Part shown: piece after piece, positions 1 through 64,000 of the stretch
Position numbering within the stretch: position 1 is the stretch's first letter
Layout: each line of letters starts with the position of its first letter
Origin: Burkholderia contaminans
Lineage (GTDB): Bacteria; Pseudomonadota; Gammaproteobacteria; Burkholderiales; Burkholderiaceae
Direction: 5' to 3'
Assembly (NCBI RefSeq): GCF_029633825.1
Contig: NZ_CP090640.1
Coordinates: 1,426,001 to 1,490,000, forward strand
Length of the DNA stretch: 64,000 nucleotides
The notes under the pieces: model-generated
Told to the model about the DNA's origin: nothing
The model's database searches: none
What the model saw: only the letters and a program-made list of their open reading frames with translations
Translations under genes and position numbers: made by a program

Positions 1-72
1 ATCCGCGAAGGCCGTCAGTGCGCGCGCTCGGTCGATGCGTACCTGATGGGGCATTCGAACCTGCCGCGTTAA
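1..72 (+). CDS. gltD: Glutamate synthase small subunit, C-terminal end (partial)
   Basis: Only the last 23 codons are in the window. They read IREGRQCARSVDAYLMG and then HSNLPR before a TAA stop. This matches the C-terminus of the NADPH-dependent glutamate synthase beta subunit, where REGRQCA and the YLMG segment are typical. The beta subunit passes electrons from NADPH to the large GltB subunit, which makes glutamate from glutamine and 2-oxoglutarate. The 5' part lies outside the window. A strong hairpin terminator follows the stop at once, so this is the end of its operon. Confidence 0.85.
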   Translation: MREGRQCARSVDAYLMGHSNLPR

Positions 73-96
73 GCGCGGGTCGGTAGCCGTCGTAGA

Positions 97-129
97 AACC
101 GGGCGTCCGAAAGGGCGCCCGGTTTTTTT
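97..129 (+). terminator. Rho-independent terminator after gltD
   Basis: An 8-bp stem, ACCGGGCG pairing with CGCCCGGT, encloses a 10-nt loop and runs into seven T residues. It lies 25 nt after the gltD stop. Its far side abuts the stop codon of the convergent gene on the minus strand. Confidence 0.85.
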
Positions 130-512
130 CATTTCTGAAGCAGCGGGGGCTTGCGAGCTTGTCCGGCTGGGGCAACCGTCTGCCCGTAGCTCGCAAGTTG
201 CTCGTTGCAATCGATCATCGCGGTGTATCGGGTTTCGGCGACGCGCAGTGGGAATTCCCATACGCCCAGCTTCCACGCGTGATACTGCGGCGCACCGTCG
301 AACCGGATGCTGCCCGGTGGTACTCCATGTTCCCCAAGACGCAGCAGGACCTTTTCTCGCAGCTTATCGAGAGACATGTCGGGACAACTGCCTTCCGTTC
401 TTTCATACCGGGAAGTTGCGACGATGCCGAACAGCAGCGTGTAGGCGCAGATCACTGCGACAACTAGCCCAAGAACTAGTTTGAGAACGCCGCGCACGAC
501 TTTGGAAATCAT
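129..512 (-). CDS. Membrane-anchored protein, probable immunity to the adjacent colicin M-like bacteriocin
   Basis: This 127-aa protein has one N-terminal membrane segment (about residues 9-31, rich in Leu, Val and Ala) and then a soluble part predicted to face the periplasm, with two cysteines (in EGSCPD and MIDCNE). It lies on the same strand and 75 bp downstream of the colicin M-like toxin gene. Colicin M attacks lipid II in the periplasm, and known M-type immunity proteins are inner-membrane-anchored with a periplasmic moiety; Burkholderia M-type immunity genes are reported next to the toxin gene. Topology, size and position therefore suggest immunity. This is inference, since I recognise no family motif. 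A shorter ORF on the opposite strand here (159-467) looks spurious. Confidence 0.65.
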   Translation of the reverse strand: MISKVVRGVLKLVLGLVVAVICAYTLLFGIVATSRYERTEGSCPDMSLDKLREKVLLRLGEHGVPPGSIRFDGAPQYHAWKLGVWEFPLRVAETRYTAMIDCNEQLASYGQTVAPAGQARKPPLLQK

Positions 513-587
513 GAATTGCTCGATATAGGCGCAAACAACTTGCGAGGTGCCCGGGCAGCCAAGTGGCTGGAACTGCCCGGGAGCATG

Positions 588-1721
588 TTAGCGGGGTGGC
601 CGCATCAATCCACCGAGCGATGGCCTGTGGACTGCCTGCGGGGGATGTACGCCTGCATTCTTGACAGGTCGTTGGCCTGAGAACGAGAGCTTTTTTTCAC
701 CGAAAAAATTAATTTGATAGTCCTTGTGTCCCAAGATGGAACCGAGTTTGGCCAGAAATGTTGTCGCAGCCTCCTGCAAGAACGGTCGGTTGGAAGGATC
801 TGCATCGAACTTGTCGGGATTGAGTGAGTAGTAGCCGTCAAACCGATATGTATCGTCTTCAAGCATCACAAGCGTGCCACGTATCCTGCCGGATACTCGC
901 CCAAAGACTGAGGCGCTCCAGAGATCTTGTGTCCCGTGACTGAAAATGTTGGTGCTGAAAGCAGTGTCGAACGAATAGACACCAGGGCCATATCCTGGAT
1001 TTTCAATGGCCTTCGTTATTTCTCTGAAATCGGCGACGCCCATTTTTAAATTTAGTGATTCAATGTTAACGGTTCGTTGGGTTCCGTCTCCGTGTATCCA
1101 ATGATTTATTGCTTCGACGAACATCAGTGGATTGCCATACGATTCGAATGTGCTCGTTGGAGGGATGCCGTGTGACTGACCAACATATATGCCAAATAGA
1201 GCGGTGATGTTGGCATATTGTCCGGGTTCGAAGTTGAACCCGTATTGGTTGGCGCCGGGTAGATGTTTGTAGCCGCCGATGGCCAGCCACGGAGTGAAGC
1301 CGCCAACCAGTGTTAGCTGATTGCGCCAGAATTTTGTGTCGTTGCTGCCGAAGATCTGGAGATGCTTGAGAAACATCTCGGTAGTGCGGACCATGTTTCC
1401 CGTGTTTGCAAAATGCAGCATGAAATTCGATGTGCAATATTCATTGAAGCAAACGGTAGGCGCTGGAATCCCGGCGCCAGGGTTAGCGCCGGGAATCTCA
1501 TTTACCTTGATGCCGAAGTCACCAAAATTGAAGTCTGGGGGCCTGGATGTTGTGATCGTGATCGGGGGGAGAACATTACTTTGACCCATGGCGGCTGTGT
1601 GTTTGAGTAGCGCGCCAAATGGAAGTGCGGTTGACGCAAACAGAAGGCGCCGCCGCATCAAAGACTGTTGGTTTTCTTCCGATGGCCGAGTTACATGTTT
1701 CAGAGGATTGCGCTGCGTCAT
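588..1721 (-). CDS. Colicin M-like bacteriocin (lipid II phosphodiesterase, burkhocin M type)
   Basis: The protein has 377 aa from the ATG at 1721, which has a weak GGGAT ribosome site; a GTG at 1823 has none. The C-terminal half follows the colicin M catalytic domain closely. GDGTQRTVNIESLNLKM corresponds to colicin M GNGAERSVNIANIGLKI, and later blocks YRFDGYYS, LAKLGSILGHKDYQI and FFGEKKL also match. The catalytic stretch of colicin M, D-x-Y-D then HR, appears here as DKFDADPSNR (about residues 303-312): the aspartates and Arg are kept, Tyr is Phe, and His is not evident. The N-terminus has RRRLLFASTALPFGALL, which resembles a Tat or Sec signal, followed by ITITTSRP, which resembles a TonB box. 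Colicin M enters target cells by TonB and cleaves lipid II, blocking peptidoglycan synthesis. A C-terminal tail of about 26 aa has no colicin M counterpart. The gene is AT-richer than its neighbours. Confidence 0.85.
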   Translation of the reverse strand: MTQRNPLKHVTRPSEENQQSLMRRRLLFASTALPFGALLKHTAAMGQSNVLPPITITTSRPPDFNFGDFGIKVNEIPGANPGAGIPAPTVCFNEYCTSNFMLHFANTGNMVRTTEMFLKHLQIFGSNDTKFWRNQLTLVGGFTPWLAIGGYKHLPGANQYGFNFEPGQYANITALFGIYVGQSHGIPPTSTFESYGNPLMFVEAINHWIHGDGTQRTVNIESLNLKMGVADFREITKAIENPGYGPGVYSFDTAFSTNIFSHGTQDLWSASVFGRVSGRIRGTLVMLEDDTYRFDGYYSLNPDKFDADPSNRPFLQEAATTFLAKLGSILGHKDYQINFFGEKKLSFSGQRPVKNAGVHPPQAVHRPSLGGLMRPPR

Positions 1722-2255
1722 TTCATATCCCGTGCAGTGGTTAAATTGAACTGTCGATTCGCATGCCTTAAGACTGCGACAGTCATTTTTTTCTGAGCGA
1801 TCTGCAAGAAATTTGTACACCACCGTTCGCGACGGAGTCGTCCGAAATGCTTTTGCAAAGCGATATCAAGAAAGGACCCGTGAGGAGGCGCGACGGCTTT
1901 CCTTATCCCGGAATTGACCCGAAACCCGCGCCGGCAGAGGAGATTCCGACGAAGTGCGGTCGATAGGCCTATCAGCTACCGCCGCATATCCTCCCGGTAC
2001 GCGTGACGAAATCCGGACGTAGAGACGTTCCCATCGGCATACCGCGGTTGGGACAGCAATGTGTCAAACGGTCACAGGATTGATTAAATTGAGAGAGCAT
2101 CGACGCCGCTCCACTTGGAAGGGATGGAACGTTTAATCGATGCGTCGCATCCTTTCAATTTGTAATTTCTCTTGTAAGTTGTCATATCATGTCGCCCCTC
2201 CGGTCGCATTCGCGCGGCCGCCTCACATGACCGACCCTATTTACAAGGATTCTGG
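1722..2255. other. Gene-less stretch between the bacteriocin gene and the AGCS symporter
   Basis: About 530 bases separate the divergent bacteriocin and symporter genes, so promoters for both should lie here. A possible promoter for the rightward gene is TTGTAA at 2160 with TATCAT at 2185 (19-base spacer). The part from 2085 to 2190 is clearly AT-richer than the rest. I see no convincing gene, tRNA or repeat. Confidence 0.4.
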
Positions 2256-3746
2256 ATGGAAGCACTCGTGCAAGGGCTGATCGACGCCGTCAACGGCGTG
2301 TTGTGGAACTACGTGCTGATCGCGCTGCTGCTTGGCGTAGGCCTGTGGTTCACGTTGCGGTTCCGGATGATCCAACTGAAGGCGTTGTTGCTCAGCGTGA
2401 AGCTGGTCGGCAGCAAGGGCGAGCCGGGCAGCATCTCGTCGTTCCAGGCGTTCGCGACCGGGCTCGCGAGCCGCGTGGGCACCGGCAACATCGCCGGCGT
2501 CGCGGTTGCGCTGACGGTTGGCGGGCCCGGCGCGATCTTCTGGATGTGGATGACGGCGCTGGTCGGGATGTCGTCCGCGTTCGTCGAGGCGACGCTCGCG
2601 CAGATCTTCAAGGTGTCGCACCCGGACGGCAGCTATCGCGGCGGCCCTGCGTACTACATCCAGACGGGCCTGCGCTCGCGCGGCTTCGGCGTGCTGTTCT
2701 CGCTGTCGCTGATCCTCGCGTTCGGCTTCGTGTTCAATGCGGTGCAGGCCAACGCGATCGCCGATGCGTTCGACACGTCGTTCGGCTGGAGCCGCGCGAG
2801 CGTCGGTCTCGGGCTCGTACTGCTGACCGCGCCGATCATCTTCGGCGGGATCCGCCGGATCGCGGCGGTTGCACAGGTGATCGTGCCGGTGATGGCGATC
2901 GGCTACCTCGCGCTGGCGGTCTATGCGGTCGCGACGCACATCGCGCTGGTGCCGGGCGTGATCGCGCTGATCGTGAAGAGCGCGTTCGGTCTCGAGCAGG
3001 CGGCGGGTGGCCTGACGGGCTATGCAGTGAGCCAAGCGGTTGCGATGGGTGTGAAGCGCGGGCTGTTCTCGAACGAGGCCGGCATGGGCAGCGCGCCGAA
3101 TGCGGCGGCAACGGCCAGCACGCGGCATCCGGTCGTGCAGGGGCTGATCCAGATGCTCGGCGTGTTCGTCGACACGATCGTGATCTGCAGCGCGACCGCC
3201 TTCGTGATCCTGCTGTCGGGCCAGTACGCGCTGGGCACCGGCATGGAAGGCGCGGCGCTCACGCAGCGCTCGATCGCGAGCCACGTCGGCGACTGGGGCG
3301 GCATCTACATGGCGTTCGCGATCTTCTTCTTCGCGTACTCGTCGGTGATCGGCAACTACGCGTATGCGGAAGGCAACGTCGAATTCATCACGAAGCGGCG
3401 CGGCGTGCTGCCGCTGTTCCGCGTCGCGGTGCTCGCGATGGTGATGTTCGGCAGCGTCGGGCAACTGCCGCTCGTGTGGGCGATGGCCGACACGAGCATG
3501 GGGCTGATGGCGATCATCAACCTGATCGCGATCCTCGCGCTCGGCAAGTACGCGCACGCGGCATGGCGCGACTATCGCCGCCAGCGCGCGGAAGGCGTGG
3601 CCGATCCGGTGTTCACGCGCAACACGATTCCGGAACTCGCGAACGTGTTGCCGATCGACGTGTGGGGCGAGCATGGCCCGTTGCCGCAGCGTCCGGTCGC
3701 GACTGATCCGACGCGCGTGCCGCGCGCGGTGGCGAGCGAGTCATGA
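2256..3746 (+). CDS. Sodium:alanine symporter family (AGCS) transporter
   Basis: This 496-aa polytopic membrane protein belongs to the AGCS family of sodium- or proton-coupled alanine/glycine importers. Family landmarks are GSISSFQAFATGLASRVG, GTGNIAGVAVAL, GGPGAIFWMWMTALVG (the family signature region) and SNEAGMGSAPNAAAT. The length is usual for the family. The start is the ATG at 2256 after an AAGGA element. Its stop overlaps the thpR start codon (ATGA at 3743-3746), so the two are co-transcribed. Substrate preference cannot be read from the sequence. Confidence 0.9.
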   Translation: MEALVQGLIDAVNGVLWNYVLIALLLGVGLWFTLRFRMIQLKALLLSVKLVGSKGEPGSISSFQAFATGLASRVGTGNIAGVAVALTVGGPGAIFWMWMTALVGMSSAFVEATLAQIFKVSHPDGSYRGGPAYYIQTGLRSRGFGVLFSLSLILAFGFVFNAVQANAIADAFDTSFGWSRASVGLGLVLLTAPIIFGGIRRIAAVAQVIVPVMAIGYLALAVYAVATHIALVPGVIALIVKSAFGLEQAAGGLTGYAVSQAVAMGVKRGLFSNEAGMGSAPNAAATASTRHPVVQGLIQMLGVFVDTIVICSATAFVILLSGQYALGTGMEGAALTQRSIASHVGDWGGIYMAFAIFFFAYSSVIGNYAYAEGNVEFITKRRGVLPLFRVAVLAMVMFGSVGQLPLVWAMADTSMGLMAIINLIAILALGKYAHAAWRDYRRQRAEGVADPVFTRNTIPELANVLPIDVWGEHGPLPQRPVATDPTRVPRAVASES

Positions 3747-4309
3747 ACGGCGACCGGCTGCGCGTGTTCGTTGCGCTGATGCCCGATGCGGCATCGCGCG
3801 ACGCGCTGCACGTGTTGCCGGTTACCCGGGGCGCGCGGCGTCCGCTGCCCGCGCAACTGCATGTGACGCTCGCGTTCGTCGGGGCGATCGAGCGGGTGTG
3901 CTGCGACGAACTGGCCGCGTGCCTGCCGGCGCTTGCGGCCGCGCATGCGCTGCCGTTGATGCCGGTCGAACGGATCGCGTGGTGGCCGAGCCTGCCGCGC
4001 GCACGGCTGATCGTCGCGGAACTGGCCGCCGAACCGGCGTGTGCGGCGTTGAATGCCGCGCTGTCGGCGAAGCTGCGCGAGCTCGGCGTGCCGGCCGACC
4101 GGCGGCCGTTCCGCCCGCATGTGACGCTCGCGCGGCTGCCGCACGATGCGATCGGGCAGCCGGCGCACGGCGGTGCGGTGAAGCGGCCGGTCGCGCTGCG
4201 GTTCGACGCGCTCACGCTGTTCGAAAGCCGGCTGTCGCATGAAGGCGTGTCGCATCGGCCGATCGTATCGGCGCCGATTGCGCGGGCGGATGGCGAGGCG
4301 GCGGGTTGA
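3743..4309 (+). CDS. thpR: RNA 2',3'-cyclic phosphodiesterase / 2'-5' RNA ligase family
   Basis: This 188-aa protein of the 2H phosphoesterase superfamily carries the two required HxTL motifs, HVTLAFVG at residue 40 and HVTLARL at residue 126, spaced as in ThpR/LigT. The family hydrolyses RNA 2',3'-cyclic phosphates and can join tRNA halves through a 2'-5' bond in vitro; the physiological substrate is uncertain. It is translationally coupled to the symporter gene upstream through an ATGA overlap. Confidence 0.88.
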   Translation: MNGDRLRVFVALMPDAASRDALHVLPVTRGARRPLPAQLHVTLAFVGAIERVCCDELAACLPALAAAHALPLMPVERIAWWPSLPRARLIVAELAAEPACAALNAALSAKLRELGVPADRRPFRPHVTLARLPHDAIGQPAHGGAVKRPVALRFDALTLFESRLSHEGVSHRPIVSAPIARADGEAAG

Positions 4310-4409
4310 GCTGTTGTGGCGAGACCTGGCGATGGGCCGCCGTCATCGTTGTCATGCGTCATGCGGGTGGGTTGCCGCGCTTCGGTGACGTTGCGCGCCG
4401 CCCGGCCTG

Positions 4410-5729
4410 CTACCCGTAGCGCGCGAGCGTCAACCCCGACAGATCGATCTCCGGCTCTCGCCCGGTGACGAGATCCGCCACCACCTTCCCCGACCCCATC
4501 GACATCGCCCAGCCCGTCGAGCCGTGGCCGACGTTCAGCCAGAGTCCGTCGATCCCGCTCGCGCCCAGCAGCGGCGGCCCGTCGGGCGTCATCGGCCGGC
4601 GGCCGACCCAGAAGCGTGCCGATGCCCGATCGGCCGCGTGCGGGAACCAGTCGTCGAGCACCTTCATCAGCGTATCGAGCGCCTGCTGGCGCAGCGCCGC
4701 GTGCCGGTTGCCGAGTTCCGCGGTACCCGCGACGCGCAGCGTCGGGCCGAAACGCGTGATCGCCGTCTTCAGCGATTCGTCCATCAGCGCGGCGTGTGGC
4801 GATTTTTCGTCGTCGACGACGGCGAGCGTCGCCGAGTAGCCCTTCACCGGATACAGCGGCACGTCGATGCCGTGCGGCCGCAGCAGGCCGGCGCTGTCGA
4901 CGCCGAGCGCGACGACGATCGCATCGGCCGCAAGCCGCGCGTCGCGGTGCTGGCCGCCGGCGTTCGATGCGTGCGGATGCGGTCCGCCGTCCTCGCCGCC
5001 GTTGCCGTTGCCGACGATTCGCACGCCGCGCACCCGGCCGGCTTCAACGTCGAGCGCCTGCACTCCCGTGCGAAAGCGGAACGTCACGCCGTTGGTTTCG
5101 CACAGCGCCCGCAGTTCGCGCGTGAAGCGTGCGCAGTCGCCGGCTTCGTCGTCGGGCAGGTAGATGCCGCCGACGGGCGCCTGTCGTGCCCACCGCAAGC
5201 CCGGCTCGATTGCCGTGCAGCCGGCCGCGTCGAGTTCGCGAAACGCGATGCCGGCGTCGCGCAGCACCTTCAGCGCGGGCTGCACCATCTCGACGTCGAA
5301 CGCGCCGCGCAGCAGTTGCAGGTAGCCGCGGCTCGCGCCGTAGTCGAACGGATGGCTGTCGCGAAACGCATGCAGGCACGCGCGGCTGTAATACGCGACG
5401 CGTTGCATCCGCTGCTTGTTCACGCGAAACCGCTCGAATTCGCATTCGCGCAGCCAGCGCGCGATCCAGCGCCACTGCGCGGCGTCGAGCGTCGGCCGGA
5501 AAATCAGCGGCGAAGCGGGCTTGAACAGGTACTTGAGGATCTTGCCGGGCATCCCCGGCGCGGCCCATGGCGTCACGTAGCCGGGCGCGATCACGCCCGC
5601 GTTGCCGAGGCTCGTCGCCTGCGCGACATCGGACTCGCGCTCGATCACGGTGACGTCGCAGCCTGCTTCGCGCAGGTGCCAGGCGGTGGTGACGCCGATC
5701 ACGCCGGCGCCGAGAACGATCACGTGCAT
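4410..5729 (-). CDS. dadA: D-amino acid dehydrogenase small subunit (DadA family FAD oxidoreductase)
   Basis: This 439-aa flavoprotein opens with the dinucleotide-binding fold VLGAGVIGVTTAWHLREAG and the acidic ribose-binding end VIERE. GNAGVIAPGYVTPWAAPG and LPDDEAGDCARFTREL match DadA, which deaminates D-amino acids to 2-oxo acids and passes electrons to the respiratory chain. The C-terminal flavin motif WLNVGHGSTGWAMSMGSG is present. About 20 extra residues rich in Gly, His and Asn near residue 240 make it slightly longer than E. coli DadA. No alanine racemase gene is adjacent, so this may be a paralogue of the catabolic dadA. The MFS gene upstream on the same strand ends 25 bp away, suggesting an operon that imports and oxidises a substrate. 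Confidence 0.8.
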   Translation of the reverse strand: MHVIVLGAGVIGVTTAWHLREAGCDVTVIERESDVAQATSLGNAGVIAPGYVTPWAAPGMPGKILKYLFKPASPLIFRPTLDAAQWRWIARWLRECEFERFRVNKQRMQRVAYYSRACLHAFRDSHPFDYGASRGYLQLLRGAFDVEMVQPALKVLRDAGIAFRELDAAGCTAIEPGLRWARQAPVGGIYLPDDEAGDCARFTRELRALCETNGVTFRFRTGVQALDVEAGRVRGVRIVGNGNGGEDGGPHPHASNAGGQHRDARLAADAIVVALGVDSAGLLRPHGIDVPLYPVKGYSATLAVVDDEKSPHAALMDESLKTAITRFGPTLRVAGTAELGNRHAALRQQALDTLMKVLDDWFPHAADRASARFWVGRRPMTPDGPPLLGASGIDGLWLNVGHGSTGWAMSMGSGKVVADLVTGREPEIDLSGLTLARYG

Positions 5730-5754
5730 GCGGTTTCCGGAATGAAGAGGCCGC

Positions 5755-7017
5755 TCACGACGCGACGGCCGGGCCGTCGACGAGCGACTTGCCGCGCGTT
5801 TCCGGCAGCACGAGCGCGGCGACGATCACGAGCAGGTAGCCGCCGCCCGCCACGAGGCCGATCGCCTTCACGAGCGACATCGACTGCGACAGCGAGCCGA
5901 CGAGGATCGGGAAGAACGAACCGAGCCCGCGCCCGAGGTTGTAGCAGAAGCCCTGGCCCGAACCGCGGATCGCACCCGGATACAGCTCCGAAAGATAAGC
6001 CCCGATGCCCGCGAAGATCCCCTGCACGACGATGCCGAGCGGGAAGCCGAGCAGCAGCATCGCGGTATCGGTGATCGGCAGCATCGTGTACGCCATGCCG
6101 AGCGAGAACGAGCCGATCGCGAACAGGATGAACGACGCGCGGCGGCCGAGCCGGTCGGACAGGATCGCGCCGACCACGTAGCCGACGAACGAGCCGACGA
6201 TCAGCACGACGAGATAGCCGCTCGTGTTGAACACCGACAGGTGGCGGACGGTTTTCAGGTAGGTGGGCAGCCACGTCGTGATCGCGTAGTAGCCGCCGAG
6301 CATCCCGGTGCACAGCGCGCTGCCGAAAAGCGTCGCGCGCAGGTGTGGCAGCGAGAAGATCTCGAGGAAGTGGCCCGACACGCGACCTTCGTCGCGCGCG
6401 CGGCGGGTGGCCGTGTAAACGTCGGGATCGGTGACGTTGCGGCGGATGTACAGGATCCACAGCGCGGGCACGATGCCGATCCAGAAGCACGCACGCCACG
6501 CGACCTGCTCGGGCAGCAGCGCGAAGAACGCCCAGTAGAGGATCGCGGCCGCCCCCCAGCCGAACGACCAGCTGCTCTGCACGGTGCCGACCGCCTTCCC
6601 GCGATGCTCGGGGGAGCGAATCGTCTCGGCCATCATGATCGTCACGACCGACCATTCGCCGCCGAAGCCGAAGCCCTGCAGCGTGCGTGTCGCGAGCAGT
6701 TGCCAGAACGAATGGGTGAAACCGGACAGGCAGGTGAACAGCGCGAACGTCGCGATCGTCCACTGCAGCACGCGTACGCGGCCGTAGCGGTCGGCGAGGA
6801 TGCCGGCGACCCAGCCGCCGAGCGCCGACGAGATCAGCGAGCTCGTCGCGATCATCCCGGCCTCGCTCTTCGTCATGCCCCAGGTGGCGATCAGCGTCGG
6901 AATCAGGAACGAATAGATCATGAAGTCGAACGCATCGACCGCGTAGCCGCCGAAGCCGGCGTACAGCGTCCTGCGCTCGCGCGTCGACAATTCGTTGAAC
7001 CACTGGAATGCCTGCAT
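5755..7017 (-). CDS. Major facilitator superfamily transporter
   Basis: This 420-aa protein has about 12 membrane segments. The MFS signature between segments 2 and 3 appears as GILADRYGRVRVLQ, and a second copy in the other half as AILSDRLGRRASF. The opening GYAVDAFDFMIYSFLIPTL, with an acidic residue in segment 1, is characteristic of the sialate / aromatic-acid:proton symporter branch. It is probably transcribed with the DadA-type dehydrogenase directly downstream, which hints at an organic or amino acid substrate. That substrate is not determined. Confidence 0.85.
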   Translation of the reverse strand: MQAFQWFNELSTRERRTLYAGFGGYAVDAFDFMIYSFLIPTLIATWGMTKSEAGMIATSSLISSALGGWVAGILADRYGRVRVLQWTIATFALFTCLSGFTHSFWQLLATRTLQGFGFGGEWSVVTIMMAETIRSPEHRGKAVGTVQSSWSFGWGAAAILYWAFFALLPEQVAWRACFWIGIVPALWILYIRRNVTDPDVYTATRRARDEGRVSGHFLEIFSLPHLRATLFGSALCTGMLGGYYAITTWLPTYLKTVRHLSVFNTSGYLVVLIVGSFVGYVVGAILSDRLGRRASFILFAIGSFSLGMAYTMLPITDTAMLLLGFPLGIVVQGIFAGIGAYLSELYPGAIRGSGQGFCYNLGRGLGSFFPILVGSLSQSMSLVKAIGLVAGGGYLLVIVAALVLPETRGKSLVDGPAVAS

Positions 7018-7253
7018 GCTTGCCGCCCCCTCTTTTGTCTCGTCTCGCGCTGCCGTCTGGCGGCTATTTTACGGGCGGGATGCGGGGTGCCAAAAAGGCG
7101 GGTGCGGGTGTGTGGCGGCGCAACGAACGGTGAGGGCGGTGCGCGTGCGTTCGGGGAAAGCGTGATGGCCCGATCCGTTCGCGCTCGGGCGCCATGCAGG
7201 CCCGGGCAACGGTGTGACGGCCCGTGCGCCGGCACGGCGCGCAAGCCCTTGCT

Positions 7254-8029
7254 TCAGAGCGTCAGGCCACCGTCGACATGAATGACCTGGCCGGTAATTT
7301 GTCGCGCGGCGTCCGACAGCAGGAACGCGATCAGCGCGGCGACGTCGTCGGGTTCGGCGATCCGGCCGAGCGGTGTCGCCTGTTCGGCCTGCGCCCACGC
7401 GGCGGCGTTGCCGGCGCTCGGCCCGTGGTCCTTGCGCGTGAAGCCGGGCGCGACCGCGTTGACGGTGATGCCGCGCGCGGCGAATTCGGCAGCGGCGGAG
7501 CGCACGAGCGATTCGAGCGCGGCCTTCGCTGCGGCGGTGGCTGCGAACGGCGCGTCGGCGCGGTAGCGGTGCGCGACGAACGAGCTGACCGCGACGATCC
7601 GCGGCGCCACCGACGCTTCGAGAAGCGGCCGCGCGCGGCCCGCGAGCGCGGAGAACGCGCCGGGCATCGCCGCGAAGGCGGACGCGAGCGCGTCCGCGGA
7701 AAGACCGGAAAAGGACTGCCGGGCGGCGAAGCCCGCGTTGGCGACCGGTGATCGAGCCCGCCGAAGCGTGCCGCGGTTGCATCGACGAGCGACGCGGCGA
7801 CGCCCGCCTCACCGAGATCGCCGGTGAGCGTGACGCATGCCGCGCCGGCCGCCGTGCACGCGTGGGCGACATCGGCAAGCCGGGCGCGCGCCGCTTCGTC
7901 CGCGCCGCGCGCGTGCAGCGCCAGCGCGATGCCGGGCGCCGCAAGCCGCCGCGCGAGCGCCGCGCCGATCCCGGAACCCGCGCCGGTGATCAGCGCAATC
8001 CGTGCGATGTGCGCGGCGCGTGCGTTCAA
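7254..8029 (-). pseudogene. Short-chain dehydrogenase/reductase, broken by a frameshift
   Basis: The two halves of an SDR lie in different frames. The N-terminal half, from a TTG at 8029 that overlaps the ABC gene stop, has the cofactor motif ITGAGSGIGAALA. The C-terminal half has NAVAPGFTRKDHG and the usual end IHVDGGLTL. At about 7746 the reading FGGLD followed by HRSPT should continue as VANAGF in the next frame; one missing base explains it. The span of 776 bases is one short of 259 codons. The catalytic region SSFVAHRYRAD...AAAKAAL lacks the standard YxxxK Tyr spacing. It is either a recent pseudogene or a sequencing error. The overlap with the ABC gene points to one operon. Confidence 0.75.
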
Positions 8030-9795
8030 GCCGCGACCTTGTCGCTGTCGTTCACGCGTTCGACGTTGATTGTGCCGACGTGGAACGCGGCCAGCGATTC
8101 GCGGTGCGCGATGCTGACGATCGCGGCCTTCGGCAGCCGTTCGGCGAACAGGTGGTACAGGCGCGCTTCGTTGTCGGCGTCGAGCGCGCTGGTCGCTTCG
8201 TCGAGGAACAGGAAGTCGGGCTTGTGCAGCAGTACGCGCGCGCCGGCCAGGCGCTGCTGTTCGCCCGGCGACAGCACGCGGGTCCAGTGCGCGGTCTCGT
8301 CGAGGCGGTCGACGTAATCCTCGAGGCGGCATGCGCGCAGCGCGTCGCGGCAGGCTTCGTCGCTGAACGCGTCGGCCGTCGCCGGATAGGTGAGCGCGGC
8401 CTTCAGCGTGCCGATCGGCAGGTAGCTCGTTTGCGGCACGAACATCATCCGCGCGCCGACCGGCGCATCGATCGCGCCGTCGCCGAACGGCCACAGGCCC
8501 GCGAGCGCGCGCATGAACGTGCTCTTGCCGGAACCCGACTTGCCGACCACGAGCCAGCGCGAGCCGGGCTCGATCGTGACGCTGCCGATGGTCGCGAGCG
8601 CGTTGCCGTTCGGCAGCGCGAGCTTGAGCGACGACGTCGACAGCTTCGCGTCGTCGACGTAGTGCAGGTTGATGCCGCCGTGCTCGGTCGCGGGCGACAG
8701 GCTTTCCTTCAGGTGCGACGTGCCCATCACGCGCTTGAATTCGCGCAGACGGTTGACGGTGGCGCGCCACTCGACGAGGGTCGAGTAACTGTTGATGAAC
8801 CACGAGAATGAATCGCTGACGGTGCCGAACGCGGACGAGATCTGCATCAGCACGCCGAACGAGAACGCGCCCGCGAAATAGCGCGGCGCGGCGACGACGA
8901 GCGGGAAGATGATCGCGATCTGCCCGTAGAAGCTCAGCACGAACGTGAGCCGCTTCGTGTACTTCATCACGCGCCACCAGTTGTCGCGGATGCGCGCGAA
9001 GAGGTTTTGCGCGTTGCCGGTCTCGGTCTTCTCGCCGTCGTAGAACGCGATCTGCTCGGCGTTCTCGCGCACGCGGATCAGCCCGAAGCGGAAGTCGGCC
9101 TCGACGCGCTGCTGCTGGTAGTTGATCGACACGAGCGGATGGCCGACCTTCTGGATGATCAGCGAGCCGACCACTGCGTACAGCGCGGCCGCCCACACCA
9201 TGTAGCCGGGGATCGCGATCGGCGTCGCGCCGAGCGAAATCGTCAGCGCGCCGGCGAGCGACCACAGGATCGTGATGAACGACACGAGCGTGACGACCGT
9301 CGACAGCAGGTCGAGCGACAGCGCGAGCGTGGTCGTCGCGAACGACTGGAGGTCGTCGGTGATCCGCTGGTCGGGGTTGTCGGCGAGGCGGTCACGCTCG
9401 ATCCGGTAGAACGCGCGATCGCCGAGCCACTGGCCGAGAAAGCGGTCGGTGAGCCACTGGCGCCAGCGGAAGCCGAGCATCTGCCGCAGGTAGCGGCCGT
9501 ACACGGCGAGGATGATGAACGCGAACGCGAGCGCGGAGAATTGCATCAGCAGGTTCGGGAAGTCGTGGACGTCCTTCGACTGCAGCGCGTTGTAGAACTC
9601 CGCGTTCCACTTGTTCAGCCGGACGTTGATCCAGACCACGCAGAGGTTGATCGCGATGATCGTGACCAGCAGGCCCCACGCGATTTTCCATTCGGACGAT
9701 ACCCAGTAGGGCTTGATGAGGCTCCATGCGGATACCGGGCGGTCGTCCTGCGGCGCGTCGGAGGCGGAGCGGACGGGATCGATCGATTGGGTCAT
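8026..9795 (-). CDS. ABC transporter, fused membrane and ATPase domains (ABC_membrane_2, YddA/SbmA-related)
   Basis: The 589-aa protein starts at the ATG at 9795, preceded by AGGAAG; a longer reading frame up to 9924 lacks support. The N-terminal part (about residues 1-330) is a six-helix membrane domain with the family sequences NVRLNKWNAEFYNALQ and YYGRYLRQMLGFRWR-like YGRYLRQMLGFRWRQWLT. The C-terminal ATPase has Walker A VGKSGSGKSTF, signature LSPGEQQRLA and Walker B FLFLDEATSALD. This family includes YddA and peroxisomal ABCD-type transporters, with SbmA/BacA as a relative lacking the ATPase. The substrate is unknown. Its stop overlaps the TTG start of the SDR gene. Confidence 0.85.
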   Translation of the reverse strand: MTQSIDPVRSASDAPQDDRPVSAWSLIKPYWVSSEWKIAWGLLVTIIAINLCVVWINVRLNKWNAEFYNALQSKDVHDFPNLLMQFSALAFAFIILAVYGRYLRQMLGFRWRQWLTDRFLGQWLGDRAFYRIERDRLADNPDQRITDDLQSFATTTLALSLDLLSTVVTLVSFITILWSLAGALTISLGATPIAIPGYMVWAAALYAVVGSLIIQKVGHPLVSINYQQQRVEADFRFGLIRVRENAEQIAFYDGEKTETGNAQNLFARIRDNWWRVMKYTKRLTFVLSFYGQIAIIFPLVVAAPRYFAGAFSFGVLMQISSAFGTVSDSFSWFINSYSTLVEWRATVNRLREFKRVMGTSHLKESLSPATEHGGINLHYVDDAKLSTSSLKLALPNGNALATIGSVTIEPGSRWLVVGKSGSGKSTFMRALAGLWPFGDGAIDAPVGARMMFVPQTSYLPIGTLKAALTYPATADAFSDEACRDALRACRLEDYVDRLDETAHWTRVLSPGEQQRLAGARVLLHKPDFLFLDEATSALDADNEARLYHLFAERLPKAAIVSIAHRESLAAFHVGTINVERVNDSDKVAA

Positions 9796-10072
9796 GTGCT
9801 TCCTGATGAGTAGCCGGCGCGCGGGCCGGGCGAAGCCGGGCGCGCGCCGCGATACGGCATGCCGGGACGCGGCGCCGACTGACGACGGGCGTCCGGATGT
9901 TCGCCCGCGCGTCTTAAACGGCACTTAAGGCCGGCGGTGACGCGGCAACCGGCCGCTCGCGCGGCCGGCCTGCGGGCATTGTGCCAGAGCGGCGCGGCAC
10001 GACGGCGAATTTGCCGCAAGGGGGACAGTTTGCGGCGCTTTCCGCTTTTATGGTCTAATGGCCGACGACGAA
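9796..10072. other. Divergent intergenic region
   Basis: This is the shared upstream region of the ABC gene (leftward) and the thiamine operon (rightward). It holds the probable thiamine promoter near 10030-10059. Otherwise only short GC-rich inverted segments such as GCCGGC repeats are visible. Confidence 0.4.
10030..10059 (+). promoter_or_regulatory. Probable sigma-70 promoter of the thiamine operon
   Basis: TTGCGG at 10030 and TCTAAT at 10054 are separated by 18 bases and lie just ahead of the TPP riboswitch, where the transcript must start. Confidence 0.45.
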
Positions 10073-10175
10073 ACAGGGGTGCTTCGTGGCGCGGCCGGCA
10101 GATGTTCCGGGCAGCGCGATGAGGCTGAGAAAGACCCTTCGCACCCGATCCGGGTAATACCGGCGAGGGAAGTTT
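10073..10175 (+). ncRNA. TPP riboswitch (THI element)
   Basis: The conserved thi-box parts appear in order: ACAGGGGTGC, then CTGAGAAAGACCCTT, then CACCCGATCCGGGTAATACC and GGCGAGGGAAG. These form the pyrimidine-sensing and pyrophosphate-sensing arms of the thiamine pyrophosphate aptamer. It precedes thiO by about 240 bases and should reduce expression of thiO-thiS-thiG-thiE when TPP is abundant. The expression platform between 10176 and 10413 is not obvious. Confidence 0.95.
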
Positions 10176-10413
10176 CTGATCCCGCCGGGTCGCGCTGGCT
10201 GCCATCCCACATGGTCAGCGCCCTTGTCCCGCCCGGCCGGCCTTTGCTGCCGGTTTCGTCCTTTTGGGTACGCGCCTTGCGCGTTACGGAAGGAATGATG
10301 ACCGCACAATCTTCAGTCTTTTGCATGGTTTCCGGCCCGATGCCGCGTGCGTTCGCATGCGGCGGCGCGTGCGCGTCGACGCTCGTCGTGCGTGCTCGTG
10401 CGGAGGGCGCGCG

Positions 10414-11550
10414 ATGAACGCCCGGGATTCCCGACCCGATTTCGCGGTGCTCGGCGGCGGCCTCGTCGGCCGCCTGATCGCCTGGCGGCTCGCGGGCGAC
10501 GGGCACCGCGTCGCGCTTTACGAGCGCGGCGGCCCGGACGGCGAGCAGTCGGCCGCGTGGATCGCGGCCGCGATGCTCGCGCCGCTCGCGGAGGCGGCGA
10601 GCGCGGAGCTGCTGATCACCGAGCTGGGCGCCGCGTCGCTCGCGCGCTGGCCGCAGTGGCTCGCGGAACTGCCCGAACCCGTCTTCTTCCAGCGTCACGG
10701 CACGCTCGTCGTCTGGCATCACGCCGATCGCGCGGAGGCACCGCTGTTCGAGCGGCGCGTGCGTGCGAACGCGCCGGCCGACCTGTTCGACCGCGGTTTC
10801 GTGACGCTCGCCGGCGCGCAGGTCGACGCGGCCGAGCCCGTGCTCGCGGGCCGCTTCGCGCGCGGCCTGCTGCTGCCGAACGAAGGCCAGCTCGACAATC
10901 GCCGGGCGCTGCGTGCGCTCGCGGCCGGCCTCGCCGAGCGCGGCGTCGAGCTGCACTGGCACGTCACGATCGACGATGCGAACCTGCCCGCCGCGCATTT
11001 CACGATCGATTGCCGCGGGCTCGGCGCGAAACCCGCGCTGCCCGCGTTGCGCGGCATCCGCGGCGAAGTCGCGCGTGTGCACGCGCCCGGCATCGGGCTC
11101 ACCCGGCCCGTGCGGCTGCTGCATCCGCGCTACCCGCTGTACATCGCACCGAAGCAGGGCGATCTCTATGTGATCGGCGCGACCGAGGTCGAGGGCGAGG
11201 ACATGTCGCCCGTCAGCGTGCGCTCCGCGCTCGAACTGCTGAGCGCGGCGTTCTCCGTGCATCCGGCCTTCGGCGAGGCGCGCATCCTCGAGCTCAATGC
11301 GCAGTGCCGGCCGACGCTGCCCGATCATCGCCCGGCGGTGATCTGGGACGGCGCGTCGACGCTCGCCGTCAACGGCCTGTACCGGCACGGCTTCATGATC
11401 GCGCCGGAAGTCGCGCACGCGGCGGTTGCAGTCGCCGAAGCCGCGCTCGGCGGCGCGTTCGGCGATGCCGATGCGTTCGCCGCGTGGCGCGACGCCGAGC
11501 GCTGGCCGGCGCTCCTTCATCACCGCAACGACGCGCGCCAGCCGGCCTGA
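10414..11550 (+). CDS. thiO: Glycine oxidase / FAD-dependent oxidoreductase ThiO
   Basis: This 378-aa flavoprotein starts at the ATG at 10414, eight bases after a GGAGGG site; the upstream in-frame ATG at 10264 lies within the leader. The N-terminus FAVLGGGLVGRLIAWRLAG is the FAD-binding fold with VALYERGG. The C-terminal part has PTLPDHRPAV and NGLYRHGFMIAPE, which is usual for ThiO. The enzyme oxidises glycine to dehydroglycine, a precursor of the thiazole ring. It is the first gene of the operon under the TPP riboswitch. Confidence 0.88.
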   Translation: MNARDSRPDFAVLGGGLVGRLIAWRLAGDGHRVALYERGGPDGEQSAAWIAAAMLAPLAEAASAELLITELGAASLARWPQWLAELPEPVFFQRHGTLVVWHHADRAEAPLFERRVRANAPADLFDRGFVTLAGAQVDAAEPVLAGRFARGLLLPNEGQLDNRRALRALAAGLAERGVELHWHVTIDDANLPAAHFTIDCRGLGAKPALPALRGIRGEVARVHAPGIGLTRPVRLLHPRYPLYIAPKQGDLYVIGATEVEGEDMSPVSVRSALELLSAAFSVHPAFGEARILELNAQCRPTLPDHRPAVIWDGASTLAVNGLYRHGFMIAPEVAHAAVAVAEAALGGAFGDADAFAAWRDAERWPALLHHRNDARQPA

Positions 11551-11582
11551 CGCGTGCTGCCGACCGAATTCGACGAAGCCTC

Positions 11583-11780
11583 ATGGATATCCAGATCAAT
11601 CAACAGAACCTGACGTTGCCCGACGGCGCCACGGTGGCCGACGCACTCGCCGCGTACGGCGCGCGTCCGCCGTATGCGGTCGCGCTGAACGGCGACTTCG
11701 TCGCGCGCACGCAGCACGCGGCGCGCGCACTCGCGGCGGGCGACAAGCTCGACGTCGTGCACCCGGTCGCGGGCGGCTGA
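11583..11780 (+). CDS. thiS: Sulfur carrier protein ThiS
   Basis: This 65-aa ubiquitin-like protein ends in the GG pair required for adenylation and thiocarboxylate formation (HPVAGG). The motifs MDIQINQQNLTLPDGATVAD and VALNGDFV are typical. It carries sulfur to ThiG for thiazole synthesis. It lies between thiO and thiG with short gaps, as in many proteobacterial thi operons. Confidence 0.95.
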   Translation: MDIQINQQNLTLPDGATVADALAAYGARPPYAVALNGDFVARTQHAARALAAGDKLDVVHPVAGG

Positions 11781-11818
11781 GCGCCGCCGGTTCGTCCCCG
11801 CTATTTCAGGAAAACGAC

Positions 11819-12634
11819 ATGACGTCCCTCACCTCCGCCGACGCGCTGACGCTGTACGGCGAAACCGTCGCAAGCCGCGTGCTGCTCGGCACGTCGCGCT
11901 ATCCGTCGCTGCAGTCGCTGTCCGATTCGATCGCCGCGTCGCGTCCCGGGATGGTGACGGTCGCGCTGCGCCGCCAAATGACGGGCGGCACGGCCGAAGC
12001 CGGCTTCTTCGACCTGCTCAAGCGTCACGCGGTGCCGCTGCTGCCGAACACGGCCGGCTGCCAGACCGTCGCCGAAGCCGTGACGACCGCACACATGGCG
12101 CGCGAAGTCTTCGGCACCGACTGGATCAAGCTCGAACTGATCGGCGACGACTACACGCTGCAGCCCGATCCGGTCGGCCTGATCGAAGCGGCCGCACAAC
12201 TGATCAAGGACGGTTTCAAGGTGCTGCCGTACTGCACCGAGGATCTGGTGATCGGCCGGCGCCTGCTCGACGTCGGCTGCGAGGCGCTGATGCCGTGGGG
12301 CGCGCCGATCGGCACGGGCAAGGGTATCGTGAACCCGTACGGCCTGCGAGTGCTGCGCGAGCGGCTGCCTGACGTGCCGCTGATCGTCGACGCGGGGCTC
12401 GGCGTGCCGTCGCACGCGTGCCAGGTGATGGAGTGGGGCTTCGACGGCGTGTTGCTGAACACCGCCGTGTCGCAGGCCACGCACCCCGAGATCATGGCGC
12501 GCGCGTTTGCGCAGGGCGTCGAGGCCGGCCGCGCCGCCTATCTCGCCGGGCCGATGGATGCGCGCGAGACCGCGCATGCGAGCACGCCGGTCGTCGGGAT
12601 GCCGTTCTGGCACCAGGACGGAGGCGGCGCATGA
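11819..12634 (+). CDS. thiG: Thiazole synthase ThiG
   Basis: This 271-aa TIM-barrel enzyme makes the thiazole phosphate from 1-deoxyxylulose 5-phosphate, dehydroglycine and ThiS thiocarboxylate. The opening SRVLLGTSRYPS, LLPNTAGCQTVAEAV, WIKLELIGDDYTLQPD, LMPWGAPIGTGKGI and VDAGLGVPSHA are all conserved ThiG blocks. The ATG at 11819 follows TTTCAGGAAAACG. Its stop overlaps the thiE start (ATGA at 12631). Confidence 0.96.
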   Translation: MTSLTSADALTLYGETVASRVLLGTSRYPSLQSLSDSIAASRPGMVTVALRRQMTGGTAEAGFFDLLKRHAVPLLPNTAGCQTVAEAVTTAHMAREVFGTDWIKLELIGDDYTLQPDPVGLIEAAAQLIKDGFKVLPYCTEDLVIGRRLLDVGCEALMPWGAPIGTGKGIVNPYGLRVLRERLPDVPLIVDAGLGVPSHACQVMEWGFDGVLLNTAVSQATHPEIMARAFAQGVEAGRAAYLAGPMDARETAHASTPVVGMPFWHQDGGGA

Positions 12635-13755
12635 GCGCGCGTTTCGCCGATGCATTCTGGCCGCCGGCCGACGAACTGGCCGAAGCGGCCGAACGGATTC
12701 GCGCGCGGCTCGGCGACTGGCCGCGCGGTGCTGCGCCGTGGCGGCTCTGCGTCGCGGTGCCCGATGTGCCGGCCGATGGCGACGTGCTGATCGTTTCGGC
12801 AGGCGACCGCGCTGCCCGGGCGCGCGCGTCGGCTGCGTCGCGGCCCGCGGCGCCGGGCGCGGTCGCGATCGAATTCGACGAGCAGGGCGCGGTGCTTCAC
12901 ACGGCGGGCGCGCGCTACGCACTCGACGCCGCGCATCCGCTCGGAGACGACTGGATCGCCGCGCTCGCGGCGTTCCTCGATTGCGGCTTCGCGCCGATCG
13001 ACGCGCTGGTGCTGGCGCTGGCCTGGCGCGACGGCGATGAAACGCGCGCCGCCGATACGTGGCCGGTCGACGCCGCACAGTTCCCGCGTGTTGCCGGGCT
13101 GCCGGCCGCGCCCGAACCTGCATTCGCGCCGTGCCCCGCGCAACTCGGCCTCTATCCGGTCGTGCCGGACGCCGAATGGGTCGAGCGCGTGCTCGATTGC
13201 GGCGTGCGAACCGTGCAACTGCGTGTGAAAGGCGCGACGCCGGACGTGATGCGGCGGGAAGTCGCCCGCACGGTCGCGGCCGGGCGCCGCTATCCCGATG
13301 CGCGCGTGTTCATCAACGATCACTGGCAGATTGCCGCAGAAGAGGGTGCGTACGGCGTTCATCTCGGCCAGGAAGACCTCGAAACGGCCGATCTGGCCGC
13401 GATCGCGCGCGCGGGCCTGCGGCTCGGACTTTCGAGCCACGGTTATTACGAAATGTTGCGGGCGCTGCATGAGCGCCCGAGCTACCTCGCGCTCGGCCCC
13501 GTGTATGCGACGGCGACCAAGGCCGTTGCTGCGCCGCCACAGGGCCTCGCCCGGATCGCCCGCTATGCGCGCTTCGCGGGCGCCCGGGCGCCGCTCGTCG
13601 CGATCGGCGGGGTGGGGCTCGATGCGCTGCCGGGCGTGCTGGCAACGGGCGTCGGCAGTGTCGCGGTAGTCAGTGCGGTGACGGGCGCGACCGACTATCG
13701 GGCCGCTATTGCTGCGCTGCAGCAATGTTTTCCCGGACAATTTGACAATCATTGA
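12631..13755 (+). CDS. thiE: Thiamine phosphate synthase with an N-terminal extension
   Basis: This 374-aa protein is much longer than usual ThiE (about 210 aa). The C-terminal part from about residue 165 is a complete ThiE: LGLYPVVPDAEWVERVLDCG, TVQLRVKGA, VFINDHWQIA, GVHLGQEDL, LGLSSHGYYE, YLALGPVYATATK and VAIGGVGLD. It couples the thiazole phosphate to the pyrimidine pyrophosphate to give thiamine phosphate. The N-terminal 165 residues (VLIVSAGDRAARARA, FAPIDALVLALAWRDGDE) have no family I can name with confidence; they could be a decayed kinase-like domain. It is translationally coupled to thiG. Confidence 0.92.
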   Translation: MSARFADAFWPPADELAEAAERIRARLGDWPRGAAPWRLCVAVPDVPADGDVLIVSAGDRAARARASAASRPAAPGAVAIEFDEQGAVLHTAGARYALDAAHPLGDDWIAALAAFLDCGFAPIDALVLALAWRDGDETRAADTWPVDAAQFPRVAGLPAAPEPAFAPCPAQLGLYPVVPDAEWVERVLDCGVRTVQLRVKGATPDVMRREVARTVAAGRRYPDARVFINDHWQIAAEEGAYGVHLGQEDLETADLAAIARAGLRLGLSSHGYYEMLRALHERPSYLALGPVYATATKAVAAPPQGLARIARYARFAGARAPLVAIGGVGLDALPGVLATGVGSVAVVSAVTGATDYRAAIAALQQCFPGQFDNH

Positions 13756-13801
13756 CCGCAGGGCCCGGAACGGCTTCACGACATCATTCCAATGCAGGCC
13801 C

Positions 13802-13807
13802 TATAAT
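13802..13807 (+). promoter_or_regulatory. Probable -10 box of the mla operon
   Basis: A perfect TATAAT lies 33 bases before the mlaF GTG, in the gap after thiE. The matching -35 is weak (TTCACG at 13775 is too far at 21 bases), so only the -10 element is claimed. Confidence 0.5.
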
Positions 13808-13839
13808 TCGGCGTTCTGCGTAAAAGGACTGTCAGCTCC

Positions 13840-14661
13840 GTGAGCCCCACTCCTACCGAGTCACTGCTGGAACTTCGCGACGTCGACTTTGGCTACGGCG
13901 ACCGCCTCGTCCTGTCCAACCTGAACCTGCGCTTCGGGCGGGGGCAGGTCGTTGCGGTCATGGGCGGGTCGGGTTGCGGCAAGACGACCGTGCTGCGCCT
14001 GATCGGCGGCCTCGTGCGCGCACGCCGCGGCCAGGTGCTGTTCGACGGTGCCGATGTCGGCGCGCAAACGCGCGACGGCCTGTACGCGCTGCGCCGCAAG
14101 ATGGGCATGCTGTTCCAGTTCGGCGCGCTGTTCACCGACATGTCGGTGTTCGAGAACGTCGCGTTCGCGCTGCGCGAGCACACCGACCTGCCCGAAGACC
14201 TGATCCGCGACCTCGTGCTGATGAAGCTCAACGCGGTCGGGCTGCGCGGCGCGCGCGACCTGATGCCGTCCGAGGTATCGGGCGGGATGGCGCGCCGTAT
14301 CGCGCTGGCCCGCGCGATTGCGCTCGATCCGCAGCTCATCATGTACGACGAGCCGTTCGCGGGCCTCGATCCGATTTCGCTCGGCATCACCGCGAACCTG
14401 ATCCGCACGCTGAACCAGGCGCTGGGCGCGACGTCGATCCTCGTCACGCACGACGTGCCGGAATCGTTCGCGATCGCCGACTACGTGTATTTCCTGGCCA
14501 ACGGCGGCGTGCTCGCACAGGGCACGCCCGACGAGCTGCGCGCGTCGACCGATCCGAGCGTGCGGCAGTTCATCGACGGCGCGCCGGACGGCCCGTTCAA
14601 ATTTCATTACACGAGCCCGCCGCTTGCAGCGGATTTCGGGCTCGGCGGAGGGCGCGCATGA
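13840..14661 (+). CDS. mlaF: Phospholipid transport ABC ATPase MlaF
   Basis: This 273-aa ATPase starts at a GTG. Walker [10 protein letters not shown] is at residues 42-50, the signature is [15 protein letters not shown], and Walker B is [29 protein letters not shown] is characteristic of the Mla/Mce ATPases. It powers the MlaFEDB inner-membrane complex that moves phospholipids between the periplasmic carrier MlaC and the inner membrane, keeping outer-membrane lipid asymmetry. Its stop overlaps the mlaE start. Confidence 0.94.
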
Positions 14662-15425
14662 TCAGCGCGATCGGACGTTACGTCATCGGCGGCCTCGAAC
14701 GCGCGGGCTACGGCACGCGGCTGTTCGTGCGCCTCGTGCTGGAGTTCTTCCCGCTGCTGCGCCGGCCGCGGCTGGTCACGAAGCAGATCCACTTCCTCGG
14801 CAACTACTCGTTCGTGATCATTGCCGTGTCGGGACTGTTCGTCGGTTTCGTGCTCGGCCTGCAGGGCTACTACACGCTGAACCGCTACGGTTCCGAGCAG
14901 GCGCTCGGCCTGCTGGTCGCGCTGTCGCTCGTGCGTGAGCTCGGGCCGGTCGTCACCGCGCTGCTGTTCGCGGGCCGCGCGGGCACGTCGCTCACGGCCG
15001 AGATCGGTCTGATGAAAGCCGGCGAGCAGCTCACCGCGCTCGAGATGATGGCGGTGGATCCGATCAAGAACGTGATCGCGCCGCGCATGTGGGCCGGCAT
15101 CATCGCGATGCCGCTGCTGGCCGCGATCTTCAACGCGGTCGGCGTGCTCGGCGGTTACGTGGTCGGCGTCGTGCTGATCGGCGTCGATCCGGGTGCGTTC
15201 TGGTCACAGATGCAGGGCGGGGTCGAAGTCTGGGCCGACGTCGGCAACGGCGTGATCAAGAGCATCGTGTTCGGGTTCGCCGTGACCTTCATTGCACTGT
15301 TTCAAGGGTATGAAGCGAAGCCCACGCCCGAGGGCGTGTCGCGCGCGACCACCAAGACGGTCGTGTTCGCGTCGCTCGCCGTACTCGGCCTCGATTTCCT
15401 GCTGACCGCGCTGATGTTCAGCTAA
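14658..15425 (+). CDS. mlaE: Phospholipid transport permease MlaE
   Basis: This 255-aa permease of the MlaE family has about five to six membrane segments. Conserved stretches are [59 protein letters not shown] and [14 protein letters not shown]. It forms the membrane core with MlaF, MlaD and MlaB. The ATG overlaps the mlaF stop by four bases. Confidence 0.95.
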
Positions 15426-15449
15426 GCCTCAGCCAAGCCAAATTTTGGG

Positions 15450-16010
15450 ATGACGATGAAAAAGACTGCTCTCGACTTCTGGGTCGGCCTGTTCGTGGTG
15501 GTGGGCTTCCTTGCGGTGCTGTTCCTGGCCCTGAAGGTCGGCAACATGAGCTCGCTGTCGTTTCAGCCGACCTATTCCGTGAGGATGAAATTCGACAATA
15601 TCGGCGGGCTGAAGCCGCGCGCGGCCGTGAAGAGCGCGGGCGTCGTGGTCGGCCGCGTGAAGTCGATCGGCTTCGACACGAATACGTACCAGGCACTTGT
15701 CACGATCGATGTCGACGGCCAGTATCAGTTCCCGAAGGATTCGTCGGCGAAGATCCTGACGTCGGGCCTGCTCGGCGAGCAATATATCGGCCTCGATCCG
15801 GGCGGTGACACCGAAATGCTGAAGTCGGGCGATACGATCACGATGACGCAATCGGCGATCGTGCTCGAGAACCTGATCGGCCAGTTCCTGTACAGCAAGG
15901 CCGCCGATGCGGGCGGTGCGAAGCCTGCAGCCGGTGCGCCGGCCGCACCCGCACCGGTGGCGGTGCCGGCGTCGGCGGTGTCCGCCGCGTCCGGTTCGGC
16001 GGCCCAATAA
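15450..16010 (+). CDS. mlaD: Phospholipid-binding MCE protein MlaD
   Basis: This 186-aa protein has one N-terminal membrane helix (FWVGLFVVVGFLAVLFLALKV) and an MCE domain with FDNIGGLKPRAAVKSAGVVV and LTSGLLGEQYIGLDPGG. MCE rings in the periplasm form the channel through which lipids pass to MlaE. The last 40 residues are Ala/Pro-rich and probably disordered. A second ATG two codons in (15456) is equally possible. Confidence 0.94.
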   Translation: MTMKKTALDFWVGLFVVVGFLAVLFLALKVGNMSSLSFQPTYSVRMKFDNIGGLKPRAAVKSAGVVVGRVKSIGFDTNTYQALVTIDVDGQYQFPKDSSAKILTSGLLGEQYIGLDPGGDTEMLKSGDTITMTQSAIVLENLIGQFLYSKAADAGGAKPAAGAPAAPAPVAVPASAVSAASGSAAQ

Positions 16011-16034
16011 CCACACGAGAGAAAACAAGAGGGA

Positions 16035-17006
16035 ATGACCATGCAGACGATCCGCATCAGGCAGGCCGCGCTGGCGGTAGCGGCAGTCGCCGCGTTGAGC
16101 GGCTGCGCGACCGTGCAGACGCCGACCAAGGGCGATCCGCTCGAAGGCTTCAACCGGTCGATGTACAAGTTCAACGACACGGTCGACACGTATGCGCTGA
16201 AGCCGGTCGCGAAGGGCTACCAGTACGTGGTGCCGCAGCCGGTGCGCGACAGCGTGACGAACTTCTTCTCGAACATCGGCGACGTCTACATCGCGGCGAA
16301 CAACATCGTGCAGCTGCGGATTGCCGACGGCGTCGGCGACATCATGCGCGTCGTGATCAACACGGTGTTCGGCGTCGGCGGCCTGTTCGACGTCGCGACG
16401 ATCGCGAAGCTGCCGAAGCACACGGCCGACTTCGGGATCACGATGGGCCGCTACGGCATGCCGTCGGGCCCGTACCTCGTGCTGCCGCTGCTCGGGCCGA
16501 GCACGCTGCGCGACACGGCGGGCCTGGGCGTCGACTACGTCGGCAACCCGCTGACCTACGTGAAGCCGGATGGCCTGAGTTGGGGCCTGTTCGGCGTCAA
16601 CCTCGTCAACACGCGTTCGAACCTGCTCGGGGCGGGCGACGTGCTGGATGCCGCGGCGCTCGACAAGTATTCGTTCGTCCGTAACGCGTACCTGCAACGC
16701 CGCCAGATGCTGATCAGCAACGCGCGCGGCGAGGCGGCCGCGACGTCGAGCAACGATGCGCTGCCGAAGTACGACCTGCCGGACGACGGCGCGGCACCGG
16801 CGGCAGCCGGCGCGGCCGGTGCGGCGGGCGCAGCGGCGGTGGGCGGTGCAACGGCGCCGGCAGGCGCATCGGGCGCGGCGGTGGCCGCACCGGCTTCGGG
16901 CACGGCCGAATCGCCGAACCCGGCCAGCGAGACGAACGTGCCGGCGATGCAGGTCGCACCGCCGTCGCCGGGCGGGTTCCGCTTCCCGAGCATCCGGCTG
17001 CACTGA
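16035..17006 (+). CDS. mlaA: Outer-membrane lipoprotein MlaA (VacJ)
   Basis: This 323-aa lipoprotein has a signal peptide and lipobox LSGCATV. The MlaA core includes DPLEGFNRSMYKFNDTVD, LKPVAKGYQYVVPQPVRD, NFFSNIGDVYIAANNIVQ, GLFDVATIAKLPKH and FGITMGRYG. MlaA extracts misplaced phospholipids from the outer leaflet and hands them to MlaC. The C-terminal 80 residues are a low-complexity Ala/Gly/Pro tail not found in E. coli MlaA. In E. coli mlaA lies elsewhere in the genome; here it is inside the mla operon. Confidence 0.93.
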   Translation: MTMQTIRIRQAALAVAAVAALSGCATVQTPTKGDPLEGFNRSMYKFNDTVDTYALKPVAKGYQYVVPQPVRDSVTNFFSNIGDVYIAANNIVQLRIADGVGDIMRVVINTVFGVGGLFDVATIAKLPKHTADFGITMGRYGMPSGPYLVLPLLGPSTLRDTAGLGVDYVGNPLTYVKPDGLSWGLFGVNLVNTRSNLLGAGDVLDAAALDKYSFVRNAYLQRRQMLISNARGEAAATSSNDALPKYDLPDDGAAPAAAGAAGAAGAAAVGGATAPAGASGAAVAAPASGTAESPNPASETNVPAMQVAPPSPGGFRFPSIRLH

Positions 17007-17102
17007 CGGATTTACATTCGTTACAGCCGGAAACGATTCAGTCGGTAGCGTGCGCGAACTTGCGCGTAAGCTACCTGCTCCAACCTCCGCATCGACTCAT
17101 TC

Positions 17103-17747
17103 ATGCAGGTCACTATGATGAAAAAACTGTTCCTGATCCCCGTTTTCGCGGCGCTGTTCTCGTTCGGCAGCGCAGCCCACGCGCAAGTCGACCAGTCGAA
17201 CCCGCAGGCGCTGATCAAGACGGCGACGCAGCAGGTGCTCGACGAAGTCAAGCAGCAGACGATCAAGCAGGGCGACACCAACCGCATCATCACGATCGTC
17301 AACAAGGACATCCTGCCGTACACCGATTTCCGCCGCACCACGCAGCTCGCGATGGGCCGCAACTGGCGCACCGCGACGGCCGAGCAGCAGCAGCAGGTTC
17401 AGGAGCAGTTCAAGCTGCTGCTGATCCGCACGTACTCGGGCGCGCTGGCGCAGCTGAAGCCGGACCAGCAGATCCAGTACCCGCCGTTCCGCGCCGATCC
17501 GGCCGATACCGATGTCGTGGTCAAGACCGTCGCGATGAACAACGGCCAGCCGGTCCAGATCGATTACCGCCTGTACAAGACGTCCGGCGGCTGGAAGGTG
17601 TATGACCTGAACGTGCTCGGCGCATGGCTGATCCAGACGTACCAGCAGCAGTTCAACGAGAAGATCCAGCAAAGCGGCGTGGACGGCCTGATCCAGTTCC
17701 TCACGCAGCGCAACCAGCAACTTGCCGCCGGCAAGCAAGCGTCGTGA
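17103..17747 (+). CDS. mlaC: Periplasmic phospholipid carrier MlaC
   Basis: This 214-aa protein may start at MMKK (17115), which gives a cleaner Sec signal peptide (LFLIPVFAALFSFGSAAHAQ, cleavage after AHA). The MlaC/Ttg2D family blocks are NKDILPYTDFRRTTQLAMG, RTYSGALAQL, QIDYRLYKTSGGWKVYDLNV and LGAWLIQTYQQQF. It shuttles phospholipids across the periplasm between MlaA and MlaFEDB. Its stop overlaps the GTG start of mlaB. Confidence 0.93.
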   Translation: MQVTMMKKLFLIPVFAALFSFGSAAHAQVDQSNPQALIKTATQQVLDEVKQQTIKQGDTNRIITIVNKDILPYTDFRRTTQLAMGRNWRTATAEQQQQVQEQFKLLLIRTYSGALAQLKPDQQIQYPPFRADPADTDVVVKTVAMNNGQPVQIDYRLYKTSGGWKVYDLNVLGAWLIQTYQQQFNEKIQQSGVDGLIQFLTQRNQQLAAGKQAS

Positions 17748-18019
17748 GCGGCTTCGAAGCCGGTTCCTCGCTGACCGTCGCGAGCGCGAAGTCCGCGCTC
17801 GCGGACGGTCTCGCGCGCATCGGCGGCGGCGCGACCGCCGTCGATTGCGCGACGCTGACGCAGTTCGACTCGTCCGCGCTCGCCGTGCTGCTCGCATGGC
17901 AACGTGCCGCCAAAGCGCGCGGCGCGACCCTCGACATCCTCAATCTCCCCCCGAAGCTCGCCAGCCTCGCGCGCGCCTACGGCGTCGACACGCTCATCGA
18001 AGGCACCGGGCGACATTGA
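17744..18019 (+). CDS. mlaB: STAS-domain protein MlaB
   Basis: This 91-aa STAS protein is read from the GTG at 17744, which overlaps the mlaC stop. DCATLTQFDSSALAVLLAWQR contains the Asp-Ser-Ser-Ala loop of STAS domains, followed by LDILNLPPKLASLARAYGVD. In the Mla complex MlaB binds and stabilises MlaF. It ends the mla operon. Confidence 0.88.
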   Translation: MSGFEAGSSLTVASAKSALADGLARIGGGATAVDCATLTQFDSSALAVLLAWQRAAKARGATLDILNLPPKLASLARAYGVDTLIEGTGRH

Positions 18020-18109
18020 CGCTGTCCGACCGGAGCCTGCCGCGCCGCCCGGCGCGCGCAAGCTTCAGGCCGCGTGCCGCCGGTACCGGCTCCCCCAGCC
18101 GGTTTGCCC

Positions 18110-18115
18110 TATAAT
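18110..18115 (+). promoter_or_regulatory. Probable -10 box ahead of the YadGH-like ABC genes
   Basis: A perfect TATAAT lies about 100 bases before the ATPase start. No good -35 hexamer is visible at the right spacing. Confidence 0.4.
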
Positions 18116-18211
18116 CAAGCGTTTTGCGGGGCAGCCAATCGGCGTCCGGCCCCCATTTTCATTCGCAGCAAGCACAGAATAGGCGTCGCGGCCCTGGCGT
18201 CGCGCACAGTC

Positions 18212-19138
18212 ATGTCAGCCATAGAAATCCGTCACGTCAAGAAGCGCTACAAGTCGCTTCAGGCGCTCAAGGGCGTCAGCCTGTCGGTCGAGGAAGGCGA
18301 GTTTTTCGGTCTGCTCGGCCCCAACGGCGCAGGCAAGACCACGCTCATCAGTATCCTCGCCGGGCTCGCCCGGGCCGACGAAGGCAGTATCTCGGTGCGC
18401 GGTCACGACGTCGTCAAGGACTTCCGTGGCGCGCGTCGCGCACTCGGCGTCGTGCCGCAGGAACTCGTGTTCGATCCGTTTTTCACCGTCCGCGAGACGC
18501 TGCGAATCCAGTCCGGCTATTTCGGACTGCGCCGCAACGACGACTGGATCGACGAAGTGATGGCCAATCTCGACCTCACCGAGAAAGCCGATGCGAACAT
18601 GCGCGCGCTGTCGGGCGGGATGAAGCGCCGCGTGCTGGTCGCGCAGGCGCTCGTGCACCGGCCGCCCGTGATCGTGCTCGACGAACCGACCGCCGGTGTC
18701 GACGTCGAATTGCGCCAGACGTTGTGGAAATTCATCTCGCGCCTGAACCGCGAAGGCCACACGATCGTGCTGACCACCCATTACCTCGAGGAAGCCGAGT
18801 CGCTGTGCGACCGCATCGCGATGCTGCGCCGTGGCGAAGTGGTCGCGCTCGACCGCACCGACGCGCTGCTGCGCCGCTTCGCGGGGCTGCAGCTCTACCT
18901 GCGCCTCGCGACCGGCGCGCTGCCGTCCGAGCTGCGCGGGCTGGAGTCCGATCCGGCCGCCCGCGCGCCGGGCGAGCACCTGCTGCGCCTGACGAGCTAT
19001 GACGATGTCGAGCGCATCCTCGCGCAATGCCGCGCGGCGGGCTGCACGTTCGACGAGATCGAGGTCCGCAAGGCCGACCTCGAAGATGTGTTCGTCCAGG
19101 TGATGAACGGGGCAGACGTCATCGAGGGATTGGCATGA
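18212..19138 (+). CDS. ABC-2 type transporter ATPase (YadG-like)
   Basis: This 308-aa ATPase has Walker A GPNGAGKTT, signature LSGGMKRRVLVAQALVH, Walker B VIVLDEPTAGVD and the switch histidine in LTTHYLEEAE. The ATG at 18212 is chosen because the protein then starts directly at the ATPase fold (SAIEIRHVKKRYKSLQALKG). It pairs with the permease that overlaps its stop. This YadGH/NodIJ-type exporter pair often lies next to mla and ibaG genes in betaproteobacteria; its substrate is unknown. Confidence 0.88.
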   Translation: MSAIEIRHVKKRYKSLQALKGVSLSVEEGEFFGLLGPNGAGKTTLISILAGLARADEGSISVRGHDVVKDFRGARRALGVVPQELVFDPFFTVRETLRIQSGYFGLRRNDDWIDEVMANLDLTEKADANMRALSGGMKRRVLVAQALVHRPPVIVLDEPTAGVDVELRQTLWKFISRLNREGHTIVLTTHYLEEAESLCDRIAMLRRGEVVALDRTDALLRRFAGLQLYLRLATGALPSELRGLESDPAARAPGEHLLRLTSYDDVERILAQCRAAGCTFDEIEVRKADLEDVFVQVMNGADVIEGLA

Positions 19139-19890
19139 GTGGTTTTCAAACGCTGTTCTACAAGGAACTGCTGCGTTTCTGGAAGGTGTCGTTCCAGACG
19201 GTGTGCGCACCGATCGTCACGGCGCTGCTGTACCTGACGATCTTCGGCCACGCGCTGTCTGGCCGTGTCGAGGTGTATCCGGGCGTCGAGTACGTGAGCT
19301 TTCTCGTACCGGGCCTCGTGATGATGAGCGTGCTGCAGAACGCGTTCGCGAACAGCTCGTCGTCGCTGATCCAGTCGAAGATCACCGGCAATCTCGTGTT
19401 CATGCTGCTGCCGCCGCTGTCGTATCGCGACATCTTCGGCGCGTACGTGCTCGCGTCCGTGGTGCGCGGGCTCGCGGTCGGCGCGGGCGTGTTCGTCGTG
19501 ACGATCTGGTTTGTCCCGATGCATTTCGCGGCGCCGCTGTTCATCATTGCGTTCGCGCTGCTCGGCTCGGCGATCCTCGGCACGCTCGGCCTGATCGCCG
19601 GGATCTGGGCCGAGAAGTTCGACCAGCTCGCCGCGTTCCAGAACTTCCTGATCATGCCGCTGACGTTCCTGTCCGGCGTGTTCTATTCGACGCACTCGCT
19701 GCCGCCCGTGTGGCGCGAGATCTCGCGTCTCAATCCGTTTTTCTACATGATCGACGGCTTCCGTTTCGGGTTCTTCGGCGCGTCCGACATCAACCCGTTC
19801 GCGAGCCTCGCGATCGTCACCGGTTTCTTCGTGCTGCTCGCGCTGATCGCGATGCGGCTGCTCGCGACCGGCTACAAACTGCGTCATTGA
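19135..19890 (+). CDS. ABC-2 type transporter permease (YadH-like)
   Basis: This 251-aa ABC-2 membrane protein has six predicted segments. The family features are VEYVSFLVPGLVMMSVLQNAF, NLVFMLLPPLSYRDIF and FLSGVFYSTHSLPPVW followed by NPFFYMIDGFRFGFFG. It is translationally coupled (ATGA) to the ATPase gene and forms its membrane channel. Substrate unknown. Confidence 0.88.
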   Translation: MSGFQTLFYKELLRFWKVSFQTVCAPIVTALLYLTIFGHALSGRVEVYPGVEYVSFLVPGLVMMSVLQNAFANSSSSLIQSKITGNLVFMLLPPLSYRDIFGAYVLASVVRGLAVGAGVFVVTIWFVPMHFAAPLFIIAFALLGSAILGTLGLIAGIWAEKFDQLAAFQNFLIMPLTFLSGVFYSTHSLPPVWREISRLNPFFYMIDGFRFGFFGASDINPFASLAIVTGFFVLLALIAMRLLATGYKLRH

Positions 19891-19946
19891 TATCGACAGG
19901 CAGCGGCCGCCATCCGGGCGGCGCGCGCCGACAGGAGCCTTACACC

Positions 19947-20186
19947 ATGTTGCCGACTCCCGAACAGGTCAAGCAATACATCGCCGGCGGTCTCGCCTGC
20001 ACGCATCTGGAAGTCGAAGGCGACGGCCAGCATTTCTTCGCGACGATCGTGTCGGCGGCCTTCGAAGGCAAGCGGCCGATCCAGCGGCACCAGCTCGTCT
20101 ATGCGGCGCTCGGCGATCGCATGAAACAGGAAATCCACGCGCTCAGCATGAAGACGCTGACGCCCGCCGAATGGCAGAACGCATAA
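19947..20186 (+). CDS. ibaG: BolA-family protein IbaG
   Basis: This 79-aa BolA-fold protein has the class landmarks [38 protein letters not shown] and [11 protein letters not shown], including the Cys and His residues that bind iron-sulfur clusters with monothiol glutaredoxins. It sits directly before murA, as ibaG does in E. coli where the order is mla-ibaG-murA. That synteny supports IbaG over BolA. Confidence 0.88.
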
Positions 20187-20200
20187 CCGGAAATCACTGA

Positions 20201-21550
20201 GTGCAAGTCACCGTCAACGAGCGCGACGCCGTCCAGAGCGTCGCCACGGCACACCCGGCCGCCAACGGGGAAGCGCATGGCCATGGGATGGACAAGCTCG
20301 TGATCGAAGGCGGCCGCCGCCTGTCGGGCGAGATCGTCGTGTCGGGCGCGAAGAATGCCGCGCTGCCGATCCTGTGCGCGGGGCTTCTCACTGCCGATCC
20401 GGTCGATCTCGACAACGTGCCGAATCTCAAGGACGTGCGTACCACGCTGAAGGTGCTGAACCAGATGGGCGTGAAGAGCGAGACCGACGGCTGCCGCGTG
20501 CAGCTCGACGCGTCGCGCGTCGACAACCTCGTCGCGCCGTACGAGCTCGTGAAGACGATGCGCGCGTCGATCCTCGTGCTCGGGCCGCTGCTCGCGCGCT
20601 TCGGCGAGGCGAAGGTGTCGCTGCCGGGCGGCTGCGCGATCGGCGCGCGTCCGGTCGACCAGCACATCAAGGGCCTGCAGGCGATGGGCGCCGAGATCAG
20701 CATCGAGCACGGCTTCATCGAAGCCCGCGCGAAGCGCCTGAAAGGCGCGCGCATCGTGACCGACATGATCACGGTGACGGGCACGGAAAACCTGCTGATG
20801 GCCGCGACGCTCGCCGACGGCGAGACGGTGATCGAAAACGCCGCGCGCGAGCCGGAAGTGAGCGATCTCGCACACTTGCTGGTCGCGATGGGCGCGAAAA
20901 TCGACGGCATCGGCACCGATCGCCTCGTGATCCAGGGTGTCGAGCGGCTGCACGGCGCGCGCCATTCGGTGATCCCCGACCGCATCGAGGCCGGCACGTT
21001 CCTGTGCGCGGTCGCGGCGGCGGGCGGCGACGTGATGCTGACGGGCGTGCGCCCGCACATCCTCGACGCGGTGATCGACAAGCTGCGCGAAGCCGGCGTG
21101 TCGATCGAGGAAGGCGACAGCTGGCTGCGCGTGAAGATGGACCGCCGGCCGTCGGCGGTGACGATCCGCACGTCGGAATACCCGGCGTTCCCGACCGACA
21201 TGCAGGCGCAGTTCATGGCCCTCAATACGATCGCGACGGGCACGGCGCAAGTGGTCGAAACCATTTTCGAGAACCGTTTCATGCACGTGCAGGAGCTGAA
21301 CCGGCTCGGCGCGAACATCACGATCGACGGCAACACCGCTCTCGTGACGGGGGTCGAAAAACTGTCGGGCGCGAACGTGATGGCGACCGACCTGCGCGCG
21401 TCGGCGAGCCTCGTGATCGCCGGGCTGCGCGCCGACGGCGAAACGCTGGTCGACCGCATCTATCATCTGGACCGCGGCTACGACCGCATGGAAGCCAAAC
21501 TGACCGCCGTCGGCGCGAACGTGCGCCGCCTTTCCGGGAGCCAAGCATGA
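20201..21550 (+). CDS. murA: UDP-N-acetylglucosamine 1-carboxyvinyltransferase
   Basis: This 449-aa enzyme is read from the GTG at 20201; an internal ATG at 20288 (MDKLVIEGG) is the position where most MurA proteins begin and may be the true start. It transfers enolpyruvate from PEP to UDP-GlcNAc, the first committed step of peptidoglycan synthesis. [16 protein letters not shown], the catalytic cysteine loop [29 protein letters not shown] and [15 protein letters not shown] are all conserved. Fosfomycin binds that cysteine. Its stop overlaps hisG (ATGA at 21547). Confidence 0.96.
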
Positions 21551-22200
21551 CCGCGCCGCTGACCCTTGCCCTGTCGAAGGGCCGGATTTTCGAGGAAACC
21601 CTGCCGCTGCTGGCCGCGGCCGGCGTGCAGGTGACCGAGGATCCGGAAACGTCGCGCAAGCTGATCCTGCCGACGACGAACCCCGACCTGCGCGTGATCA
21701 TCGTGCGCGCGAGCGACGTGCCGACCTATGTCGAATACGGTGCGGCCGATTTCGGCGTGGCCGGCAAGGACGTGCTGGTCGAGCACGGCGGCTCGGGCCT
21801 GTACCAGCCGATCGATCTGAACATTGCGCGCTGCCGGATGTCGGTGGCCGTGTCGGCCGGTTTCGACTATGCGAGCGCCGTGCGCCAGGGCGCGCGCCTG
21901 CGCGTCGCGACGAAGTACGTCGAAACCGCACGCGAACACTTTGCCGCGAAGGGCGTGCACGTCGACCTGATCAAGCTGTACGGCTCGATGGAGCTTGCAC
22001 CGCTGGTCGGGCTGGCCGACGCGATCGTCGACCTCGTCAGCTCGGGCGGCACGCTGAAGGCGAACAATCTGGTCGAGGTCGAGGAGATCATGGCGATCTC
22101 GTCGCGCCTCGTCGTGAACCAGGCTGCGCTGAAGTTGAAGCGCACGGCGCTCAAGCCGATTCTCGACGCGTTCGAACGCGCGTCGCAGAATGGCGGTTGA
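21547..22200 (+). CDS. hisG: ATP phosphoribosyltransferase catalytic subunit (short form)
   Basis: At 217 aa this is the short HisG, which lacks the C-terminal regulatory domain and needs the HisZ subunit (not in this window). It joins ATP and PRPP as the first step of histidine synthesis. [66 protein letters not shown] and [11 protein letters not shown] are conserved. It overlaps murA by four bases and opens the his cluster. Confidence 0.96.
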
Positions 22201-22224
22201 GCGCATCACCGTAACGGAACTCCC

Positions 22225-23541
22225 ATGTCCATCACCATCCGCAAGCTCGATTCGACGAGCGAAGGCTTCGGCGCCGAGCTGCGCGCGCTGCTCGCATTCG
22301 AGGCGAGCGAAGATGCGGCGATCGAGCAATCGGTCGCGCAGATCCTCGCCGACGTGAAGTCGCGCGGCGACGCCGCGGTGCTCGAGTACACGAACCGCTT
22401 CGACCGGCTGAACGCGACGAGCGTCGCCGCGCTGGAGCTGCCGCAGGACGCGCTGCAGACGGCGCTCGACGGCCTCGCGCCGAAGGCGCGCGCGGCGCTG
22501 GAAGCCGCTGCCGCGCGGGTGCGTGCGTACCACGAGAAGCAGAAAATCGAGTGCGGCACGCACAGCTGGCAGTACACGGAAAGCGACGGCACGGTGCTCG
22601 GCCAGAAGATCACGCCGCTCGACCGCGTCGGCCTGTACGTGCCGGGCGGCAAGGCCGCGTATCCGTCGTCGGTGCTGATGAACGCGATTCCCGCGCGCGT
22701 CGCGGGCGTCGGCGAGATCGTGATGGTCGTGCCGACGCCGGACGGCGTGAAGAACGACCTCGTGCTCGCCGCGGCGCTGCTCGGCGGCGTCGATCGCGTG
22801 TTCACGATCGGCGGTGCGCAGGCGGTCGGCGCGCTCGCGTACGGCACGGCGACGGTGCCGGCCGTCGACAAGATCTGCGGCCCCGGCAACGCGTACGTCG
22901 CGTCGGCGAAGCGCCGCGTGTTCGGCACGGTCGGCATCGACATGATCGCCGGGCCGTCGGAAATTCTCGTGCTGTGCGACGGCACGACCGATCCGAACTG
23001 GGTCGCGATGGACCTGTTCTCGCAGGCCGAGCACGATGAACTCGCGCAATCGATCCTGCTGTGCCCGGACGGTGCGTTCCTCGAGCGCGTCGAAAAGGCG
23101 ATCGACGAGCTGCTGCCGTCGATGCCGCGCCGGGACGTGATTCGCGCGTCGCTCGAAGGCCGTGGCGCGCTGATCAAGGTGCGCGACATGGCCGAAGCGT
23201 GCCGGATCGCGAACGACATCGCGCCCGAGCACCTGGAAATTTCCGCGCTTGAGCCGCAGCAATGGGGCCAGCAGATCCGCCATGCGGGCGCGATCTTCCT
23301 TGGCCGCTACACGAGCGAAAGCCTCGGCGACTACTGCGCGGGCCCGAACCACGTGCTGCCGACGTCGCGCACCGCGCGCTTCTCGTCGCCGCTCGGCGTG
23401 TACGACTTCATCAAGCGCTCGAGCGTGATCGAGGTCAGCGCGGAAGGCGCGCAGACGCTCGGCGAGATCGCGTCCGAGCTCGCGTACGGCGAAGGGCTGC
23501 AGGCGCACGCGAAGAGCGCCGAGTTCCGGATGAAGAACTGA
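22225..23541 (+). CDS. hisD: Histidinol dehydrogenase
   Basis: This 438-aa zinc enzyme oxidises histidinol to histidine in two NAD-dependent steps. Conserved segments are [75 protein letters not shown] and HAGAIFLG, with [16 protein letters not shown] containing the catalytic His. It starts 24 bases after hisG. Confidence 0.96.
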
Positions 23542-23685
23542 CCGCACGCTGCGCGGGGCCGCAGCCGGCGCTGATGTGCCGCCCGGCCGGCCCCCGAAGG
23601 CCGGGGCGGGAGACTCCTGTGCAGGGCGGCAGCCGCCGCCCTGCCGACCCATTGACGCCGGCGCGACGTACGCCGGCTTGAGACC

Positions 23686-24759
23686 ATGACGACGCCACAA
23701 GACATCATCCGCCGCGACGTGCTCGCGATGACGAGCTACCCGGTGCCGGACGCGAGCGGGTTCGTGAAACTCGACGCGATGGAGAACCCGTACCCGCTGC
23801 CCGAACCGCTCGCCGCGGCGCTCGGCGAGCGTCTCGCGCAGGTCGCGCTGAACCGCTACCCGGCGCCGCGCCCGACCGCGCTGCTCGACAAGCTGCGCCA
23901 TGCGATGGGCGTGCCGCCCGGCTGCGACGTGCTGCTCGGCAACGGTTCGGACGAAATCATCAGCATGATGTCGATGGCCTGTGCGAAGCCGGGCGCGAAG
24001 GTGCTCGCGCCGGTGCCGGGCTTCGTGATGTACGAACTGTCCGCGAAGCTCGCGCAGCTCGAATTCGTCGGCGTGCCGCTGAAGGCCGACCTGACGCTCG
24101 ACGTCGACGCGATGCTCGCGGCTGTCGCCGAGCATCGTCCGGCGCTCGTCTATCTCGCGTACCCGAACAACCCGACCGGCACGCTGTACGACGATGGCGA
24201 CATCGAACGGATCGTCGCGGCCGCGCGGCACAGCCTGGTCGTGATCGACGAGGCGTACCAGCCGTTCGCCGTTCGCTCGTGGCTGCCGCGCGCCGCCGAG
24301 TTCGACAACGTCGTCGTGATGCGCACGGTGTCGAAGCTCGGCCTCGCGGGCATCCGCCTCGGCTATCTGGTCGGTTCGCCCGCGTGGCTGACCGAATTCG
24401 ACAAGGTGCGCCCGCCGTACAACATCAACGTGCTGACCCAGGCGACCGCCGACTTCCTGCTCGACCACCTCGACGTGCTCGACGCGCAGGCGGCCGACCT
24501 GCGGGCGGAACGCACGCGTCTCGCACAGGAAGTGGCCGCGCTGCCGGGCACGACGGTGTTCCCGAGCGCCGGCAATTTCCTGCTGGTGCGCGTGCCGGAC
24601 GCGGCCGCCGTGTTCGACGCGCTGCTCACCGAGCGGGTTTTGGTCAAAAACGTGAGTAAAATGCATCCGTTGCTGGCTGAATGCGTGCGGCTGACCGTCG
24701 GTTCTCCCGACGAAAACGCGCGCCTGCTGGCCGCTTTGAAACTCGCGCTGCCCGGTTGA
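23686..24759 (+). CDS. hisC: Histidinol-phosphate aminotransferase
   Basis: This 357-aa PLP enzyme of fold type I converts imidazole acetol phosphate to histidinol phosphate. [35 protein letters not shown] and the PLP-lysine motif [16 protein letters not shown] are present. The 144-base gap after hisD is GC-rich and contains a hairpin-prone CCGGCCCCC-GAAG-GCCGGGG segment at about 23588-23607 before the hisC ribosome site. Confidence 0.94.
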
Positions 24760-24824
24760 GCCTCTGGTCGCCGCTGCGCGAAACGATCAATCCCCATTTA
24801 CATCGACTCAGTCAAGGAATTGCC

Positions 24825-25412
24825 ATGCGTGTGGCGGAAGTCGTTCGCAATACCAGCGAAACGCAGATCCGTGTGAAGCTCAATCTCGACGGCACGGGCC
24901 AGCAGAAGCTGGCCACCGGCGTGTCGTTCCTCGACCATATGCTCGACCAGATCGCGCGACACGGTCTGGTCGATCTCGAGGTTGAAGCGCATGGCGATAC
25001 GCATATCGACGACCACCACACGGTCGAAGATGTCGGCATCACGCTCGGGCAGGCCGTCGCGAAGGCGATCGGTGACCGCAAGGGCATCCGCCGCTACGGC
25101 CATTCGTACGTGCCGCTCGACGAGGCGCTGTCGCGCGTCGTGATCGACTTCTCCGGCCGGCCGGGCCTCGAATTCCACGTGCCGTTCACGCGGGCGCGGA
25201 TCGGCACGTTCGACGTCGACCTGTCGATCGAATTCTTCCGCGGTTTCGTGAACCACGCGGGCGTCACGCTGCACATCGACAACCTGCGCGGGATCAACGC
25301 GCACCATCAGCTCGAGACGGTGTTCAAGGCCTTCGGCCGTGCGCTGCGCGCAGCGGTGGAGCTGGACGAGCGTGCGGCGGGGCAGATCCCGTCGACGAAG
25401 GGCAGTCTCTGA
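24825..25412 (+). CDS. hisB: Imidazoleglycerol-phosphate dehydratase
   Basis: This 195-aa monofunctional HisB lacks the histidinol-phosphatase domain of the E. coli enzyme. The manganese-binding histidine motifs are [16 protein letters not shown] and [31 protein letters not shown] and [19 protein letters not shown] are also conserved. The ATG at 24825 follows AAGGAATTGCC; the longer frame from 24681 overlaps hisC and is rejected. Confidence 0.96.
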
Positions 25413-25478
25413 ACCTGAACTGACCGGACGGAGCGTCAAGGACAACCTCACGGCTTCGGCGCGCGGCGCCGGCTTGCG

Positions 25479-26099
25479 ATGGATCTGCTCAAATCGTTCA
25501 TTTCGCTGCTGGCGCTGATCAACCCGGTCGGCGCGGTGCCGTTCTTCCTGAGCCTGACGGCGCAGCAGACGGATGCCGAGCGGCGGCGCACGATCCGGAT
25601 CGCGTCGGTATCGGTGTTCTGCGTGATCACGGTGACGACGCTGCTCGGGCAGCAGATCATCGACTTCTTCGGCATTTCGGTCGGCTCGCTCGAAGTGGGC
25701 GGCGGGATCATCATGCTGCTGATGGCGATCAACATGCTGAACGCGCAGATCGGCAACACGCGATCGACGCCGGAGGAGCGCCACGAGGCCGAGCTGAAGG
25801 ACAACATCGCGGTCGTGCCGCTGGCGATTCCGCTGCTCACGGGCCCCGGCTCGATCAGCACGGTGATCATCTATGCGGCGAACTCGCATCACTGGTATGA
25901 GCGGGCCGGGCTGGTCGCGATCGGCGCGGTCCTGGCTTTTCTGTGTTTCGTCGCGATGCGGCTCGCCGAGCCGATCGCGAACTGGATCGGCCGCACGGGC
26001 ATCAACATCGCCACGCGGCTGATGGGTCTGATGCTGTCGGCGCTGGCGGTGGAATTCATCGTCAACGGACTGAGGGCGCTACTGCCTGCACTGAGATGA
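25479..26099 (+). CDS. MarC-family inner membrane protein
   Basis: This 206-aa protein with six predicted membrane segments belongs to the MarC/UPF0056 family. [59 protein letters not shown] and [21 protein letters not shown] are characteristic. The function is unsettled, and the early link to multiple antibiotic resistance was not confirmed. It sits inside the his cluster, and its last codons overlap the hisH start (ATGA at 26096), so it is transcribed and translated with the histidine genes. Confidence 0.9.
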
Positions 26100-26737
26100 A
26101 AACTTCGATTGCGATTGTGGATTATGGGATGGGCAACCTGCGCTCGGTCGCGCAGGCGCTCAAGAAGGCCGAACCGGCCGCCGACGTGGCGATCGTCGAC
26201 ACGCCGGCCGCGATCCGCGCGGCCGACCGTGTCGTGCTGCCCGGCCAGGGCGCGATGCCCGACTGCATGCGCAGCCTCGGCGAATCGGGCCTGCAGGAGG
26301 CCGTGATCGAGGCCTCGCGCACGAAGCCGCTACTCGGCGTGTGCGTCGGCGAGCAGATGCTGTTCGACTGGAGTGCGGAAGGCGACACGAAGGGCCTCGG
26401 CCTGTTGCCCGGCAAGGTCGTGCGTTTCGAGCTCGACGGCCGCCTGCAGGACGACGGCTCGCGCTTCAAGGTGCCGCAGATGGGCTGGAACCGCGTGCGC
26501 CAGTCGCAGCCGCACCCGCTGTGGGACGGCGTGCCCGACGACGCGTATTTCTACTTCGTGCACAGCTATTACGTGACGCCGGACAACCCGGCGCATACGG
26601 TTGGCGAAACGGCCTACGGCGCGCCGTTTACGTCCGCGGTCGCGCGGGACAATCTCTTCGCGACCCAATTCCACCCCGAGAAAAGCGCGGAGGTCGGGTT
26701 GCGTCTGTATCGCAACTTCGTACACTGGAAACCGTAA
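26096..26737 (+). CDS. hisH: Imidazole glycerol phosphate synthase, glutaminase subunit
   Basis: This 213-aa class I glutamine amidotransferase supplies ammonia to HisF. The nucleophile is the Cys in [12 protein letters not shown]; the His-Glu pair is in [31 protein letters not shown] and [13 protein letters not shown] are family blocks. It overlaps the marC-family gene by four bases. Confidence 0.96.
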
Positions 26738-26833
26738 ACGTGGTGCGCGAACCACAGTCGGCAGGCCGGAAAGGCCCGTCGCGCGGGGCTTGCGCGCTTA
26801 TGTGCCGAAAGAGTTGTACTAAACTAGCGAGAC

Positions 26834-26880
26834 GGCGCGGTACCGGATTGGCCGGTACGCGCCGGATTCTTTTCTTTTTC
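26834..26880 (+). terminator. Hairpin with T-rich tail between hisH and hisA
   Basis: GGCGCGGTACCGG (26834-26846) pairs with CCGGTACGCGCC (26852-26863) with one bulged G, and is followed by TTCTTTTCTTTTTC. It lies 20 bases before hisA. It could be a partial terminator, an attenuator or an mRNA-stabilising structure. The T tract is interrupted, so efficiency is uncertain. Confidence 0.5.
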
Positions 26881-26900
26881 CACGACGACACCCGATTGCT

Positions 26901-27656
26901 ATGTTGCTGATTCCGGCCATCGACCTCAAAGACGGTCAGTGTGTGCGCCTCAAACAGGGCGATATGGACCAGGCCACGATTTTCTCCGAGGACCCGGCGG
27001 CGATGGCCCGCAAGTGGGTCGATCTCGGCGCCCGGCGGCTCCATCTCGTCGACCTGAACGGCGCATTCGCCGGCAAGCCGAAGAACCTCGAGGCGATCGA
27101 AGCGATCCTCGACGAAGTCGGCGATGAAATCCCCGTACAGCTCGGCGGCGGCATCCGCAGCCTCGAGACGATCGAGAAGTATCTCGACGCCGGCCTGTCC
27201 TACGTGATCATCGGTACGGCCGCCGTGAAGAACCCCGGCTTCCTGCAGGACGCGTGCACCGCGTTCTCCGGCAACATCATCGTCGGCCTGGACGCGAAGG
27301 ACGGCAAGGTCGCGACCGACGGCTGGAGCAAGCTGACCGGCCACGAAGTGATCGATCTCGCGCGCAAGTTCGAGGACTACGGCGTCGAATCGATCGTCTA
27401 CACGGACATCGGCCGCGACGGGATGCTGCAGGGCATCAACATCGAGGCGACCGTGAAGCTCGCGCAGGCGGTCGGCATCCCGGTGATCGCCAGCGGCGGC
27501 CTGTCGAACCTCACGGACATCGAGAACCTGTGCGAAGTCGAAGAGCACGGCGTCGAAGGCGTGATCTGCGGCCGTGCGATCTACTCCGGCGATCTCGATT
27601 TCGCGGCCGCGCAAAAGCGCGCGGACGAACTGAACGGCGAACTCGACAACGCGTAA
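26901..27656 (+). CDS. hisA: ProFAR isomerase (phosphoribosylformimino-AICAR isomerase)
   Basis: This 251-aa beta/alpha barrel carries out the Amadori rearrangement before ring closure by HisHF. The repeated half-barrel phosphate motifs are visible: [74 protein letters not shown] and [13 protein letters not shown]. The catalytic Asp residues in AIDLKDG and YTDIGRDG are intact. Confidence 0.96.
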
Positions 27657-27701
27657 GCGCGGTTGTCCCGCTCGCCGGGGCTGCCTGCAGGCGGCTCCAC
27701 C

Positions 27702-27723
27702 GGAAGCCTCGCGCGAGGCTTCC
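27702..27723. repeat. Perfect 22-bp palindrome between hisA and hisF
   Basis: GGAAGCCTCGC is followed directly by its reverse complement GCGAGGCTTCC. It sits in the 105-base hisA-hisF spacer. No T tract follows, so it is not a standard terminator. Confidence 0.6.
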
Positions 27724-27761
27724 GTAACCGGCCGTCCCAGCGCGGCATTTGGCGCAACATC

Positions 27762-28535
27762 ATGGCTCTAGCTAAACGCATCATCCCCTGCCTGGACGTG
27801 ACTGCCGGGCGTGTCGTCAAGGGCGTCAATTTCGTCGAGCTGCGCGATGCCGGCGATCCCGTCGAAATCGCGCGCCGCTACGACGACCAGGGCGCCGACG
27901 AACTGACCTTCCTCGACATCACCGCGACGTCCGACCAGCGCGACCTGATCCTGCCGATCATCGAGGCCGTCGCGTCGCAGGTCTTCATTCCGCTGACCGT
28001 CGGCGGCGGCGTGCGCGCCGTCGAGGACGTGCGGCGCCTGCTGAACGCGGGCGCGGACAAGGTCAGCATGAATTCGTCTGCAGTCGCGAACCCGCAGCTC
28101 GTGCGCGACGCGGCCGACAAGTACGGCTCGCAGTGCATCGTCGTCGCGATCGACGCGAAGCGCGTGTCGGCCGATGGCGAGACGCCGCGCTGGGAAGTCT
28201 TCACGCACGGCGGCCGCAAGAACACGGGCCTCGACGCGATCGAATGGGCGCGCAAGATGGCCGAGCTCGGCGCGGGCGAGATCCTGCTCACGAGCATGGA
28301 CCGCGACGGCACCAAGTCCGGCTTCGACCTCGCGCTCACGCGCGGCGTGTCGGATGCAGTGCCGGTGCCGGTGATCGCGTCGGGCGGCGTCGGTTGCCTG
28401 CAGGATCTCGCGGACGGCATCAAGGACGGCCGCGCCGATGCGGTGCTGGCCGCGAGCATCTTCCACTACGGCGAGCACACGGTCGGCGAGGCGAAGCGCT
28501 TCATGGCCGACCAGGGCATCCCGGTGAGGCTGTGA
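27762..28535 (+). CDS. hisF: Imidazole glycerol phosphate synthase, cyclase subunit
   Basis: This 257-aa barrel closes the imidazole ring using ammonia from HisH and releases AICAR. The start at 27762 gives the standard [68 protein letters not shown] and [20 protein letters not shown] are conserved; Asp in PCLDV and in SMDRDG are catalytic. Its stop overlaps the hisI start. Confidence 0.97.
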
Positions 28536-28951
28536 TGAATACGGAAACGAATGCATTGCCCGCGTGGCTCGACAAGGTCCGCTGGGACGACAACGGCCTC
28601 GTGCCGGTGATCGCGCAGGAGGCGTCGACGAACGACGTGCTGATGTTCGCGTGGATGAACCGCGAGGCACTGGCGAAGACGATCGAGACGCAGCGCGCGG
28701 TCTACTATTCGCGCTCGCGCAAGCGCCTGTGGTTCAAGGGCGAGGAGTCGGGCCACGTGCAGCACGTGCACGAGGTGCGGCTCGACTGCGACGAGGACGT
28801 CGTGCTGCTGAAGGTCGAGCAGGTGTCGGGCATCGCGTGCCACACCGGCCGGCATTCGTGCTTCTTCCAGAAATTCGAAGGCACCGTCGACAGCGGCGAC
28901 TGGGTCGCGGTCGAACCGGTGCTGAAAGATCCCGAACACATCTACAAATGA
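28535..28951 (+). CDS. hisI: Phosphoribosyl-AMP cyclohydrolase
   Basis: This 138-aa protein is a stand-alone HisI, not fused to HisE as in enterobacteria. [54 protein letters not shown] and [13 protein letters not shown] include the metal-binding Asp and Cys residues. It hydrolyses the adenine ring of PR-AMP, the third step of the pathway. It overlaps hisF and hisE by a few bases at each end. Confidence 0.96.
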
Positions 28952-29313
28952 CGCAATCGACCGAAGACACGCTGCTGCGCCTCGCGGCCGTGATCGATAG
29001 CCGCAAGGGCGGCGATCCCGATCAATCGTACGTATCGCGCCTGTTCCACAAGGGCGACGACGCGGTGCTGAAGAAGATCGGCGAAGAGGCGACGGAAGTC
29101 GTGCTGGCTGCGAAGGACGTGCGCCAGGGCGGCGCGCCGACCGCACTCGTCGGCGAGGTGGCCGACCTGTGGTTCCACTGCCTCGTGATGCTGTCGCATT
29201 TCGACTTGAGCCCGGCCGACGTGATCGCGGAGCTCGAGCGCCGCGAAGGGCTGTCGGGTATCGAGGAGAAGGCCCTGCGCAAGCGTCGCGAGCGCGAGGA
29301 AAACGGCGGGTGA
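28948..29313 (+). CDS. hisE: Phosphoribosyl-ATP pyrophosphatase
   Basis: This 121-aa MazG-like all-alpha pyrophosphatase carries out the second step of histidine synthesis. [26 protein letters not shown] has the EExxE-type metal site and [15 protein letters not shown] the second acidic site. The ATG overlaps the hisI stop. It is the last his gene of the cluster. Confidence 0.95.
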
Positions 29314-29382
29314 CAGCCCCTTGTCGCGGGATGGCCACAGTGCGGTAAGCTGTAAGAATTGTCATCTAACGGGGGTAGCATC

Positions 29383-29775
29383 ATGACCGATACGCCAAGC
29401 CAGTTTCCGCCGCCGTCGGTGCCGGGGGCCGCGGACGCCGAGCGCCTGAACGGGCTGCGCACGCTGACTCACGTGCTCTACGGCCTCTATGCGTTTCATT
29501 GGCTGACGGGCGGCGTCACGGGCATCATCGCGATCATCATCAACTACGTGAAGCGCGACGATGTGGCCGGTACGCCGTATGCGGCTCACTTCGAGTGGCA
29601 GATCCGCACGTTCTGGCGTGCGCTGATTGCGTACGTGATCGGGTTCGCGCTGATGTTCGTGGTGATCGGATTCGCGGTGATGTTTGTCACATGGATTTGG
29701 ACGCTGTACCGTATCATCAAGGGTTGGCTGTACCTGAACGACAACAAGCCGCTCGATCCGCAGGCCTGGTTCTGA
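29383..29775 (+). CDS. Small membrane protein, DUF4870-like
   Basis: This 130-aa protein has three hydrophobic segments (LTHVLYGLYAFHWLTGGVTG, IIAIIINYVKRD and the stretch after FWRALIAYVIGFALM), followed by WTLYRIIKGWLYLNDNKPL. The layout, with an ARTLTHxLYG-like start and a RIxKGWLxL end, resembles DUF4870 proteins. The function is unknown. The ATG at 29383 follows a GGGGG-rich site. Confidence 0.75.
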   Translation: MTDTPSQFPPPSVPGAADAERLNGLRTLTHVLYGLYAFHWLTGGVTGIIAIIINYVKRDDVAGTPYAAHFEWQIRTFWRALIAYVIGFALMFVVIGFAVMFVTWIWTLYRIIKGWLYLNDNKPLDPQAWF

Positions 29776-29806
29776 CCGGCCGCGGGCGGGCGTCTGCAGG
29801 AGCAAC

Positions 29807-30172
29807 ATGAGTCACGATCCGAATTGCCTGTTCTGCAAGATCGCGGCAGGCGAGATCCCGAGCACGAAGGTGCACGAGGATGACGAATTCGTCGCGTTCC
29901 GCGACATCCGCCCGGCGGCCGAGACACACGTGCTCGTGATTCCGCGCCAGCATCTGCCGACGCTGTCGGCGGCGAACGACGCCGATGCGCCGATGCTCGG
30001 CCGGCTGATGCTGCTCGTCTCGCGTCTCGCCAGCCAGCTCGGCGTCGCGTATACGGGAGGCGAAACCGGTTTCCGTACGGTGATCAACACGGGCCCGGGC
30101 GGCGGGCAGGAGGTCTACCACCTGCACGCGCATATCCTGGCCGGCCCGCGCCCCTGGCAGCGGATGGGTTGA
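29807..30172 (+). CDS. HIT-family nucleotide hydrolase (HinT-like)
   Basis: This 121-aa histidine triad protein has the opening CLFCKIAAGEIPSTKVHEDD, RDIRPAAETHVLVIPR, and the active-site triad HLHAHILAG near the C-terminus. HinT-type proteins hydrolyse purine nucleoside phosphoramidates. It lies just upstream of tatA, an arrangement common in betaproteobacteria downstream of hisE. Confidence 0.93.
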   Translation: MSHDPNCLFCKIAAGEIPSTKVHEDDEFVAFRDIRPAAETHVLVIPRQHLPTLSAANDADAPMLGRLMLLVSRLASQLGVAYTGGETGFRTVINTGPGGGQEVYHLHAHILAGPRPWQRMG

Positions 30173-30265
30173 CGGCGCGGGGCGTTTCCCCGCATCGATG
30201 GTCGAAGCCGGCGCGTTGCCGGCGATTTACGCCGCCTGGCGGCGTGGTTGAGGAGAGGTTTCATC

Positions 30266-30496
30266 ATGGGTGGATTGAGCATTTGGCACTGGCTGATCGT
30301 GCTGCTGATCGTCGCGCTGGTTTTCGGTACCAAGAAGCTGCGCAACATCGGCAACGATCTCGGCAGCGCCGTGAAGGGTTTCAAGGACGGCATGAAGGAC
30401 GGTGAAGCACCGGCGGACGCGCAGCAACTGCCGCGTTCGGGCTCGGTCGACGTCAACGCGAAGGAAACGACGCGTTCCGACTCGAACAAGGCGTAA
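30266..30496 (+). CDS. tatA: Twin-arginine translocase subunit TatA
   Basis: This 76-aa protein begins [20 protein letters not shown], the TatA transmembrane helix, followed by the [21 protein letters not shown] amphipathic helix. TatA forms the protein-conducting pore for folded proteins. The start at 30266 follows GAGAGG and gives the canonical MGG start. Confidence 0.95.
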
Positions 30497-30522
30497 CGCC
30501 GTTACGCTGACAGGCATTCGCG

Positions 30523-31044
30523 ATGCTGGATCTCGGTCTTTCGAAGATGGCGCTGATCGGCGTCGTCGCGCTCGTGGTGCTCGGCCCCGAGCGCCTGCCG
30601 CGCGTTGCGCGTACGGCAGGCGCGCTGTTCGGCCGTGCGCAGCGGTACATCAACGACGTGAAGGCCGAGGTCTCGCGCGAAATCGAACTCGACGCGCTGC
30701 GGACGATGAAGACCGATTTCGAGACGGCCGCGCGCAATGTCGAGACGACGATTCACGACAACCTGCGTGAGCACGAGAAGGACCTGAACGACACGTGGCA
30801 TTCCGCGGTCGGCAGTCTCAACGAAGCGGCGGGCGACGCCGGTTCGACGGGTTCCGACATGCCGTCGTGGCGCGGCAGTACGGCCGCGCTCGCGCCGAAG
30901 CGCCGCAACTGGCGCGTCAAGCAGGCGGCTGCGCCTGCCTGGTACAAGCGCGCGACCACCCGCCGTACGCACGTGCAGTCGGGCGCCGCGCGTGTCGCGC
31001 GCCACCAGCCGGCCAGCCTGCGCCGGCCGACGCGCTTCTTCTGA
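30523..31044 (+). CDS. tatB: Twin-arginine translocase subunit TatB
   Basis: This 173-aa protein has MLDLGLSKMALIGVVALVVL and GPERLPRVARTAGALFGRAQ, the Glu-Pro type hinge and amphipathic helix of TatB. Its C-terminal region is longer than TatA and basic. With TatC it forms the receptor for twin-arginine signal peptides. Confidence 0.94.
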   Translation: MLDLGLSKMALIGVVALVVLGPERLPRVARTAGALFGRAQRYINDVKAEVSREIELDALRTMKTDFETAARNVETTIHDNLREHEKDLNDTWHSAVGSLNEAAGDAGSTGSDMPSWRGSTAALAPKRRNWRVKQAAAPAWYKRATTRRTHVQSGAARVARHQPASLRRPTRFF

Positions 31045-31085
31045 GTCGAGCGCATGCTCGCTCGTCAATCCTACCGAGGGCCGGT

Positions 31086-31874
31086 GTGAGCGACCCCCAG
31101 CAGAACCCGGGCGACGCCCCGGAAGAAACCTTCATTTCCCATCTCGTCGAGCTTCGCGATCGCATCATTCGCGCGGGCGCGGCCGTGATCGTCGTGTTCC
31201 TCGGGCTCGTCTACTGGGCGCCCGACATCTTCCGGCTGCTCGCGCGGCCGCTGATGGAGAACCTGCCGAAAGACGGCAAGATGATCGTCACCGACGTCAC
31301 CGGCTCGTTCTTCGTGCCGATGAAGGTCACGATGCTCGTCGCGCTGGTGATCGCGCTGCCGATCGTGCTGTACCAGATCTGGGCATTCGTCGCGCCGGGG
31401 TTGTACCAGCACGAGAAGAAGCTCGTCGCGCCGCTCGTCGGCAGCAGCTACCTGCTGTTCCTGTGCGGGATGGCGTTCGCGTACTTCCTCGTGTTCCCGA
31501 CGATCTTCCGCGTGATGGCGCACTACAACGCGCCGCTTGGCGCGGAAATGACAACCGACATCGACAACTACCTGAGCTTCGTGCTCGGGATGTTCATCGC
31601 GTTCGGGGTCACGTTCGAGGTGCCGATCGTCGTCGTGCTGCTCGTCCGGATGGGCGTGCTGTCGCTGAAGAAGCTGAAGGAAATGCGGCCGTACGTGATC
31701 GTCGGCGCGTTCGTCGTCGCGGCGGTCGTCACGCCGCCGGACGTGTTCTCGCAACTGATGCTCGCATTGCCGCTGGTCGTGCTGTTCGAGATCGGGCTGC
31801 TGGCCGCGCGGTTCTTCGTGCCGAAGAAGCCGGCCGAGGAAGGCGAGGCGGGGAACGGCGAAGCCGCCAGTTGA
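31086..31874 (+). CDS. tatC: Twin-arginine translocase subunit TatC
   Basis: This 262-aa six-helix membrane protein is read from the GTG at 31086 (MSDPQQNPGD). FISHLVELRDRIIRAG, PMKVTMLVALVIALPIVLYQIWAF, VAPGLYQHEKK and VVTPPDVFSQLMLALPLVVLFEIGLL are TatC hallmarks. It recognises Tat substrates such as the Rieske protein encoded 3 kb downstream. Confidence 0.95.
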   Translation: MSDPQQNPGDAPEETFISHLVELRDRIIRAGAAVIVVFLGLVYWAPDIFRLLARPLMENLPKDGKMIVTDVTGSFFVPMKVTMLVALVIALPIVLYQIWAFVAPGLYQHEKKLVAPLVGSSYLLFLCGMAFAYFLVFPTIFRVMAHYNAPLGAEMTTDIDNYLSFVLGMFIAFGVTFEVPIVVVLLVRMGVLSLKKLKEMRPYVIVGAFVVAAVVTPPDVFSQLMLALPLVVLFEIGLLAARFFVPKKPAEEGEAGNGEAAS

Positions 31875-32000
31875 TGAGTGTGCCGGGCGGCGCGCGGCGG
31901 CCGGACCTTCGGCGCCAGGCTTGAGTAAAACCCGGTGAACGTAGTCGGCCGGGGGGCGGATGGCGGGGCCATCTTCCTGGCAACAAGTTTTTTCGATACA

Positions 32001-32036
32001 AAGTAAAAGGGCAGCCAACCGGCTGCCCTTTTACTT
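32001..32036 (+). terminator. Bidirectional terminator between tatC and the DegS-like gene
   Basis: A perfect 16-bp inverted repeat, AAGTAAAAGGGCAGCC with GGCTGCCCTTTTACTT, flanks an AACC loop. The T-run on one side and A-run on the other fit termination in both directions for convergent genes. Confidence 0.88.
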
Positions 32037-32084
32037 TCAGACGGTGGTATCCGGGGCATGCGGCCGTGCGCCGCTCGCCGGACG

Positions 32085-33290
32085 TCACTCCGTATCGCTG
32101 TCCTGCTCGTCGAGCGTCTGCTTCGGCGGCGGCGGGCGCTTGCCGATCACGACGCTCACATCGAGCTCCTTGCCCTTGCGCACGACGTGCACCTTGGTCG
32201 GCGTGCCGGGCTTGATCTGCGCGACGGTGTTCAGCAGCTTCGTGGTGTCGGTGATCTCGTCGCCGTTGACCGAGACCAGGATGTCGCCCGGCTTGATGCC
32301 GGCCTTGTCGGCCGGGCCGCCCTGCAGCACGCCGGCGACGATCGCGCCCGATTTCTGCGTCAGCCCGAACGACTCGGCGATCTCCGGCGTGACGTCCTGC
32401 GGCTCGACGCCGATCCAGCCGCGCGTGACCGAGCCCGTCGTGATGATGCTTTCGAGCACCGTGCGCGCGGTCGACACGGGGATCGCGAAGCCGATGCCGA
32501 GCGAGCCGCCCGAACGCGAGTAGATCGCAGTGTTGATGCCGAGCAGGTTGCCGTTCACGTCGACCAGCGCGCCGCCCGAGTTGCCGGGGTTGATCGGCGC
32601 ATCGGTCTGGATGAAGTTCTCGAACGTGTTGATGCCGAGGTGGTTGCGGCCCAGCGCGCTGATGATCCCCATCGTGACCGTCTGGCCGACGCCGAACGGG
32701 TTGCCGATCGCGAGTACGACATCGCCGACCCGCGACTGGTCCGAGCGGCCGAGCGTGATCGTCGGCAGGTTCGTCATGTTGATCTTCAGCACCGCGAGAT
32801 CGGTCTCGGGATCGCTGCCGATCACCTTCGCGGTGGCGGTGCGGCCGTCGGCGAGCGCGACTTCGATCTGGTCGGCGCCGTCCACGACGTGCTGGTTCGT
32901 TAGAATGTAACCTTCAGGGCTCACGATAACGCCCGAGCCAAGGTTCGCGGCCGGTTCGTCCTGCTGCTTGCGGGCGTTGCGGTCGCCGAAGAAGTAGCGG
33001 AACAGCGGATCTTTCGCGCGCGGGTCGGGCGGTAGCGAGCCGTCCTTGCTGGAGAATACGTTGACGACGGCCGGCATCGCCTTTTGCGCGGCTTCGGCGT
33101 ACGACGTGGTCGCCGGTGCGCCGCCGATGCCCGGCGCGACTTCTCGCAGCGCAACGATCGGCGTGGCGAGCTGCTTGCCGAGCTGTCCTTGCCGTTGCAG
33201 CCATTGCGGCTTGAGCGTCACGACGATGAACATCAGCGCGAGCAGTACGGTGACCGCCTGCGCGAAGAACAGCCAGAAGCGTCTAAGCAT
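32085..33290 (-). CDS. Trypsin-like periplasmic serine protease with one PDZ domain (DegS/HtrA family)
   Basis: This 401-aa protein has an N-terminal membrane anchor ([20 protein letters not shown]). The protease domain has the triad His in [11 protein letters not shown], Asp in ETDLAVLKI and Ser in [13 protein letters not shown] single PDZ domain ([33 protein letters not shown]) follows. One PDZ and an uncleaved anchor fit DegS-like stress sensing better than DegP/MucD, which have two. The end is Pro- and acid-rich. Confidence 0.88.
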
Positions 33291-33311
33291 CTGAATGGAT
33301 TAGAGGTTTAT

Positions 33312-34058
33312 ATGGATCGGATCGAACTTGAATTGTACTTGAACAATACCCTTGAAACCGCGCGCTTCAAGGACTATTGCCCGAATGGCCTCCAGGTCGA
33401 GGGGCGTCGCAAGATCGAGAAGATCGCCACCGGCGTGACGGCGTCGGTCGCGTTTCTCGAAGCCGCGCTCGAATGGGGGGCGGATGCCGTGCTGGTCCAT
33501 CACGGCTATTTCTGGCGCAACGAACCGCCGCAGATCACGGGCCGCAAGTACCAGCGCCTGAAGCTGCTGCTCGCGAACGACCTGAACCTCTTTGCGTTCC
33601 ACCTGCCGCTCGACGCGCATCCCGAATACGGCAACAACGCCCAGCTCGGCGAGCGGCTCGGCCTGATCGGCGAGCAGCGGTTCGGCGAAGGCGACCTCGG
33701 CTGGATGGCGACGCTGCCGATGCCCGTCACGCTCGAGCACTTCGTCGCGAAGGTCGAGCGTACGCTCGGCCGCACGCCGCTCGTGCTCGGTGATCCGGAC
33801 ATGCAGTTGCGCCGCATCGGGTGGTGCACGGGCGCCGCGCAAAGCTATTTCGACGCGGCGATCGACGCGGGCGCGGACGTGTTCCTGACCGGCGAGGTGT
33901 CCGAATACGTGACGCATACGGCTGCCGAGAGCGGCGTCGCGTTCGTTGCGGCAGGGCACCATGCGACCGAGCGCTACGGAATCCAGGCACTTGGCGCCCA
34001 CTTGTCCGAAGAATTCGATATCGAACACCTTTTTATCGATATTCATAACCCCGTCTGA
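33312..34058 (+). CDS. Nif3-like dinuclear metal centre protein (YbgI family)
   Basis: This 248-aa protein of the Nif3/DUF34 family has [10 protein letters not shown], the metal-binding VLVHHGYFW and [17 protein letters not shown], and the closing [10 protein letters not shown], whose histidines fill the di-metal site. E. coli YbgI belongs here. Its cellular role is not firmly known. It diverges from the protease gene with only 21 bases between starts. Confidence 0.92.
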
Positions 34059-34151
34059 ATGCCGGATTTGCGGCAGCGCATCGAAATTTCGCAATGTAGC
34101 GAACACTTAAAAGCGAAATGATTTAATCGCTCCGATAGTGGGGGAAAACCC

Positions 34152-34180
34152 TTGACTATCAATCACTTCGAAGGGATTTT
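34152..34180 (+). promoter_or_regulatory. Possible promoter of petABC
   Basis: TTGACT at 34152 is a good -35 hexamer in the gap before petA. The -10 at 17 bases (GATTTT) is poor, so the call is tentative. Confidence 0.3.
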
Positions 34181-34276
34181 CATCTCCGGGCCTTGTAAAT
34201 GGCGACTCCATTCGCGCAAACTAGCGGCGGAATGAAAAGTCGTGACGGAAAATCCAACTCAGAAGTGGGGCGTGTG

Positions 34277-34897
34277 ATGCGAGACAAGGAAGAGAAACGC
34301 GTCGACAGCGGCCGCCGTACCTGGCTGATTGCGACATCCGTAGCAGGTGGCGTGGGAGGCGTAGCCACCGTCATACCTTTCGCGGCGTCGCTTGCGCCGT
34401 CCGCGAAAGCGAAAGCGGCCGGTGCACCGGTCGAAGTCGACATCAGCGGGCTGAAGCCCGGTGAAATGGTGACCGTTCCGTGGCGCGGCAAGCCGGTGTG
34501 GATCCTGAACCGCACCGACGCAATGCTGGCCGACGTGGTCAAGGCCGACAAGGAAGTGGCCGATCCGACCACCGAAAAGCCCTATACGATGCCGTTGCCC
34601 GCGTATTGCGCGAACGAATATCGCGCGCGGGCCGATCGCAAGAACATTCTCGTCGTGATGGCCGTGTGTACGCACCTCGGCTGCACGCCAAGCCAACGCT
34701 TCACGCCGGGTCCGCAGCCGAACCTGCCGGACGACTGGCCGGGCGGCTTCCTCTGCCCGTGCCATGGTTCGACCTACGACCTCGCCGGCCGTGTGTTCAA
34801 GAACAAACCGGCGCCTCAGAATCTCGACATCCCGCCCTACATGTTCACGTCGGCAACGACCCTCGTGATCGGCAAGGACGAGAAAGGAGAAGCGTGA
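34277..34897 (+). CDS. petA: Ubiquinol-cytochrome c reductase Rieske iron-sulfur subunit
   Basis: The protein has 206 aa from the ATG at 34277, which gives a standard start MRDKEEKRVDSGRRTWL with a twin-arginine motif and a membrane helix; an in-frame ATG at 34199 is less likely. The 2Fe-2S ligands are in CTHLGC and CPCHGSTYD. It is the high-potential electron acceptor from quinol in the bc1 complex and is probably exported by the Tat system encoded upstream. It overlaps petB (ATG within TGATG at 34895). Confidence 0.94.
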   Translation: MRDKEEKRVDSGRRTWLIATSVAGGVGGVATVIPFAASLAPSAKAKAAGAPVEVDISGLKPGEMVTVPWRGKPVWILNRTDAMLADVVKADKEVADPTTEKPYTMPLPAYCANEYRARADRKNILVVMAVCTHLGCTPSQRFTPGPQPNLPDDWPGGFLCPCHGSTYDLAGRVFKNKPAPQNLDIPPYMFTSATTLVIGKDEKGEA

Positions 34898-36276
34898 TGG
34901 CCGACAACAAGGAAGTCTCCACGACAGGTCTCACCGGCTGGATCGATCAGCGCTTCCCGCTCACGTCCACCTGGAAGAAGCACGTTTCCGAGTACTACGC
35001 GCCGAAGAACTTCAACTTCTGGTACTTCTTCGGCTCCCTCGCGCTGCTGGTGCTCGTCAACCAGATCGTCACGGGCATCTTCCTGACGATGAACTACAAG
35101 CCCGACTCGACGCTCGCGTTTGCGTCGGTCGAGTACATCATGCGCGAGGTGCCGTGGGGCTGGCTGATCCGCTACATGCACTCCACGGGCGCGTCGATGT
35201 TCTTCGTGGTCGTTTATCTGCACATGTTTCGCGGGCTGCTTTACGGGTCGTACCGCAAGCCGCGCGAGCTCGTGTGGATCTTCGGCTGCGCGATCTTCCT
35301 GTGCCTGATGGCCGAGGCGTTCTTCGGCTACCTGCTGCCGTGGGGCCAGATGTCGTTCTGGGGTGCGCAGGTGATCGTGAACCTGTTCTCGGCGATCCCG
35401 TTCGTCGGCCCCGACCTGTCGTTGTGGATTCGCGGCGACTACGTCGTGTCGGACGTCACGCTGAACCGCTTCTTCGCGTTCCACGTGATCGCGATTCCGC
35501 TCGTGCTGGTCGGCCTCGTGATCGCGCACCTCGTTGCGCTGCACGAAGTGGGCTCGAACAACCCGGACGGCATCGAGATCAAGGCGAAGAAGGACGACAA
35601 CGGCATTCCGCTCGACGGCATCCCGTTCCACCCGTACTACTCGGTGCACGATTTCCTCGGCGTGTGCGTGTTCCTGATGGTGTTCGCGCTGATCGTGTTC
35701 TTCTCGCCGGAAATGGGCGGCTACTTCCTCGAGGCGAACAACTTCGTCCCGGCGAACCCGCTGCAGACGCCGCCCGAGATCGCGCCGGTCTGGTACTTCA
35801 CCGCGTTCTACGCGATGCTGCGCGCGACCACCGACCCGTTCAAGATCGTGCTGATGATCGTGATCGTGCTGCTCGGCGTGCTCGCGCTGATCCGCGCGCG
35901 CGGCAAGTGGAAGGTCAGCCTGCCGGTGCTGGCCGCGGCGATCGTCGTGTTCATGTACCTGACGGAGTCGAAGTTCTGGGGCGTCGTCGTGATGGGGTCG
36001 GCGGTGATCACGCTGTTCTTCCTGCCGTGGCTCGACCGCAGCCCGGTGAAGTCGATCCGCTACCGGCCGCTGTTCCACAAGGTGTTTCTCGGGATCTTCG
36101 TCGTGGCGTTCCTGACCCTCGGGTTCCTGGGCACGCGACCGCCATCGCCGGCCTCGACACTGATCGCGCAGGCCTGTGCGCTGATCTACTTCGCGTTCTT
36201 CCTCGGCATGCCCGTCTGGACGCCGCTTGGCACGTTCAAGCAGCCGCCGGAGCGGGTGCGCTTCAAGCCCCATTAA
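34897..36276 (+). CDS. petB: Ubiquinol-cytochrome c reductase cytochrome b
   Basis: This 459-aa protein has eight or more membrane helices. The b-heme histidines lie in RYMHSTGASMFFVVVYLHMF and in FAFHVIAIPLVLVGLVIAHL. YRKPRELVWIFG, GYLLPWGQMSFWGAQV and the Qo-site PEIAPVWYFTAFYAMLR (the PEWY-type motif appears as PVWY) are present. It oxidises ubiquinol and passes electrons to the Rieske centre and the low-potential hemes. Confidence 0.96.
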   Translation: MADNKEVSTTGLTGWIDQRFPLTSTWKKHVSEYYAPKNFNFWYFFGSLALLVLVNQIVTGIFLTMNYKPDSTLAFASVEYIMREVPWGWLIRYMHSTGASMFFVVVYLHMFRGLLYGSYRKPRELVWIFGCAIFLCLMAEAFFGYLLPWGQMSFWGAQVIVNLFSAIPFVGPDLSLWIRGDYVVSDVTLNRFFAFHVIAIPLVLVGLVIAHLVALHEVGSNNPDGIEIKAKKDDNGIPLDGIPFHPYYSVHDFLGVCVFLMVFALIVFFSPEMGGYFLEANNFVPANPLQTPPEIAPVWYFTAFYAMLRATTDPFKIVLMIVIVLLGVLALIRARGKWKVSLPVLAAAIVVFMYLTESKFWGVVVMGSAVITLFFLPWLDRSPVKSIRYRPLFHKVFLGIFVVAFLTLGFLGTRPPSPASTLIAQACALIYFAFFLGMPVWTPLGTFKQPPERVRFKPH

Positions 36277-36297
36277 CGTGAGCGAGGAGAGAACGAC

Positions 36298-37056
36298 ATG
36301 AAGAAACTGCTTTCGACACTCGCGCTGATCGGGGCGACCGCCTGTGCGCTGCTGGTGGCGCCGGCGGTTCGGGCGGAAGGTAATTTTCCGCTCGACCGGG
36401 CGCCCGATAACACGGAAAATCTCGTTTCGCTTCAGCACGGCGCGCAATTGTTTGTAAACTATTGCCTGAACTGCCACAGCGCGAACCTGATGCGCTACAA
36501 CCGTCTGACGGATCTGGGCATATCCCAGAAGGAGATCGAAAAGAATCTCCTGTTCACGACCGACAAGGTCGGCAACACGATGTCCGTTGCGATGCGGCCC
36601 GAAGACGCGAAGAACTGGCTCGGCACCTCGCCGCCCGACCTGTCGGTCGAGGAGCGTGCGCGCGGCCGCGACTGGCTGTATACGTATCTGCGGAGTTTCT
36701 ACCGCGACGACACGCGGCCGAGCGGCTGGAACAACGCGGTGTTCGAGAACGTCGGCATGCCTCATGTACTGTGGCAGCTGCAGGGGCAGCGCACCGCCAA
36801 ATTCGAAGACAAGACGGACGAGGAGACGGGCGAGAAGGTCCATACGCTCGTCGGCTTCCAGCAGGTCACACCGGGGACACTGTCCGCAGTGGATTATGAT
36901 TCTGCGGTTGCCGACCTGGTGGCGTACATGACCTGGATGTCCGAGCCGGCTCAGCAGACCCGCAAACGCCTCGGCGTATGGGTGCTGATCTTTCTCGGTG
37001 TCCTGACTTTCCTGGCCTGGCGGCTCAATGCCGCGTACTGGAAAGATATCAAGTAA
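36298..37056 (+). CDS. petC: Ubiquinol-cytochrome c reductase cytochrome c1
   Basis: This 252-aa cytochrome has a signal peptide (LSTLALIGATACALLVAPAVRA), the heme c site CLNCH in YCLNCHSANLMRYN, the axial Met region GNTMSVAMRPEDA, and a C-terminal anchor LGVWVLIFLGVLTFLAW. It transfers electrons from the Rieske protein to soluble cytochrome c. It follows petB by 21 bases and completes the minimal three-subunit bc1 complex. Confidence 0.96.
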   Translation: MKKLLSTLALIGATACALLVAPAVRAEGNFPLDRAPDNTENLVSLQHGAQLFVNYCLNCHSANLMRYNRLTDLGISQKEIEKNLLFTTDKVGNTMSVAMRPEDAKNWLGTSPPDLSVEERARGRDWLYTYLRSFYRDDTRPSGWNNAVFENVGMPHVLWQLQGQRTAKFEDKTDEETGEKVHTLVGFQQVTPGTLSAVDYDSAVADLVAYMTWMSEPAQQTRKRLGVWVLIFLGVLTFLAWRLNAAYWKDIK

Positions 37057-37073
37057 TCACGCCTGACCGGCGT

Positions 37074-37132
37074 GGGGCCGGCGCAAGGTGGAACCCCGCA
37101 AGGAGTTCGCCGCGTGCCGGCCCTCGGCTTTT
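37074..37132 (+). terminator. Possible terminator between petC and sspA
   Basis: GGGGCCGGC near 37074 can pair with GCCGGCCC at 37116-37123, and CTCGGCTTTTTTG follows. The loop is long (over 30 bases), so this may be a leader structure of sspA rather than a simple terminator. Confidence 0.4.
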
Positions 37133-37148
37133 TTGAGGAAACGCAAAC

Positions 37149-37760
37149 ATGATGGTTCTGTATTCCGGCACAACTTGCCCGTTCTCCCAGCGTTGCCGGC
37201 TGGTGCTGTTCGAGAAGGGCATGGATTTCGAAATCCGTGACGTCGACCTGTTCAACAAGCCGGAAGACATTTCGGTGATGAACCCGTACGGTCAGGTACC
37301 GATCCTGGTCGAGCGCGACCTGATCCTGTACGAATCGAACATCATCAACGAGTACATCGACGAGCGCTTCCCGCATCCGCAACTGATGCCGGCCGATCCC
37401 GTGCAGCGCGCACGTGCACGCCTGTTCCTGCTCAATTTCGAGAAGGAACTGTTCGTCCACGTCAGCACGCTCGAGAACGAGAAGGGCAAGGCAGCAGAGA
37501 AGAACCACGAGAAGGCACGCCTCGCGATTCGCGATCGCCTGACGCAGCTCGCGCCGATCTTCGTGAAGAACAAGTACATGCTCGGCGAAGAATTCTCGAT
37601 GCTCGACGTCGCGATCGCGCCGCTGCTGTGGCGTCTGGATCACTACGGCATCGAGCTGTCGAAGAACGCCGCGCCGCTGATGAAGTACGCCGAGCGGATC
37701 TTCAGCCGTCCGGCCTACATCGAAGCACTGACGCCGTCCGAAAAGGTCATGCGTCGTTGA
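37149..37760 (+). CDS. sspA: Stringent starvation protein A (GST-like)
   Basis: This 203-aa protein has a thioredoxin-like N-terminal GST domain (YSGTTCPFSQRCRLVLFEKG, NPYGQVPILVERDLILYES, IINEYIDERFPHPQLMP) and a helical C-terminal domain. SspA binds RNA polymerase and helps stress and stationary-phase responses. It is followed by sspB as in E. coli and in the same order after petABC in many betaproteobacteria. Confidence 0.93.
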   Translation: MMVLYSGTTCPFSQRCRLVLFEKGMDFEIRDVDLFNKPEDISVMNPYGQVPILVERDLILYESNIINEYIDERFPHPQLMPADPVQRARARLFLLNFEKELFVHVSTLENEKGKAAEKNHEKARLAIRDRLTQLAPIFVKNKYMLGEEFSMLDVAIAPLLWRLDHYGIELSKNAAPLMKYAERIFSRPAYIEALTPSEKVMRR

Positions 37761-37831
37761 TGGTGCAATGAGTGCATGACGGAGAGGGCGGCGCGGCGTG
37801 CCGCGCCCCCGCTCCGGGTTCGAGGATTGTG

Positions 37832-38359
37832 ATGCAAGAGATTTCAACGAAGCCTTATCTGCTGCGCGCGTTGTACGAGTGGTGCACCGATAACGGTTAC
37901 ACGCCGCATATCGCGGTGAGGGTCGACAACTCGACGCGCGTACCGCGTCAGTTCGTGCGTGACGGCGAGATCGTGCTCAACATCAGCTTCGAGGCGACGA
38001 GCCAGTTGCAGATGGGCAACGAGTGGATCGAGTTCACGGCCCGGTTCTCCGGGAAGGCGCACAAGATCGAGATTCCGGTTGCCAACGTGCTCGCGATCTA
38101 TGCGCGCGAGAACGGGCAGGGCATGGCGTTCCAGGTCGATGCGGTCGCGGGTGAAGGCGCGGATTCGGGTGCGTTCGATGAAGATGCGCCGCAGACGGAT
38201 GATGCGCAGCGCGACGAATCGCCGGCCGTGTTGACGCCGGTGGCCGACAGCGGCGCGAACGAGGAACCCTCCGAAGGCGCCGACGAGCCGCCGAAAACCG
38301 ACGGCGATGGCGACGGTTCAAAAGGTGGCAGCAGACCTCGCCTCAAGATCGTGAAATGA
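37832..38359 (+). CDS. sspB: ClpXP adaptor protein SspB
   Basis: This 175-aa protein begins ISTKPYLLRALYEWCTDNGY and continues with TPHIAVRVD and VPRQFVRDGEIVLNIS, the SspB substrate-binding fold that recognises ssrA tags. The long acidic linker ends in the short basic ClpX-docking tail RPRLKIVK. It delivers tagged proteins to ClpXP. It follows sspA by 71 bases. Confidence 0.95.
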   Translation: MQEISTKPYLLRALYEWCTDNGYTPHIAVRVDNSTRVPRQFVRDGEIVLNISFEATSQLQMGNEWIEFTARFSGKAHKIEIPVANVLAIYARENGQGMAFQVDAVAGEGADSGAFDEDAPQTDDAQRDESPAVLTPVADSGANEEPSEGADEPPKTDGDGDGSKGGSRPRLKIVK

Positions 38360-38377
38360 GGTAGAATCTCGCGCTAC

Positions 38378-38453
<76 letters not shown>

Positions 38454-38462
38454 CATTGAACG

Positions 38463-38496
38463 AAGGGCCGGGAGGTTTTGCCTCCCGGCCCTTTGT
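38463..38496 (+). terminator. Terminator after tRNA-Thr
   Basis: AAGGGCCGGGAGG pairs with CCTCCCGGCCCTT around a TTTTG loop, followed by TGTCGTTT. Confidence 0.8.
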
Positions 38497-38535
38497 CGTT
38501 TCTGCGGTCGCGTTCCCTTTGCCCAGAAAAAGAAA

Positions 38536-39087
38536 ATGCAGATCGTTAAAACGTGGTGCGTCACTGTCCTGGTTTCGGTGCTGGCTGGTGGTAGTACTGC
38601 CGCATTATCCCGACCGTTGGCGCAAGTCTGCCTGACGCAAGCCGAGGTCCAGCAGATGGATCGCGACTTCTGGGCGACATACCCGTCGCCGGACGGTTTC
38701 GCGATGTATGCGGCACCGAAGTTTTCGCTCGGCACGAACATCACGGAACTGTCGCGGTCGCTTGCGGCCACGACGAGCGGTCCGGCACGGGCGCGCGCCG
38801 TTGCCATATTCCTTGCGCAGCATCCGGACGTGTTCGGATCGTTCAAGAACGCGCATGACGCGGCCTATCTGTACTATCCCGGACGCGACCACAGTCCCGA
38901 TGCCGTGCGTATGTCGTCGACGTTCCCTGTCGGGCAGTGCGTTTCCGAATTCAATTACTCGATCGATACAAGCCGTGCCCAGTGTGTCGCCGGGCAGCGC
39001 ATTCGCGCATACAGTCTGTCGTTCATCAAGGACAAGGGACGTGTGATGCTGCGAACAGGTGTGCTCGGGCTCGACGCCTGTAATTGA
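38536..39087 (+). CDS. Secreted protein of unknown function
   Basis: This 183-aa protein has a signal peptide (VTVLVSVLAGGSTAALSRPLA). I recognise no family. The mature part contains four cysteines (QVCLTQ, GQCVSE, AQCVAG and the terminal LDACN), which suggests disulfides in the periplasm or outside. It is a stand-alone gene between the tRNA and the convergent two-component genes. Confidence 0.65.
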   Translation: MQIVKTWCVTVLVSVLAGGSTAALSRPLAQVCLTQAEVQQMDRDFWATYPSPDGFAMYAAPKFSLGTNITELSRSLAATTSGPARARAVAIFLAQHPDVFGSFKNAHDAAYLYYPGRDHSPDAVRMSSTFPVGQCVSEFNYSIDTSRAQCVAGQRIRAYSLSFIKDKGRVMLRTGVLGLDACN

Positions 39088-39156
39088 TCCGTGCGCCGGC
39101 GAACGGCATGGCGGCAGTGTCGTCCCACCGGGGACAGCGCATGGAGGCAGATAGCA

Positions 39157-39891
39157 TCACATCTGCCTGAACAACCCCGCATACGCCCGACTGACCGGCA
39201 GCATCTCCCGCTGCCCGTGCACGCGAATCCGCAACCTTCCCAACAGATCGCGCTCGACACGATCGATCGCTGCGTACGCAACGATCACGCCGCGATGCAC
39301 CTGCGCGAACCGCTCGGGATCGAGCCGCTGCATCAATTCCTTCAGCGGCGTGCGAATCACGAGCCGTTCGCTGGCCGTCACGATTACCGTGTATTTCTCC
39401 GAAGCCTGGAAGTACAGCACGTCGTCGACCGAGACGAGCCGCGTTGCATCCTTCACGCCTACCGTCAGCCAGCGGATCGGCGCCGCGTCCCGCGCTTGCG
39501 CCACCTGTGCGTGCGCATCGGCATGCGCAAGCGCCGGCCCGCCGCGCTGCAGCTTCGCGATACAGCGCAGCAGCCGCTCGTCGGTCACCGGTTTCAGCAG
39601 GTAGTCGACCGCCGCACGATCGAACGCATCGACCGCGTATTCGTCGTAGGCCGTGACGAACACGACATGGACGTCGGGTGCCAGCGCCGCGAGCTTCAGG
39701 CCGTCGATGCCGGGCATCCGGATGTCGAGAAACGCGATGTCCGGGCGCGGCGACGCGTTCAGCGCGGCCAGCGTTTCGATGCCGTTGCGCGGCATCGCGA
39801 CGATGTCCAGTTCGGGCCAGAGCTGACCGAGCCGCTGCGCGAGCGAGGCGGACAGGTTTGGTTCGTCGTCGGCGATGAGTGCGGTCGGCAT
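39157..39891 (-). CDS. LytTR-family response regulator
   Basis: This 244-aa regulator has an N-terminal receiver domain with acidic pocket IADDEP, the phospho-acceptor Asp in IAFLDIRMPGIDG, and the Lys in YLLKPVTDERLL. The C-terminal LytTR DNA-binding domain has VDDVLYFQASEKYTVIVT, RTPLKELMQRLDPERFAQVHRGVIVAYAAID. It is paired with the kinase gene directly upstream (one base apart). Its targets are unknown. Confidence 0.92.
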   Translation of the reverse strand: MPTALIADDEPNLSASLAQRLGQLWPELDIVAMPRNGIETLAALNASPRPDIAFLDIRMPGIDGLKLAALAPDVHVVFVTAYDEYAVDAFDRAAVDYLLKPVTDERLLRCIAKLQRGGPALAHADAHAQVAQARDAAPIRWLTVGVKDATRLVSVDDVLYFQASEKYTVIVTASERLVIRTPLKELMQRLDPERFAQVHRGVIVAYAAIDRVERDLLGRLRIRVHGQREMLPVSRAYAGLFRQM

Positions 39892-39892
39892 G

Positions 39893-40978
39893 TCAGTCGA
39901 TCGGAATCAGAAGGGTCGCGGTGACGCCATGCGCGGCGGCGGCGTTCGTCTCGACGGAGACGCGGCCGCGCTCGCCGTGCAGCGTCCGGATGCGCGCGGC
40001 GACGTTGGCGAGCCCGACGCCGCCATGCAGGCGCGAGTTGCCATTGCCGAGGCCGACGCCCGTATCGATCACGTTCAGTTCCAGGCAGTCGCCCCGCATC
40101 CTGCCGCGAATCACGATCACGCCGCCGTCGATCGACGGCTCGATCCCGTGCAGCAGCGCATTCTCGACGAGCGGTTGCAGCAGCAGCGGCGAGAACGGCA
40201 GTGCATGCAGATCCGCCGGCACGTCGATCGCATATGAAAGCCGCTCGCCGAGCCGGATCGACGCGATCTTCAGCAACGCGTCGACGAGCTCGAGCTCCTC
40301 GCCGAGCGTCGACGTCGCATCGCGCGTGCGTCGCAGGCTCGCACGCAGGTAGCGGTTCAGGCTGTCGAGCATCGTCGACGCGCGCGCCGGATCGCGCTCG
40401 ATCAGGCTCTGCACGTTCGCGAGCGTATTGAACAGGAAGTGCGGTTCGATCTGCGCCTGCAGCAGCGCCAGGCGCGCCGCCGTCTCGGCCTGGCGGGCTT
40501 CGGCGGCTTCGCGGCGCTCGGTCTCGAGCGTCGCGCGCATGCGCATCGACTGCAGGAACAGCGACACGCACACGAACAGGATCGCCGAGATGAGAAACGA
40601 CGGCCCGTAGTTGTCCCACGTGCCGATGCGGGCGCGCCCGAACACGTGCGGCACGTTTCCGCTGGTGAGCGCTGCCGTGATCTCGAAACCGATGAGCACG
40701 CTGGCCGGTGCGATCACGATGGCCTTGAGCGCGAGCCCCGGCTTGCGCGGCAGGAGCCAGTCGCCGGCGTGACTGAGCAGCAGCGCGGAGAAGCCGATCG
40801 CGTTGGCGACGACAAGGTCGGGCAACAGCGGCTCCTGGAAATGGAGCGCCCAGAAACCCAGGCCGACGACCGAGTTGAAGCACGCGAACGCGAGCAGTGC
40901 GGCCGGATCGCGCAGCAATCGCGGCTCGGCGCCGGCGGGTGGCTGCGGAATCGGCGAAGGGTCGGACGTGGCTCGCAT
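39893..40978 (-). CDS. Sensor histidine kinase, LytS-like (His_kinase family)
   Basis: The protein has 361 aa from the ATG at 40978. Four to five membrane segments at the N-terminus precede a coiled linker (ETERREAAEARQAETAARL) and the phospho-acceptor motif LQAQIEPHFLFNTLANVQSL. The C-terminal ATPase has PLLLQPLVENALLHGIEPS (N box) and GVGLANVAARIRTLHG (G box). It has no periplasmic sensor domain of note. It is co-transcribed with the LytTR regulator. An extension to 41371 is not supported. Confidence 0.9.
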   Translation of the reverse strand: MRATSDPSPIPQPPAGAEPRLLRDPAALLAFACFNSVVGLGFWALHFQEPLLPDLVVANAIGFSALLLSHAGDWLLPRKPGLALKAIVIAPASVLIGFEITAALTSGNVPHVFGRARIGTWDNYGPSFLISAILFVCVSLFLQSMRMRATLETERREAAEARQAETAARLALLQAQIEPHFLFNTLANVQSLIERDPARASTMLDSLNRYLRASLRRTRDATSTLGEELELVDALLKIASIRLGERLSYAIDVPADLHALPFSPLLLQPLVENALLHGIEPSIDGGVIVIRGRMRGDCLELNVIDTGVGLGNGNSRLHGGVGLANVAARIRTLHGERGRVSVETNAAAAHGVTATLLIPID

Positions 40979-41391
40979 GGTATCGGGTGAGGATGGCGCG
41001 CGATGCGCTGATGGTCTGACCTTACTGCCGGACGGCCCGACTGCGCACGCATTGCGACGAACGGTGCGCGGCTTCGACGAAGCGCTTCCGCTGCCGATGG
41101 TTGGCCGGTTTCCGTCACGAGTGTAGTGGAAGGGGCTGCGGAAGGACACAGGGCGTGGCCGGTTTCGCGTCGAGCATGAAGCGTCGGCCGGCTCGTCGAA
41201 GGCCGACTTTTCGGTTCGGAAGTTGCCGGCCTCCGGATTCGTGGGCGCATCGGTGTGCCCGATCAGGCGAACGATCATCGTCGCGACGCGCCACTCGTCC
41301 GCGAATTCCGGCCGCCCGTCGCAAGCCCCGCCGCCTGCCGCGATCGGGCAGTACGGTGTTGCCGTGTCCATCCGATCAGGCGACTCCGACC
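40979..41391. other. Intergenic stretch between the kinase and a divergent membrane protein gene
   Basis: About 410 bases must contain promoters in both directions. I see no gene, strong hairpin or repeat. An open frame across it on the minus strand extends the kinase, but its composition looks non-coding. Confidence 0.35.
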
Positions 41392-41934
41392 ATGTCCGCG
41401 CTCCTTCACCTGAAGCCTTACTTGTACGTGATGTTCTGCGTGCTGCTCTATATCGGCATCAAGCGCTGTTTCCCGCGCGAGGTGCCGGCTGTCCGACCGT
41501 TGATCTCGCCGGTCGCGTTCGGGATGCTCGGCATCGCCAGCCTGAACGGACTTTTTCCGCATGCGGGTGTCGACGCGAATGCGATCGCGCTGGCAGCCGT
41601 CCTGGGCGGCGCGGCGCTGGGCTGGCTGCACGCGAGCCGGTGGCGGCTCGCGTACCGCCGGGCCTCGTCGGGCCTGCGCGTGCGCCTGCCCGGCGACGCG
41701 AGCCTGCTCGTCACGCTGATGCTGACGTTCGTCGCCGAAACCGGCATCCATTACGCGGTCGCCGTGCATGCACCGTGGGCGGCGACGGGCGGCTTCGTGA
41801 TGGTGTCGTTCGCGGTATGGGGCGTGCTCGTCGGGATGACGCTCGGGCGCGCGGTGAACGTGGTCGTGCGCTGCATGCGCCATGCGAACGGAGCGGAGCA
41901 TGGGAGTTTCCCGTATTCGGTCGATCCGCGATGA
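41392..41934 (+). CDS. Conserved-looking membrane protein, function unknown
   Basis: This 180-aa protein has five to six hydrophobic segments (LYVMFCVLLYIGIKRCF, GMLGIASLNGLF, ALAAVLGGAALGWL, LLVTLMLTFVAETG, GFVMVSFAVWGVLVGMTLG). The order of segments and the phrase YIGIKRCFPR resemble small DUF6622-like membrane proteins, but I cannot confirm the family. No operon partner is seen. Confidence 0.6.
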   Translation: MSALLHLKPYLYVMFCVLLYIGIKRCFPREVPAVRPLISPVAFGMLGIASLNGLFPHAGVDANAIALAAVLGGAALGWLHASRWRLAYRRASSGLRVRLPGDASLLVTLMLTFVAETGIHYAVAVHAPWAATGGFVMVSFAVWGVLVGMTLGRAVNVVVRCMRHANGAEHGSFPYSVDPR

Positions 41935-42290
41935 AGGGTGCGAAACGGCCCGCGAGCGGGCACCTGACGGCCTGACAGGCGATGCGGCCCGTCTTCGTCA
42001 ATCGGGGGCGGCATCGAACCGAAGCGGCGTGTGACGGGCCCCGATTTGCACCCCGTTTCCTGTCACGGTCGCGTCATGGGGCGCCCATAACGTTGCACGT
42101 TCCCGTCGCGGCGGCACCGCCGGACCGGGAACGTGCGCAACCCGCTCGCGACGACGTGCCCAAGTCGCAGGTGGGGGCCGACCGGGATCTCGCGCCCGGC
42201 GGCGCAGCGGTCACGCATCGCGCCATTTCATTCGAAAATACGATCGGCGACGGTTCGAACCGGACCGCGGACGATCAGGAGACAGGGACC
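41935..42290. other. Gene-less stretch
   Basis: About 356 bases of GC-rich sequence lie between two small genes. The end contains a GATCAGGAGACAGGGACC ribosome-site region for the next gene. Nothing else is recognisable. Confidence 0.35.
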
Positions 42291-42494
42291 ATGCTGAGTC
42301 CGCATGAATTCTCGATGCTGCTGCGCGTCGCGCGTGCGCCGGACAGCGTCGATCCGTCGAATCCGGCCTTTGCCGTGCTGGTCGAGAAACGGCTGGTCGA
42401 CGATACGCAGGTACGCATGAATGCCGTGGCCGCGCACCCGGCGCTGACACCGATCGGCCAGATGCTGCTGGCGCGCTTCGACGAAGCGGCTTGA
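42291..42494 (+). CDS. Small protein of unknown function
   Basis: This 67-aa protein starts at an ATG with AGGAGA 13 bases upstream. It has the pattern LSPHEFSMLLRVARAP, VLVEKRLV and LTPIGQMLLARF, which looks like a degenerate winged-helix or small regulator with the LTPxG turn typical of DNA-binding proteins. No family assignment is made. Confidence 0.55.
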   Translation: MLSPHEFSMLLRVARAPDSVDPSNPAFAVLVEKRLVDDTQVRMNAVAAHPALTPIGQMLLARFDEAA

Positions 42495-42553
42495 AGGGCA
42501 GCGTCACGCCTTCGTCGGAACGAAGGACGTGACGCGTTGAAGCGCCGGGCCGC

Positions 42554-43354
42554 TTACTGCGCGACCGGCACGGTCACGTCGCTGCCGAACCAGTGCATCG
42601 AGATCTTCTTCAACGTGCCGTCCTTGTGCAGCGAGTCGAGCGCATCGTTGATCGCCTTCTCGAACTTCGGGTTGCCCTTGCGGAACGGGATCGCCATTTC
42701 CTGCTTGCCGCCGTTCAGCACCGCGCCCGCGCGCAGCGGCAGGTTCGACGTCTTGATCATGTACGGCAGCATCAGGCGGTCGTCGAGCGTCGCCTCGATC
42801 CGGCCCGCGGCGAGGTCGCGCAGCTTCTCCGGCGCGCCCGGATACGTCTGCACCTCGATACCGGGCACGGTGCGTGCCATCTGGTCGTAGTTGGTGCCGA
42901 GCGTCACGCCGAGCTTCTTGCCCTTGAAGTCGTCGAGCGACTTGAAGTTGCGCGAGTCGTCCTTGCGCTGGATCAGCTGCGCGGCCGAATACGTGTACGG
43001 CTGGCTGAAGTCGAGTGCTTCCTTGCGCTGCGGCGTGATCGTGACTTGGTTGACGATCACGTCGAACTTGCCGGCCTGCAGGCCGGCGATGATGCCGCTC
43101 CATTCGGTCGGGATGAACTGCGTCTTCACGCCGAGCTTGCCGGCGACCGCGTTCGCGACGTCGACGTCGAAGCCTTCGAGCTGGCCCGACGTGCCGCGTG
43201 AGTTGAACGGCGGATACGTGCCTTCGAGGCCGACGCGCAGCACGCCGGCTTTCTTCACTGAATCGAGCAGGTCGTCCGCGTGCGCGGAGACGGCCGTAAA
43301 GCCGAGGGCCGACGCGAGCAGCAGGCCCGACAGCAGGAACTTCGAACGTTTCAT
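42554..43354 (-). CDS. Polar amino-acid ABC transporter periplasmic binding protein
   Basis: This 266-aa protein has a signal peptide ending AVSAHA and a type 2 periplasmic-binding fold: VLRVGLEGTYPPFNSR, GFDVDVANAVAGKLGVK, FIPTEWSGIIAGLQAGKFDVIVN, LDFSQPYTYSAAQLI and LGVTLGTNYDQM. It resembles cystine/glutamine-type binding proteins. No permease or ATPase gene is next to it in the window, so its partners are encoded elsewhere or further away. Confidence 0.9.
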   Translation of the reverse strand: MKRSKFLLSGLLLASALGFTAVSAHADDLLDSVKKAGVLRVGLEGTYPPFNSRGTSGQLEGFDVDVANAVAGKLGVKTQFIPTEWSGIIAGLQAGKFDVIVNQVTITPQRKEALDFSQPYTYSAAQLIQRKDDSRNFKSLDDFKGKKLGVTLGTNYDQMARTVPGIEVQTYPGAPEKLRDLAAGRIEATLDDRLMLPYMIKTSNLPLRAGAVLNGGKQEMAIPFRKGNPKFEKAINDALDSLHKDGTLKKISMHWFGSDVTVPVAQ

Positions 43355-43675
43355 CGCAGATCTCCAGTGGTCAGCGTGGTGTGAGGTGAGCGCCGGCGCC
43401 GGGTGGGCGCGGCGGGCCGCAAGACGGGCACGTAGACACTACTCGCAACCGGGCCGCGCCGGAAGTCGAATTGGCCCTGATTGAAAGCGATTTCATCGAT
43501 ATGCCGGACGGCGGGCGTGATTGCCGTCCGCCAGCGTGACACGCGGGCTGATCGGATTCCGCTCGTTTAAATCAGGTCAGATTCGAGAGCGTGCGAAGTT
43601 TTGTCTGTAAAATCGCGCGAGCAAAATCGAATGCTCGCGCCATCCGAGGGCGTGTCAAAAGAAAAAAGGCCGTTC
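43355..43675. other. Divergent intergenic region before vgrG
   Basis: About 320 bases separate the binding-protein gene from vgrG. A TAAAAT element at 43608 could be the vgrG -10 box, which would favour the vgrG start at 43676. It marks the left boundary of the vgrG-rhs island. No integrase remnant or tRNA is seen. Confidence 0.35.
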
Positions 43676-46600
43676 ATGAACATGCAGAACACAATCGCCG
43701 CGTTGCGCGGCGGATTGCTTCAGCAGGACCGGTTGCTGAAGCTCGATACGCCATTGGGGGCCAACGTCCTGACCGTTCAGCGGGCAGTCGGTCGCTCACG
43801 TATCGGGCGCGCATACGAGTTCACGCTCGACGTGCTGTCGACCGACAGCGATGTGGAACTTAAAAAGCTGATCGCACAGCCCGTCACGTTGTGGATCCAG
43901 CAGGGCGATCTCGGCTACCGGCCGATCAACGGCTACGTGCATACCGCGCGCCGGCTGGGTGCCGACGGCGGGCTCACGACCTATCAGCTCGCGTTCGCCG
44001 ATTTCACCCACTTCCTGAAGTTCCGTCGCGATCAGCGGCTCTGGAACGACACGACCGTCGACCAGATCATCAGCGACGTGCTGAACCAGCATCCGCAGGC
44101 GCAGGGGCATTTCCGCTTCGCGCTGTCGAAGCCGCTGCCGAACCGGTCGTACACGCGCCAGCACGACACCGACTGGCATTTCGTGCATCGGCTGATGGAG
44201 AACGAGGGGCTCTACTGCGCATGGCAGCAGGCCGACGACGGCAAGTCGCATACGCTCGTGATCACCGACAACCTGCAGGCGTTCGCGCCGCTGTCGCCGG
44301 AAACCGTGCGTTTTTATCGCGGCGACGCGGCCAGCGAACCCGACGCGTTCACGCAATGGTCGGGTACGCGCACGCTGCAGAGCGTGACGCGCACGACGCG
44401 CACGTTCGACTACAAGAATCCTTCGCAGCCGTCGAACCCGAAAGGCACGTCGCTGCCGACGATGGGCGGCCAGGGCGAGTTGCCGGATCAACTCGAAGTC
44501 TACGAGTACACGGGCGCCTACACGTATCTCGACCAGACCCGCGGCGACCATCTGACGAAGGTCAAGATGGAGGAGTGGGAGTCGCGGGCGAAGCGCTTCC
44601 ATGCCGCAGGCGGGGTGCGCGCGATCGATGCCGGCCGACGCTTCACGCTGGCCGACCATCCCGAGCACGATCGTGATCCCGCCGATCAGCGCGAATTCGT
44701 CGCGATCGAGGTGGCGTGGTGGATCGAGAACAATCTGCCTGTTGCAAGCGACAGCGCGGACTTTCCGTACAGCCTGCGCGAAGCGCTGACGCAGGCACAG
44801 GACAACTACGGTACCGATCCCGCGTTTCGCGTGCAGCACGACGACGGATCGGCCGGCTTCTATCTCGTCGAAGTCGAAGCGCAACGTGTGAGCGTGCCGT
44901 ATCGCAGCCCGTTCGAGCATCACAAGCCGGAGATGCACCTCGAGACGGCGATCGTCGTCGGGCCGCAAGGCGAGGAGGTTTATACCGACGAGTTGAACCG
45001 GATCCGTGTGCAGTTCGTGTGGGACCGGTTGAACCCGGGCAACGAGAACGCGTCGTGCTGGGTGCGCGTCGTGCAGTCGGATACGGGCGGCGGCTACGGC
45101 GGCGTGCATGTGCCGCGCATCGGCGAGGAAGTGCTGATCGACTACGTCGGCGGCGACTGCGACCGGCCGCTCGCAGTCGGGCGCGTGTACAACGGCGCGA
45201 ACCAGCCGCAGTGGCATACCGACGGGATCCTGTCCGGGTATCGGTCGAAGGAGTATTCGGGCGGCGGCTACAACCAGCTCGTGATGGACGACGCGACCGG
45301 GCAGAACCGCGTGCAGCTGATGAGCAGTAGCGCGAACAGCCTGCTGCATCTGGGCTACATCATCGACCAGAACGGCAATTCGCGCGGGCCGTATCTCGGC
45401 AGCGGCTTCGACTTGCGCTCGGATGCGTATGGCGCGGTGCGGGCGAGCCAGGGCCTGTACGTGACGACGCATCCGAAGGCGGCGAACAGCCAGCCGCTCG
45501 ACGTGAAGGAAGCGCAGCAGCAGCTCGTGACGGGCGAGAGCCTCGTCGAGGCGATGTCGGGCGTGAGCGAGCAGCATCAGGCGGAAAGCCTGAAGGACGC
45601 GCAGGACACGATGCGCGCGTTCACGGATGCGACGCAAGACAGCGCATCGGGTAGCGCGTCGGGCGGGCGTACGGCCGGCGGCGGCACGGGTAACGCGAAC
45701 GCGTTCAAGGAGCCGGTGATGCTGTTCGGCAGCCCATCGGGGATCGGGATGTCGACGCAGCAGTCGGTGCATGTGGTCGCGAACGATCACGTGAACGTGG
45801 CGAGCGGGCAGAGCGTGCATGTGGCCGCAGGCAAGTCGCTGATCGGGAGCATCGGGCAGAAGCTGAGCCTGTTCGTACAGAACGCGGGGATGAAGCTGTT
45901 CGCGGGCAAGGGCAAGGTGGAGATCCAGGCGCAGTCGGACAACATCGAGGTGACCGCGCAGAAGGCGGTGAAGGTGGTGTCGGCGACGGACCGGATCGAG
46001 ATCGCGGCCGATCAGGGGATCCTGCTGACGAGCGGCGGGGCATACATCCGGATCAAGGATGGCAATGTCGAGGTCCATGCGCCCGGGACGATCGACGTGA
46101 AGGGGGCGTCGCATACGTTCGCGGGGCCGGCGAGCATGGGGTATCCGTTGCCGAGCCCGCGGCCGGATCAGCCGGGGCAGTTGGAGTTGTTGCATACGTA
46201 CGGGAACGGCCAACCGGTGAAGGGCGGCTTGTTCTCGGTGTTCGATGCGAATGGCGGGCTGTTGAAGAAAGGAGCGCTCGACAACAACGGGCACATGATC
46301 GTGAGCGGCCTGCCACCGGGGGCGGTGCAGGTCAAGTTCGGGGAGGATCCGCGCTCGCAGGATCAGCAGTCGAGCCGTTTCGACGTGGCGCCGTGGCCGG
46401 CCAATCCGGCGCCGGCGGCAGGCGCCGCGGAAACCGCGCAGGCGCAGCTCGGCTCGTTTCTGCCGGTGGCAGGCAGTGCCGCCGGCGCGCTGACGGGCCT
46501 GGCCGGTGCGGCGACGCAGGGTGGCGCGGCGCTGGCGAAGGCCGCCGTTGGTCAAGGCATGGGCATGGCGCAGCAGGCGGTAGGCGGCATGTTGCCGGCG

Positions 46601-46855
46601 GGTGCGTCGAATGCACTGGGGGCGGCGAAAACGGTCGCGGGATTGGCGAGCTCGGCGTCGCAGGGCGGAGCCGCGTTGGCGAAGGCGGTGGCAGGCCAGG
46701 GCCTCGGTATCGCGCAGCAGGCTGCGGCCAATATGCTGCCGGCGGGGGCGCAGGCGGCGCTGTCGCAAGCGGGCCAGTTGAGTGCCGCCGCCCAGCAGGT
46801 CAGCGGTCTCGCGCAGACGGCGCGTAGCGCCGCAGCCGTGCTGAAAATGAGCTGA
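43676..46855 (+). CDS. vgrG: Type VI secretion spike protein VgrG with DUF2345 and repetitive C-terminal tail
   Basis: The protein has 1059 aa from the ATG at 43676 (MNMQNTIAALRGGLLQQDRL); an in-frame start at 43601 is less likely. The gp27-like part has YEFTLDVLSTDSDVEL and RQHDTDWHFVHRLMENEGLYC. The gp5-like OB part has TDELNRIRVQFVWDRLNPGN, SCWVRVVQSDTGGGYGGVHVPRIGEEVLIDYVGGDCDRPL. A DUF2345 beta-helix with repeated VHVAAGKSLI and VEIQAQSDNIEV-like units follows. From about residue 880 a GQPVKGGLFSVFDANGGLL domain resembles a DUF4150/transthyretin-like adaptor region. The last 150 residues are Ala/Gly-rich and contain two copies of an approximately 50-aa repeat ending MLPAGA. It should cap the Hcp tube and carry the downstream Rhs effector. 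Confidence 0.94.
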   Translation: MNMQNTIAALRGGLLQQDRLLKLDTPLGANVLTVQRAVGRSRIGRAYEFTLDVLSTDSDVELKKLIAQPVTLWIQQGDLGYRPINGYVHTARRLGADGGLTTYQLAFADFTHFLKFRRDQRLWNDTTVDQIISDVLNQHPQAQGHFRFALSKPLPNRSYTRQHDTDWHFVHRLMENEGLYCAWQQADDGKSHTLVITDNLQAFAPLSPETVRFYRGDAASEPDAFTQWSGTRTLQSVTRTTRTFDYKNPSQPSNPKGTSLPTMGGQGELPDQLEVYEYTGAYTYLDQTRGDHLTKVKMEEWESRAKRFHAAGGVRAIDAGRRFTLADHPEHDRDPADQREFVAIEVAWWIENNLPVASDSADFPYSLREALTQAQDNYGTDPAFRVQHDDGSAGFYLVEVEAQRVSVPYRSPFEHHKPEMHLETAIVVGPQGEEVYTDELNRIRVQFVWDRLNPGNENASCWVRVVQSDTGGGYGGVHVPRIGEEVLIDYVGGDCDRPLAVGRVYNGANQPQWHTDGILSGYRSKEYSGGGYNQLVMDDATGQNRVQLMSSSANSLLHLGYIIDQNGNSRGPYLGSGFDLRSDAYGAVRASQGLYVTTHPKAANSQPLDVKEAQQQLVTGESLVEAMSGVSEQHQAESLKDAQDTMRAFTDATQDSASGSASGGRTAGGGTGNANAFKEPVMLFGSPSGIGMSTQQSVHVVANDHVNVASGQSVHVAAGKSLIGSIGQKLSLFVQNAGMKLFAGKGKVEIQAQSDNIEVTAQKAVKVVSATDRIEIAADQGILLTSGGAYIRIKDGNVEVHAPGTIDVKGASHTFAGPASMGYPLPSPRPDQPGQLELLHTYGNGQPVKGGLFSVFDANGGLLKKGALDNNGHMIVSGLPPGAVQVKFGEDPRSQDQQSSRFDVAPWPANPAPAAGAAETAQAQLGSFLPVAGSAAGALTGLAGAATQGGAALAKAAVGQGMGMAQQAVGGMLPAGASNALGAAKTVAGLASSASQGGAALAKAVAGQGLGIAQQAAANMLPAGAQAALSQAGQLSAAAQQVSGLAQTARSAAAVLKMS

Positions 46856-46892
46856 GCATCGCCCCTTTCACCTATTCGAGAACAGAAAAATC

Positions 46893-49800
46893 ATGACCGC
46901 TGCGGGCGTCCTTCAACCCAAACCTACCGATGTGTTCGTGTCTCCGATCATGAAGATCACGGAGGCCGATGTACAAGCTGGCATCGATTCATTCGACAAG
47001 TGGCTGATCAAGGTCAGCGGCGGCGTCGTCAACGTCGGCCGGCTGAAGACGGTCGCGGAGAACGTGCCGGTTCTGGCCAATATCTTTGCGGCAGTCGATG
47101 CGGTGCTCGATATCAAGGCGATGATCGAGCATGGCGACAAACCGATCGACATGTTCGACTGGGTCAACCTCGGTCTCGACCTGATCGGGGTCGTGCCGCT
47201 GCCGCCGGCCACCGCCGAGCTTCGGCTCGGCGCGCGGCCGGTGCTGAAGCTGATTCGACAGAAGGTCGTCGAGAGCGGCAAGGCAGCAGGGGAGGCTGCC
47301 ATGCTGGCGCTGCGCGATTCGATCATCTCGGCGATGGTGGCGAACGTGCAGGAGCGTTACGCGGGCGAGATCGAGAAATTCCTGAAGGTGATACGTGATG
47401 GGCTGAAGGAACTGCTCGACCACTGCGCCAAATTCATCGGCGATCTGATGAAGGCGATTGCCGACGTGTTCGCCCACGCGGCGGGGAAAAAGTACGAAGT
47501 CGGGCACAACGTGAAGTCGGCCGGGTCGCATCTGAAGGGTGTCGGGGCGGCTATCGTTGCGTATGACGGCAGGAAGGTCCTCGACAATATCGGTGGATTC
47601 TTCTCGGACATTCGGAAGGTCGAGGGGAAGGTCGTTATCAACACGGTGACCTCGGCTGCTGATTTGATCGACTCGAATTCGACGAAGAAGCTGCAGCTCT
47701 TCGCTGACGATATCTACAAGCGGATTCCGACGGTCCAGAAGTGCATTCGCGAGCTCGATGGGAACGATGCGGGCAAGATCGGGTGGATCATCACGATCGG
47801 TGAAGACGGCATGCGGAGCTGGCGCAAGCGCAATCCGAAGCCGCACGCCACGGGGGTTCAGGAACACAAGACGACGAAGGTCGAGGAAAAGCGGGCGGAG
47901 CATCGCGTCGAAGCGCTTCAACAGACCACTGAAGCGCATCATCCGGGACCGAATTGTTGCCTTACACATACCCCGGTGAAGACGCCTCCTGCCGCCACCC
48001 TCCATTCAATCGGATTCGCGCTCGGCGACGAGCAAATCAATCACGAAGACTTCGCGATCGACGGGCCGTTGCCTATTGTCTGGCAACGTACCTATCGGTC
48101 GTTCTTCGACGCGAACGACGAGCATGGCGAATTGGGCGCACGCTGGATTACGCCCTATACGACTCGTTTCGATATTGCCGCGGAAAAACTCGTCTACCAC
48201 GATGCCACCGGACGAAGTGTCGAGTACCCGTTGCTCGGCGTGGGAAGTGCGCACGATGATCTTTCCGAGGGGCAAACGTTACTGCGGCTGGACGAGCAGT
48301 GGCTGACGGTGACGCGCGGGCATGTGCTGCTCGAAGCGTACGAACGGCACGGCAACGTGTTCCGTCTTGCATTCGTCAAGGACCGTGCCGGCAATCAGGT
48401 GACGCTCGACTACGATGCGGAAGGGTGGTTGCATCGCCTGATTGCACCGCACGTTCAGGTTGCGTTCCGACATGACGTGCGGGGGCGGATCGTAGGCGTT
48501 ACTCATCATGATGCGCAGGGCGAATACATCGGCACGCTTGCGAACTATGAGTACGATGACGAGAACGACTTGATCGGGGCGACGGATCGCTACGGTAATC
48601 GCCGCGAATACCGTTATCGACATCACCTCGTGACGCGATATACCGATCGCACCGGTCGAGGTGTGAACCTCGAGTGGAACGGTGACGGGCCGAAGGCAAA
48701 ATGCTTCCGCGAATACGCCGATGACGGCAGCGATGAGGTTCGCCTCGCGTGGCATCCGGACTTCCGGATGGTCAGCGTGACCGATGCGCTTGGCAATGTC
48801 ACGCACCACTACTACGACAGCAAGGGTTATTCGTTCCGTGTGATTCATCCGGACGGTAGCGAAGAGTGGATGTACCGGGATGCGAACGACAAACTCGTTC
48901 AGTACATCCATCGCGACGGTACCGTTGAGCGCATGGAATACGATGCGCGCGGCAACTTCGTCCGCCATCAACGTACCGACGGCAGCGTGGTCGAGATGGC
49001 GTATGACCAGAAGGACCAACTCGTTCGCGTGACCGATCCGCTTGGGCACCCGTGGCTGCGTGAATATGACGATGCGGGGAACATGGTTGCGGAGGTCGAT
49101 CCGCTCGGCCACAAGACCGAGTATGCGTACGACGAGCGAGGGCTGCTTACCCGGATCAAGGATGCCAAGGGGGGCGTAAAAGCGCTGAAGTATGACGACG
49201 TCGGCCAGCTGATCAGCTATACCGACTGCTCGGGCAAGACATCGCAGTGGGCGTATGACGCCCAGGGTCGCCTCTCGGAAGCGAAAGATGCCGAGGGTGG
49301 GGTAACGGCATACCGTTATGGCGCGAATGGCCAGTTGATCGAAGTCGTGTCGCCGGCGGGGCGCGAGCAGTTGAGCTACGACGCGGAAGGGCGTCTGCTG
49401 ACGCATATCGATCCGCTGAACCGCAACACGCGTTACGGCTACGACGCGAGCGGGCGTATCAATATCCGCACCGATGCATTGGGACAATCGCTGTCGTATC
49501 GCTATGACCGGCTCGGGCGGATCGTCGGGCTGACCGACCAGAATCACGCGAATTACACGTTCCGCTATGACGTAGCAGGCCGATTGATCGAGGAGATCGA
49601 TTTCGACGGGAAGGCCACGCGCTATTCGTATGACGAGGCGAGCAGCCGTCTCGAGTCGGTCGACGAGGCGGGACAAGTCATGACGATGTCCCACGATCGC
49701 GGTGGACGGCTTGATGGCCGTTCGGTCGGCGAAGAGGCGGAGCGTTTCGCCTACGATCCGTTGGGACGATTGATCGAGGCCAGCAATCGATATAGCCGGG

Positions 49801-51494
49801 TTCAACGGTTCTTTGACCCCGTCGGCAATCTGGTGCGCGAGCATCACGCTTACGACCTGTTCGGCGCGAGCCGGAGCTTCGTGTGGCATCACCAGTACGA
49901 CGAAATCGGTAACCGAATCAGAACGGTCAGGCCGGACGGCCATGCTGTCGACTGGCTCACGTATGGCTCGGGACACGTCCACGGGCTGATGCTGGACGGC
50001 AAGGAACTCGTTCAGATCGAGCGGGACGATCTGCATCGGGAAACATTGCGTACCCTGCCGAGCAAGATCGATCAACACACGGCATACGATCGCGCAGGCA
50101 GATTGGCGCAGCGTACGGTACAGCGTGCGAATGCACCCGCGCCGCTGGCAGAGCGCCGGTATCGTTACGACGCGGCGGGCCAACTCGTGCAGATTGAAGA
50201 CAATCGCAGAGGATTGACGGACTATCGTTACGATCCGGTCGGACGGTTGCTGGAGTCGATCGGACCGGCGGGCAAGGAACGATTCGCGTTCGATCCGGCC
50301 AGCAATATCATCGACCCGGCACGTGTTGAAGCGCCTCGCACGGAGAGCCGGCCGAGTCCGGTGCGTGCTGCGGAGAGTACGTTGCCTGCGGAAGTGCCCA
50401 AGGTGCTGGGCAACTTGCTGAAGCAATATGCGGGGGAACATTTCGCGTACGACGCGCGAGGCAATCTCGTTCACCGCAGATCGCCGGCGGGTGAGCAGCG
50501 TTACGAGTGGAACGCGTTCAACCGGATGACTGCAGCGACGGTTGACGAGGTCGCTCGCAGGAGCGAGTCGCGGTACTACTACGATGCGCTGGGCCGTCGG
50601 ATTGCGAAAGAGGTGAACGGCGAGCGCACGGTGTTCGGGTGGGATGGCGATACGCTGGCGTATGAGAGCGGGGAGCAGGGCAGCACGCATTACCTTTACG
50701 AAGCGGGCTCGTTCGTGCCGATGGTGCAATACGTAAGTGCATCGGTAGACGGGTTCGAGACGCCGTCACGCCGTGAGACCGATCGCTATGTACCGGAAGA
50801 CGATCCGTTGCAACGGCTGCCGGAACGGGTTGGCGAGGCGCACGCGTTCTATTACCACTGCGACCAGATCGGCACACCGCAATTGCTGACGGATGATGAA
50901 GGCGATGTGGTGTGGGAGGCGTCGTATAAGGCGTGGGGAGAGGCGCGGGAGGTGATCGCGCGGGCGTCGAAGGCGGCGGGGATCGTGCCGCGGAATCTGT
51001 TGCGGTTCCAGGGGCAGCAATTTGATGATGAAACGGGGCTGCACTATAACCGGTATCGGTACTACGATCCGAACAGTGGGCGGTTCGTGTCGAAGGATCC
51101 GATCGGACTCGTGGGGGGGATCAACGTCTTCCACTATGCACCAAATCCGATTGTGTGGATTGATCCGCTCGGTTTGCAAAAGAAACCATCGGTTCCACCG
51201 CATATATCACGGCAGAAGCAAGCAGGCCATGTACTGGGCGAGCCCCAGTACGACAATCGAGTTAAGCAAGGGAAGCCAACCTCGTGTTTTTGTGATTGGG
51301 ACGATGCAGTGCAGTACACAGATGAGGCTTGGAGCAAGGGTAGTCCCGTCCCGGGACGCCCCAATGTACGAGACCACGATTTCAAGACGCCCATAGGTTT
51401 TGGCCCCAACGGAGGCACTCAAACTTCAGTGCGCGTTCACCAAGACAATGGAGGAAAAATACATGGACATCCCAAAGGCCCAGAAAGCCCATGA
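46893..51494 (+). CDS. Rhs-repeat T6SS effector with C-terminal toxin domain
   Basis: This 1533-aa Rhs protein starts 37 bases after vgrG. Residues 1-370 form an unusual N-terminal region with a hydrophobic stretch (IFAAVDAVLDIKAMIEHG, LGLDLIGVVPLPPATA) and no PAAR motif. Then comes the DUF6531-like start FAIDGPLPIVWQRTYRS, followed by YD repeats of the form YDxxGRLxxxxD that build a cocoon. The core ends with [25 protein letters not shown] and WIDPLGL, the self-cleavage and junction site. The variable tip of about 100 aa begins KQAGHVLGEPQYDNRV and has PGRPNVRDHDF, GPNGGTQTSVRVHQD and a terminal HGHPKGP. This pattern fits small ribonuclease-like polymorphic toxins, but I cannot name the family. 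The next gene overlaps it and is the likely immunity gene. Confidence 0.93.
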   Translation: MTAAGVLQPKPTDVFVSPIMKITEADVQAGIDSFDKWLIKVSGGVVNVGRLKTVAENVPVLANIFAAVDAVLDIKAMIEHGDKPIDMFDWVNLGLDLIGVVPLPPATAELRLGARPVLKLIRQKVVESGKAAGEAAMLALRDSIISAMVANVQERYAGEIEKFLKVIRDGLKELLDHCAKFIGDLMKAIADVFAHAAGKKYEVGHNVKSAGSHLKGVGAAIVAYDGRKVLDNIGGFFSDIRKVEGKVVINTVTSAADLIDSNSTKKLQLFADDIYKRIPTVQKCIRELDGNDAGKIGWIITIGEDGMRSWRKRNPKPHATGVQEHKTTKVEEKRAEHRVEALQQTTEAHHPGPNCCLTHTPVKTPPAATLHSIGFALGDEQINHEDFAIDGPLPIVWQRTYRSFFDANDEHGELGARWITPYTTRFDIAAEKLVYHDATGRSVEYPLLGVGSAHDDLSEGQTLLRLDEQWLTVTRGHVLLEAYERHGNVFRLAFVKDRAGNQVTLDYDAEGWLHRLIAPHVQVAFRHDVRGRIVGVTHHDAQGEYIGTLANYEYDDENDLIGATDRYGNRREYRYRHHLVTRYTDRTGRGVNLEWNGDGPKAKCFREYADDGSDEVRLAWHPDFRMVSVTDALGNVTHHYYDSKGYSFRVIHPDGSEEWMYRDANDKLVQYIHRDGTVERMEYDARGNFVRHQRTDGSVVEMAYDQKDQLVRVTDPLGHPWLREYDDAGNMVAEVDPLGHKTEYAYDERGLLTRIKDAKGGVKALKYDDVGQLISYTDCSGKTSQWAYDAQGRLSEAKDAEGGVTAYRYGANGQLIEVVSPAGREQLSYDAEGRLLTHIDPLNRNTRYGYDASGRINIRTDALGQSLSYRYDRLGRIVGLTDQNHANYTFRYDVAGRLIEEIDFDGKATRYSYDEASSRLESVDEAGQVMTMSHDRGGRLDGRSVGEEAERFAYDPLGRLIEASNRYSRVQRFFDPVGNLVREHHAYDLFGASRSFVWHHQYDEIGNRIRTVRPDGHAVDWLTYGSGHVHGLMLDGKELVQIERDDLHRETLRTLPSKIDQHTAYDRAGRLAQRTVQRANAPAPLAERRYRYDAAGQLVQIEDNRRGLTDYRYDPVGRLLESIGPAGKERFAFDPASNIIDPARVEAPRTESRPSPVRAAESTLPAEVPKVLGNLLKQYAGEHFAYDARGNLVHRRSPAGEQRYEWNAFNRMTAATVDEVARRSESRYYYDALGRRIAKEVNGERTVFGWDGDTLAYESGEQGSTHYLYEAGSFVPMVQYVSASVDGFETPSRRETDRYVPEDDPLQRLPERVGEAHAFYYHCDQIGTPQLLTDDEGDVVWEASYKAWGEAREVIARASKAAGIVPRNLLRFQGQQFDDETGLHYNRYRYYDPNSGRFVSKDPIGLVGGINVFHYAPNPIVWIDPLGLQKKPSVPPHISRQKQAGHVLGEPQYDNRVKQGKPTSCFCDWDDAVQYTDEAWSKGSPVPGRPNVRDHDFKTPIGFGPNGGTQTSVRVHQDNGGKIHGHPKGPESP
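50313..51117 (+). repeat. Rhs core direct repeat, copy A (inside the intact rhs)
   Basis: This 0.8-kb segment of the intact rhs gene recurs nearly unchanged at 51972-52778 and, in part and more diverged, near 53672-53925. Identity stops at the [11 protein letters not shown] codons, exactly where the toxin tip begins. Confidence 0.85.
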
Positions 51495-51966
51495 TTCCCA
51501 TTTTGATTGGGAGAAATTCTCGCGTTCCGTGATCGAGTCGTACGGGAGTTTTGAATCCCCGGACTATTCTTTCGCTAAAGTGTATTTTTCTAAGGAAAAA
51601 TACCCTGACGTGATTCGATTTCTTGCGAAGAATTATGATTTTTCGGAGGATACGGAGCCTAATACTGACGTGAGTTACGGATATTTTTTGAGGGGTGGCG
51701 CTGCGAATTTCATATTCCGGGTATCAATTGTTGGTCCGTACTATTATTTGTCGGAATTGTCGTCGGACGGAAGTCAAAAATCGCCGAGCATCGATTTTCC
51801 ATCAACCGACTCTATGTGCCAGTTGATAAATCGCATGAAGGAGATTGGTATGATTTTTACTTCAGTTGAAGTGTTGAATAAAAGATTGATTTTTGGTGAT
51901 CAATCGTCAAGTGTCTATTCGATTCTTTACTGTTACGAGGACGAGCCATCCTGGATAGGAGATTAG
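51463..51966 (+). CDS. Probable immunity protein to the Rhs toxin
   Basis: The protein has 167 aa from the ATG at 51463, which has a GGAGG site eight bases upstream; it overlaps the end of rhs by 32 bases. No family is recognised. It is AT-rich relative to the rhs core, rich in Phe, Ser and Tyr (YSFAKVYFSKEKYPDVIRF, GYFLRGGAANFIFRVSIVG), and has no signal peptide, as expected for a cytoplasmic antitoxin to a cytoplasmic toxin. Position and overlap are the evidence for immunity. Confidence 0.75.
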   Translation: MDIPKAQKAHDSHFDWEKFSRSVIESYGSFESPDYSFAKVYFSKEKYPDVIRFLAKNYDFSEDTEPNTDVSYGYFLRGGAANFIFRVSIVGPYYYLSELSSDGSQKSPSIDFPSTDSMCQLINRMKEIGMIFTSVEVLNKRLIFGDQSSSVYSILYCYEDEPSWIGD

Positions 51967-51971
51967 AACGA

Positions 51972-52778
51972 GACCCGGCACGTGTTGAACCGGCTCGCAC
52001 GGAGAGCCGGCGAGTCCGGTACGTGCAACGGAGAGTACGTTGCCTGCGGAGGTGCCCAAGGTGTTGGGCAACCTGTTGAAGCAATACGCAGGGGAGCATT
52101 TCGCGTACGACGCGCGCGGCAATCTCGTTCATCGCAGATCGCCAGCAGGTGAGCAGCGTTACGAGTGGAACGCGTTCAATCGGATGACTGCGGCGACGGT
52201 TGAAGAGGTCACTCGCAGGAGCGAGTCGCGGTACTACTACGATGCGCTGGGCCGTCGGATTGCGAAAGAGGTGAACGGCGAGCGCACGGTGTTCGGGTGG
52301 GATGGCGATACGCTGGCGTATGAGAGCGGGGAGCAGGGCAGCACGCACTACCTTTACGAAGCGGGTTCGTTCGTGCCGATGATGCAGTACGCGAGTGCGT
52401 CGGTAGACGGGTTCGAGACGCCGTCACGCCGTGAAACCGATCGCTATGTACCGGAAGACGATCCGTTGCAACGGTTGCCGGAGCGGGTGGGTGATGCGCA
52501 CGCGTTCTATTACCACTGTGACCAGATCGGTACGCCGCAATTGCTGACGGATGACGAAGGCGATGTGGTGTGGGAGGCGTCGTATAAGGCGTGGGGGAAG
52601 CGCGGGAGGTGATCGCGCGGGCGTCGAAGGCAGCGGGGATTACTCCTCGAAGTGCACTGCGGTTCCAGGGGCAGCAATTTGATGACGAAACGGGACTGCA
52701 CTATAACCGATATCGGTATTACGATCCGAGTAGCGGGCGGTTCGTCAGCAAGGATCCCATCGGGCTCGCCGGTGGCCT
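51972..52778 (+). repeat. Rhs core direct repeat, copy B
   Basis: It is nearly identical to 50313-51117 and carries two single-base deletions relative to it. It ends at the tip junction, where homology to the first copy stops. Confidence 0.85.
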
Positions 52779-53187
52779 GAATCGGTGGCAGTACGCGCCC
52801 AATTCTGTGAATTGGATTGATCCGCTAGGGTTGGCTCGTTTCGGATCAGGGAAAGGGACGCATACGGCTCAAGTTACCGTTCGCAGCGCGGAGGGCTCCC
52901 AAAGGCACTGTGGCGTATTTCAAAGCGGTAACATGACGCCAGAGGAAAAGGCTTTAGGATTTCCGCAGAATACTCTTGCTACTCATACTGAGGCGCGTGC
53001 GGTTTCGCAAGTTCCACTAGCGCCTGGAGATCATATGATCATCGACGGACAGTACCCACCATGTACATCTTGCAAGGGCAAGATGAACGCACGGGCTTTG
53101 CAGTCAGGTGCGACGATCCAATATAACTGGCAAGAAGACGGGCAGCAAAAGACGTGGATGGCCAATCCTTCCAAAGGGTGCAAATAA
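51972..53187 (+). pseudogene. Displaced Rhs C-terminal cassette with a deaminase-like toxin (frameshifted core)
   Basis: This copy repeats the last part of the rhs core (from MPAEVPKVLGNLLKQYAGEH, 52040) without any start signals or N-terminal region. Compared with the intact gene it has a one-base loss near 52005 and another near 52597 (GTGGGGGAAGCG for GTGGGGAGAGGCG), so the core is out of frame with the tip. The tip after [11 protein letters not shown] is different and intact: [19 protein letters not shown], then THTEARA and [14 protein letters not shown]. The H-x-E and P-C-x-x-C pair is the zinc site of the cytidine deaminase fold, as in polymorphic deaminase toxins such as the Pput_2613-like family. 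It cannot be made as a full Rhs protein but could serve as a donor for tip exchange. Confidence 0.85.
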
Positions 53188-53188
53188 A

Positions 53189-53572
53189 ATGAAATTTGAA
53201 TTTGTCGCAAATGATGTGTCCTATACGTACGAGGATGGGGTTCATGTTCTGGGGATGGTTGATCGCGGAAATGAGCCGCACGACTACGTTATCTTGCAGC
53301 GCGGGACTGAATTCGACGAGCAAGACCGGAAGTTGGGCCAAGATACGTATTACATAGAGGTTTGTGCCGACGGGGTCGCAGGATATGGGGGGGTCAAGTC
53401 CGTTACACTCAATGCCGGCAAGTTGAGCATCGAACTTGAAGATGATGCCAAGTGGAGAGAAGATTTGTCGTCGATACAGATCGATGTACAAGCAGCGAAG
53501 GACCTTGAGGGGTTGAAAGCATGGCTGTTGGCTATATTCTCTGGTACGAGTACCTCGATTGCACTTGATTAG
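53189..53572 (+). CDS. Imm10-like immunity protein for the deaminase cassette
   Basis: This 127-aa protein starts two bases after the deaminase tip stop. MKFEFVANDVSYTYEDGVHV, GMVDRG, YVILQRGTEFDEQDRKLGQDTYYIEV and GYGGV follow the pattern I know for immunity protein 10, which is often coupled to deaminase toxins. It lacks a signal peptide. A truncated relative of its N-terminus occurs at 57320-57472. Confidence 0.75.
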   Translation: MKFEFVANDVSYTYEDGVHVLGMVDRGNEPHDYVILQRGTEFDEQDRKLGQDTYYIEVCADGVAGYGGVKSVTLNAGKLSIELEDDAKWREDLSSIQIDVQAAKDLEGLKAWLLAIFSGTSTSIALD

Positions 53573-53590
53573 ATGAGCCGGCTGTAGTTT

Positions 53591-53689
53591 ATGATTCAAT
53601 CGAAGGTCGAGCAGTATCTGACAACGGTTTCTGGTGAGGTAACCAGGACCGATCCTAAGGCACTCGAAAACCTGATCGGTACACCATAA
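53591..53689 (+). pseudogene. Truncated small gene, probable immunity-gene remnant
   Basis: An ATG opens a 32-codon frame MIQSKVEQYLTTVSGEVTRT that ends at ALENLIGTP because it runs into the next rhs fragment, where a TAA occurs. It looks like the 5' end of a small coding gene cut by recombination with rhs. No family is recognised. Confidence 0.4.
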
Positions 53690-54359
53690 TTGCGGACGGG
53701 TGATGACGGCGACGTGATGAGGGCGGCGTCGTTATAAGGCGTGGGGGGGAAGCACGGGAGGTGATCGCGCGGGCCTCGAAGGCGGCGGGGATCGTGGCGC
53801 GGAATTCGCTGCGGTTTCAGGGGCAGCAGGTTGATGAGGAGTCGGGGCTCGCTTATAACCGGTATCGGTACTACGATTCCGATACCGGCAGATTTATTAG
53901 TAACGACCCCATCAGGCTGGCAGGCGGGATCAATATGTACGCCTACGTCCCTTCGCCTGTACAGTGGATTGACCCTCTGGGCTTGGCAAAGACAACGTGT
54001 GACTTATATGCATTCGGTAATGCTAGTGGCCCGCGCGAACCCAGAGTACATGGGGTAAATACAAAACCAGGACAAAACGCAGACTTGGCTGCTGATGCAG
54101 AAGGAATGGTGGGGCCTACTACTGAGGGCGGGGCATCGACATTCGTGATGTCAATAAGGCGCCTATAAGCGGAACTTATCATAGACTTCCAGCGGGAACG
54201 GAGTTGCCAGACGGGATAGATGTGGTCGCTGATGGCAAGGACGTCGGCGGATTGCATGCCGCAACTCATCACACTATTTGTCCGTCTAAGCGTATGTCGG
54301 GGCAGACATTTATTGAGAAATTTAAAAATATGCCTTGGGTTAAGGCTGGGAAGAAATGA
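53672..54359 (+). pseudogene. Displaced Rhs C-terminal cassette with a Tse2-like ADP-ribosyltransferase-type toxin, frameshifted
   Basis: A short, degraded part of the rhs core (homologous to about 50860-51100, with a TAA and small indels near 53690-53760) leads to ASKAAGIVARNSLRFQGQQ, then YRYYDSDTGRFISNDPIRLAGG and [19 protein letters not shown]. The tip continues with ADLAADAEGMVGPTTEGGASTF, then must shift frame near 54143 (one missing base) to read RDVNKAPISGTYHRLPAG, GIDVVADGKDV and AATHHTICPSKRM, stopping at 54359. The order GGxSxF, LPxGTxLP and ATHxTI matches Pseudomonas Tse2, a diphtheria-toxin-like ADP-ribosyltransferase fold. The toxin is inactive as read, or the base loss is a sequencing error. 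The stop overlaps the next start (ATGA at 54356). Confidence 0.8.
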
Positions 54360-54826
54360 TTATGGATGATCGGGACGTCGAATTGTGGGGGAGGCTTAAG
54401 TGTGCCTTTCGTGATTATGTGGTGCAGCGGATCGATTTCGTGAAAAATCCGTCTGCTATTTCATTGATCCAGAAAGCCTTCGGCGTGCCCGAGGACAGGG
54501 CGTTGGCCATAGAGTTGGTGTCGCTCTATCCGAATGAAGATCGGATTGTGTTTTTTAGGCAACTAATTTCAATGGCTAGCTATGTTAATGGCTTTGCAGA
54601 GGAGTGTAGGGATTTGATACTGGACTTGCCTCGAGATTGGGTAATGGGAAACATCGAATTTGAAATTGAAAAGATGCTGATTGATGGTGGGTACGAGGAG
54701 TATCGATGTCTATTGGAGCTGTGCTATAAGCTGGATAAAAATCTGATGACTACGCTGGCGAGGCGTGCTCTGGATAGTTCCGACGAGGACATTAAAGAGG
54801 CTGGGGAAGATTTTCTGTATCGATAA
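54356..54826 (+). CDS. Probable immunity protein for the Tse2-like cassette
   Basis: This 156-aa acidic, helical protein is translationally coupled to the broken toxin by an ATGA overlap. I recognise no family; LIQKAFGVPEDRALAIELVSL and LTTLARRALDSSDEDIKEAG-like segments (MTTLARRALDSSDEDIKEAG) suggest short helical repeats of the HEAT type. It has no signal peptide. The role is inferred from position only. Confidence 0.7.
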   Translation: MIMDDRDVELWGRLKCAFRDYVVQRIDFVKNPSAISLIQKAFGVPEDRALAIELVSLYPNEDRIVFFRQLISMASYVNGFAEECRDLILDLPRDWVMGNIEFEIEKMLIDGGYEEYRCLLELCYKLDKNLMTTLARRALDSSDEDIKEAGEDFLYR

Positions 54827-54906
54827 ATTGGTCAAAGGGGCAGTTAGGGCGATGTATCGATACGTTCACGTTTGAAAGCGACATAGAGTGTGGACGCACT
54901 TGCGTC

Positions 54907-55170
54907 TGCGAGCCTGGGGGGGCATTCGTGCCGCTGGCGCAATACGTGGCCGAGCCGGTCGAGGGGACCGAGACGCCGGAGTGGAAGAGTACCGACCGGT
55001 ATGTGCCGGAGGAGGACCCGCTGCAGAAGGTACCGGAACGGCGGGCCGGCGCGAAGCTGTTCTATTACCACGGTGACCAGATCGTCACGCCGCAGCTTCT
55101 CACGGATGAGTATGGGGGATGTGGTGTGGGAGGTGTCGAATTTCCCGGGAAGTTGATAAATGAAAAGTAG
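54907..55170 (+). pseudogene. Rhs core fragment without a toxin tip
   Basis: The fragment encodes GGAFVPLAQYVAEPVEGTE, DRYVPEEDPLQKVPERRAG and YYHGDQIVTPQLLTDEYG, the same stretch as in the intact rhs but clearly diverged and with a +1 shift after LTDE (the other frame reads GDVVWEVSNFPGS and stops). No toxin domain follows. It comes from a different rhs allele than copies A-C. Confidence 0.75.
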
Positions 55171-55489
55171 TGGTCTTTGTGTCGCGGATGCACGGATTAA
55201 GTCCTTTTCTTATCGAGATGCGCATCTGTCGGTGCTTGTGCAGGCCAATGATAGGGTGTTTGAAGTTGTCTTCCACGCTGTTCTCGGCATGAGAGCAATT
55301 TCTCCAGAAGGACAAGATTTGTCTCATTTGGCAGAGAGCAAGGGTGGAGGTTATCTTGTTGCTACATGTGAAGCGGCTGAGGAGCCAGTCGATGGGTACA
55401 GGGAATTTGGCTTTATATCAGCCTGGACCGATGATCCGTTACTAATGATAATTGCTAATGACGTTCAGGTTTCCAGGGCGTCGCCTTAG
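55160..55489 (+). CDS. Orphan immunity-like protein
   Basis: This 109-aa protein begins within the end of the tipless rhs fragment (ATG at 55160). No family is recognised. It is AT-rich, small and lacks a signal peptide (VLVQANDRVFEVVFHAVLG, GYREFGFISAWTDDPLLMII). It is probably the surviving immunity gene of a cassette that lost its toxin. Confidence 0.6.
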   Translation: MKSSGLCVADARIKSFSYRDAHLSVLVQANDRVFEVVFHAVLGMRAISPEGQDLSHLAESKGGGYLVATCEAAEEPVDGYREFGFISAWTDDPLLMIIANDVQVSRASP

Positions 55490-55547
55490 GCAAGGGGCCA
55501 TGCATACTCTTCTCGAAATGCATGAAAGGTAAGTTAGGACTTTGATA

Positions 55548-55889
55548 ATGGAACAGTGGAATTCGCAGGACTTGCTCAAGCTTCAGCAAGACACATGCAA
55601 ACGGCTGGCTCTTCCAGAGGCGGCCTCCGAGGAGATGGTTGCTGTCGCAATCTCGACGCTAGAGAAAATGCCAGTGTATGGGACACGGATAGTATTGTCG
55701 GAAGGAGGGAACATCAGTTGGTTCTTTCACTGCGGCGAATACTCTGACGGGGATGATTTTTATCAGCCTGTGCATGCAGAGCACCTGTCGGAACTGCTCC
55801 CTTCCGTATTGAAATATTTGCGACTTCCGCCAGGATCAAAGTTCATCATTGATGATCAAGGGTACGAAGACGTGTGGATGGTCCAGTGA
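55548..55889 (+). CDS. Orphan immunity-like protein, possibly Imm33/DUF2185-like
   Basis: This 113-aa protein has EQWNSQDLLKLQQDTCKRLA, PVYGTRIVLSEGGNISWFF, GEYSDGDDFYQPVHAEHL and IIDDQGYEDVWMVQ. The W-x-x-x-G-E-Y/F-S-D, P-x-H-x-x-H-L and Y-E-D-V-W pattern resembles the Imm33/DUF2185 immunity proteins; I cannot confirm it without a profile. It has no adjacent toxin gene. Confidence 0.65.
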   Translation: MEQWNSQDLLKLQQDTCKRLALPEAASEEMVAVAISTLEKMPVYGTRIVLSEGGNISWFFHCGEYSDGDDFYQPVHAEHLSELLPSVLKYLRLPPGSKFIIDDQGYEDVWMVQ

Positions 55890-55931
55890 TGAGGGAAAAT
55901 TCGGACGAAAGTGTCCGGAACAGGCGAGCGA

Positions 55932-55965
55932 TACATCAAGGGCCGCTGTCGCGGCCCTTGATGTA
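55932..55965. terminator. Perfect 15-bp inverted repeat, likely terminator
   Basis: TACATCAAGGGCCGC and GCGGCCCTTGATGTA flank a TGTC loop, 42 bases after the orphan immunity gene. There is no T tract beyond the stem. A related GCGGCCCTTG arm occurs at 56415-56447. Confidence 0.55.
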
Positions 55966-56414
55966 TGTGGTCATCCAAGATCGGAAGAGATAGAGATCTC
56001 GCAGGCGATATGATTGATGGAGACGCACCCGGCGACGCTGGATCGAGGCGCGGCGGCCGAGTTGTTGGCGACCATCGATGCGGAGTCGGAAGAGGATGGT
56101 CAGTCGTAAAGGTCAGCGCCCCTGCGGGGCGAGGGTGAGGAGGGGGCGGGGGTAAATATGCGCTGGCAATTAGCGAAGTCTGGGGCTGCGAAGCGGCCAG
56201 AAAGAGAAAGTTAGCCCCGCTCGCCCGGCCGTCTGCTGTGCGGGCTCGAGGGGCAAGATAAATGGTGCTTCAGTCAGGATACCGACCGATATCAACATTG
56301 AGCGTGATGATGAGGAATGGATCAGCACAAGTGCCACTGAAACGGAGTTCATCGGTCCGGCGGTCCTGGTAATTTGCAGGAAATTCTGAAGCTTGCTATG
56401 GATTGGCTTCAGTA

Positions 56415-56447
56415 ACCGCAAGAGCCGCAGTTGCGGCCCTTGCGGTT
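56415..56447. repeat. Inverted repeat, possible terminator
   Basis: AACCGCAAGAGCCGCA faces TGCGGCCCTTGCGGTT with a short spacer. It follows the start-less immunity-like tail and has the same position relative to coding sequence as the hairpin at 55932. Confidence 0.5.
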
Positions 56448-56519
56448 AGCGAGGTTGCCTTGCGTCCGGGGAGCCATCAAATGGTTACTTGCGAACGAGC
56501 GGCATCAATAGGACGAGAC

Positions 56520-57242
56520 ATGGGCAGGATATTGTGCAAAACGCACCGCGCTTCCGGCGTGGTGCATGTTTCAAGTGATATCGCGGCCGATATGAAAAAA
56601 GACGCGGGGCGATTGCAGACGTTCCGCTATGACATCGACTGGCTTGGAGATGGGCTCCCCGACATCTCGTACTTCGTTTCGGCGGATATTGCGAAGCAGT
56701 CCGGGTTGCCCGAGCCTGGTGACACACCATTTGGCCCGGATTTCGAAGAAGCGCATGCGACTGTCTTTGGCGGGCTTGTCCCTGTTTGCGAAAAATGCTT
56801 TGACGAATATCTGAACAGGACCGCGTTACCGGCTCGACCCGGCAGGCACGCAGCTTCAGCTTTCCACGATCCTGAGCGGATCGAGGTAATCCCGATCGTG
56901 ACGACGGTTCAGTACCCCTCACTTGCCGCTGCATTTCAGGCACACCCGGTGCGGATTGCGGACTGGGGATACATGCGTTGCCGAGAGGCTGACCTCGCTG
57001 CCTCCGGCGTGGTGTTCTTCGATGATGTCGAAGATCCCGGAACCTGCCGGCGTGCCGCGTTTACCGGGCGGGCTGGCAATCTGATCGTGTTGACCATCGA
57101 CGTCGCTTCGATGCGGGACGTGGTACTGTTCGCGTCCGATAGTCGCATCGACACGAACCGGATGTGGCGTGACGCGTTACCCGTTGAATGGTCGGGCTGG
57201 ATCGAAGCATTCGATATCGTGTATTTCGGGAAACCGACATAG
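56520..57242 (+). CDS. Protein of unknown function in the rhs island
   Basis: The protein has 240 aa from the ATG at 56520, preceded by AGGACGAG. LCKTHRASGVVHVSSDIAAD at the start and VPVCEKCFDEYL in the middle give a CxxH and CxxC pair that could bind zinc. The rest shows no domain I recognise. It sits among immunity genes, so an immunity role is possible but unproven. Confidence 0.6.
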   Translation: MGRILCKTHRASGVVHVSSDIAADMKKDAGRLQTFRYDIDWLGDGLPDISYFVSADIAKQSGLPEPGDTPFGPDFEEAHATVFGGLVPVCEKCFDEYLNRTALPARPGRHAASAFHDPERIEVIPIVTTVQYPSLAAAFQAHPVRIADWGYMRCREADLAASGVVFFDDVEDPGTCRRAAFTGRAGNLIVLTIDVASMRDVVLFASDSRIDTNRMWRDALPVEWSGWIEAFDIVYFGKPT

Positions 57243-57319
57243 CGGGTTTGAATTCGCCGGAATTCGGCTTGGAACCTGTTACATCGAGTGAGCACAACGT
57301 CCGTCAGGAGCCGAGCGAA

Positions 57320-57472
57320 ATGGACACCGGATTCGTTGCGGACGTCGTGACTGGCACGTCCGAAGACGGCGTGCATATCGTCGGTCTCGCAGATCACGAC
57401 CCGCCATCCAGTAACCAGCAGATCGACCTGCGACGACAACTTGCCAATCACGCTGGCGTGGAATTGGCATAA
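57320..57472 (+). pseudogene. Truncated Imm10-like immunity gene
   Basis: A 50-codon frame with a good AGGAG site encodes FVADVVTGTSEDGVHIVGLA. This aligns with the N-terminus of the intact Imm10-like protein at 53189 (FVANDVSYTYEDGVHVLGMV), but the YVILQR...EFDEQD part is replaced by QIDLRRQLANHAGVELA and a stop. It is likely a decayed paralogue. Confidence 0.55.
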
Positions 57473-57538
57473 TCACGCGCGGCCGCTGCGATCTTGTGGC
57501 GGCCATGCCGCATTCACTTCGATACAACCGCAATACCC

Positions 57539-57856
57539 ATGTCGACCACCCTCGCGACCGTCGTGTCGCTGAAACACATTCTCGAACGCCCGGGCGATTT
57601 CTCCGGATGGCTCTATCTCCCGCCGACGCCATGGACGCTCGACACGGAGGGGGCATTCTCCGAAGACACCAAAGACGCCGGAGACGATGCAGTGTCGGCC
57701 ATTGCCCGGCAGCCCGGCTGGCACGTGGCGCTGGATAGCGCGACGATCGAGGACATCGTGATCAACGCGCACGACCAGATCGACGAACCGAGCGCGGCGC
57801 AGTTGTTCGACGCGTTCGTGTTCTACGTCGATAACGACGCGTTCATCCTGTTCTGA
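57539..57856 (+). CDS. Small acidic protein, probable orphan immunity protein
   Basis: This 105-aa protein has TLATVVSLKHILERPGDFSG, WLYLPPTPWTLDTEGAFSED, a central DDAVSAIARQPGWHVALDS and the end FDAFVFYVDNDAFILF. The layout (an early ILxxPxxFxGWLYLP and a late FxFYxxNDAFI) recurs in small proteins near Rhs and CDI loci, to my memory DUF7716-like. It is the last gene of the island before the T6SS cluster and is followed by a terminator. Confidence 0.6.
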   Translation: MSTTLATVVSLKHILERPGDFSGWLYLPPTPWTLDTEGAFSEDTKDAGDDAVSAIARQPGWHVALDSATIEDIVINAHDQIDEPSAAQLFDAFVFYVDNDAFILF

Positions 57857-57885
57857 CGTCACGCCGCGAGCACGTCACAAACAAA

Positions 57886-57911
57886 AAAGGACCGCCAAGC
57901 GGTCCTTTTCT
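57886..57911. terminator. Bidirectional terminator between the rhs island and tssL
   Basis: AAAAGGACCGC and GCGGTCCTTTT flank a CAA loop, with A residues before and TC after. It serves the convergent last island gene and tssL. Confidence 0.8.
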
Positions 57912-57945
57912 CATGAAGCATCAGCGCCGGAGCGAAGCCCACCCC

Positions 57946-58728
57946 TCAAGGCAACGAAATCGTCAAATTAGCCGACTCCGGCCCGACCTTGATGACTTGC
58001 GAATAAGGCGCCAGCGCCTGCAGCGTCTTGTCCTTGAGATACGTGTTGAGCCCAAGATACCCAAGCAGCGCAACCAGCGCAAAAACCGCCCCAATCGCCC
58101 AAACCGGCACCTCACGCTTGAGTCGGTGCGCGATCTGATCCGGCAGCGGCCAATGCGGCGCAAACGGCGCCCGCTTGCCCTTCATATGCGCAATCTCGTC
58201 CCCCAGCCGCGCAGTGAGGTAAGCCAGCTTCTCCGGCCCCTCGAGCAGATACTTCCCCTGGAACCCCAGCAGCAGGCACATATGAAATACCTCGAGCGAC
58301 TGCAGCCGCGCCGCGCCCTGCGCGCGACAATCCTCGAGATACTGGAAGAACTTCTCGCCCGCGAGCTGCTCGCCGAACAGCACGAGCTGCAGCGGCCGGC
58401 GTTCCCACTCCGTGCGGATCTTGAACTGCGACGACAGCACCATCTCGTCGATCGCCGCGCAGAACGCGAACTTCGCGCCGTACACGTCTTCAGCGGCGAT
58501 ATTCAGCTTCTTCGCCCCGCGCTCGAAGTCCGACAGGAATTCCTGGATGCGCGTGCTGAACTCGCCCGCGCTCTCCGGCTCCCGCCCGTTCTTGAGCAGG
58601 AACAGCATGAAGAACCCGTCGTACAGCAGGTCGAGCAGCGAGCGGGCCTGGAACGAGGCGTCGGTCGACGCCGGCGTATGCAGGGGTGCCGGCGCGTTGT
58701 CGCCGAACAGGGAAGGCGCGTAGCTCAT
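57946..58728 (-). CDS. tssL: T6SS inner-membrane protein TssL (DotU/IcmH)
   Basis: This 260-aa protein has a cytoplasmic helical domain (LLDLLYDGFFMLFLLKNGRE, DVYGAKFAFCAAIDEMVL, EKFFQYLEDCRAQ, LEVFHMCLLLGFQGKYLLEG) and a single C-terminal membrane segment (AIGAVFALVALLGYLGLNTYL). With TssJ and TssM it forms the trans-envelope complex, and it contacts TssK in the baseplate. It overlaps tssK by four bases (ATGA). Confidence 0.95.
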   Translation of the reverse strand: MSYAPSLFGDNAPAPLHTPASTDASFQARSLLDLLYDGFFMLFLLKNGREPESAGEFSTRIQEFLSDFERGAKKLNIAAEDVYGAKFAFCAAIDEMVLSSQFKIRTEWERRPLQLVLFGEQLAGEKFFQYLEDCRAQGAARLQSLEVFHMCLLLGFQGKYLLEGPEKLAYLTARLGDEIAHMKGKRAPFAPHWPLPDQIAHRLKREVPVWAIGAVFALVALLGYLGLNTYLKDKTLQALAPYSQVIKVGPESANLTISLP

Positions 58729-60071
58729 GATGTGACCGCGATCAGTTCGAATTTCAGGTCATTGATGCCAGTCGGCGCGTAGATCATCGCGGACTGGGCC
58801 TGCAGCATGCGCTCGTACAGCGGGCTACGCGAATCGAGCGCGAAGTAGCATGCGCCGGGGCGCACCGGAATTGCGGGCGGCACCTGCGGCGTGTACGAGA
58901 GCCGCACGCCGGGCATCGCCGACAGCACGAGCTTGTCGACGTCGTCGGGCGCGCCGACCTTGAAGCGGGCCGGCACCGCATCGACGAGCTCGACGCTCGG
59001 CATGTCCGCGGACACCGCCAGGTAGAACTCGGTCTTGTCGTCGATCTTGCCGGAATCGAGGCGGCCGAGGTGGAACGACGGGCGCACCTCGTCGAGCGTG
59101 ATCGCGAAGTAGCGCGTCGAAATCACGGTGTCGAGCAGCTCGCGCAGCATCAGGTCCAGACGCGCAAAGCTCGGGCCCGGATCGTCATGGCGGTACACCG
59201 GCAGGTCGGCGAGCGTGTAGCCCTTCGAGAACGTCATCAGCTGACCTGCGAGGCGCAGCAGTTCCTGGAACAGCCGCTCGGGGTGCAGCGCCGAATGCTG
59301 GTGCAGGTGCGCGAGCGTCGCGAACGCGGCGTTCGCGGTGTGCAGCAGCCAGAACGACGCGATGTCGCCCGAGCGGAATTCGATGATGTTCTTCGACGGC
59401 TCGCGGTGGAAGCCGTACAGCGCGTTTACCTTCGCCTGCAGCGCGTCGACGAGCTGGCGCAGCCGCTGGTGGAGGATCGGCGACGCGTCGATCGCGAGGC
59501 ACGGCGGCACGAAGCTGTCGTCGATCTCGAAACCGGACGTCGCGGTGCGGCGCACCCGCACGAGCGGCACCGACAGCAGCTGGTCGCGCGGTTCGCTGTG
59601 CGCGATCAGCTTGACCTGCGTCTTCAGGAACGTGATGTCGGCTTCGGCGGCGTCGGTGAAGTTGTCGCCGACGCTCGTCTGCTCGCTGACGAAGCGCGTC
59701 ATGAAGCCGGCGGCCGGATCGTCGCTGTAGTTGGTGCCGTTCTCGCGCAGCGGGTGCAGCGCGAGATAGAACACGAACTCGTTGATGCCGTCAGGCAGCG
59801 TGTCCAGCGCGATCGGCGGCGGCAGGTCGTCGGCCTGCGGCGCGGCATACAGCGCGCCGTCCGGGAACACGAGCGCCAGCTCGGCCACCCGCAGCACGTT
59901 GCTGCCGAGCGCGTCGCGGTCGATGCGCACCGAGCGCACGCCCCAGTTGTACGGCTGGATCGCCTGGATCGATTCGAACAGGCGCGCTTCGTGGTACGCG
60001 TCCTGCCGCTGAAAGTGTTGAGGCCGGAGGAACAGCCCTTCCCCCCACAGCACCTTGGCCGAATAACTCAT
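58725..60071 (-). CDS. tssK: T6SS baseplate protein TssK
   Basis: This 448-aa protein opens with VLWGEGLFLRPQHFQRQDAY, the TssK hallmark, followed by NWGVRSVRIDRDALGSNVLRV and the later GYTLADLPVYRHDDPGPSFA and RYFAITLDEVRPSFHLGRLD. TssK is a trimer that links the phage-like baseplate to TssL/TssM. It has the usual length and overlaps tssL. Confidence 0.95.
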   Translation of the reverse strand: MSYSAKVLWGEGLFLRPQHFQRQDAYHEARLFESIQAIQPYNWGVRSVRIDRDALGSNVLRVAELALVFPDGALYAAPQADDLPPPIALDTLPDGINEFVFYLALHPLRENGTNYSDDPAAGFMTRFVSEQTSVGDNFTDAAEADITFLKTQVKLIAHSEPRDQLLSVPLVRVRRTATSGFEIDDSFVPPCLAIDASPILHQRLRQLVDALQAKVNALYGFHREPSKNIIEFRSGDIASFWLLHTANAAFATLAHLHQHSALHPERLFQELLRLAGQLMTFSKGYTLADLPVYRHDDPGPSFARLDLMLRELLDTVISTRYFAITLDEVRPSFHLGRLDSGKIDDKTEFYLAVSADMPSVELVDAVPARFKVGAPDDVDKLVLSAMPGVRLSYTPQVPPAIPVRPGACYFALDSRSPLYERMLQAQSAMIYAPTGINDLKFELIAVTS

Positions 60072-60174
60072 GTCAAATCCGGTTAATGTCGCGTTGCGAT
60101 GTAATCGATTTGTTCGTGCCCGAATTAAATCGGCAATTGTTAACTCTTGTTAATTGACATTCGTGCGTCATTGT

Positions 60175-60786
60175 TTAACCGCAGGAGACCGAAGAAAGCA
60201 AATTCAGCGGTTGTGAAGGCGCACCCTGTTGCGGTGCGATGACAGTGCCGTCGGTGACCGTCATCGCGCAATTATGCAGGCCGATGATTATGCCGGATTT
60301 CTCCGACTTCACCGGGTCGAACGTCAGTTTCCATCGTTGCAGTGCGGGATCGCGGAACAGCGCGACGATGCCGAATGCCTGCGCCTCGCGCGAAACCTTC
60401 TCGGTCGCCGTATAGCGCTGGCCCGGAATCAGCGTGATTTCACGCACGTTCAGCAGATCCGCGCCCAATGCGGCCTTTTCCTTGGTCGGATCCGTGAATG
60501 CGTCGAACGGCGCCTGCTGGAACGACGTCGGGTCCTTCAGCGTATAGAGCCGCACGACGAGCGCGAGCGGCTTGTTGTCGGTCGCGGCATTCAGGTTCGG
60601 CGCCGCGGCGAGCGTGATGCCGAGGTTGCGCGGGGGCTTCTGCGCGTCGGGCAGCTCGGGCTTGCCGATGCCGGCCGCGGACATCACGGCGCTGGCGGCG
60701 GAGCCGAGCAGCGGGGCGGCCGCGCATCCGGCCAGAAGGGCGCAGGCAACCAGTGGCAGCGCGTAGCGAATCATCAGCGATCTCAT
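60175..60786 (-). CDS. tssJ: T6SS outer-membrane lipoprotein TssJ
   Basis: The protein has 203 aa from the ATG at 60786 (MRSLMIRYALPLVACALLAGC); a second ATG at 60774 is also possible. The lipobox is LLAGCAA. The transthyretin-like domain has LALVVRLYTLKDPTSFQQAPF and REITLIPGQRYTATEKVSREA with FGIVALFRDPALQRWK. TssJ anchors TssM to the outer membrane. It precedes tssK on the same strand with a 103-base AT-rich gap that has two TTGTTAA direct repeats (60137 and 60147). Confidence 0.94.
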   Translation of the reverse strand: MRSLMIRYALPLVACALLAGCAAAPLLGSAASAVMSAAGIGKPELPDAQKPPRNLGITLAAAPNLNAATDNKPLALVVRLYTLKDPTSFQQAPFDAFTDPTKEKAALGADLLNVREITLIPGQRYTATEKVSREAQAFGIVALFRDPALQRWKLTFDPVKSEKSGIIIGLHNCAMTVTDGTVIAPQQGAPSQPLNLLSSVSCG

Positions 60787-61159
60787 CGTATATCCGGCGG
60801 GCTGCCTTTTATCCCTGTCAAATCTGCCGGGTATTTCCGCGTTCGCTGCGTATCCCCGACATTGCACCGTTCAACTATTAAGCACGCCCGCGTCATGGCA
60901 GGCGCCCGGAAATTTTTTCCGCCATCCGGGCGGCAGGTCGCCAAACCAGTAAAACTTGCCCATTCCGGCCGCCAGAAAAATCGCTGCGAGCCCGCTGCGA
61001 GAGGCCATTGGAGGGGGTAGCGCCCGGTTTTAAAAGGAATTACTCTTCACACGACGATTGAATTATGAAAAATTGATCGGTACTATACCCGCGCGCTTCT
61101 TGCAAAGCAAAAGAACCAGATTCTCAACGATTAAAACTCACGCGCCGGTGGATATAACG
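60787..61159. other. Divergent promoter region of the T6SS cluster
   Basis: About 370 bases separate tssJ (left) and tagM (right). It includes the rightward promoter at 61058-61086 and an AT-rich tract from 61028 to 61135. No gene is seen. Confidence 0.5.
61058..61086 (+). promoter_or_regulatory. Probable sigma-70 promoter of tagM-tssB-tssC-hcp
   Basis: TTGAAT at 61058 and TACTAT at 61081 have an ideal 17-base spacer. The predicted start lies about 70 bases before the tagM ATG. Confidence 0.55.
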
Positions 61160-61789
61160 ATGAAAGACCGTCTCTTCGCAAAACTGTCTGGGGTAGTAGT
61201 GGCTTGCGGCGTGATCGCCGGCTGTGCGAGCCAGCCCCCCGCGCCGCCGACCGCCGACGTGTTCAACAAGTCGCTGGCGGATGCGGACGCAGTTGCGAAG
61301 GCAGGGGACCAGGACAAGGCCCTCGGCCTGTATCAGCAGCTCGCGAAGTCGGATCCGACGCGCGAAGAGCCGTGGTCGCGCATCGCGCAAATCCAGTTCG
61401 CCCAGAACCACTACGGTCAGGCAATCGTTGCCGCGCAGGAAGCGCTGCAGCGCGACGCGACCGACCGTCAGGCAAAGAGCGTGCTGGCCGTGGCCGGCCT
61501 GCGGATCGCGACGCAGTCGCTCGGCGAGCTGCGCCAGGATTCGTCGCTCGCGGGTGACGCGAAGTCCGATGCGCAGGCGCTCGCGAAGCAGCTGCGCGAT
61601 ACGCTGGGCGAATCGGCGCTGTTCCCGCCGGAAACGAAGGTCGTGAAGCCGCGCCCGCCGCGCCGTGCCGTTCATCGTGCGAAGAACGGCGCTGCACCTG
61701 CGGCCGAAGCAGCGGCGACCAGCACGCCGACGCCGCCCGCCACGCCGCAGAAGGGCGGCGCGGACCCGTTCGGCGCACTGCGCAACTGA
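61160..61789 (+). CDS. tagM: T6SS-associated TPR lipoprotein (TagM-like)
   Basis: The protein has 209 aa from the ATG at 61160. The lipoprotein signal ends VIAGCASQ. The mature part has a tetratricopeptide-like region (KSLADADAVAKAGDQDKALG, LYQQLAKSDPTREEPWSRIAQIQFAQNHY, AIVAAQEALQRDATDRQAK) and a Pro/Ala-rich end. A lipoprotein with TPR at this place in Burkholderia T6SS clusters has been called TagM. Its role in assembly is not settled. Confidence 0.78.
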   Translation: MKDRLFAKLSGVVVACGVIAGCASQPPAPPTADVFNKSLADADAVAKAGDQDKALGLYQQLAKSDPTREEPWSRIAQIQFAQNHYGQAIVAAQEALQRDATDRQAKSVLAVAGLRIATQSLGELRQDSSLAGDAKSDAQALAKQLRDTLGESALFPPETKVVKPRPPRRAVHRAKNGAAPAAEAAATSTPTPPATPQKGGADPFGALRN

Positions 61790-61835
61790 CCGCAAAACTG
61801 ACGCGATAACCACAACTAACCTGGGAGCCGTCGAG

Positions 61836-62351
61836 ATGGCCAAGAAAGAAAGCATTCAGAAAAGCTTGCAGAAAATACGGCCGCCGCGCGTCCAATTGAC
61901 CTACGAGGTCGAGAAGGGCGATGCGATCGAGGTGAAGGAACTGCCGTTCGTCGTCGGGGTCGTCGGCGATCTGGCGGGCCAGTCCGAAATCGAGCAGCCG
62001 AAGCTGCGCGACCGTAAATTCGTCAACATCGATCGCGACAATTTCGACGACGTGATGAAGGCGATCGAGCCGCGTGCCGCGTTCCAGGTGGAAAACCGCC
62101 TGAGCCCGGAAGGCGGCAAGTTCGCGGTCGACCTGAAGTTCCGTTCGCTGTCGGATTTCAGCCCGGACGAAGTCGTCGAACAGGTCGAGCCGCTGCGCCG
62201 CCTGCTCGAGGCGCGCTCGAAGCTCGCCGACCTGCGCAACAAGCTCGCCGGCAACGACAAGCTCGAGGATCTGCTGTCCGAGGTGCTGAAGAACACGCAG
62301 CAGCTGCAGGAGCTCGCGAAGGGCACGGGCAGCGACAAAGACGGCGAATGA
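61836..62351 (+). CDS. tssB: T6SS contractile sheath small subunit TssB (VipA)
   Basis: This 171-aa protein has SIQKSLQKIRPPRVQLTYEV, LPFVVGVVGDLAGQSE, RKFVNIDRDNFDDVMKAI and FRSLSDFSPDEVVEQVEPLR. It pairs with TssC to form the contractile sheath around the Hcp tube. The ATG follows GGGAGCC. Spacing to tssC is 15 bases. Confidence 0.97.
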   Translation: MAKKESIQKSLQKIRPPRVQLTYEVEKGDAIEVKELPFVVGVVGDLAGQSEIEQPKLRDRKFVNIDRDNFDDVMKAIEPRAAFQVENRLSPEGGKFAVDLKFRSLSDFSPDEVVEQVEPLRRLLEARSKLADLRNKLAGNDKLEDLLSEVLKNTQQLQELAKGTGSDKDGE

Positions 62352-62366
62352 CGACGGAGTGTTGAG

Positions 62367-63857
62367 ATGAACCAGCAAACGGCTGCGGCCCAAGCGAGCG
62401 GCGCGGAATACGCCGCCGGGACTTCGCTGCTCGACGACATCGTCGAGAAGAGCAAGGTCGCGAAATCCGATTCCGAGCATGCGCGTGCGAAGGACCTGAT
62501 CGGCGAACTCGTGCACCAGGTGCTCGACGGCACGGTGATCGTGTCGGACAACCTGTCGGCCACGATCGACGCGCGCGTCGCGGAACTGGACCGCCTGATT
62601 TCCACGCAGCTTTCCGCAGTGATGCACGCGCCGGAATTCCAGCGCCTCGAAAGCACGTGGCGCGGGATGGACTACCTGGTCAAGGAAAGCAACACCGGCC
62701 AGACGATCAAGATCAAGGCGCTGCACGCACCGAAGCGCGACCTCGTGCGCGATTTCAAGGGCGCGAGCGAGTTCGACCAGAGCGCGCTGTTCAAGAAGGT
62801 CTACGAAGAAGAATTCGGCACGTTCGGCGGCTCGCCGTTCGGTGCGCTGATCGGCGATTACGAGATCTCGCGCCAGCCGGAAGACATGTACTTCATCGAG
62901 CAGATGTCGCACGTTGCAGCGGCCGCGCATGCGCCATTCATCGCGTCGGCATCGCCCGAGCTGCTCGGCCTCGAGTCGTTCTCCGACCTCGGCAAGCCGC
63001 GCGACCTGGGCAAGGTGTTCGATACGGTCGAATATGCGAAGTGGAAGTCGTTCCGCGACGCCGAAGATTCGCGCTACGTCGGCCTGACGCTGCCGCGCTT
63101 CCTCGGCCGCCTGCCGTTCAATCCGAAGGACGGCCAGACCGCGGAGAACTTCAACTTCGTCGAGGACGTCGACGGCACCGACCACGACAAGTACCTGTGG
63201 TGCAACGCCGCGTGGGCGTTCGCTGCGCGCCTGACGGCCGCATTCGACGACTTCGGCTGGTGCGCGGCGATCCGCGGCGTCGAAGGCGGCGGCCTCGTCG
63301 AGGATCTGCCGACCCACACGTTCAAGACCGACGACGGTGAAGTCGCGCTGAAGTGCCCGACCGAAATCGCGATCACCGATCGCCGCGAGAAGGAGCTGAG
63401 CGACCTCGGCTTCATCCCGCTCGTCCATTGCAAGAACTCAGATTACGCCGCGTTCTTCGCTGCGCAGTCGGTGCAGAAACCCAAGAAATACAGCACCGAC
63501 AGCGCGAATGCGAACGCCGTCCTGTCCGCCCAGCTTCAGTACATCTTCTCGGTATCGCGCGTCGCGCACTACCTGAAGGCGATGATGCGGGACAAGATCG
63601 GCAGCTTCGCATCGGCGCAGAACGTGGAGACTTTCCTCAACCGGTGGATTTCGCAGTACGTCCTGCTCGACGACAACGCCTCGCAGGAACAGAAAGCGCA
63701 ATTTCCGCTGCGCGAGGCATCCATACAAGTGTCGGAGATTCCGGGCAAGCCGGGCTCGTATCGTTCGGTCGCGTTCCTGCGCCCGCACTTTCAGCTCGAC
63801 GAACTCTCGATTTCTCTGCGACTTGTCGCTGATCTGCCCAAACCGGCAAATTCATAA
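62367..63857 (+). CDS. tssC: T6SS contractile sheath large subunit TssC (VipB)
   Basis: This 496-aa protein has the core FQRLESTWRGMDYLVKES, IKIKALHAPKRDLVRDFKGA, FGGSPFGALIGDYEISRQPED, HAPFIASASPELLGLESFSDL and the C-terminal MRDKIGSFASAQNVETFLNR, NPxFQL-like FLRPHFQLDELSISLRLVAD. With TssB it forms the sheath whose contraction fires the spike. Confidence 0.97.
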   Translation: MNQQTAAAQASGAEYAAGTSLLDDIVEKSKVAKSDSEHARAKDLIGELVHQVLDGTVIVSDNLSATIDARVAELDRLISTQLSAVMHAPEFQRLESTWRGMDYLVKESNTGQTIKIKALHAPKRDLVRDFKGASEFDQSALFKKVYEEEFGTFGGSPFGALIGDYEISRQPEDMYFIEQMSHVAAAAHAPFIASASPELLGLESFSDLGKPRDLGKVFDTVEYAKWKSFRDAEDSRYVGLTLPRFLGRLPFNPKDGQTAENFNFVEDVDGTDHDKYLWCNAAWAFAARLTAAFDDFGWCAAIRGVEGGGLVEDLPTHTFKTDDGEVALKCPTEIAITDRREKELSDLGFIPLVHCKNSDYAAFFAAQSVQKPKKYSTDSANANAVLSAQLQYIFSVSRVAHYLKAMMRDKIGSFASAQNVETFLNRWISQYVLLDDNASQEQKAQFPLREASIQVSEIPGKPGSYRSVAFLRPHFQLDELSISLRLVADLPKPANS

Positions 63858-63927
63858 GCGAGTAAATCGCCCGGGCGGGCCGCCTGGGTAGGACGTTAAA
63901 ACCACCTCTTTGGGGAGTCGAAGGGCC

Positions 63928-64000
63928 ATGTTACATATGCACTTGCAGTTTGGTAGTCCCGCGGTGAAGGGCGAATCCGCGGACAAGGACCACCAGGGCT
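63928..64000 (+). CDS. hcp: T6SS tube protein Hcp (TssD), N-terminal part
   Basis: The first 24 codons, MLHMHLQFGSPAVKGESADK and DHQG, match the start of Burkholderia Hcp, the hexameric inner-tube subunit of the T6SS. A GGGGAG ribosome site lies 11 bases upstream. The gene runs past the right edge of the window. Confidence 0.9.
   Translation, partial: MLHMHLQFGSPAVKGESADKDHQG

What the first reader, a model, noticed from the sequence alone, without database searches (positions are those of the whole stretch)
129..1721. Colicin M-like bacteriocin and a candidate novel immunity gene
A gene whose C-terminal half follows colicin M block by block lies with a small membrane-anchored protein gene on the same strand, in an AT-richer patch between gltD and an AGCS symporter. 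Burkholderia M-type immunity proteins are known to be unrelated to the E. coli one, so the small protein is a prime candidate. If correct, the strain makes a lipid II-targeting antibacterial protein.
Basis: partly seen in the sequence, partly recalled or inferred. Interest (0 to 1): 0.78.

Follow-up and report, generated by a model that had tools for sequence, protein, structure and literature searches.

The report
Known burkhocin M toxin and immunity
This Burkholderia stretch holds a gene for a secreted antibacterial protein (burkhocin M, a distant cousin of colicin M) and the small gene that protects its maker; both, most likely this very pair, were listed in a 2015 paper, so it is an ordinary, already described system.

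Summary
In detail: window 588-1721 (-) encodes a 377-aa protein whose C-terminal half is a ColM domain (PF14859, E=3e-16). A 127-aa, single-TM protein gene (129-512, -) follows 75 nt downstream on the same strand, in a 53% GC insert between gltD and an agcS symporter. It is not new. Ghequire & De Mot 2015 (PMC4661593) described these 'burkhocins M' and the 'BmiB' immunity type, at this same gene site. Their Table 1 row for B. contaminans LMG 23361 (377 aa, 86.7%; BmiB 127 aa, 75.8%) coincides with lengths and identities computed here. So the immunity gene is no novel candidate. The lipid II claim is inferred: the His that colicin M needs is absent in 15 of 15 intact homologues, and a 2021 review says no burkhocin was assayed. 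Small additions: the toxin's N-terminal LPPITIT segment resembles the TonB-box of 17 of 23 receptors in the same genome; the gltD site in 53 genomes holds toxin+bmiB (9), bmiB alone (12) or neither (32); a BmiB model aligns with Cmi so that its two conserved cysteines fall on Cmi C31/C107 (tentative); three phage contigs carry a related pair.

The parts
588..1721 (-). burM: burkhocin M-type bacteriocin precursor, 377 aa
   Evidence: PF14859 E=3e-16 over residues 196-351; 15 intact homologues aligned, the six others from the gltD site 53-87% identical
1584..1721 (-). signal peptide region (residues 1-46), twin-arginine pair R23 R24 followed by a weakly hydrophobic stretch
   Evidence: R23 and R24 invariant in 15 of 15; no signal-peptide predictor was run here; Tat predicted for 12 of 16 burkhocin strains in PMC4661593. 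Cleavage before Q47 is inferred by eye
1548..1571 (-). LPPITITT (residues 51-58): TonB-box-like segment at the mature N-terminus
   Evidence: L[PA].[IV].[VI] at this place in 15 of 15 toxins; the same pattern in the 60 residues up to the plug start in 17 of 23 TonB-dependent receptors of the own genome, 14 with LP
669..1136 (-). ColM catalytic domain (residues 196-351)
786..824 (-). active-site motif region LNPDKFDADPSNR (residues 300-312): D303 and R312 kept, Y->F, no His
591..668 (-). 26-aa C-terminal extension beyond the ColM domain, typical of burkhocins
   Evidence: domain ends at residue 351 of 377; 26-36 aa extension described in PMC4661593
129..512 (-). bmiB: immunity protein, 127 aa, N-terminal membrane anchor plus periplasmic domain with two conserved cysteines C43 and C102
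   Evidence: C43, C102, W85, Y36 invariant in the 18 members chosen for alignment A4; homologues in 24 of 101 genomes
94..127 (+). terminator-like hairpin after gltD, directly abutting the bmiB stop; left border of the insert
   Evidence: similarity to the window stops at 128-132 in 44 of 53 genomes
130..2150 (.). insert in the gltD-agcS intergenic site
   Evidence: similarity resumes at 2146-2152 in 41 of 53 genomes (8 resume at 2180-2278; 4, the own one included, match throughout)

Best explanation
It is a burkhocin M / BmiB bacteriocin-immunity pair of the ColM-beta clade, most likely the pair of Burkholderia contaminans listed in 2015. Mechanism, with its basis: the precursor is exported by Tat (inferred from the invariant RR and published predictions); once outside, its N-terminal LPPITIT box would be bound by the target's TonB after docking on an unknown outer-membrane receptor (inferred; box resemblance tested here); the C-terminal ColM domain then attacks a lipid-linked peptidoglycan precursor in the periplasm, probably lipid II (inferred from family; not assayed for any burkhocin as of the 2021 review). 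BmiB, anchored in the inner membrane with a periplasmic domain that probably holds a disulfide, blocks the toxin in the producer (shown by others for the BurM2/BmiB pair of B. ambifaria AMMD, not for this pair).
For: PF14859 and colicin M matches; BurM hallmarks: RR pair, N-terminal box, DKFDADPSNR motif (DKFDADSSNR in BurM2), 26-aa C-terminal extension, low-GC insert, gltD/agcS site (PMC4661593). BmiB hallmarks: length, one TM, two conserved Cys, downstream same strand. Lengths and identities equal the B. contaminans LMG 23361 row of Table 1: toxin 377 aa and 86.7% (327/377), BmiB 127 aa and 75.8% (100/132), measured here against the pair of G101, whose BmiB is 132 aa as in B. cepacia ATCC 25416. 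The tested pair seems to be in the set too: G011's toxin is 372 aa with DKFDADSSNR and its first Asp at 297, as BurM2, and 53% identical to the window's. The toxin was never found at this site without bmiB (9 of 9, one bmiB in two frames).
Against: Genomes here are unnamed, so identity with the LMG 23361 pair, and of G101 with ATCC 25416 (376 aa in the table; G101 gives 377 or, from its second Met, 376), rest on coinciding numbers. Colicin M's His235 has no counterpart (0 of 15), although H235A leaves colicin M 1.4% of its activity (PMC8469651 Table 1, passage seen), so the lipid II step may differ. No receptor is known. The experimentally tested relative is only about 53% (toxin) and 35% (immunity) identical (taking G011 as its stand-in). 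I found no test of either product of this window.
Confidence: 0.92

Rival explanations
1. Burkhocins use a ColM fold but kill otherwise than by colicin M-type lipid II hydrolysis (another substrate, another catalytic residue, or precursor binding and membrane damage).
For: No His lies in the motif region in 15 of 15 burkhocins, and none stands next to the Arg in the 3 phage homologues (L072 has one three residues before it); Tyr228 is Phe in 13 of 15; Asp229 is Lys or Glu in 2 of 15. The 2018 review reports lysis by a pectocin M1 mutant without lipid II activity (PMC5821083, passage). No burkhocin was assayed on lipid II (PMC8469651, passage).
Against: D303 and R312 are invariant, and the D297A mutant of BurM2 was inactive (PMC4661593); on G011's toxin, residue 297 is the first Asp of the motif, the counterpart of D303. 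H332, the nearly invariant His further on (14 of 15), is Arg in G101 and Ser in phage L072, so no substitute His is evident.
Confidence: 0.17
2. The toxin gene is a decayed remnant and only the immunity gene matters to this strain.
For: The toxin frame is split in 3 of 17 PF14859-positive genus genomes (G004, G007, G010), and bmiB stands alone in 12 of 21 bmiB-bearing gltD sites.
Against: In the window the frame is intact over 377 aa and keeps the RR pair, the N-terminal box, D303 and R312.
Confidence: 0.05
3. The 127-aa protein is an unrelated envelope protein, not the immunity partner.
For: It is found without the toxin in several genomes.
Against: It is linked to the toxin in 9 of 9 toxin-bearing gltD sites; the AMMD protein of the same type conferred immunity (PMC4661593); a small two-Cys protein follows the ColM-beta gene in 3 of 3 phage contigs, two of them compared and related to BmiB.
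Confidence: 0.03

Closest known systems
Burkhocin M of B. contaminans LMG 23361 with BmiB KKL41098 (Ghequire & De Mot 2015, Table 1)
   Same: Lengths 377 and 127 aa; 86.7% and 75.8% identity to the B. cepacia-type pair; immunity downstream on the same strand; Tat class in the table, RR pair here
   Different: Nothing detected; accession identity could not be checked
Burkhocin M2 / BmiB of B. ambifaria AMMD
   Same: Same glutamate synthase/symporter site, near-identical motif (DKFDADSSNR there, DKFDADPSNR here), same BmiB type; killing and immunity shown for that pair
   Different: About 53% (toxin) and 35% (immunity) identity if G011 stands for it; AMMD was predicted to have a Sec rather than Tat signal; this window's pair is untested
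Colicin M / Cmi of E. coli
   Same: ColM domain with D226 and R236 equivalents; single-TM periplasmic immunity protein with two Cys
   Different: No His235, Phe for Tyr228, signal peptide, C-terminal extension, same-strand immunity gene; no significant sequence match of BmiB to Cmi (hhalign probability 0.3%, E=0.18)
Pseudomonas PmiB-type ColM-beta pairs and the phage-borne pairs L071, L072, L150
   Same: ColM-beta toxin followed by a small two-Cys periplasmic protein; C-terminal half related (L071 and L072 compared)
   Different: Immunity proteins are lipoproteins (PmiB: PMC5277000, passage; phage ones: lipobox by eye); phage toxins L071 and L072 show no signal peptide by eye and lack the C-terminal extension

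Membership tests
Burkhocin M (BurM, ColM-beta) | ColM domain PF14859 at the C-terminal half | tested here: met
   E=3e-16, 59.8 bits, cut-off 27
Burkhocin M (BurM, ColM-beta) | 26-36 aa C-terminal extension beyond the ColM domain | tested here: met
   Domain ends at residue 351 of 377: 26 aa
Burkhocin M (BurM, ColM-beta) | Cleavable Tat or Sec signal peptide | tested here: inconclusive
   Invariant RR pair in 15 of 15 and a weakly hydrophobic stretch; no predictor was available
Burkhocin M (BurM, ColM-beta) | Conserved short segment at the mature N-terminus (TonB-box-like) | tested here: met
   LPPITITT; pattern in 15 of 15 toxins and in 17 of 23 own receptors
Burkhocin M (BurM, ColM-beta) | Asp and Arg of the motif kept, no His | tested here: met
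   D303, R312; no His in 15 of 15
Burkhocin M (BurM, ColM-beta) | Low-GC insert; BurM2-type clade between glutamate synthase and amino-acid symporter | tested here: met
   53% GC; gltD and agcS flanks
Burkhocin M (BurM, ColM-beta) | Kills Bcc strains | not testable with these tools
   Bench assay needed
Colicin M proper (ColM-alpha) | DxYDx5HR motif | tested here: not met
   DKFDADPSNR: no His, Tyr to Phe
BmiB immunity | ~126 aa, one N-terminal hydrophobic helix | tested here: met
   127 aa; hydropathy windows above 1.6 only within residues 1-35; helix 2-36 in the model
BmiB immunity | Two conserved cysteines | tested here: met
   C43 and C102 present; invariant in the 18 members chosen out of 28 matched stretches. 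Of the 10 left out, 6 have both, 3 are partial or split with one each, and one orphan (L061, G026) has Tyr at the second place
BmiB immunity | Protects against the cognate burkhocin | not testable with these tools
   Shown for the AMMD pair in PMC4661593, not for this one
Cmi / YebF | YebF signature (PF13995) | tested here: not met
   Not among the families listed at E<=1 for 18 BmiB members; none for the window protein
Cmi / YebF | Cmi fold with C31-C107 disulfide | tested here: inconclusive

The most novel reading that the evidence does not exclude
The whole ColM-beta burkhocin group works without the catalytic histidine that colicin M needs, so it either hydrolyses lipid II by another route or kills by a different reaction, while its BmiB immunity protein is a sequence-unrecognisable version of the Cmi fold with the same disulfide position.
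Probability: 0.15. Interest if true: 0.5.

Novelty: already known. Interest (0 to 1): 0.18.

Why it matters
The pair itself is described. What remains open and testable: burkhocins are spoken of as lipid II-degrading, yet they lack an essential colicin M residue and, by the 2021 review, were never assayed; that review also states that all burkhocins carry DxYD(x5)HR, which 15 of 15 sequences here contradict. The likeness of the toxin's N-terminal box to the TonB boxes of the host's own receptors gives a concrete import hypothesis.

Tried and rejected
NCBIfam, PADLOC and Pfam gave nothing for the small protein; over 18 BmiB members Pfam listed 11 families, each in one or two members, best E 0.01, which I take as chance. 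PDB phmmer gave nothing for it. The plasmid collection gave 429 records, all under 60% identity and all of enterobacterial genera (20 listed, at 26-28%); the phage collection gave one Pseudomonas Cma record, 26.5% to the window toxin and 29.5% to that of L071. Idea that H332 replaces His235: rejected, Arg in G101 and Ser in L072. AlphaFold model of the toxin (5 sequences): mean pLDDT 45, unusable, not searched. A Foldseek search of the BmiB model was never accepted; only the VIA-align second look at Foldseek's top 1000 chains was run. No promoter-like site above the shuffled expectation (1 found, 1.3 expected); the upstream alignment of 7 genomes showed no obvious operator by eye. No direct repeats of 12 or more nt at the two borders (shorter ones not tested); no integrase-like ORF noticed in the ORF list of the insert. 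Local similarity of the second-Cys context of BmiB to Cmi is mixed: shuffle p 0.0025 for the window protein, but p > 0.05 for 11 of 18 members. The window's species is not proven: B. contaminans is inferred from coinciding numbers. An earlier count said 44 genomes resume at 2146-2152; the recount gives 41 (44 is the number whose similarity stops at 128-132).

Full report
What is there. Window 588-1721 on the minus strand is an intact 377-aa frame; 75 nt after its stop, on the same strand, a 127-aa frame runs from 512 to 129. The larger protein matches Pfam Colicin_M (PF14859) at E=3e-16 over residues 196-351 and solved colicin M at 2e-10 and pectocin M at 8e-9. The interval between gltD and the agcS symporter (both confirmed by family models) is 2186 bp at 53% GC, against about 66-77% GC just downstream. 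The own genome has one PF14859 match.

What it is. The features are those of burkhocin M, described by Ghequire and De Mot in 2015 (PMC4661593; I read parts 1-3 of 5 of the text plus passages and Table 1): ColM domain, exported precursor, conserved segment at the mature N-terminus, a 26-36 aa tail after the ColM domain, a motif with Asp and Arg but no His (DKFDADSSNR in BurM2; [quoted passage not shown] The small gene has the marks of their BmiB immunity type: about 126 aa, one N-terminal helix, two conserved cysteines, downstream on the same strand. They showed that bmiB of strain AMMD protects sensitive strains against BurM2, and that Asp297 is needed for killing; in G011's 372-aa toxin, which has the BurM2 motif, residue 297 is the Asp that corresponds to D303 here.

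Probably the same pair. Their Table 1 lists, for B. contaminans LMG 23361, a 377-aa toxin (not annotated, 86.7% identical to that of B. cepacia ATCC 25416) and a 127-aa BmiB (75.8% identical to a 132-aa BmiB). Here the window toxin is 377 aa and 86.7% (327/377) identical to that of genome G101, and the small protein is 127 aa and 75.8% (100/132) identical to the 132-aa BmiB of G101. The three other close same-site pairs compared (G025, G045, G054) give 82-84% and 68-70%.

Homologues. A relative of the toxin was found in 16 of 101 genomes, and PF14859 in 17 of 65 genus genomes. From these I aligned 15 intact proteins of 14 genomes; three genomes with split frames (G004, G007, G010) were left out. 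R23, R24, D303 and R312 are invariant; no His lies in the motif region of any of the 15. The 2021 review's sentence that all burkhocins carry DxYD(x5)HR (PMC8469651, passages) does not agree with this, nor with the 2015 paper; the 2018 review notes degeneracy (PMC5821083, passages). The 2021 review says no burkhocin was tested on lipid II; the 2018 review says this of BurM1. The lipid II step is therefore an inference from the family.

Import. The segment LPPITITT follows the signal region. The pattern L[PA].[IV].[VI] is at that place in 15 of 15 toxins (14 with LP, 1 with LA), and in the 60 residues up to the start of the plug domain of 17 of 23 TonB-dependent receptors of the own genome (14 of 23 with LP). 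Shuffles of the same stretches give a mean of 0.25 (maximum 3) and 0.08 (maximum 2); long frames of the window hold 2 LP-type matches in 32,960 residues, the toxin's own presumably one of them. The pattern was chosen after seeing the sequences. The phage toxins L071 and L072 have a related LPPT start that does not fit the pattern. The 2015 authors proposed a TonB box from conservation alone; this agrees with them and ties the segment to the receptors' own boxes. It does not show which receptor is used.

The site. Of 65 genus genomes, 53 had the symporter at E<=1e-200, and all 53 regions taken held both flanks: toxin with bmiB in 9 (two with split toxin frames, one of them also with bmiB in two frames), bmiB alone in 12 (two copies in G024, G009 and G052; partial in G038), neither in 32 (27 with at most 400 bp between the flanks, 5 with about 1.3-1.4 kb of other DNA). 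Similarity to the window ends at 128-132, just after the gltD terminator, in 44 of 53; it resumes at 2146-2152 in 41, at 2180-2278 in 8, and is unbroken in 4, the own one included. Orphan bmiB genes are already reported. In G028 a stretch like the toxin's upstream region (1719-1914, 68%) remains beside an orphan bmiB, as if the toxin had been lost.

Phage relatives. Three IMG/VR contigs carry a ColM-beta gene followed at once by a small two-Cys protein with a lipobox-like start (L071, L072, L150). In L071 the pair lies between ninB/ninG-type genes and a holin; in L072 between ninG and a gene with a weak spanin match (E=8e-4). The small proteins of L071 and L072 match the BmiB profile (hhalign probability 94.9, E=4.8e-8); that of L150 was compared by eye only. 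phrog_37466, 'unknown function', matches the ColM domain of the window and of L071 and L072. PmiB lipoproteins and prophage-borne PmiA pairs are in print (PMC5277000, passages). One paper search (120 papers, 12 listed) showed no title about a phage-borne ColM-beta/PmiB pair; only titles and abstract starts were seen, so absence from print is not claimed.

Verdict. Already known, low interest.

Noticed in passing
L071:2731-3937, L072:2569-3773, L150:2908-4119: Phage contigs carry a ColM-beta toxin gene plus a small two-Cys lipoprotein-like protein (those of L071 and L072 related to BmiB), in L071 and L072 between ninG-type genes and lysis-type genes, a usual place of phage cargo genes; phrog_37466 ('unknown function') matches the ColM domain.
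   Followed up: partly
PMC8469651 against alignment A1: The 2021 review says all burkhocins carry DxYD(x5)HR; 15 of 15 intact homologues here lack the His, as the 2015 paper also says.
   Followed up: yes
L107 and L137 (G040, G004), gltD-agcS site: The same site holds a different small ORF of 168-175 aa, possibly lectin-like, instead of the bacteriocin pair; the resemblance is by eye only.
   Followed up: no
L113:4515-5755 (G101): Two ORFs that look like an insertion-sequence transposase pair lie between the toxin gene and the symporter; by eye only.
   Followed up: no
L133 (G024), L134 (G009), L136 (G052): Two bmiB-like copies in tandem at the gltD site without a toxin, one of them partial in G009.
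   Followed up: partly
L129 (G028): Orphan bmiB beside a remnant like the toxin's upstream region (window 1719-1914, 68%), suggesting toxin loss.
   Followed up: no
L061 (G026): An orphan bmiB-like frame has Tyr in place of the second conserved Cys, perhaps a decaying copy.
   Followed up: no
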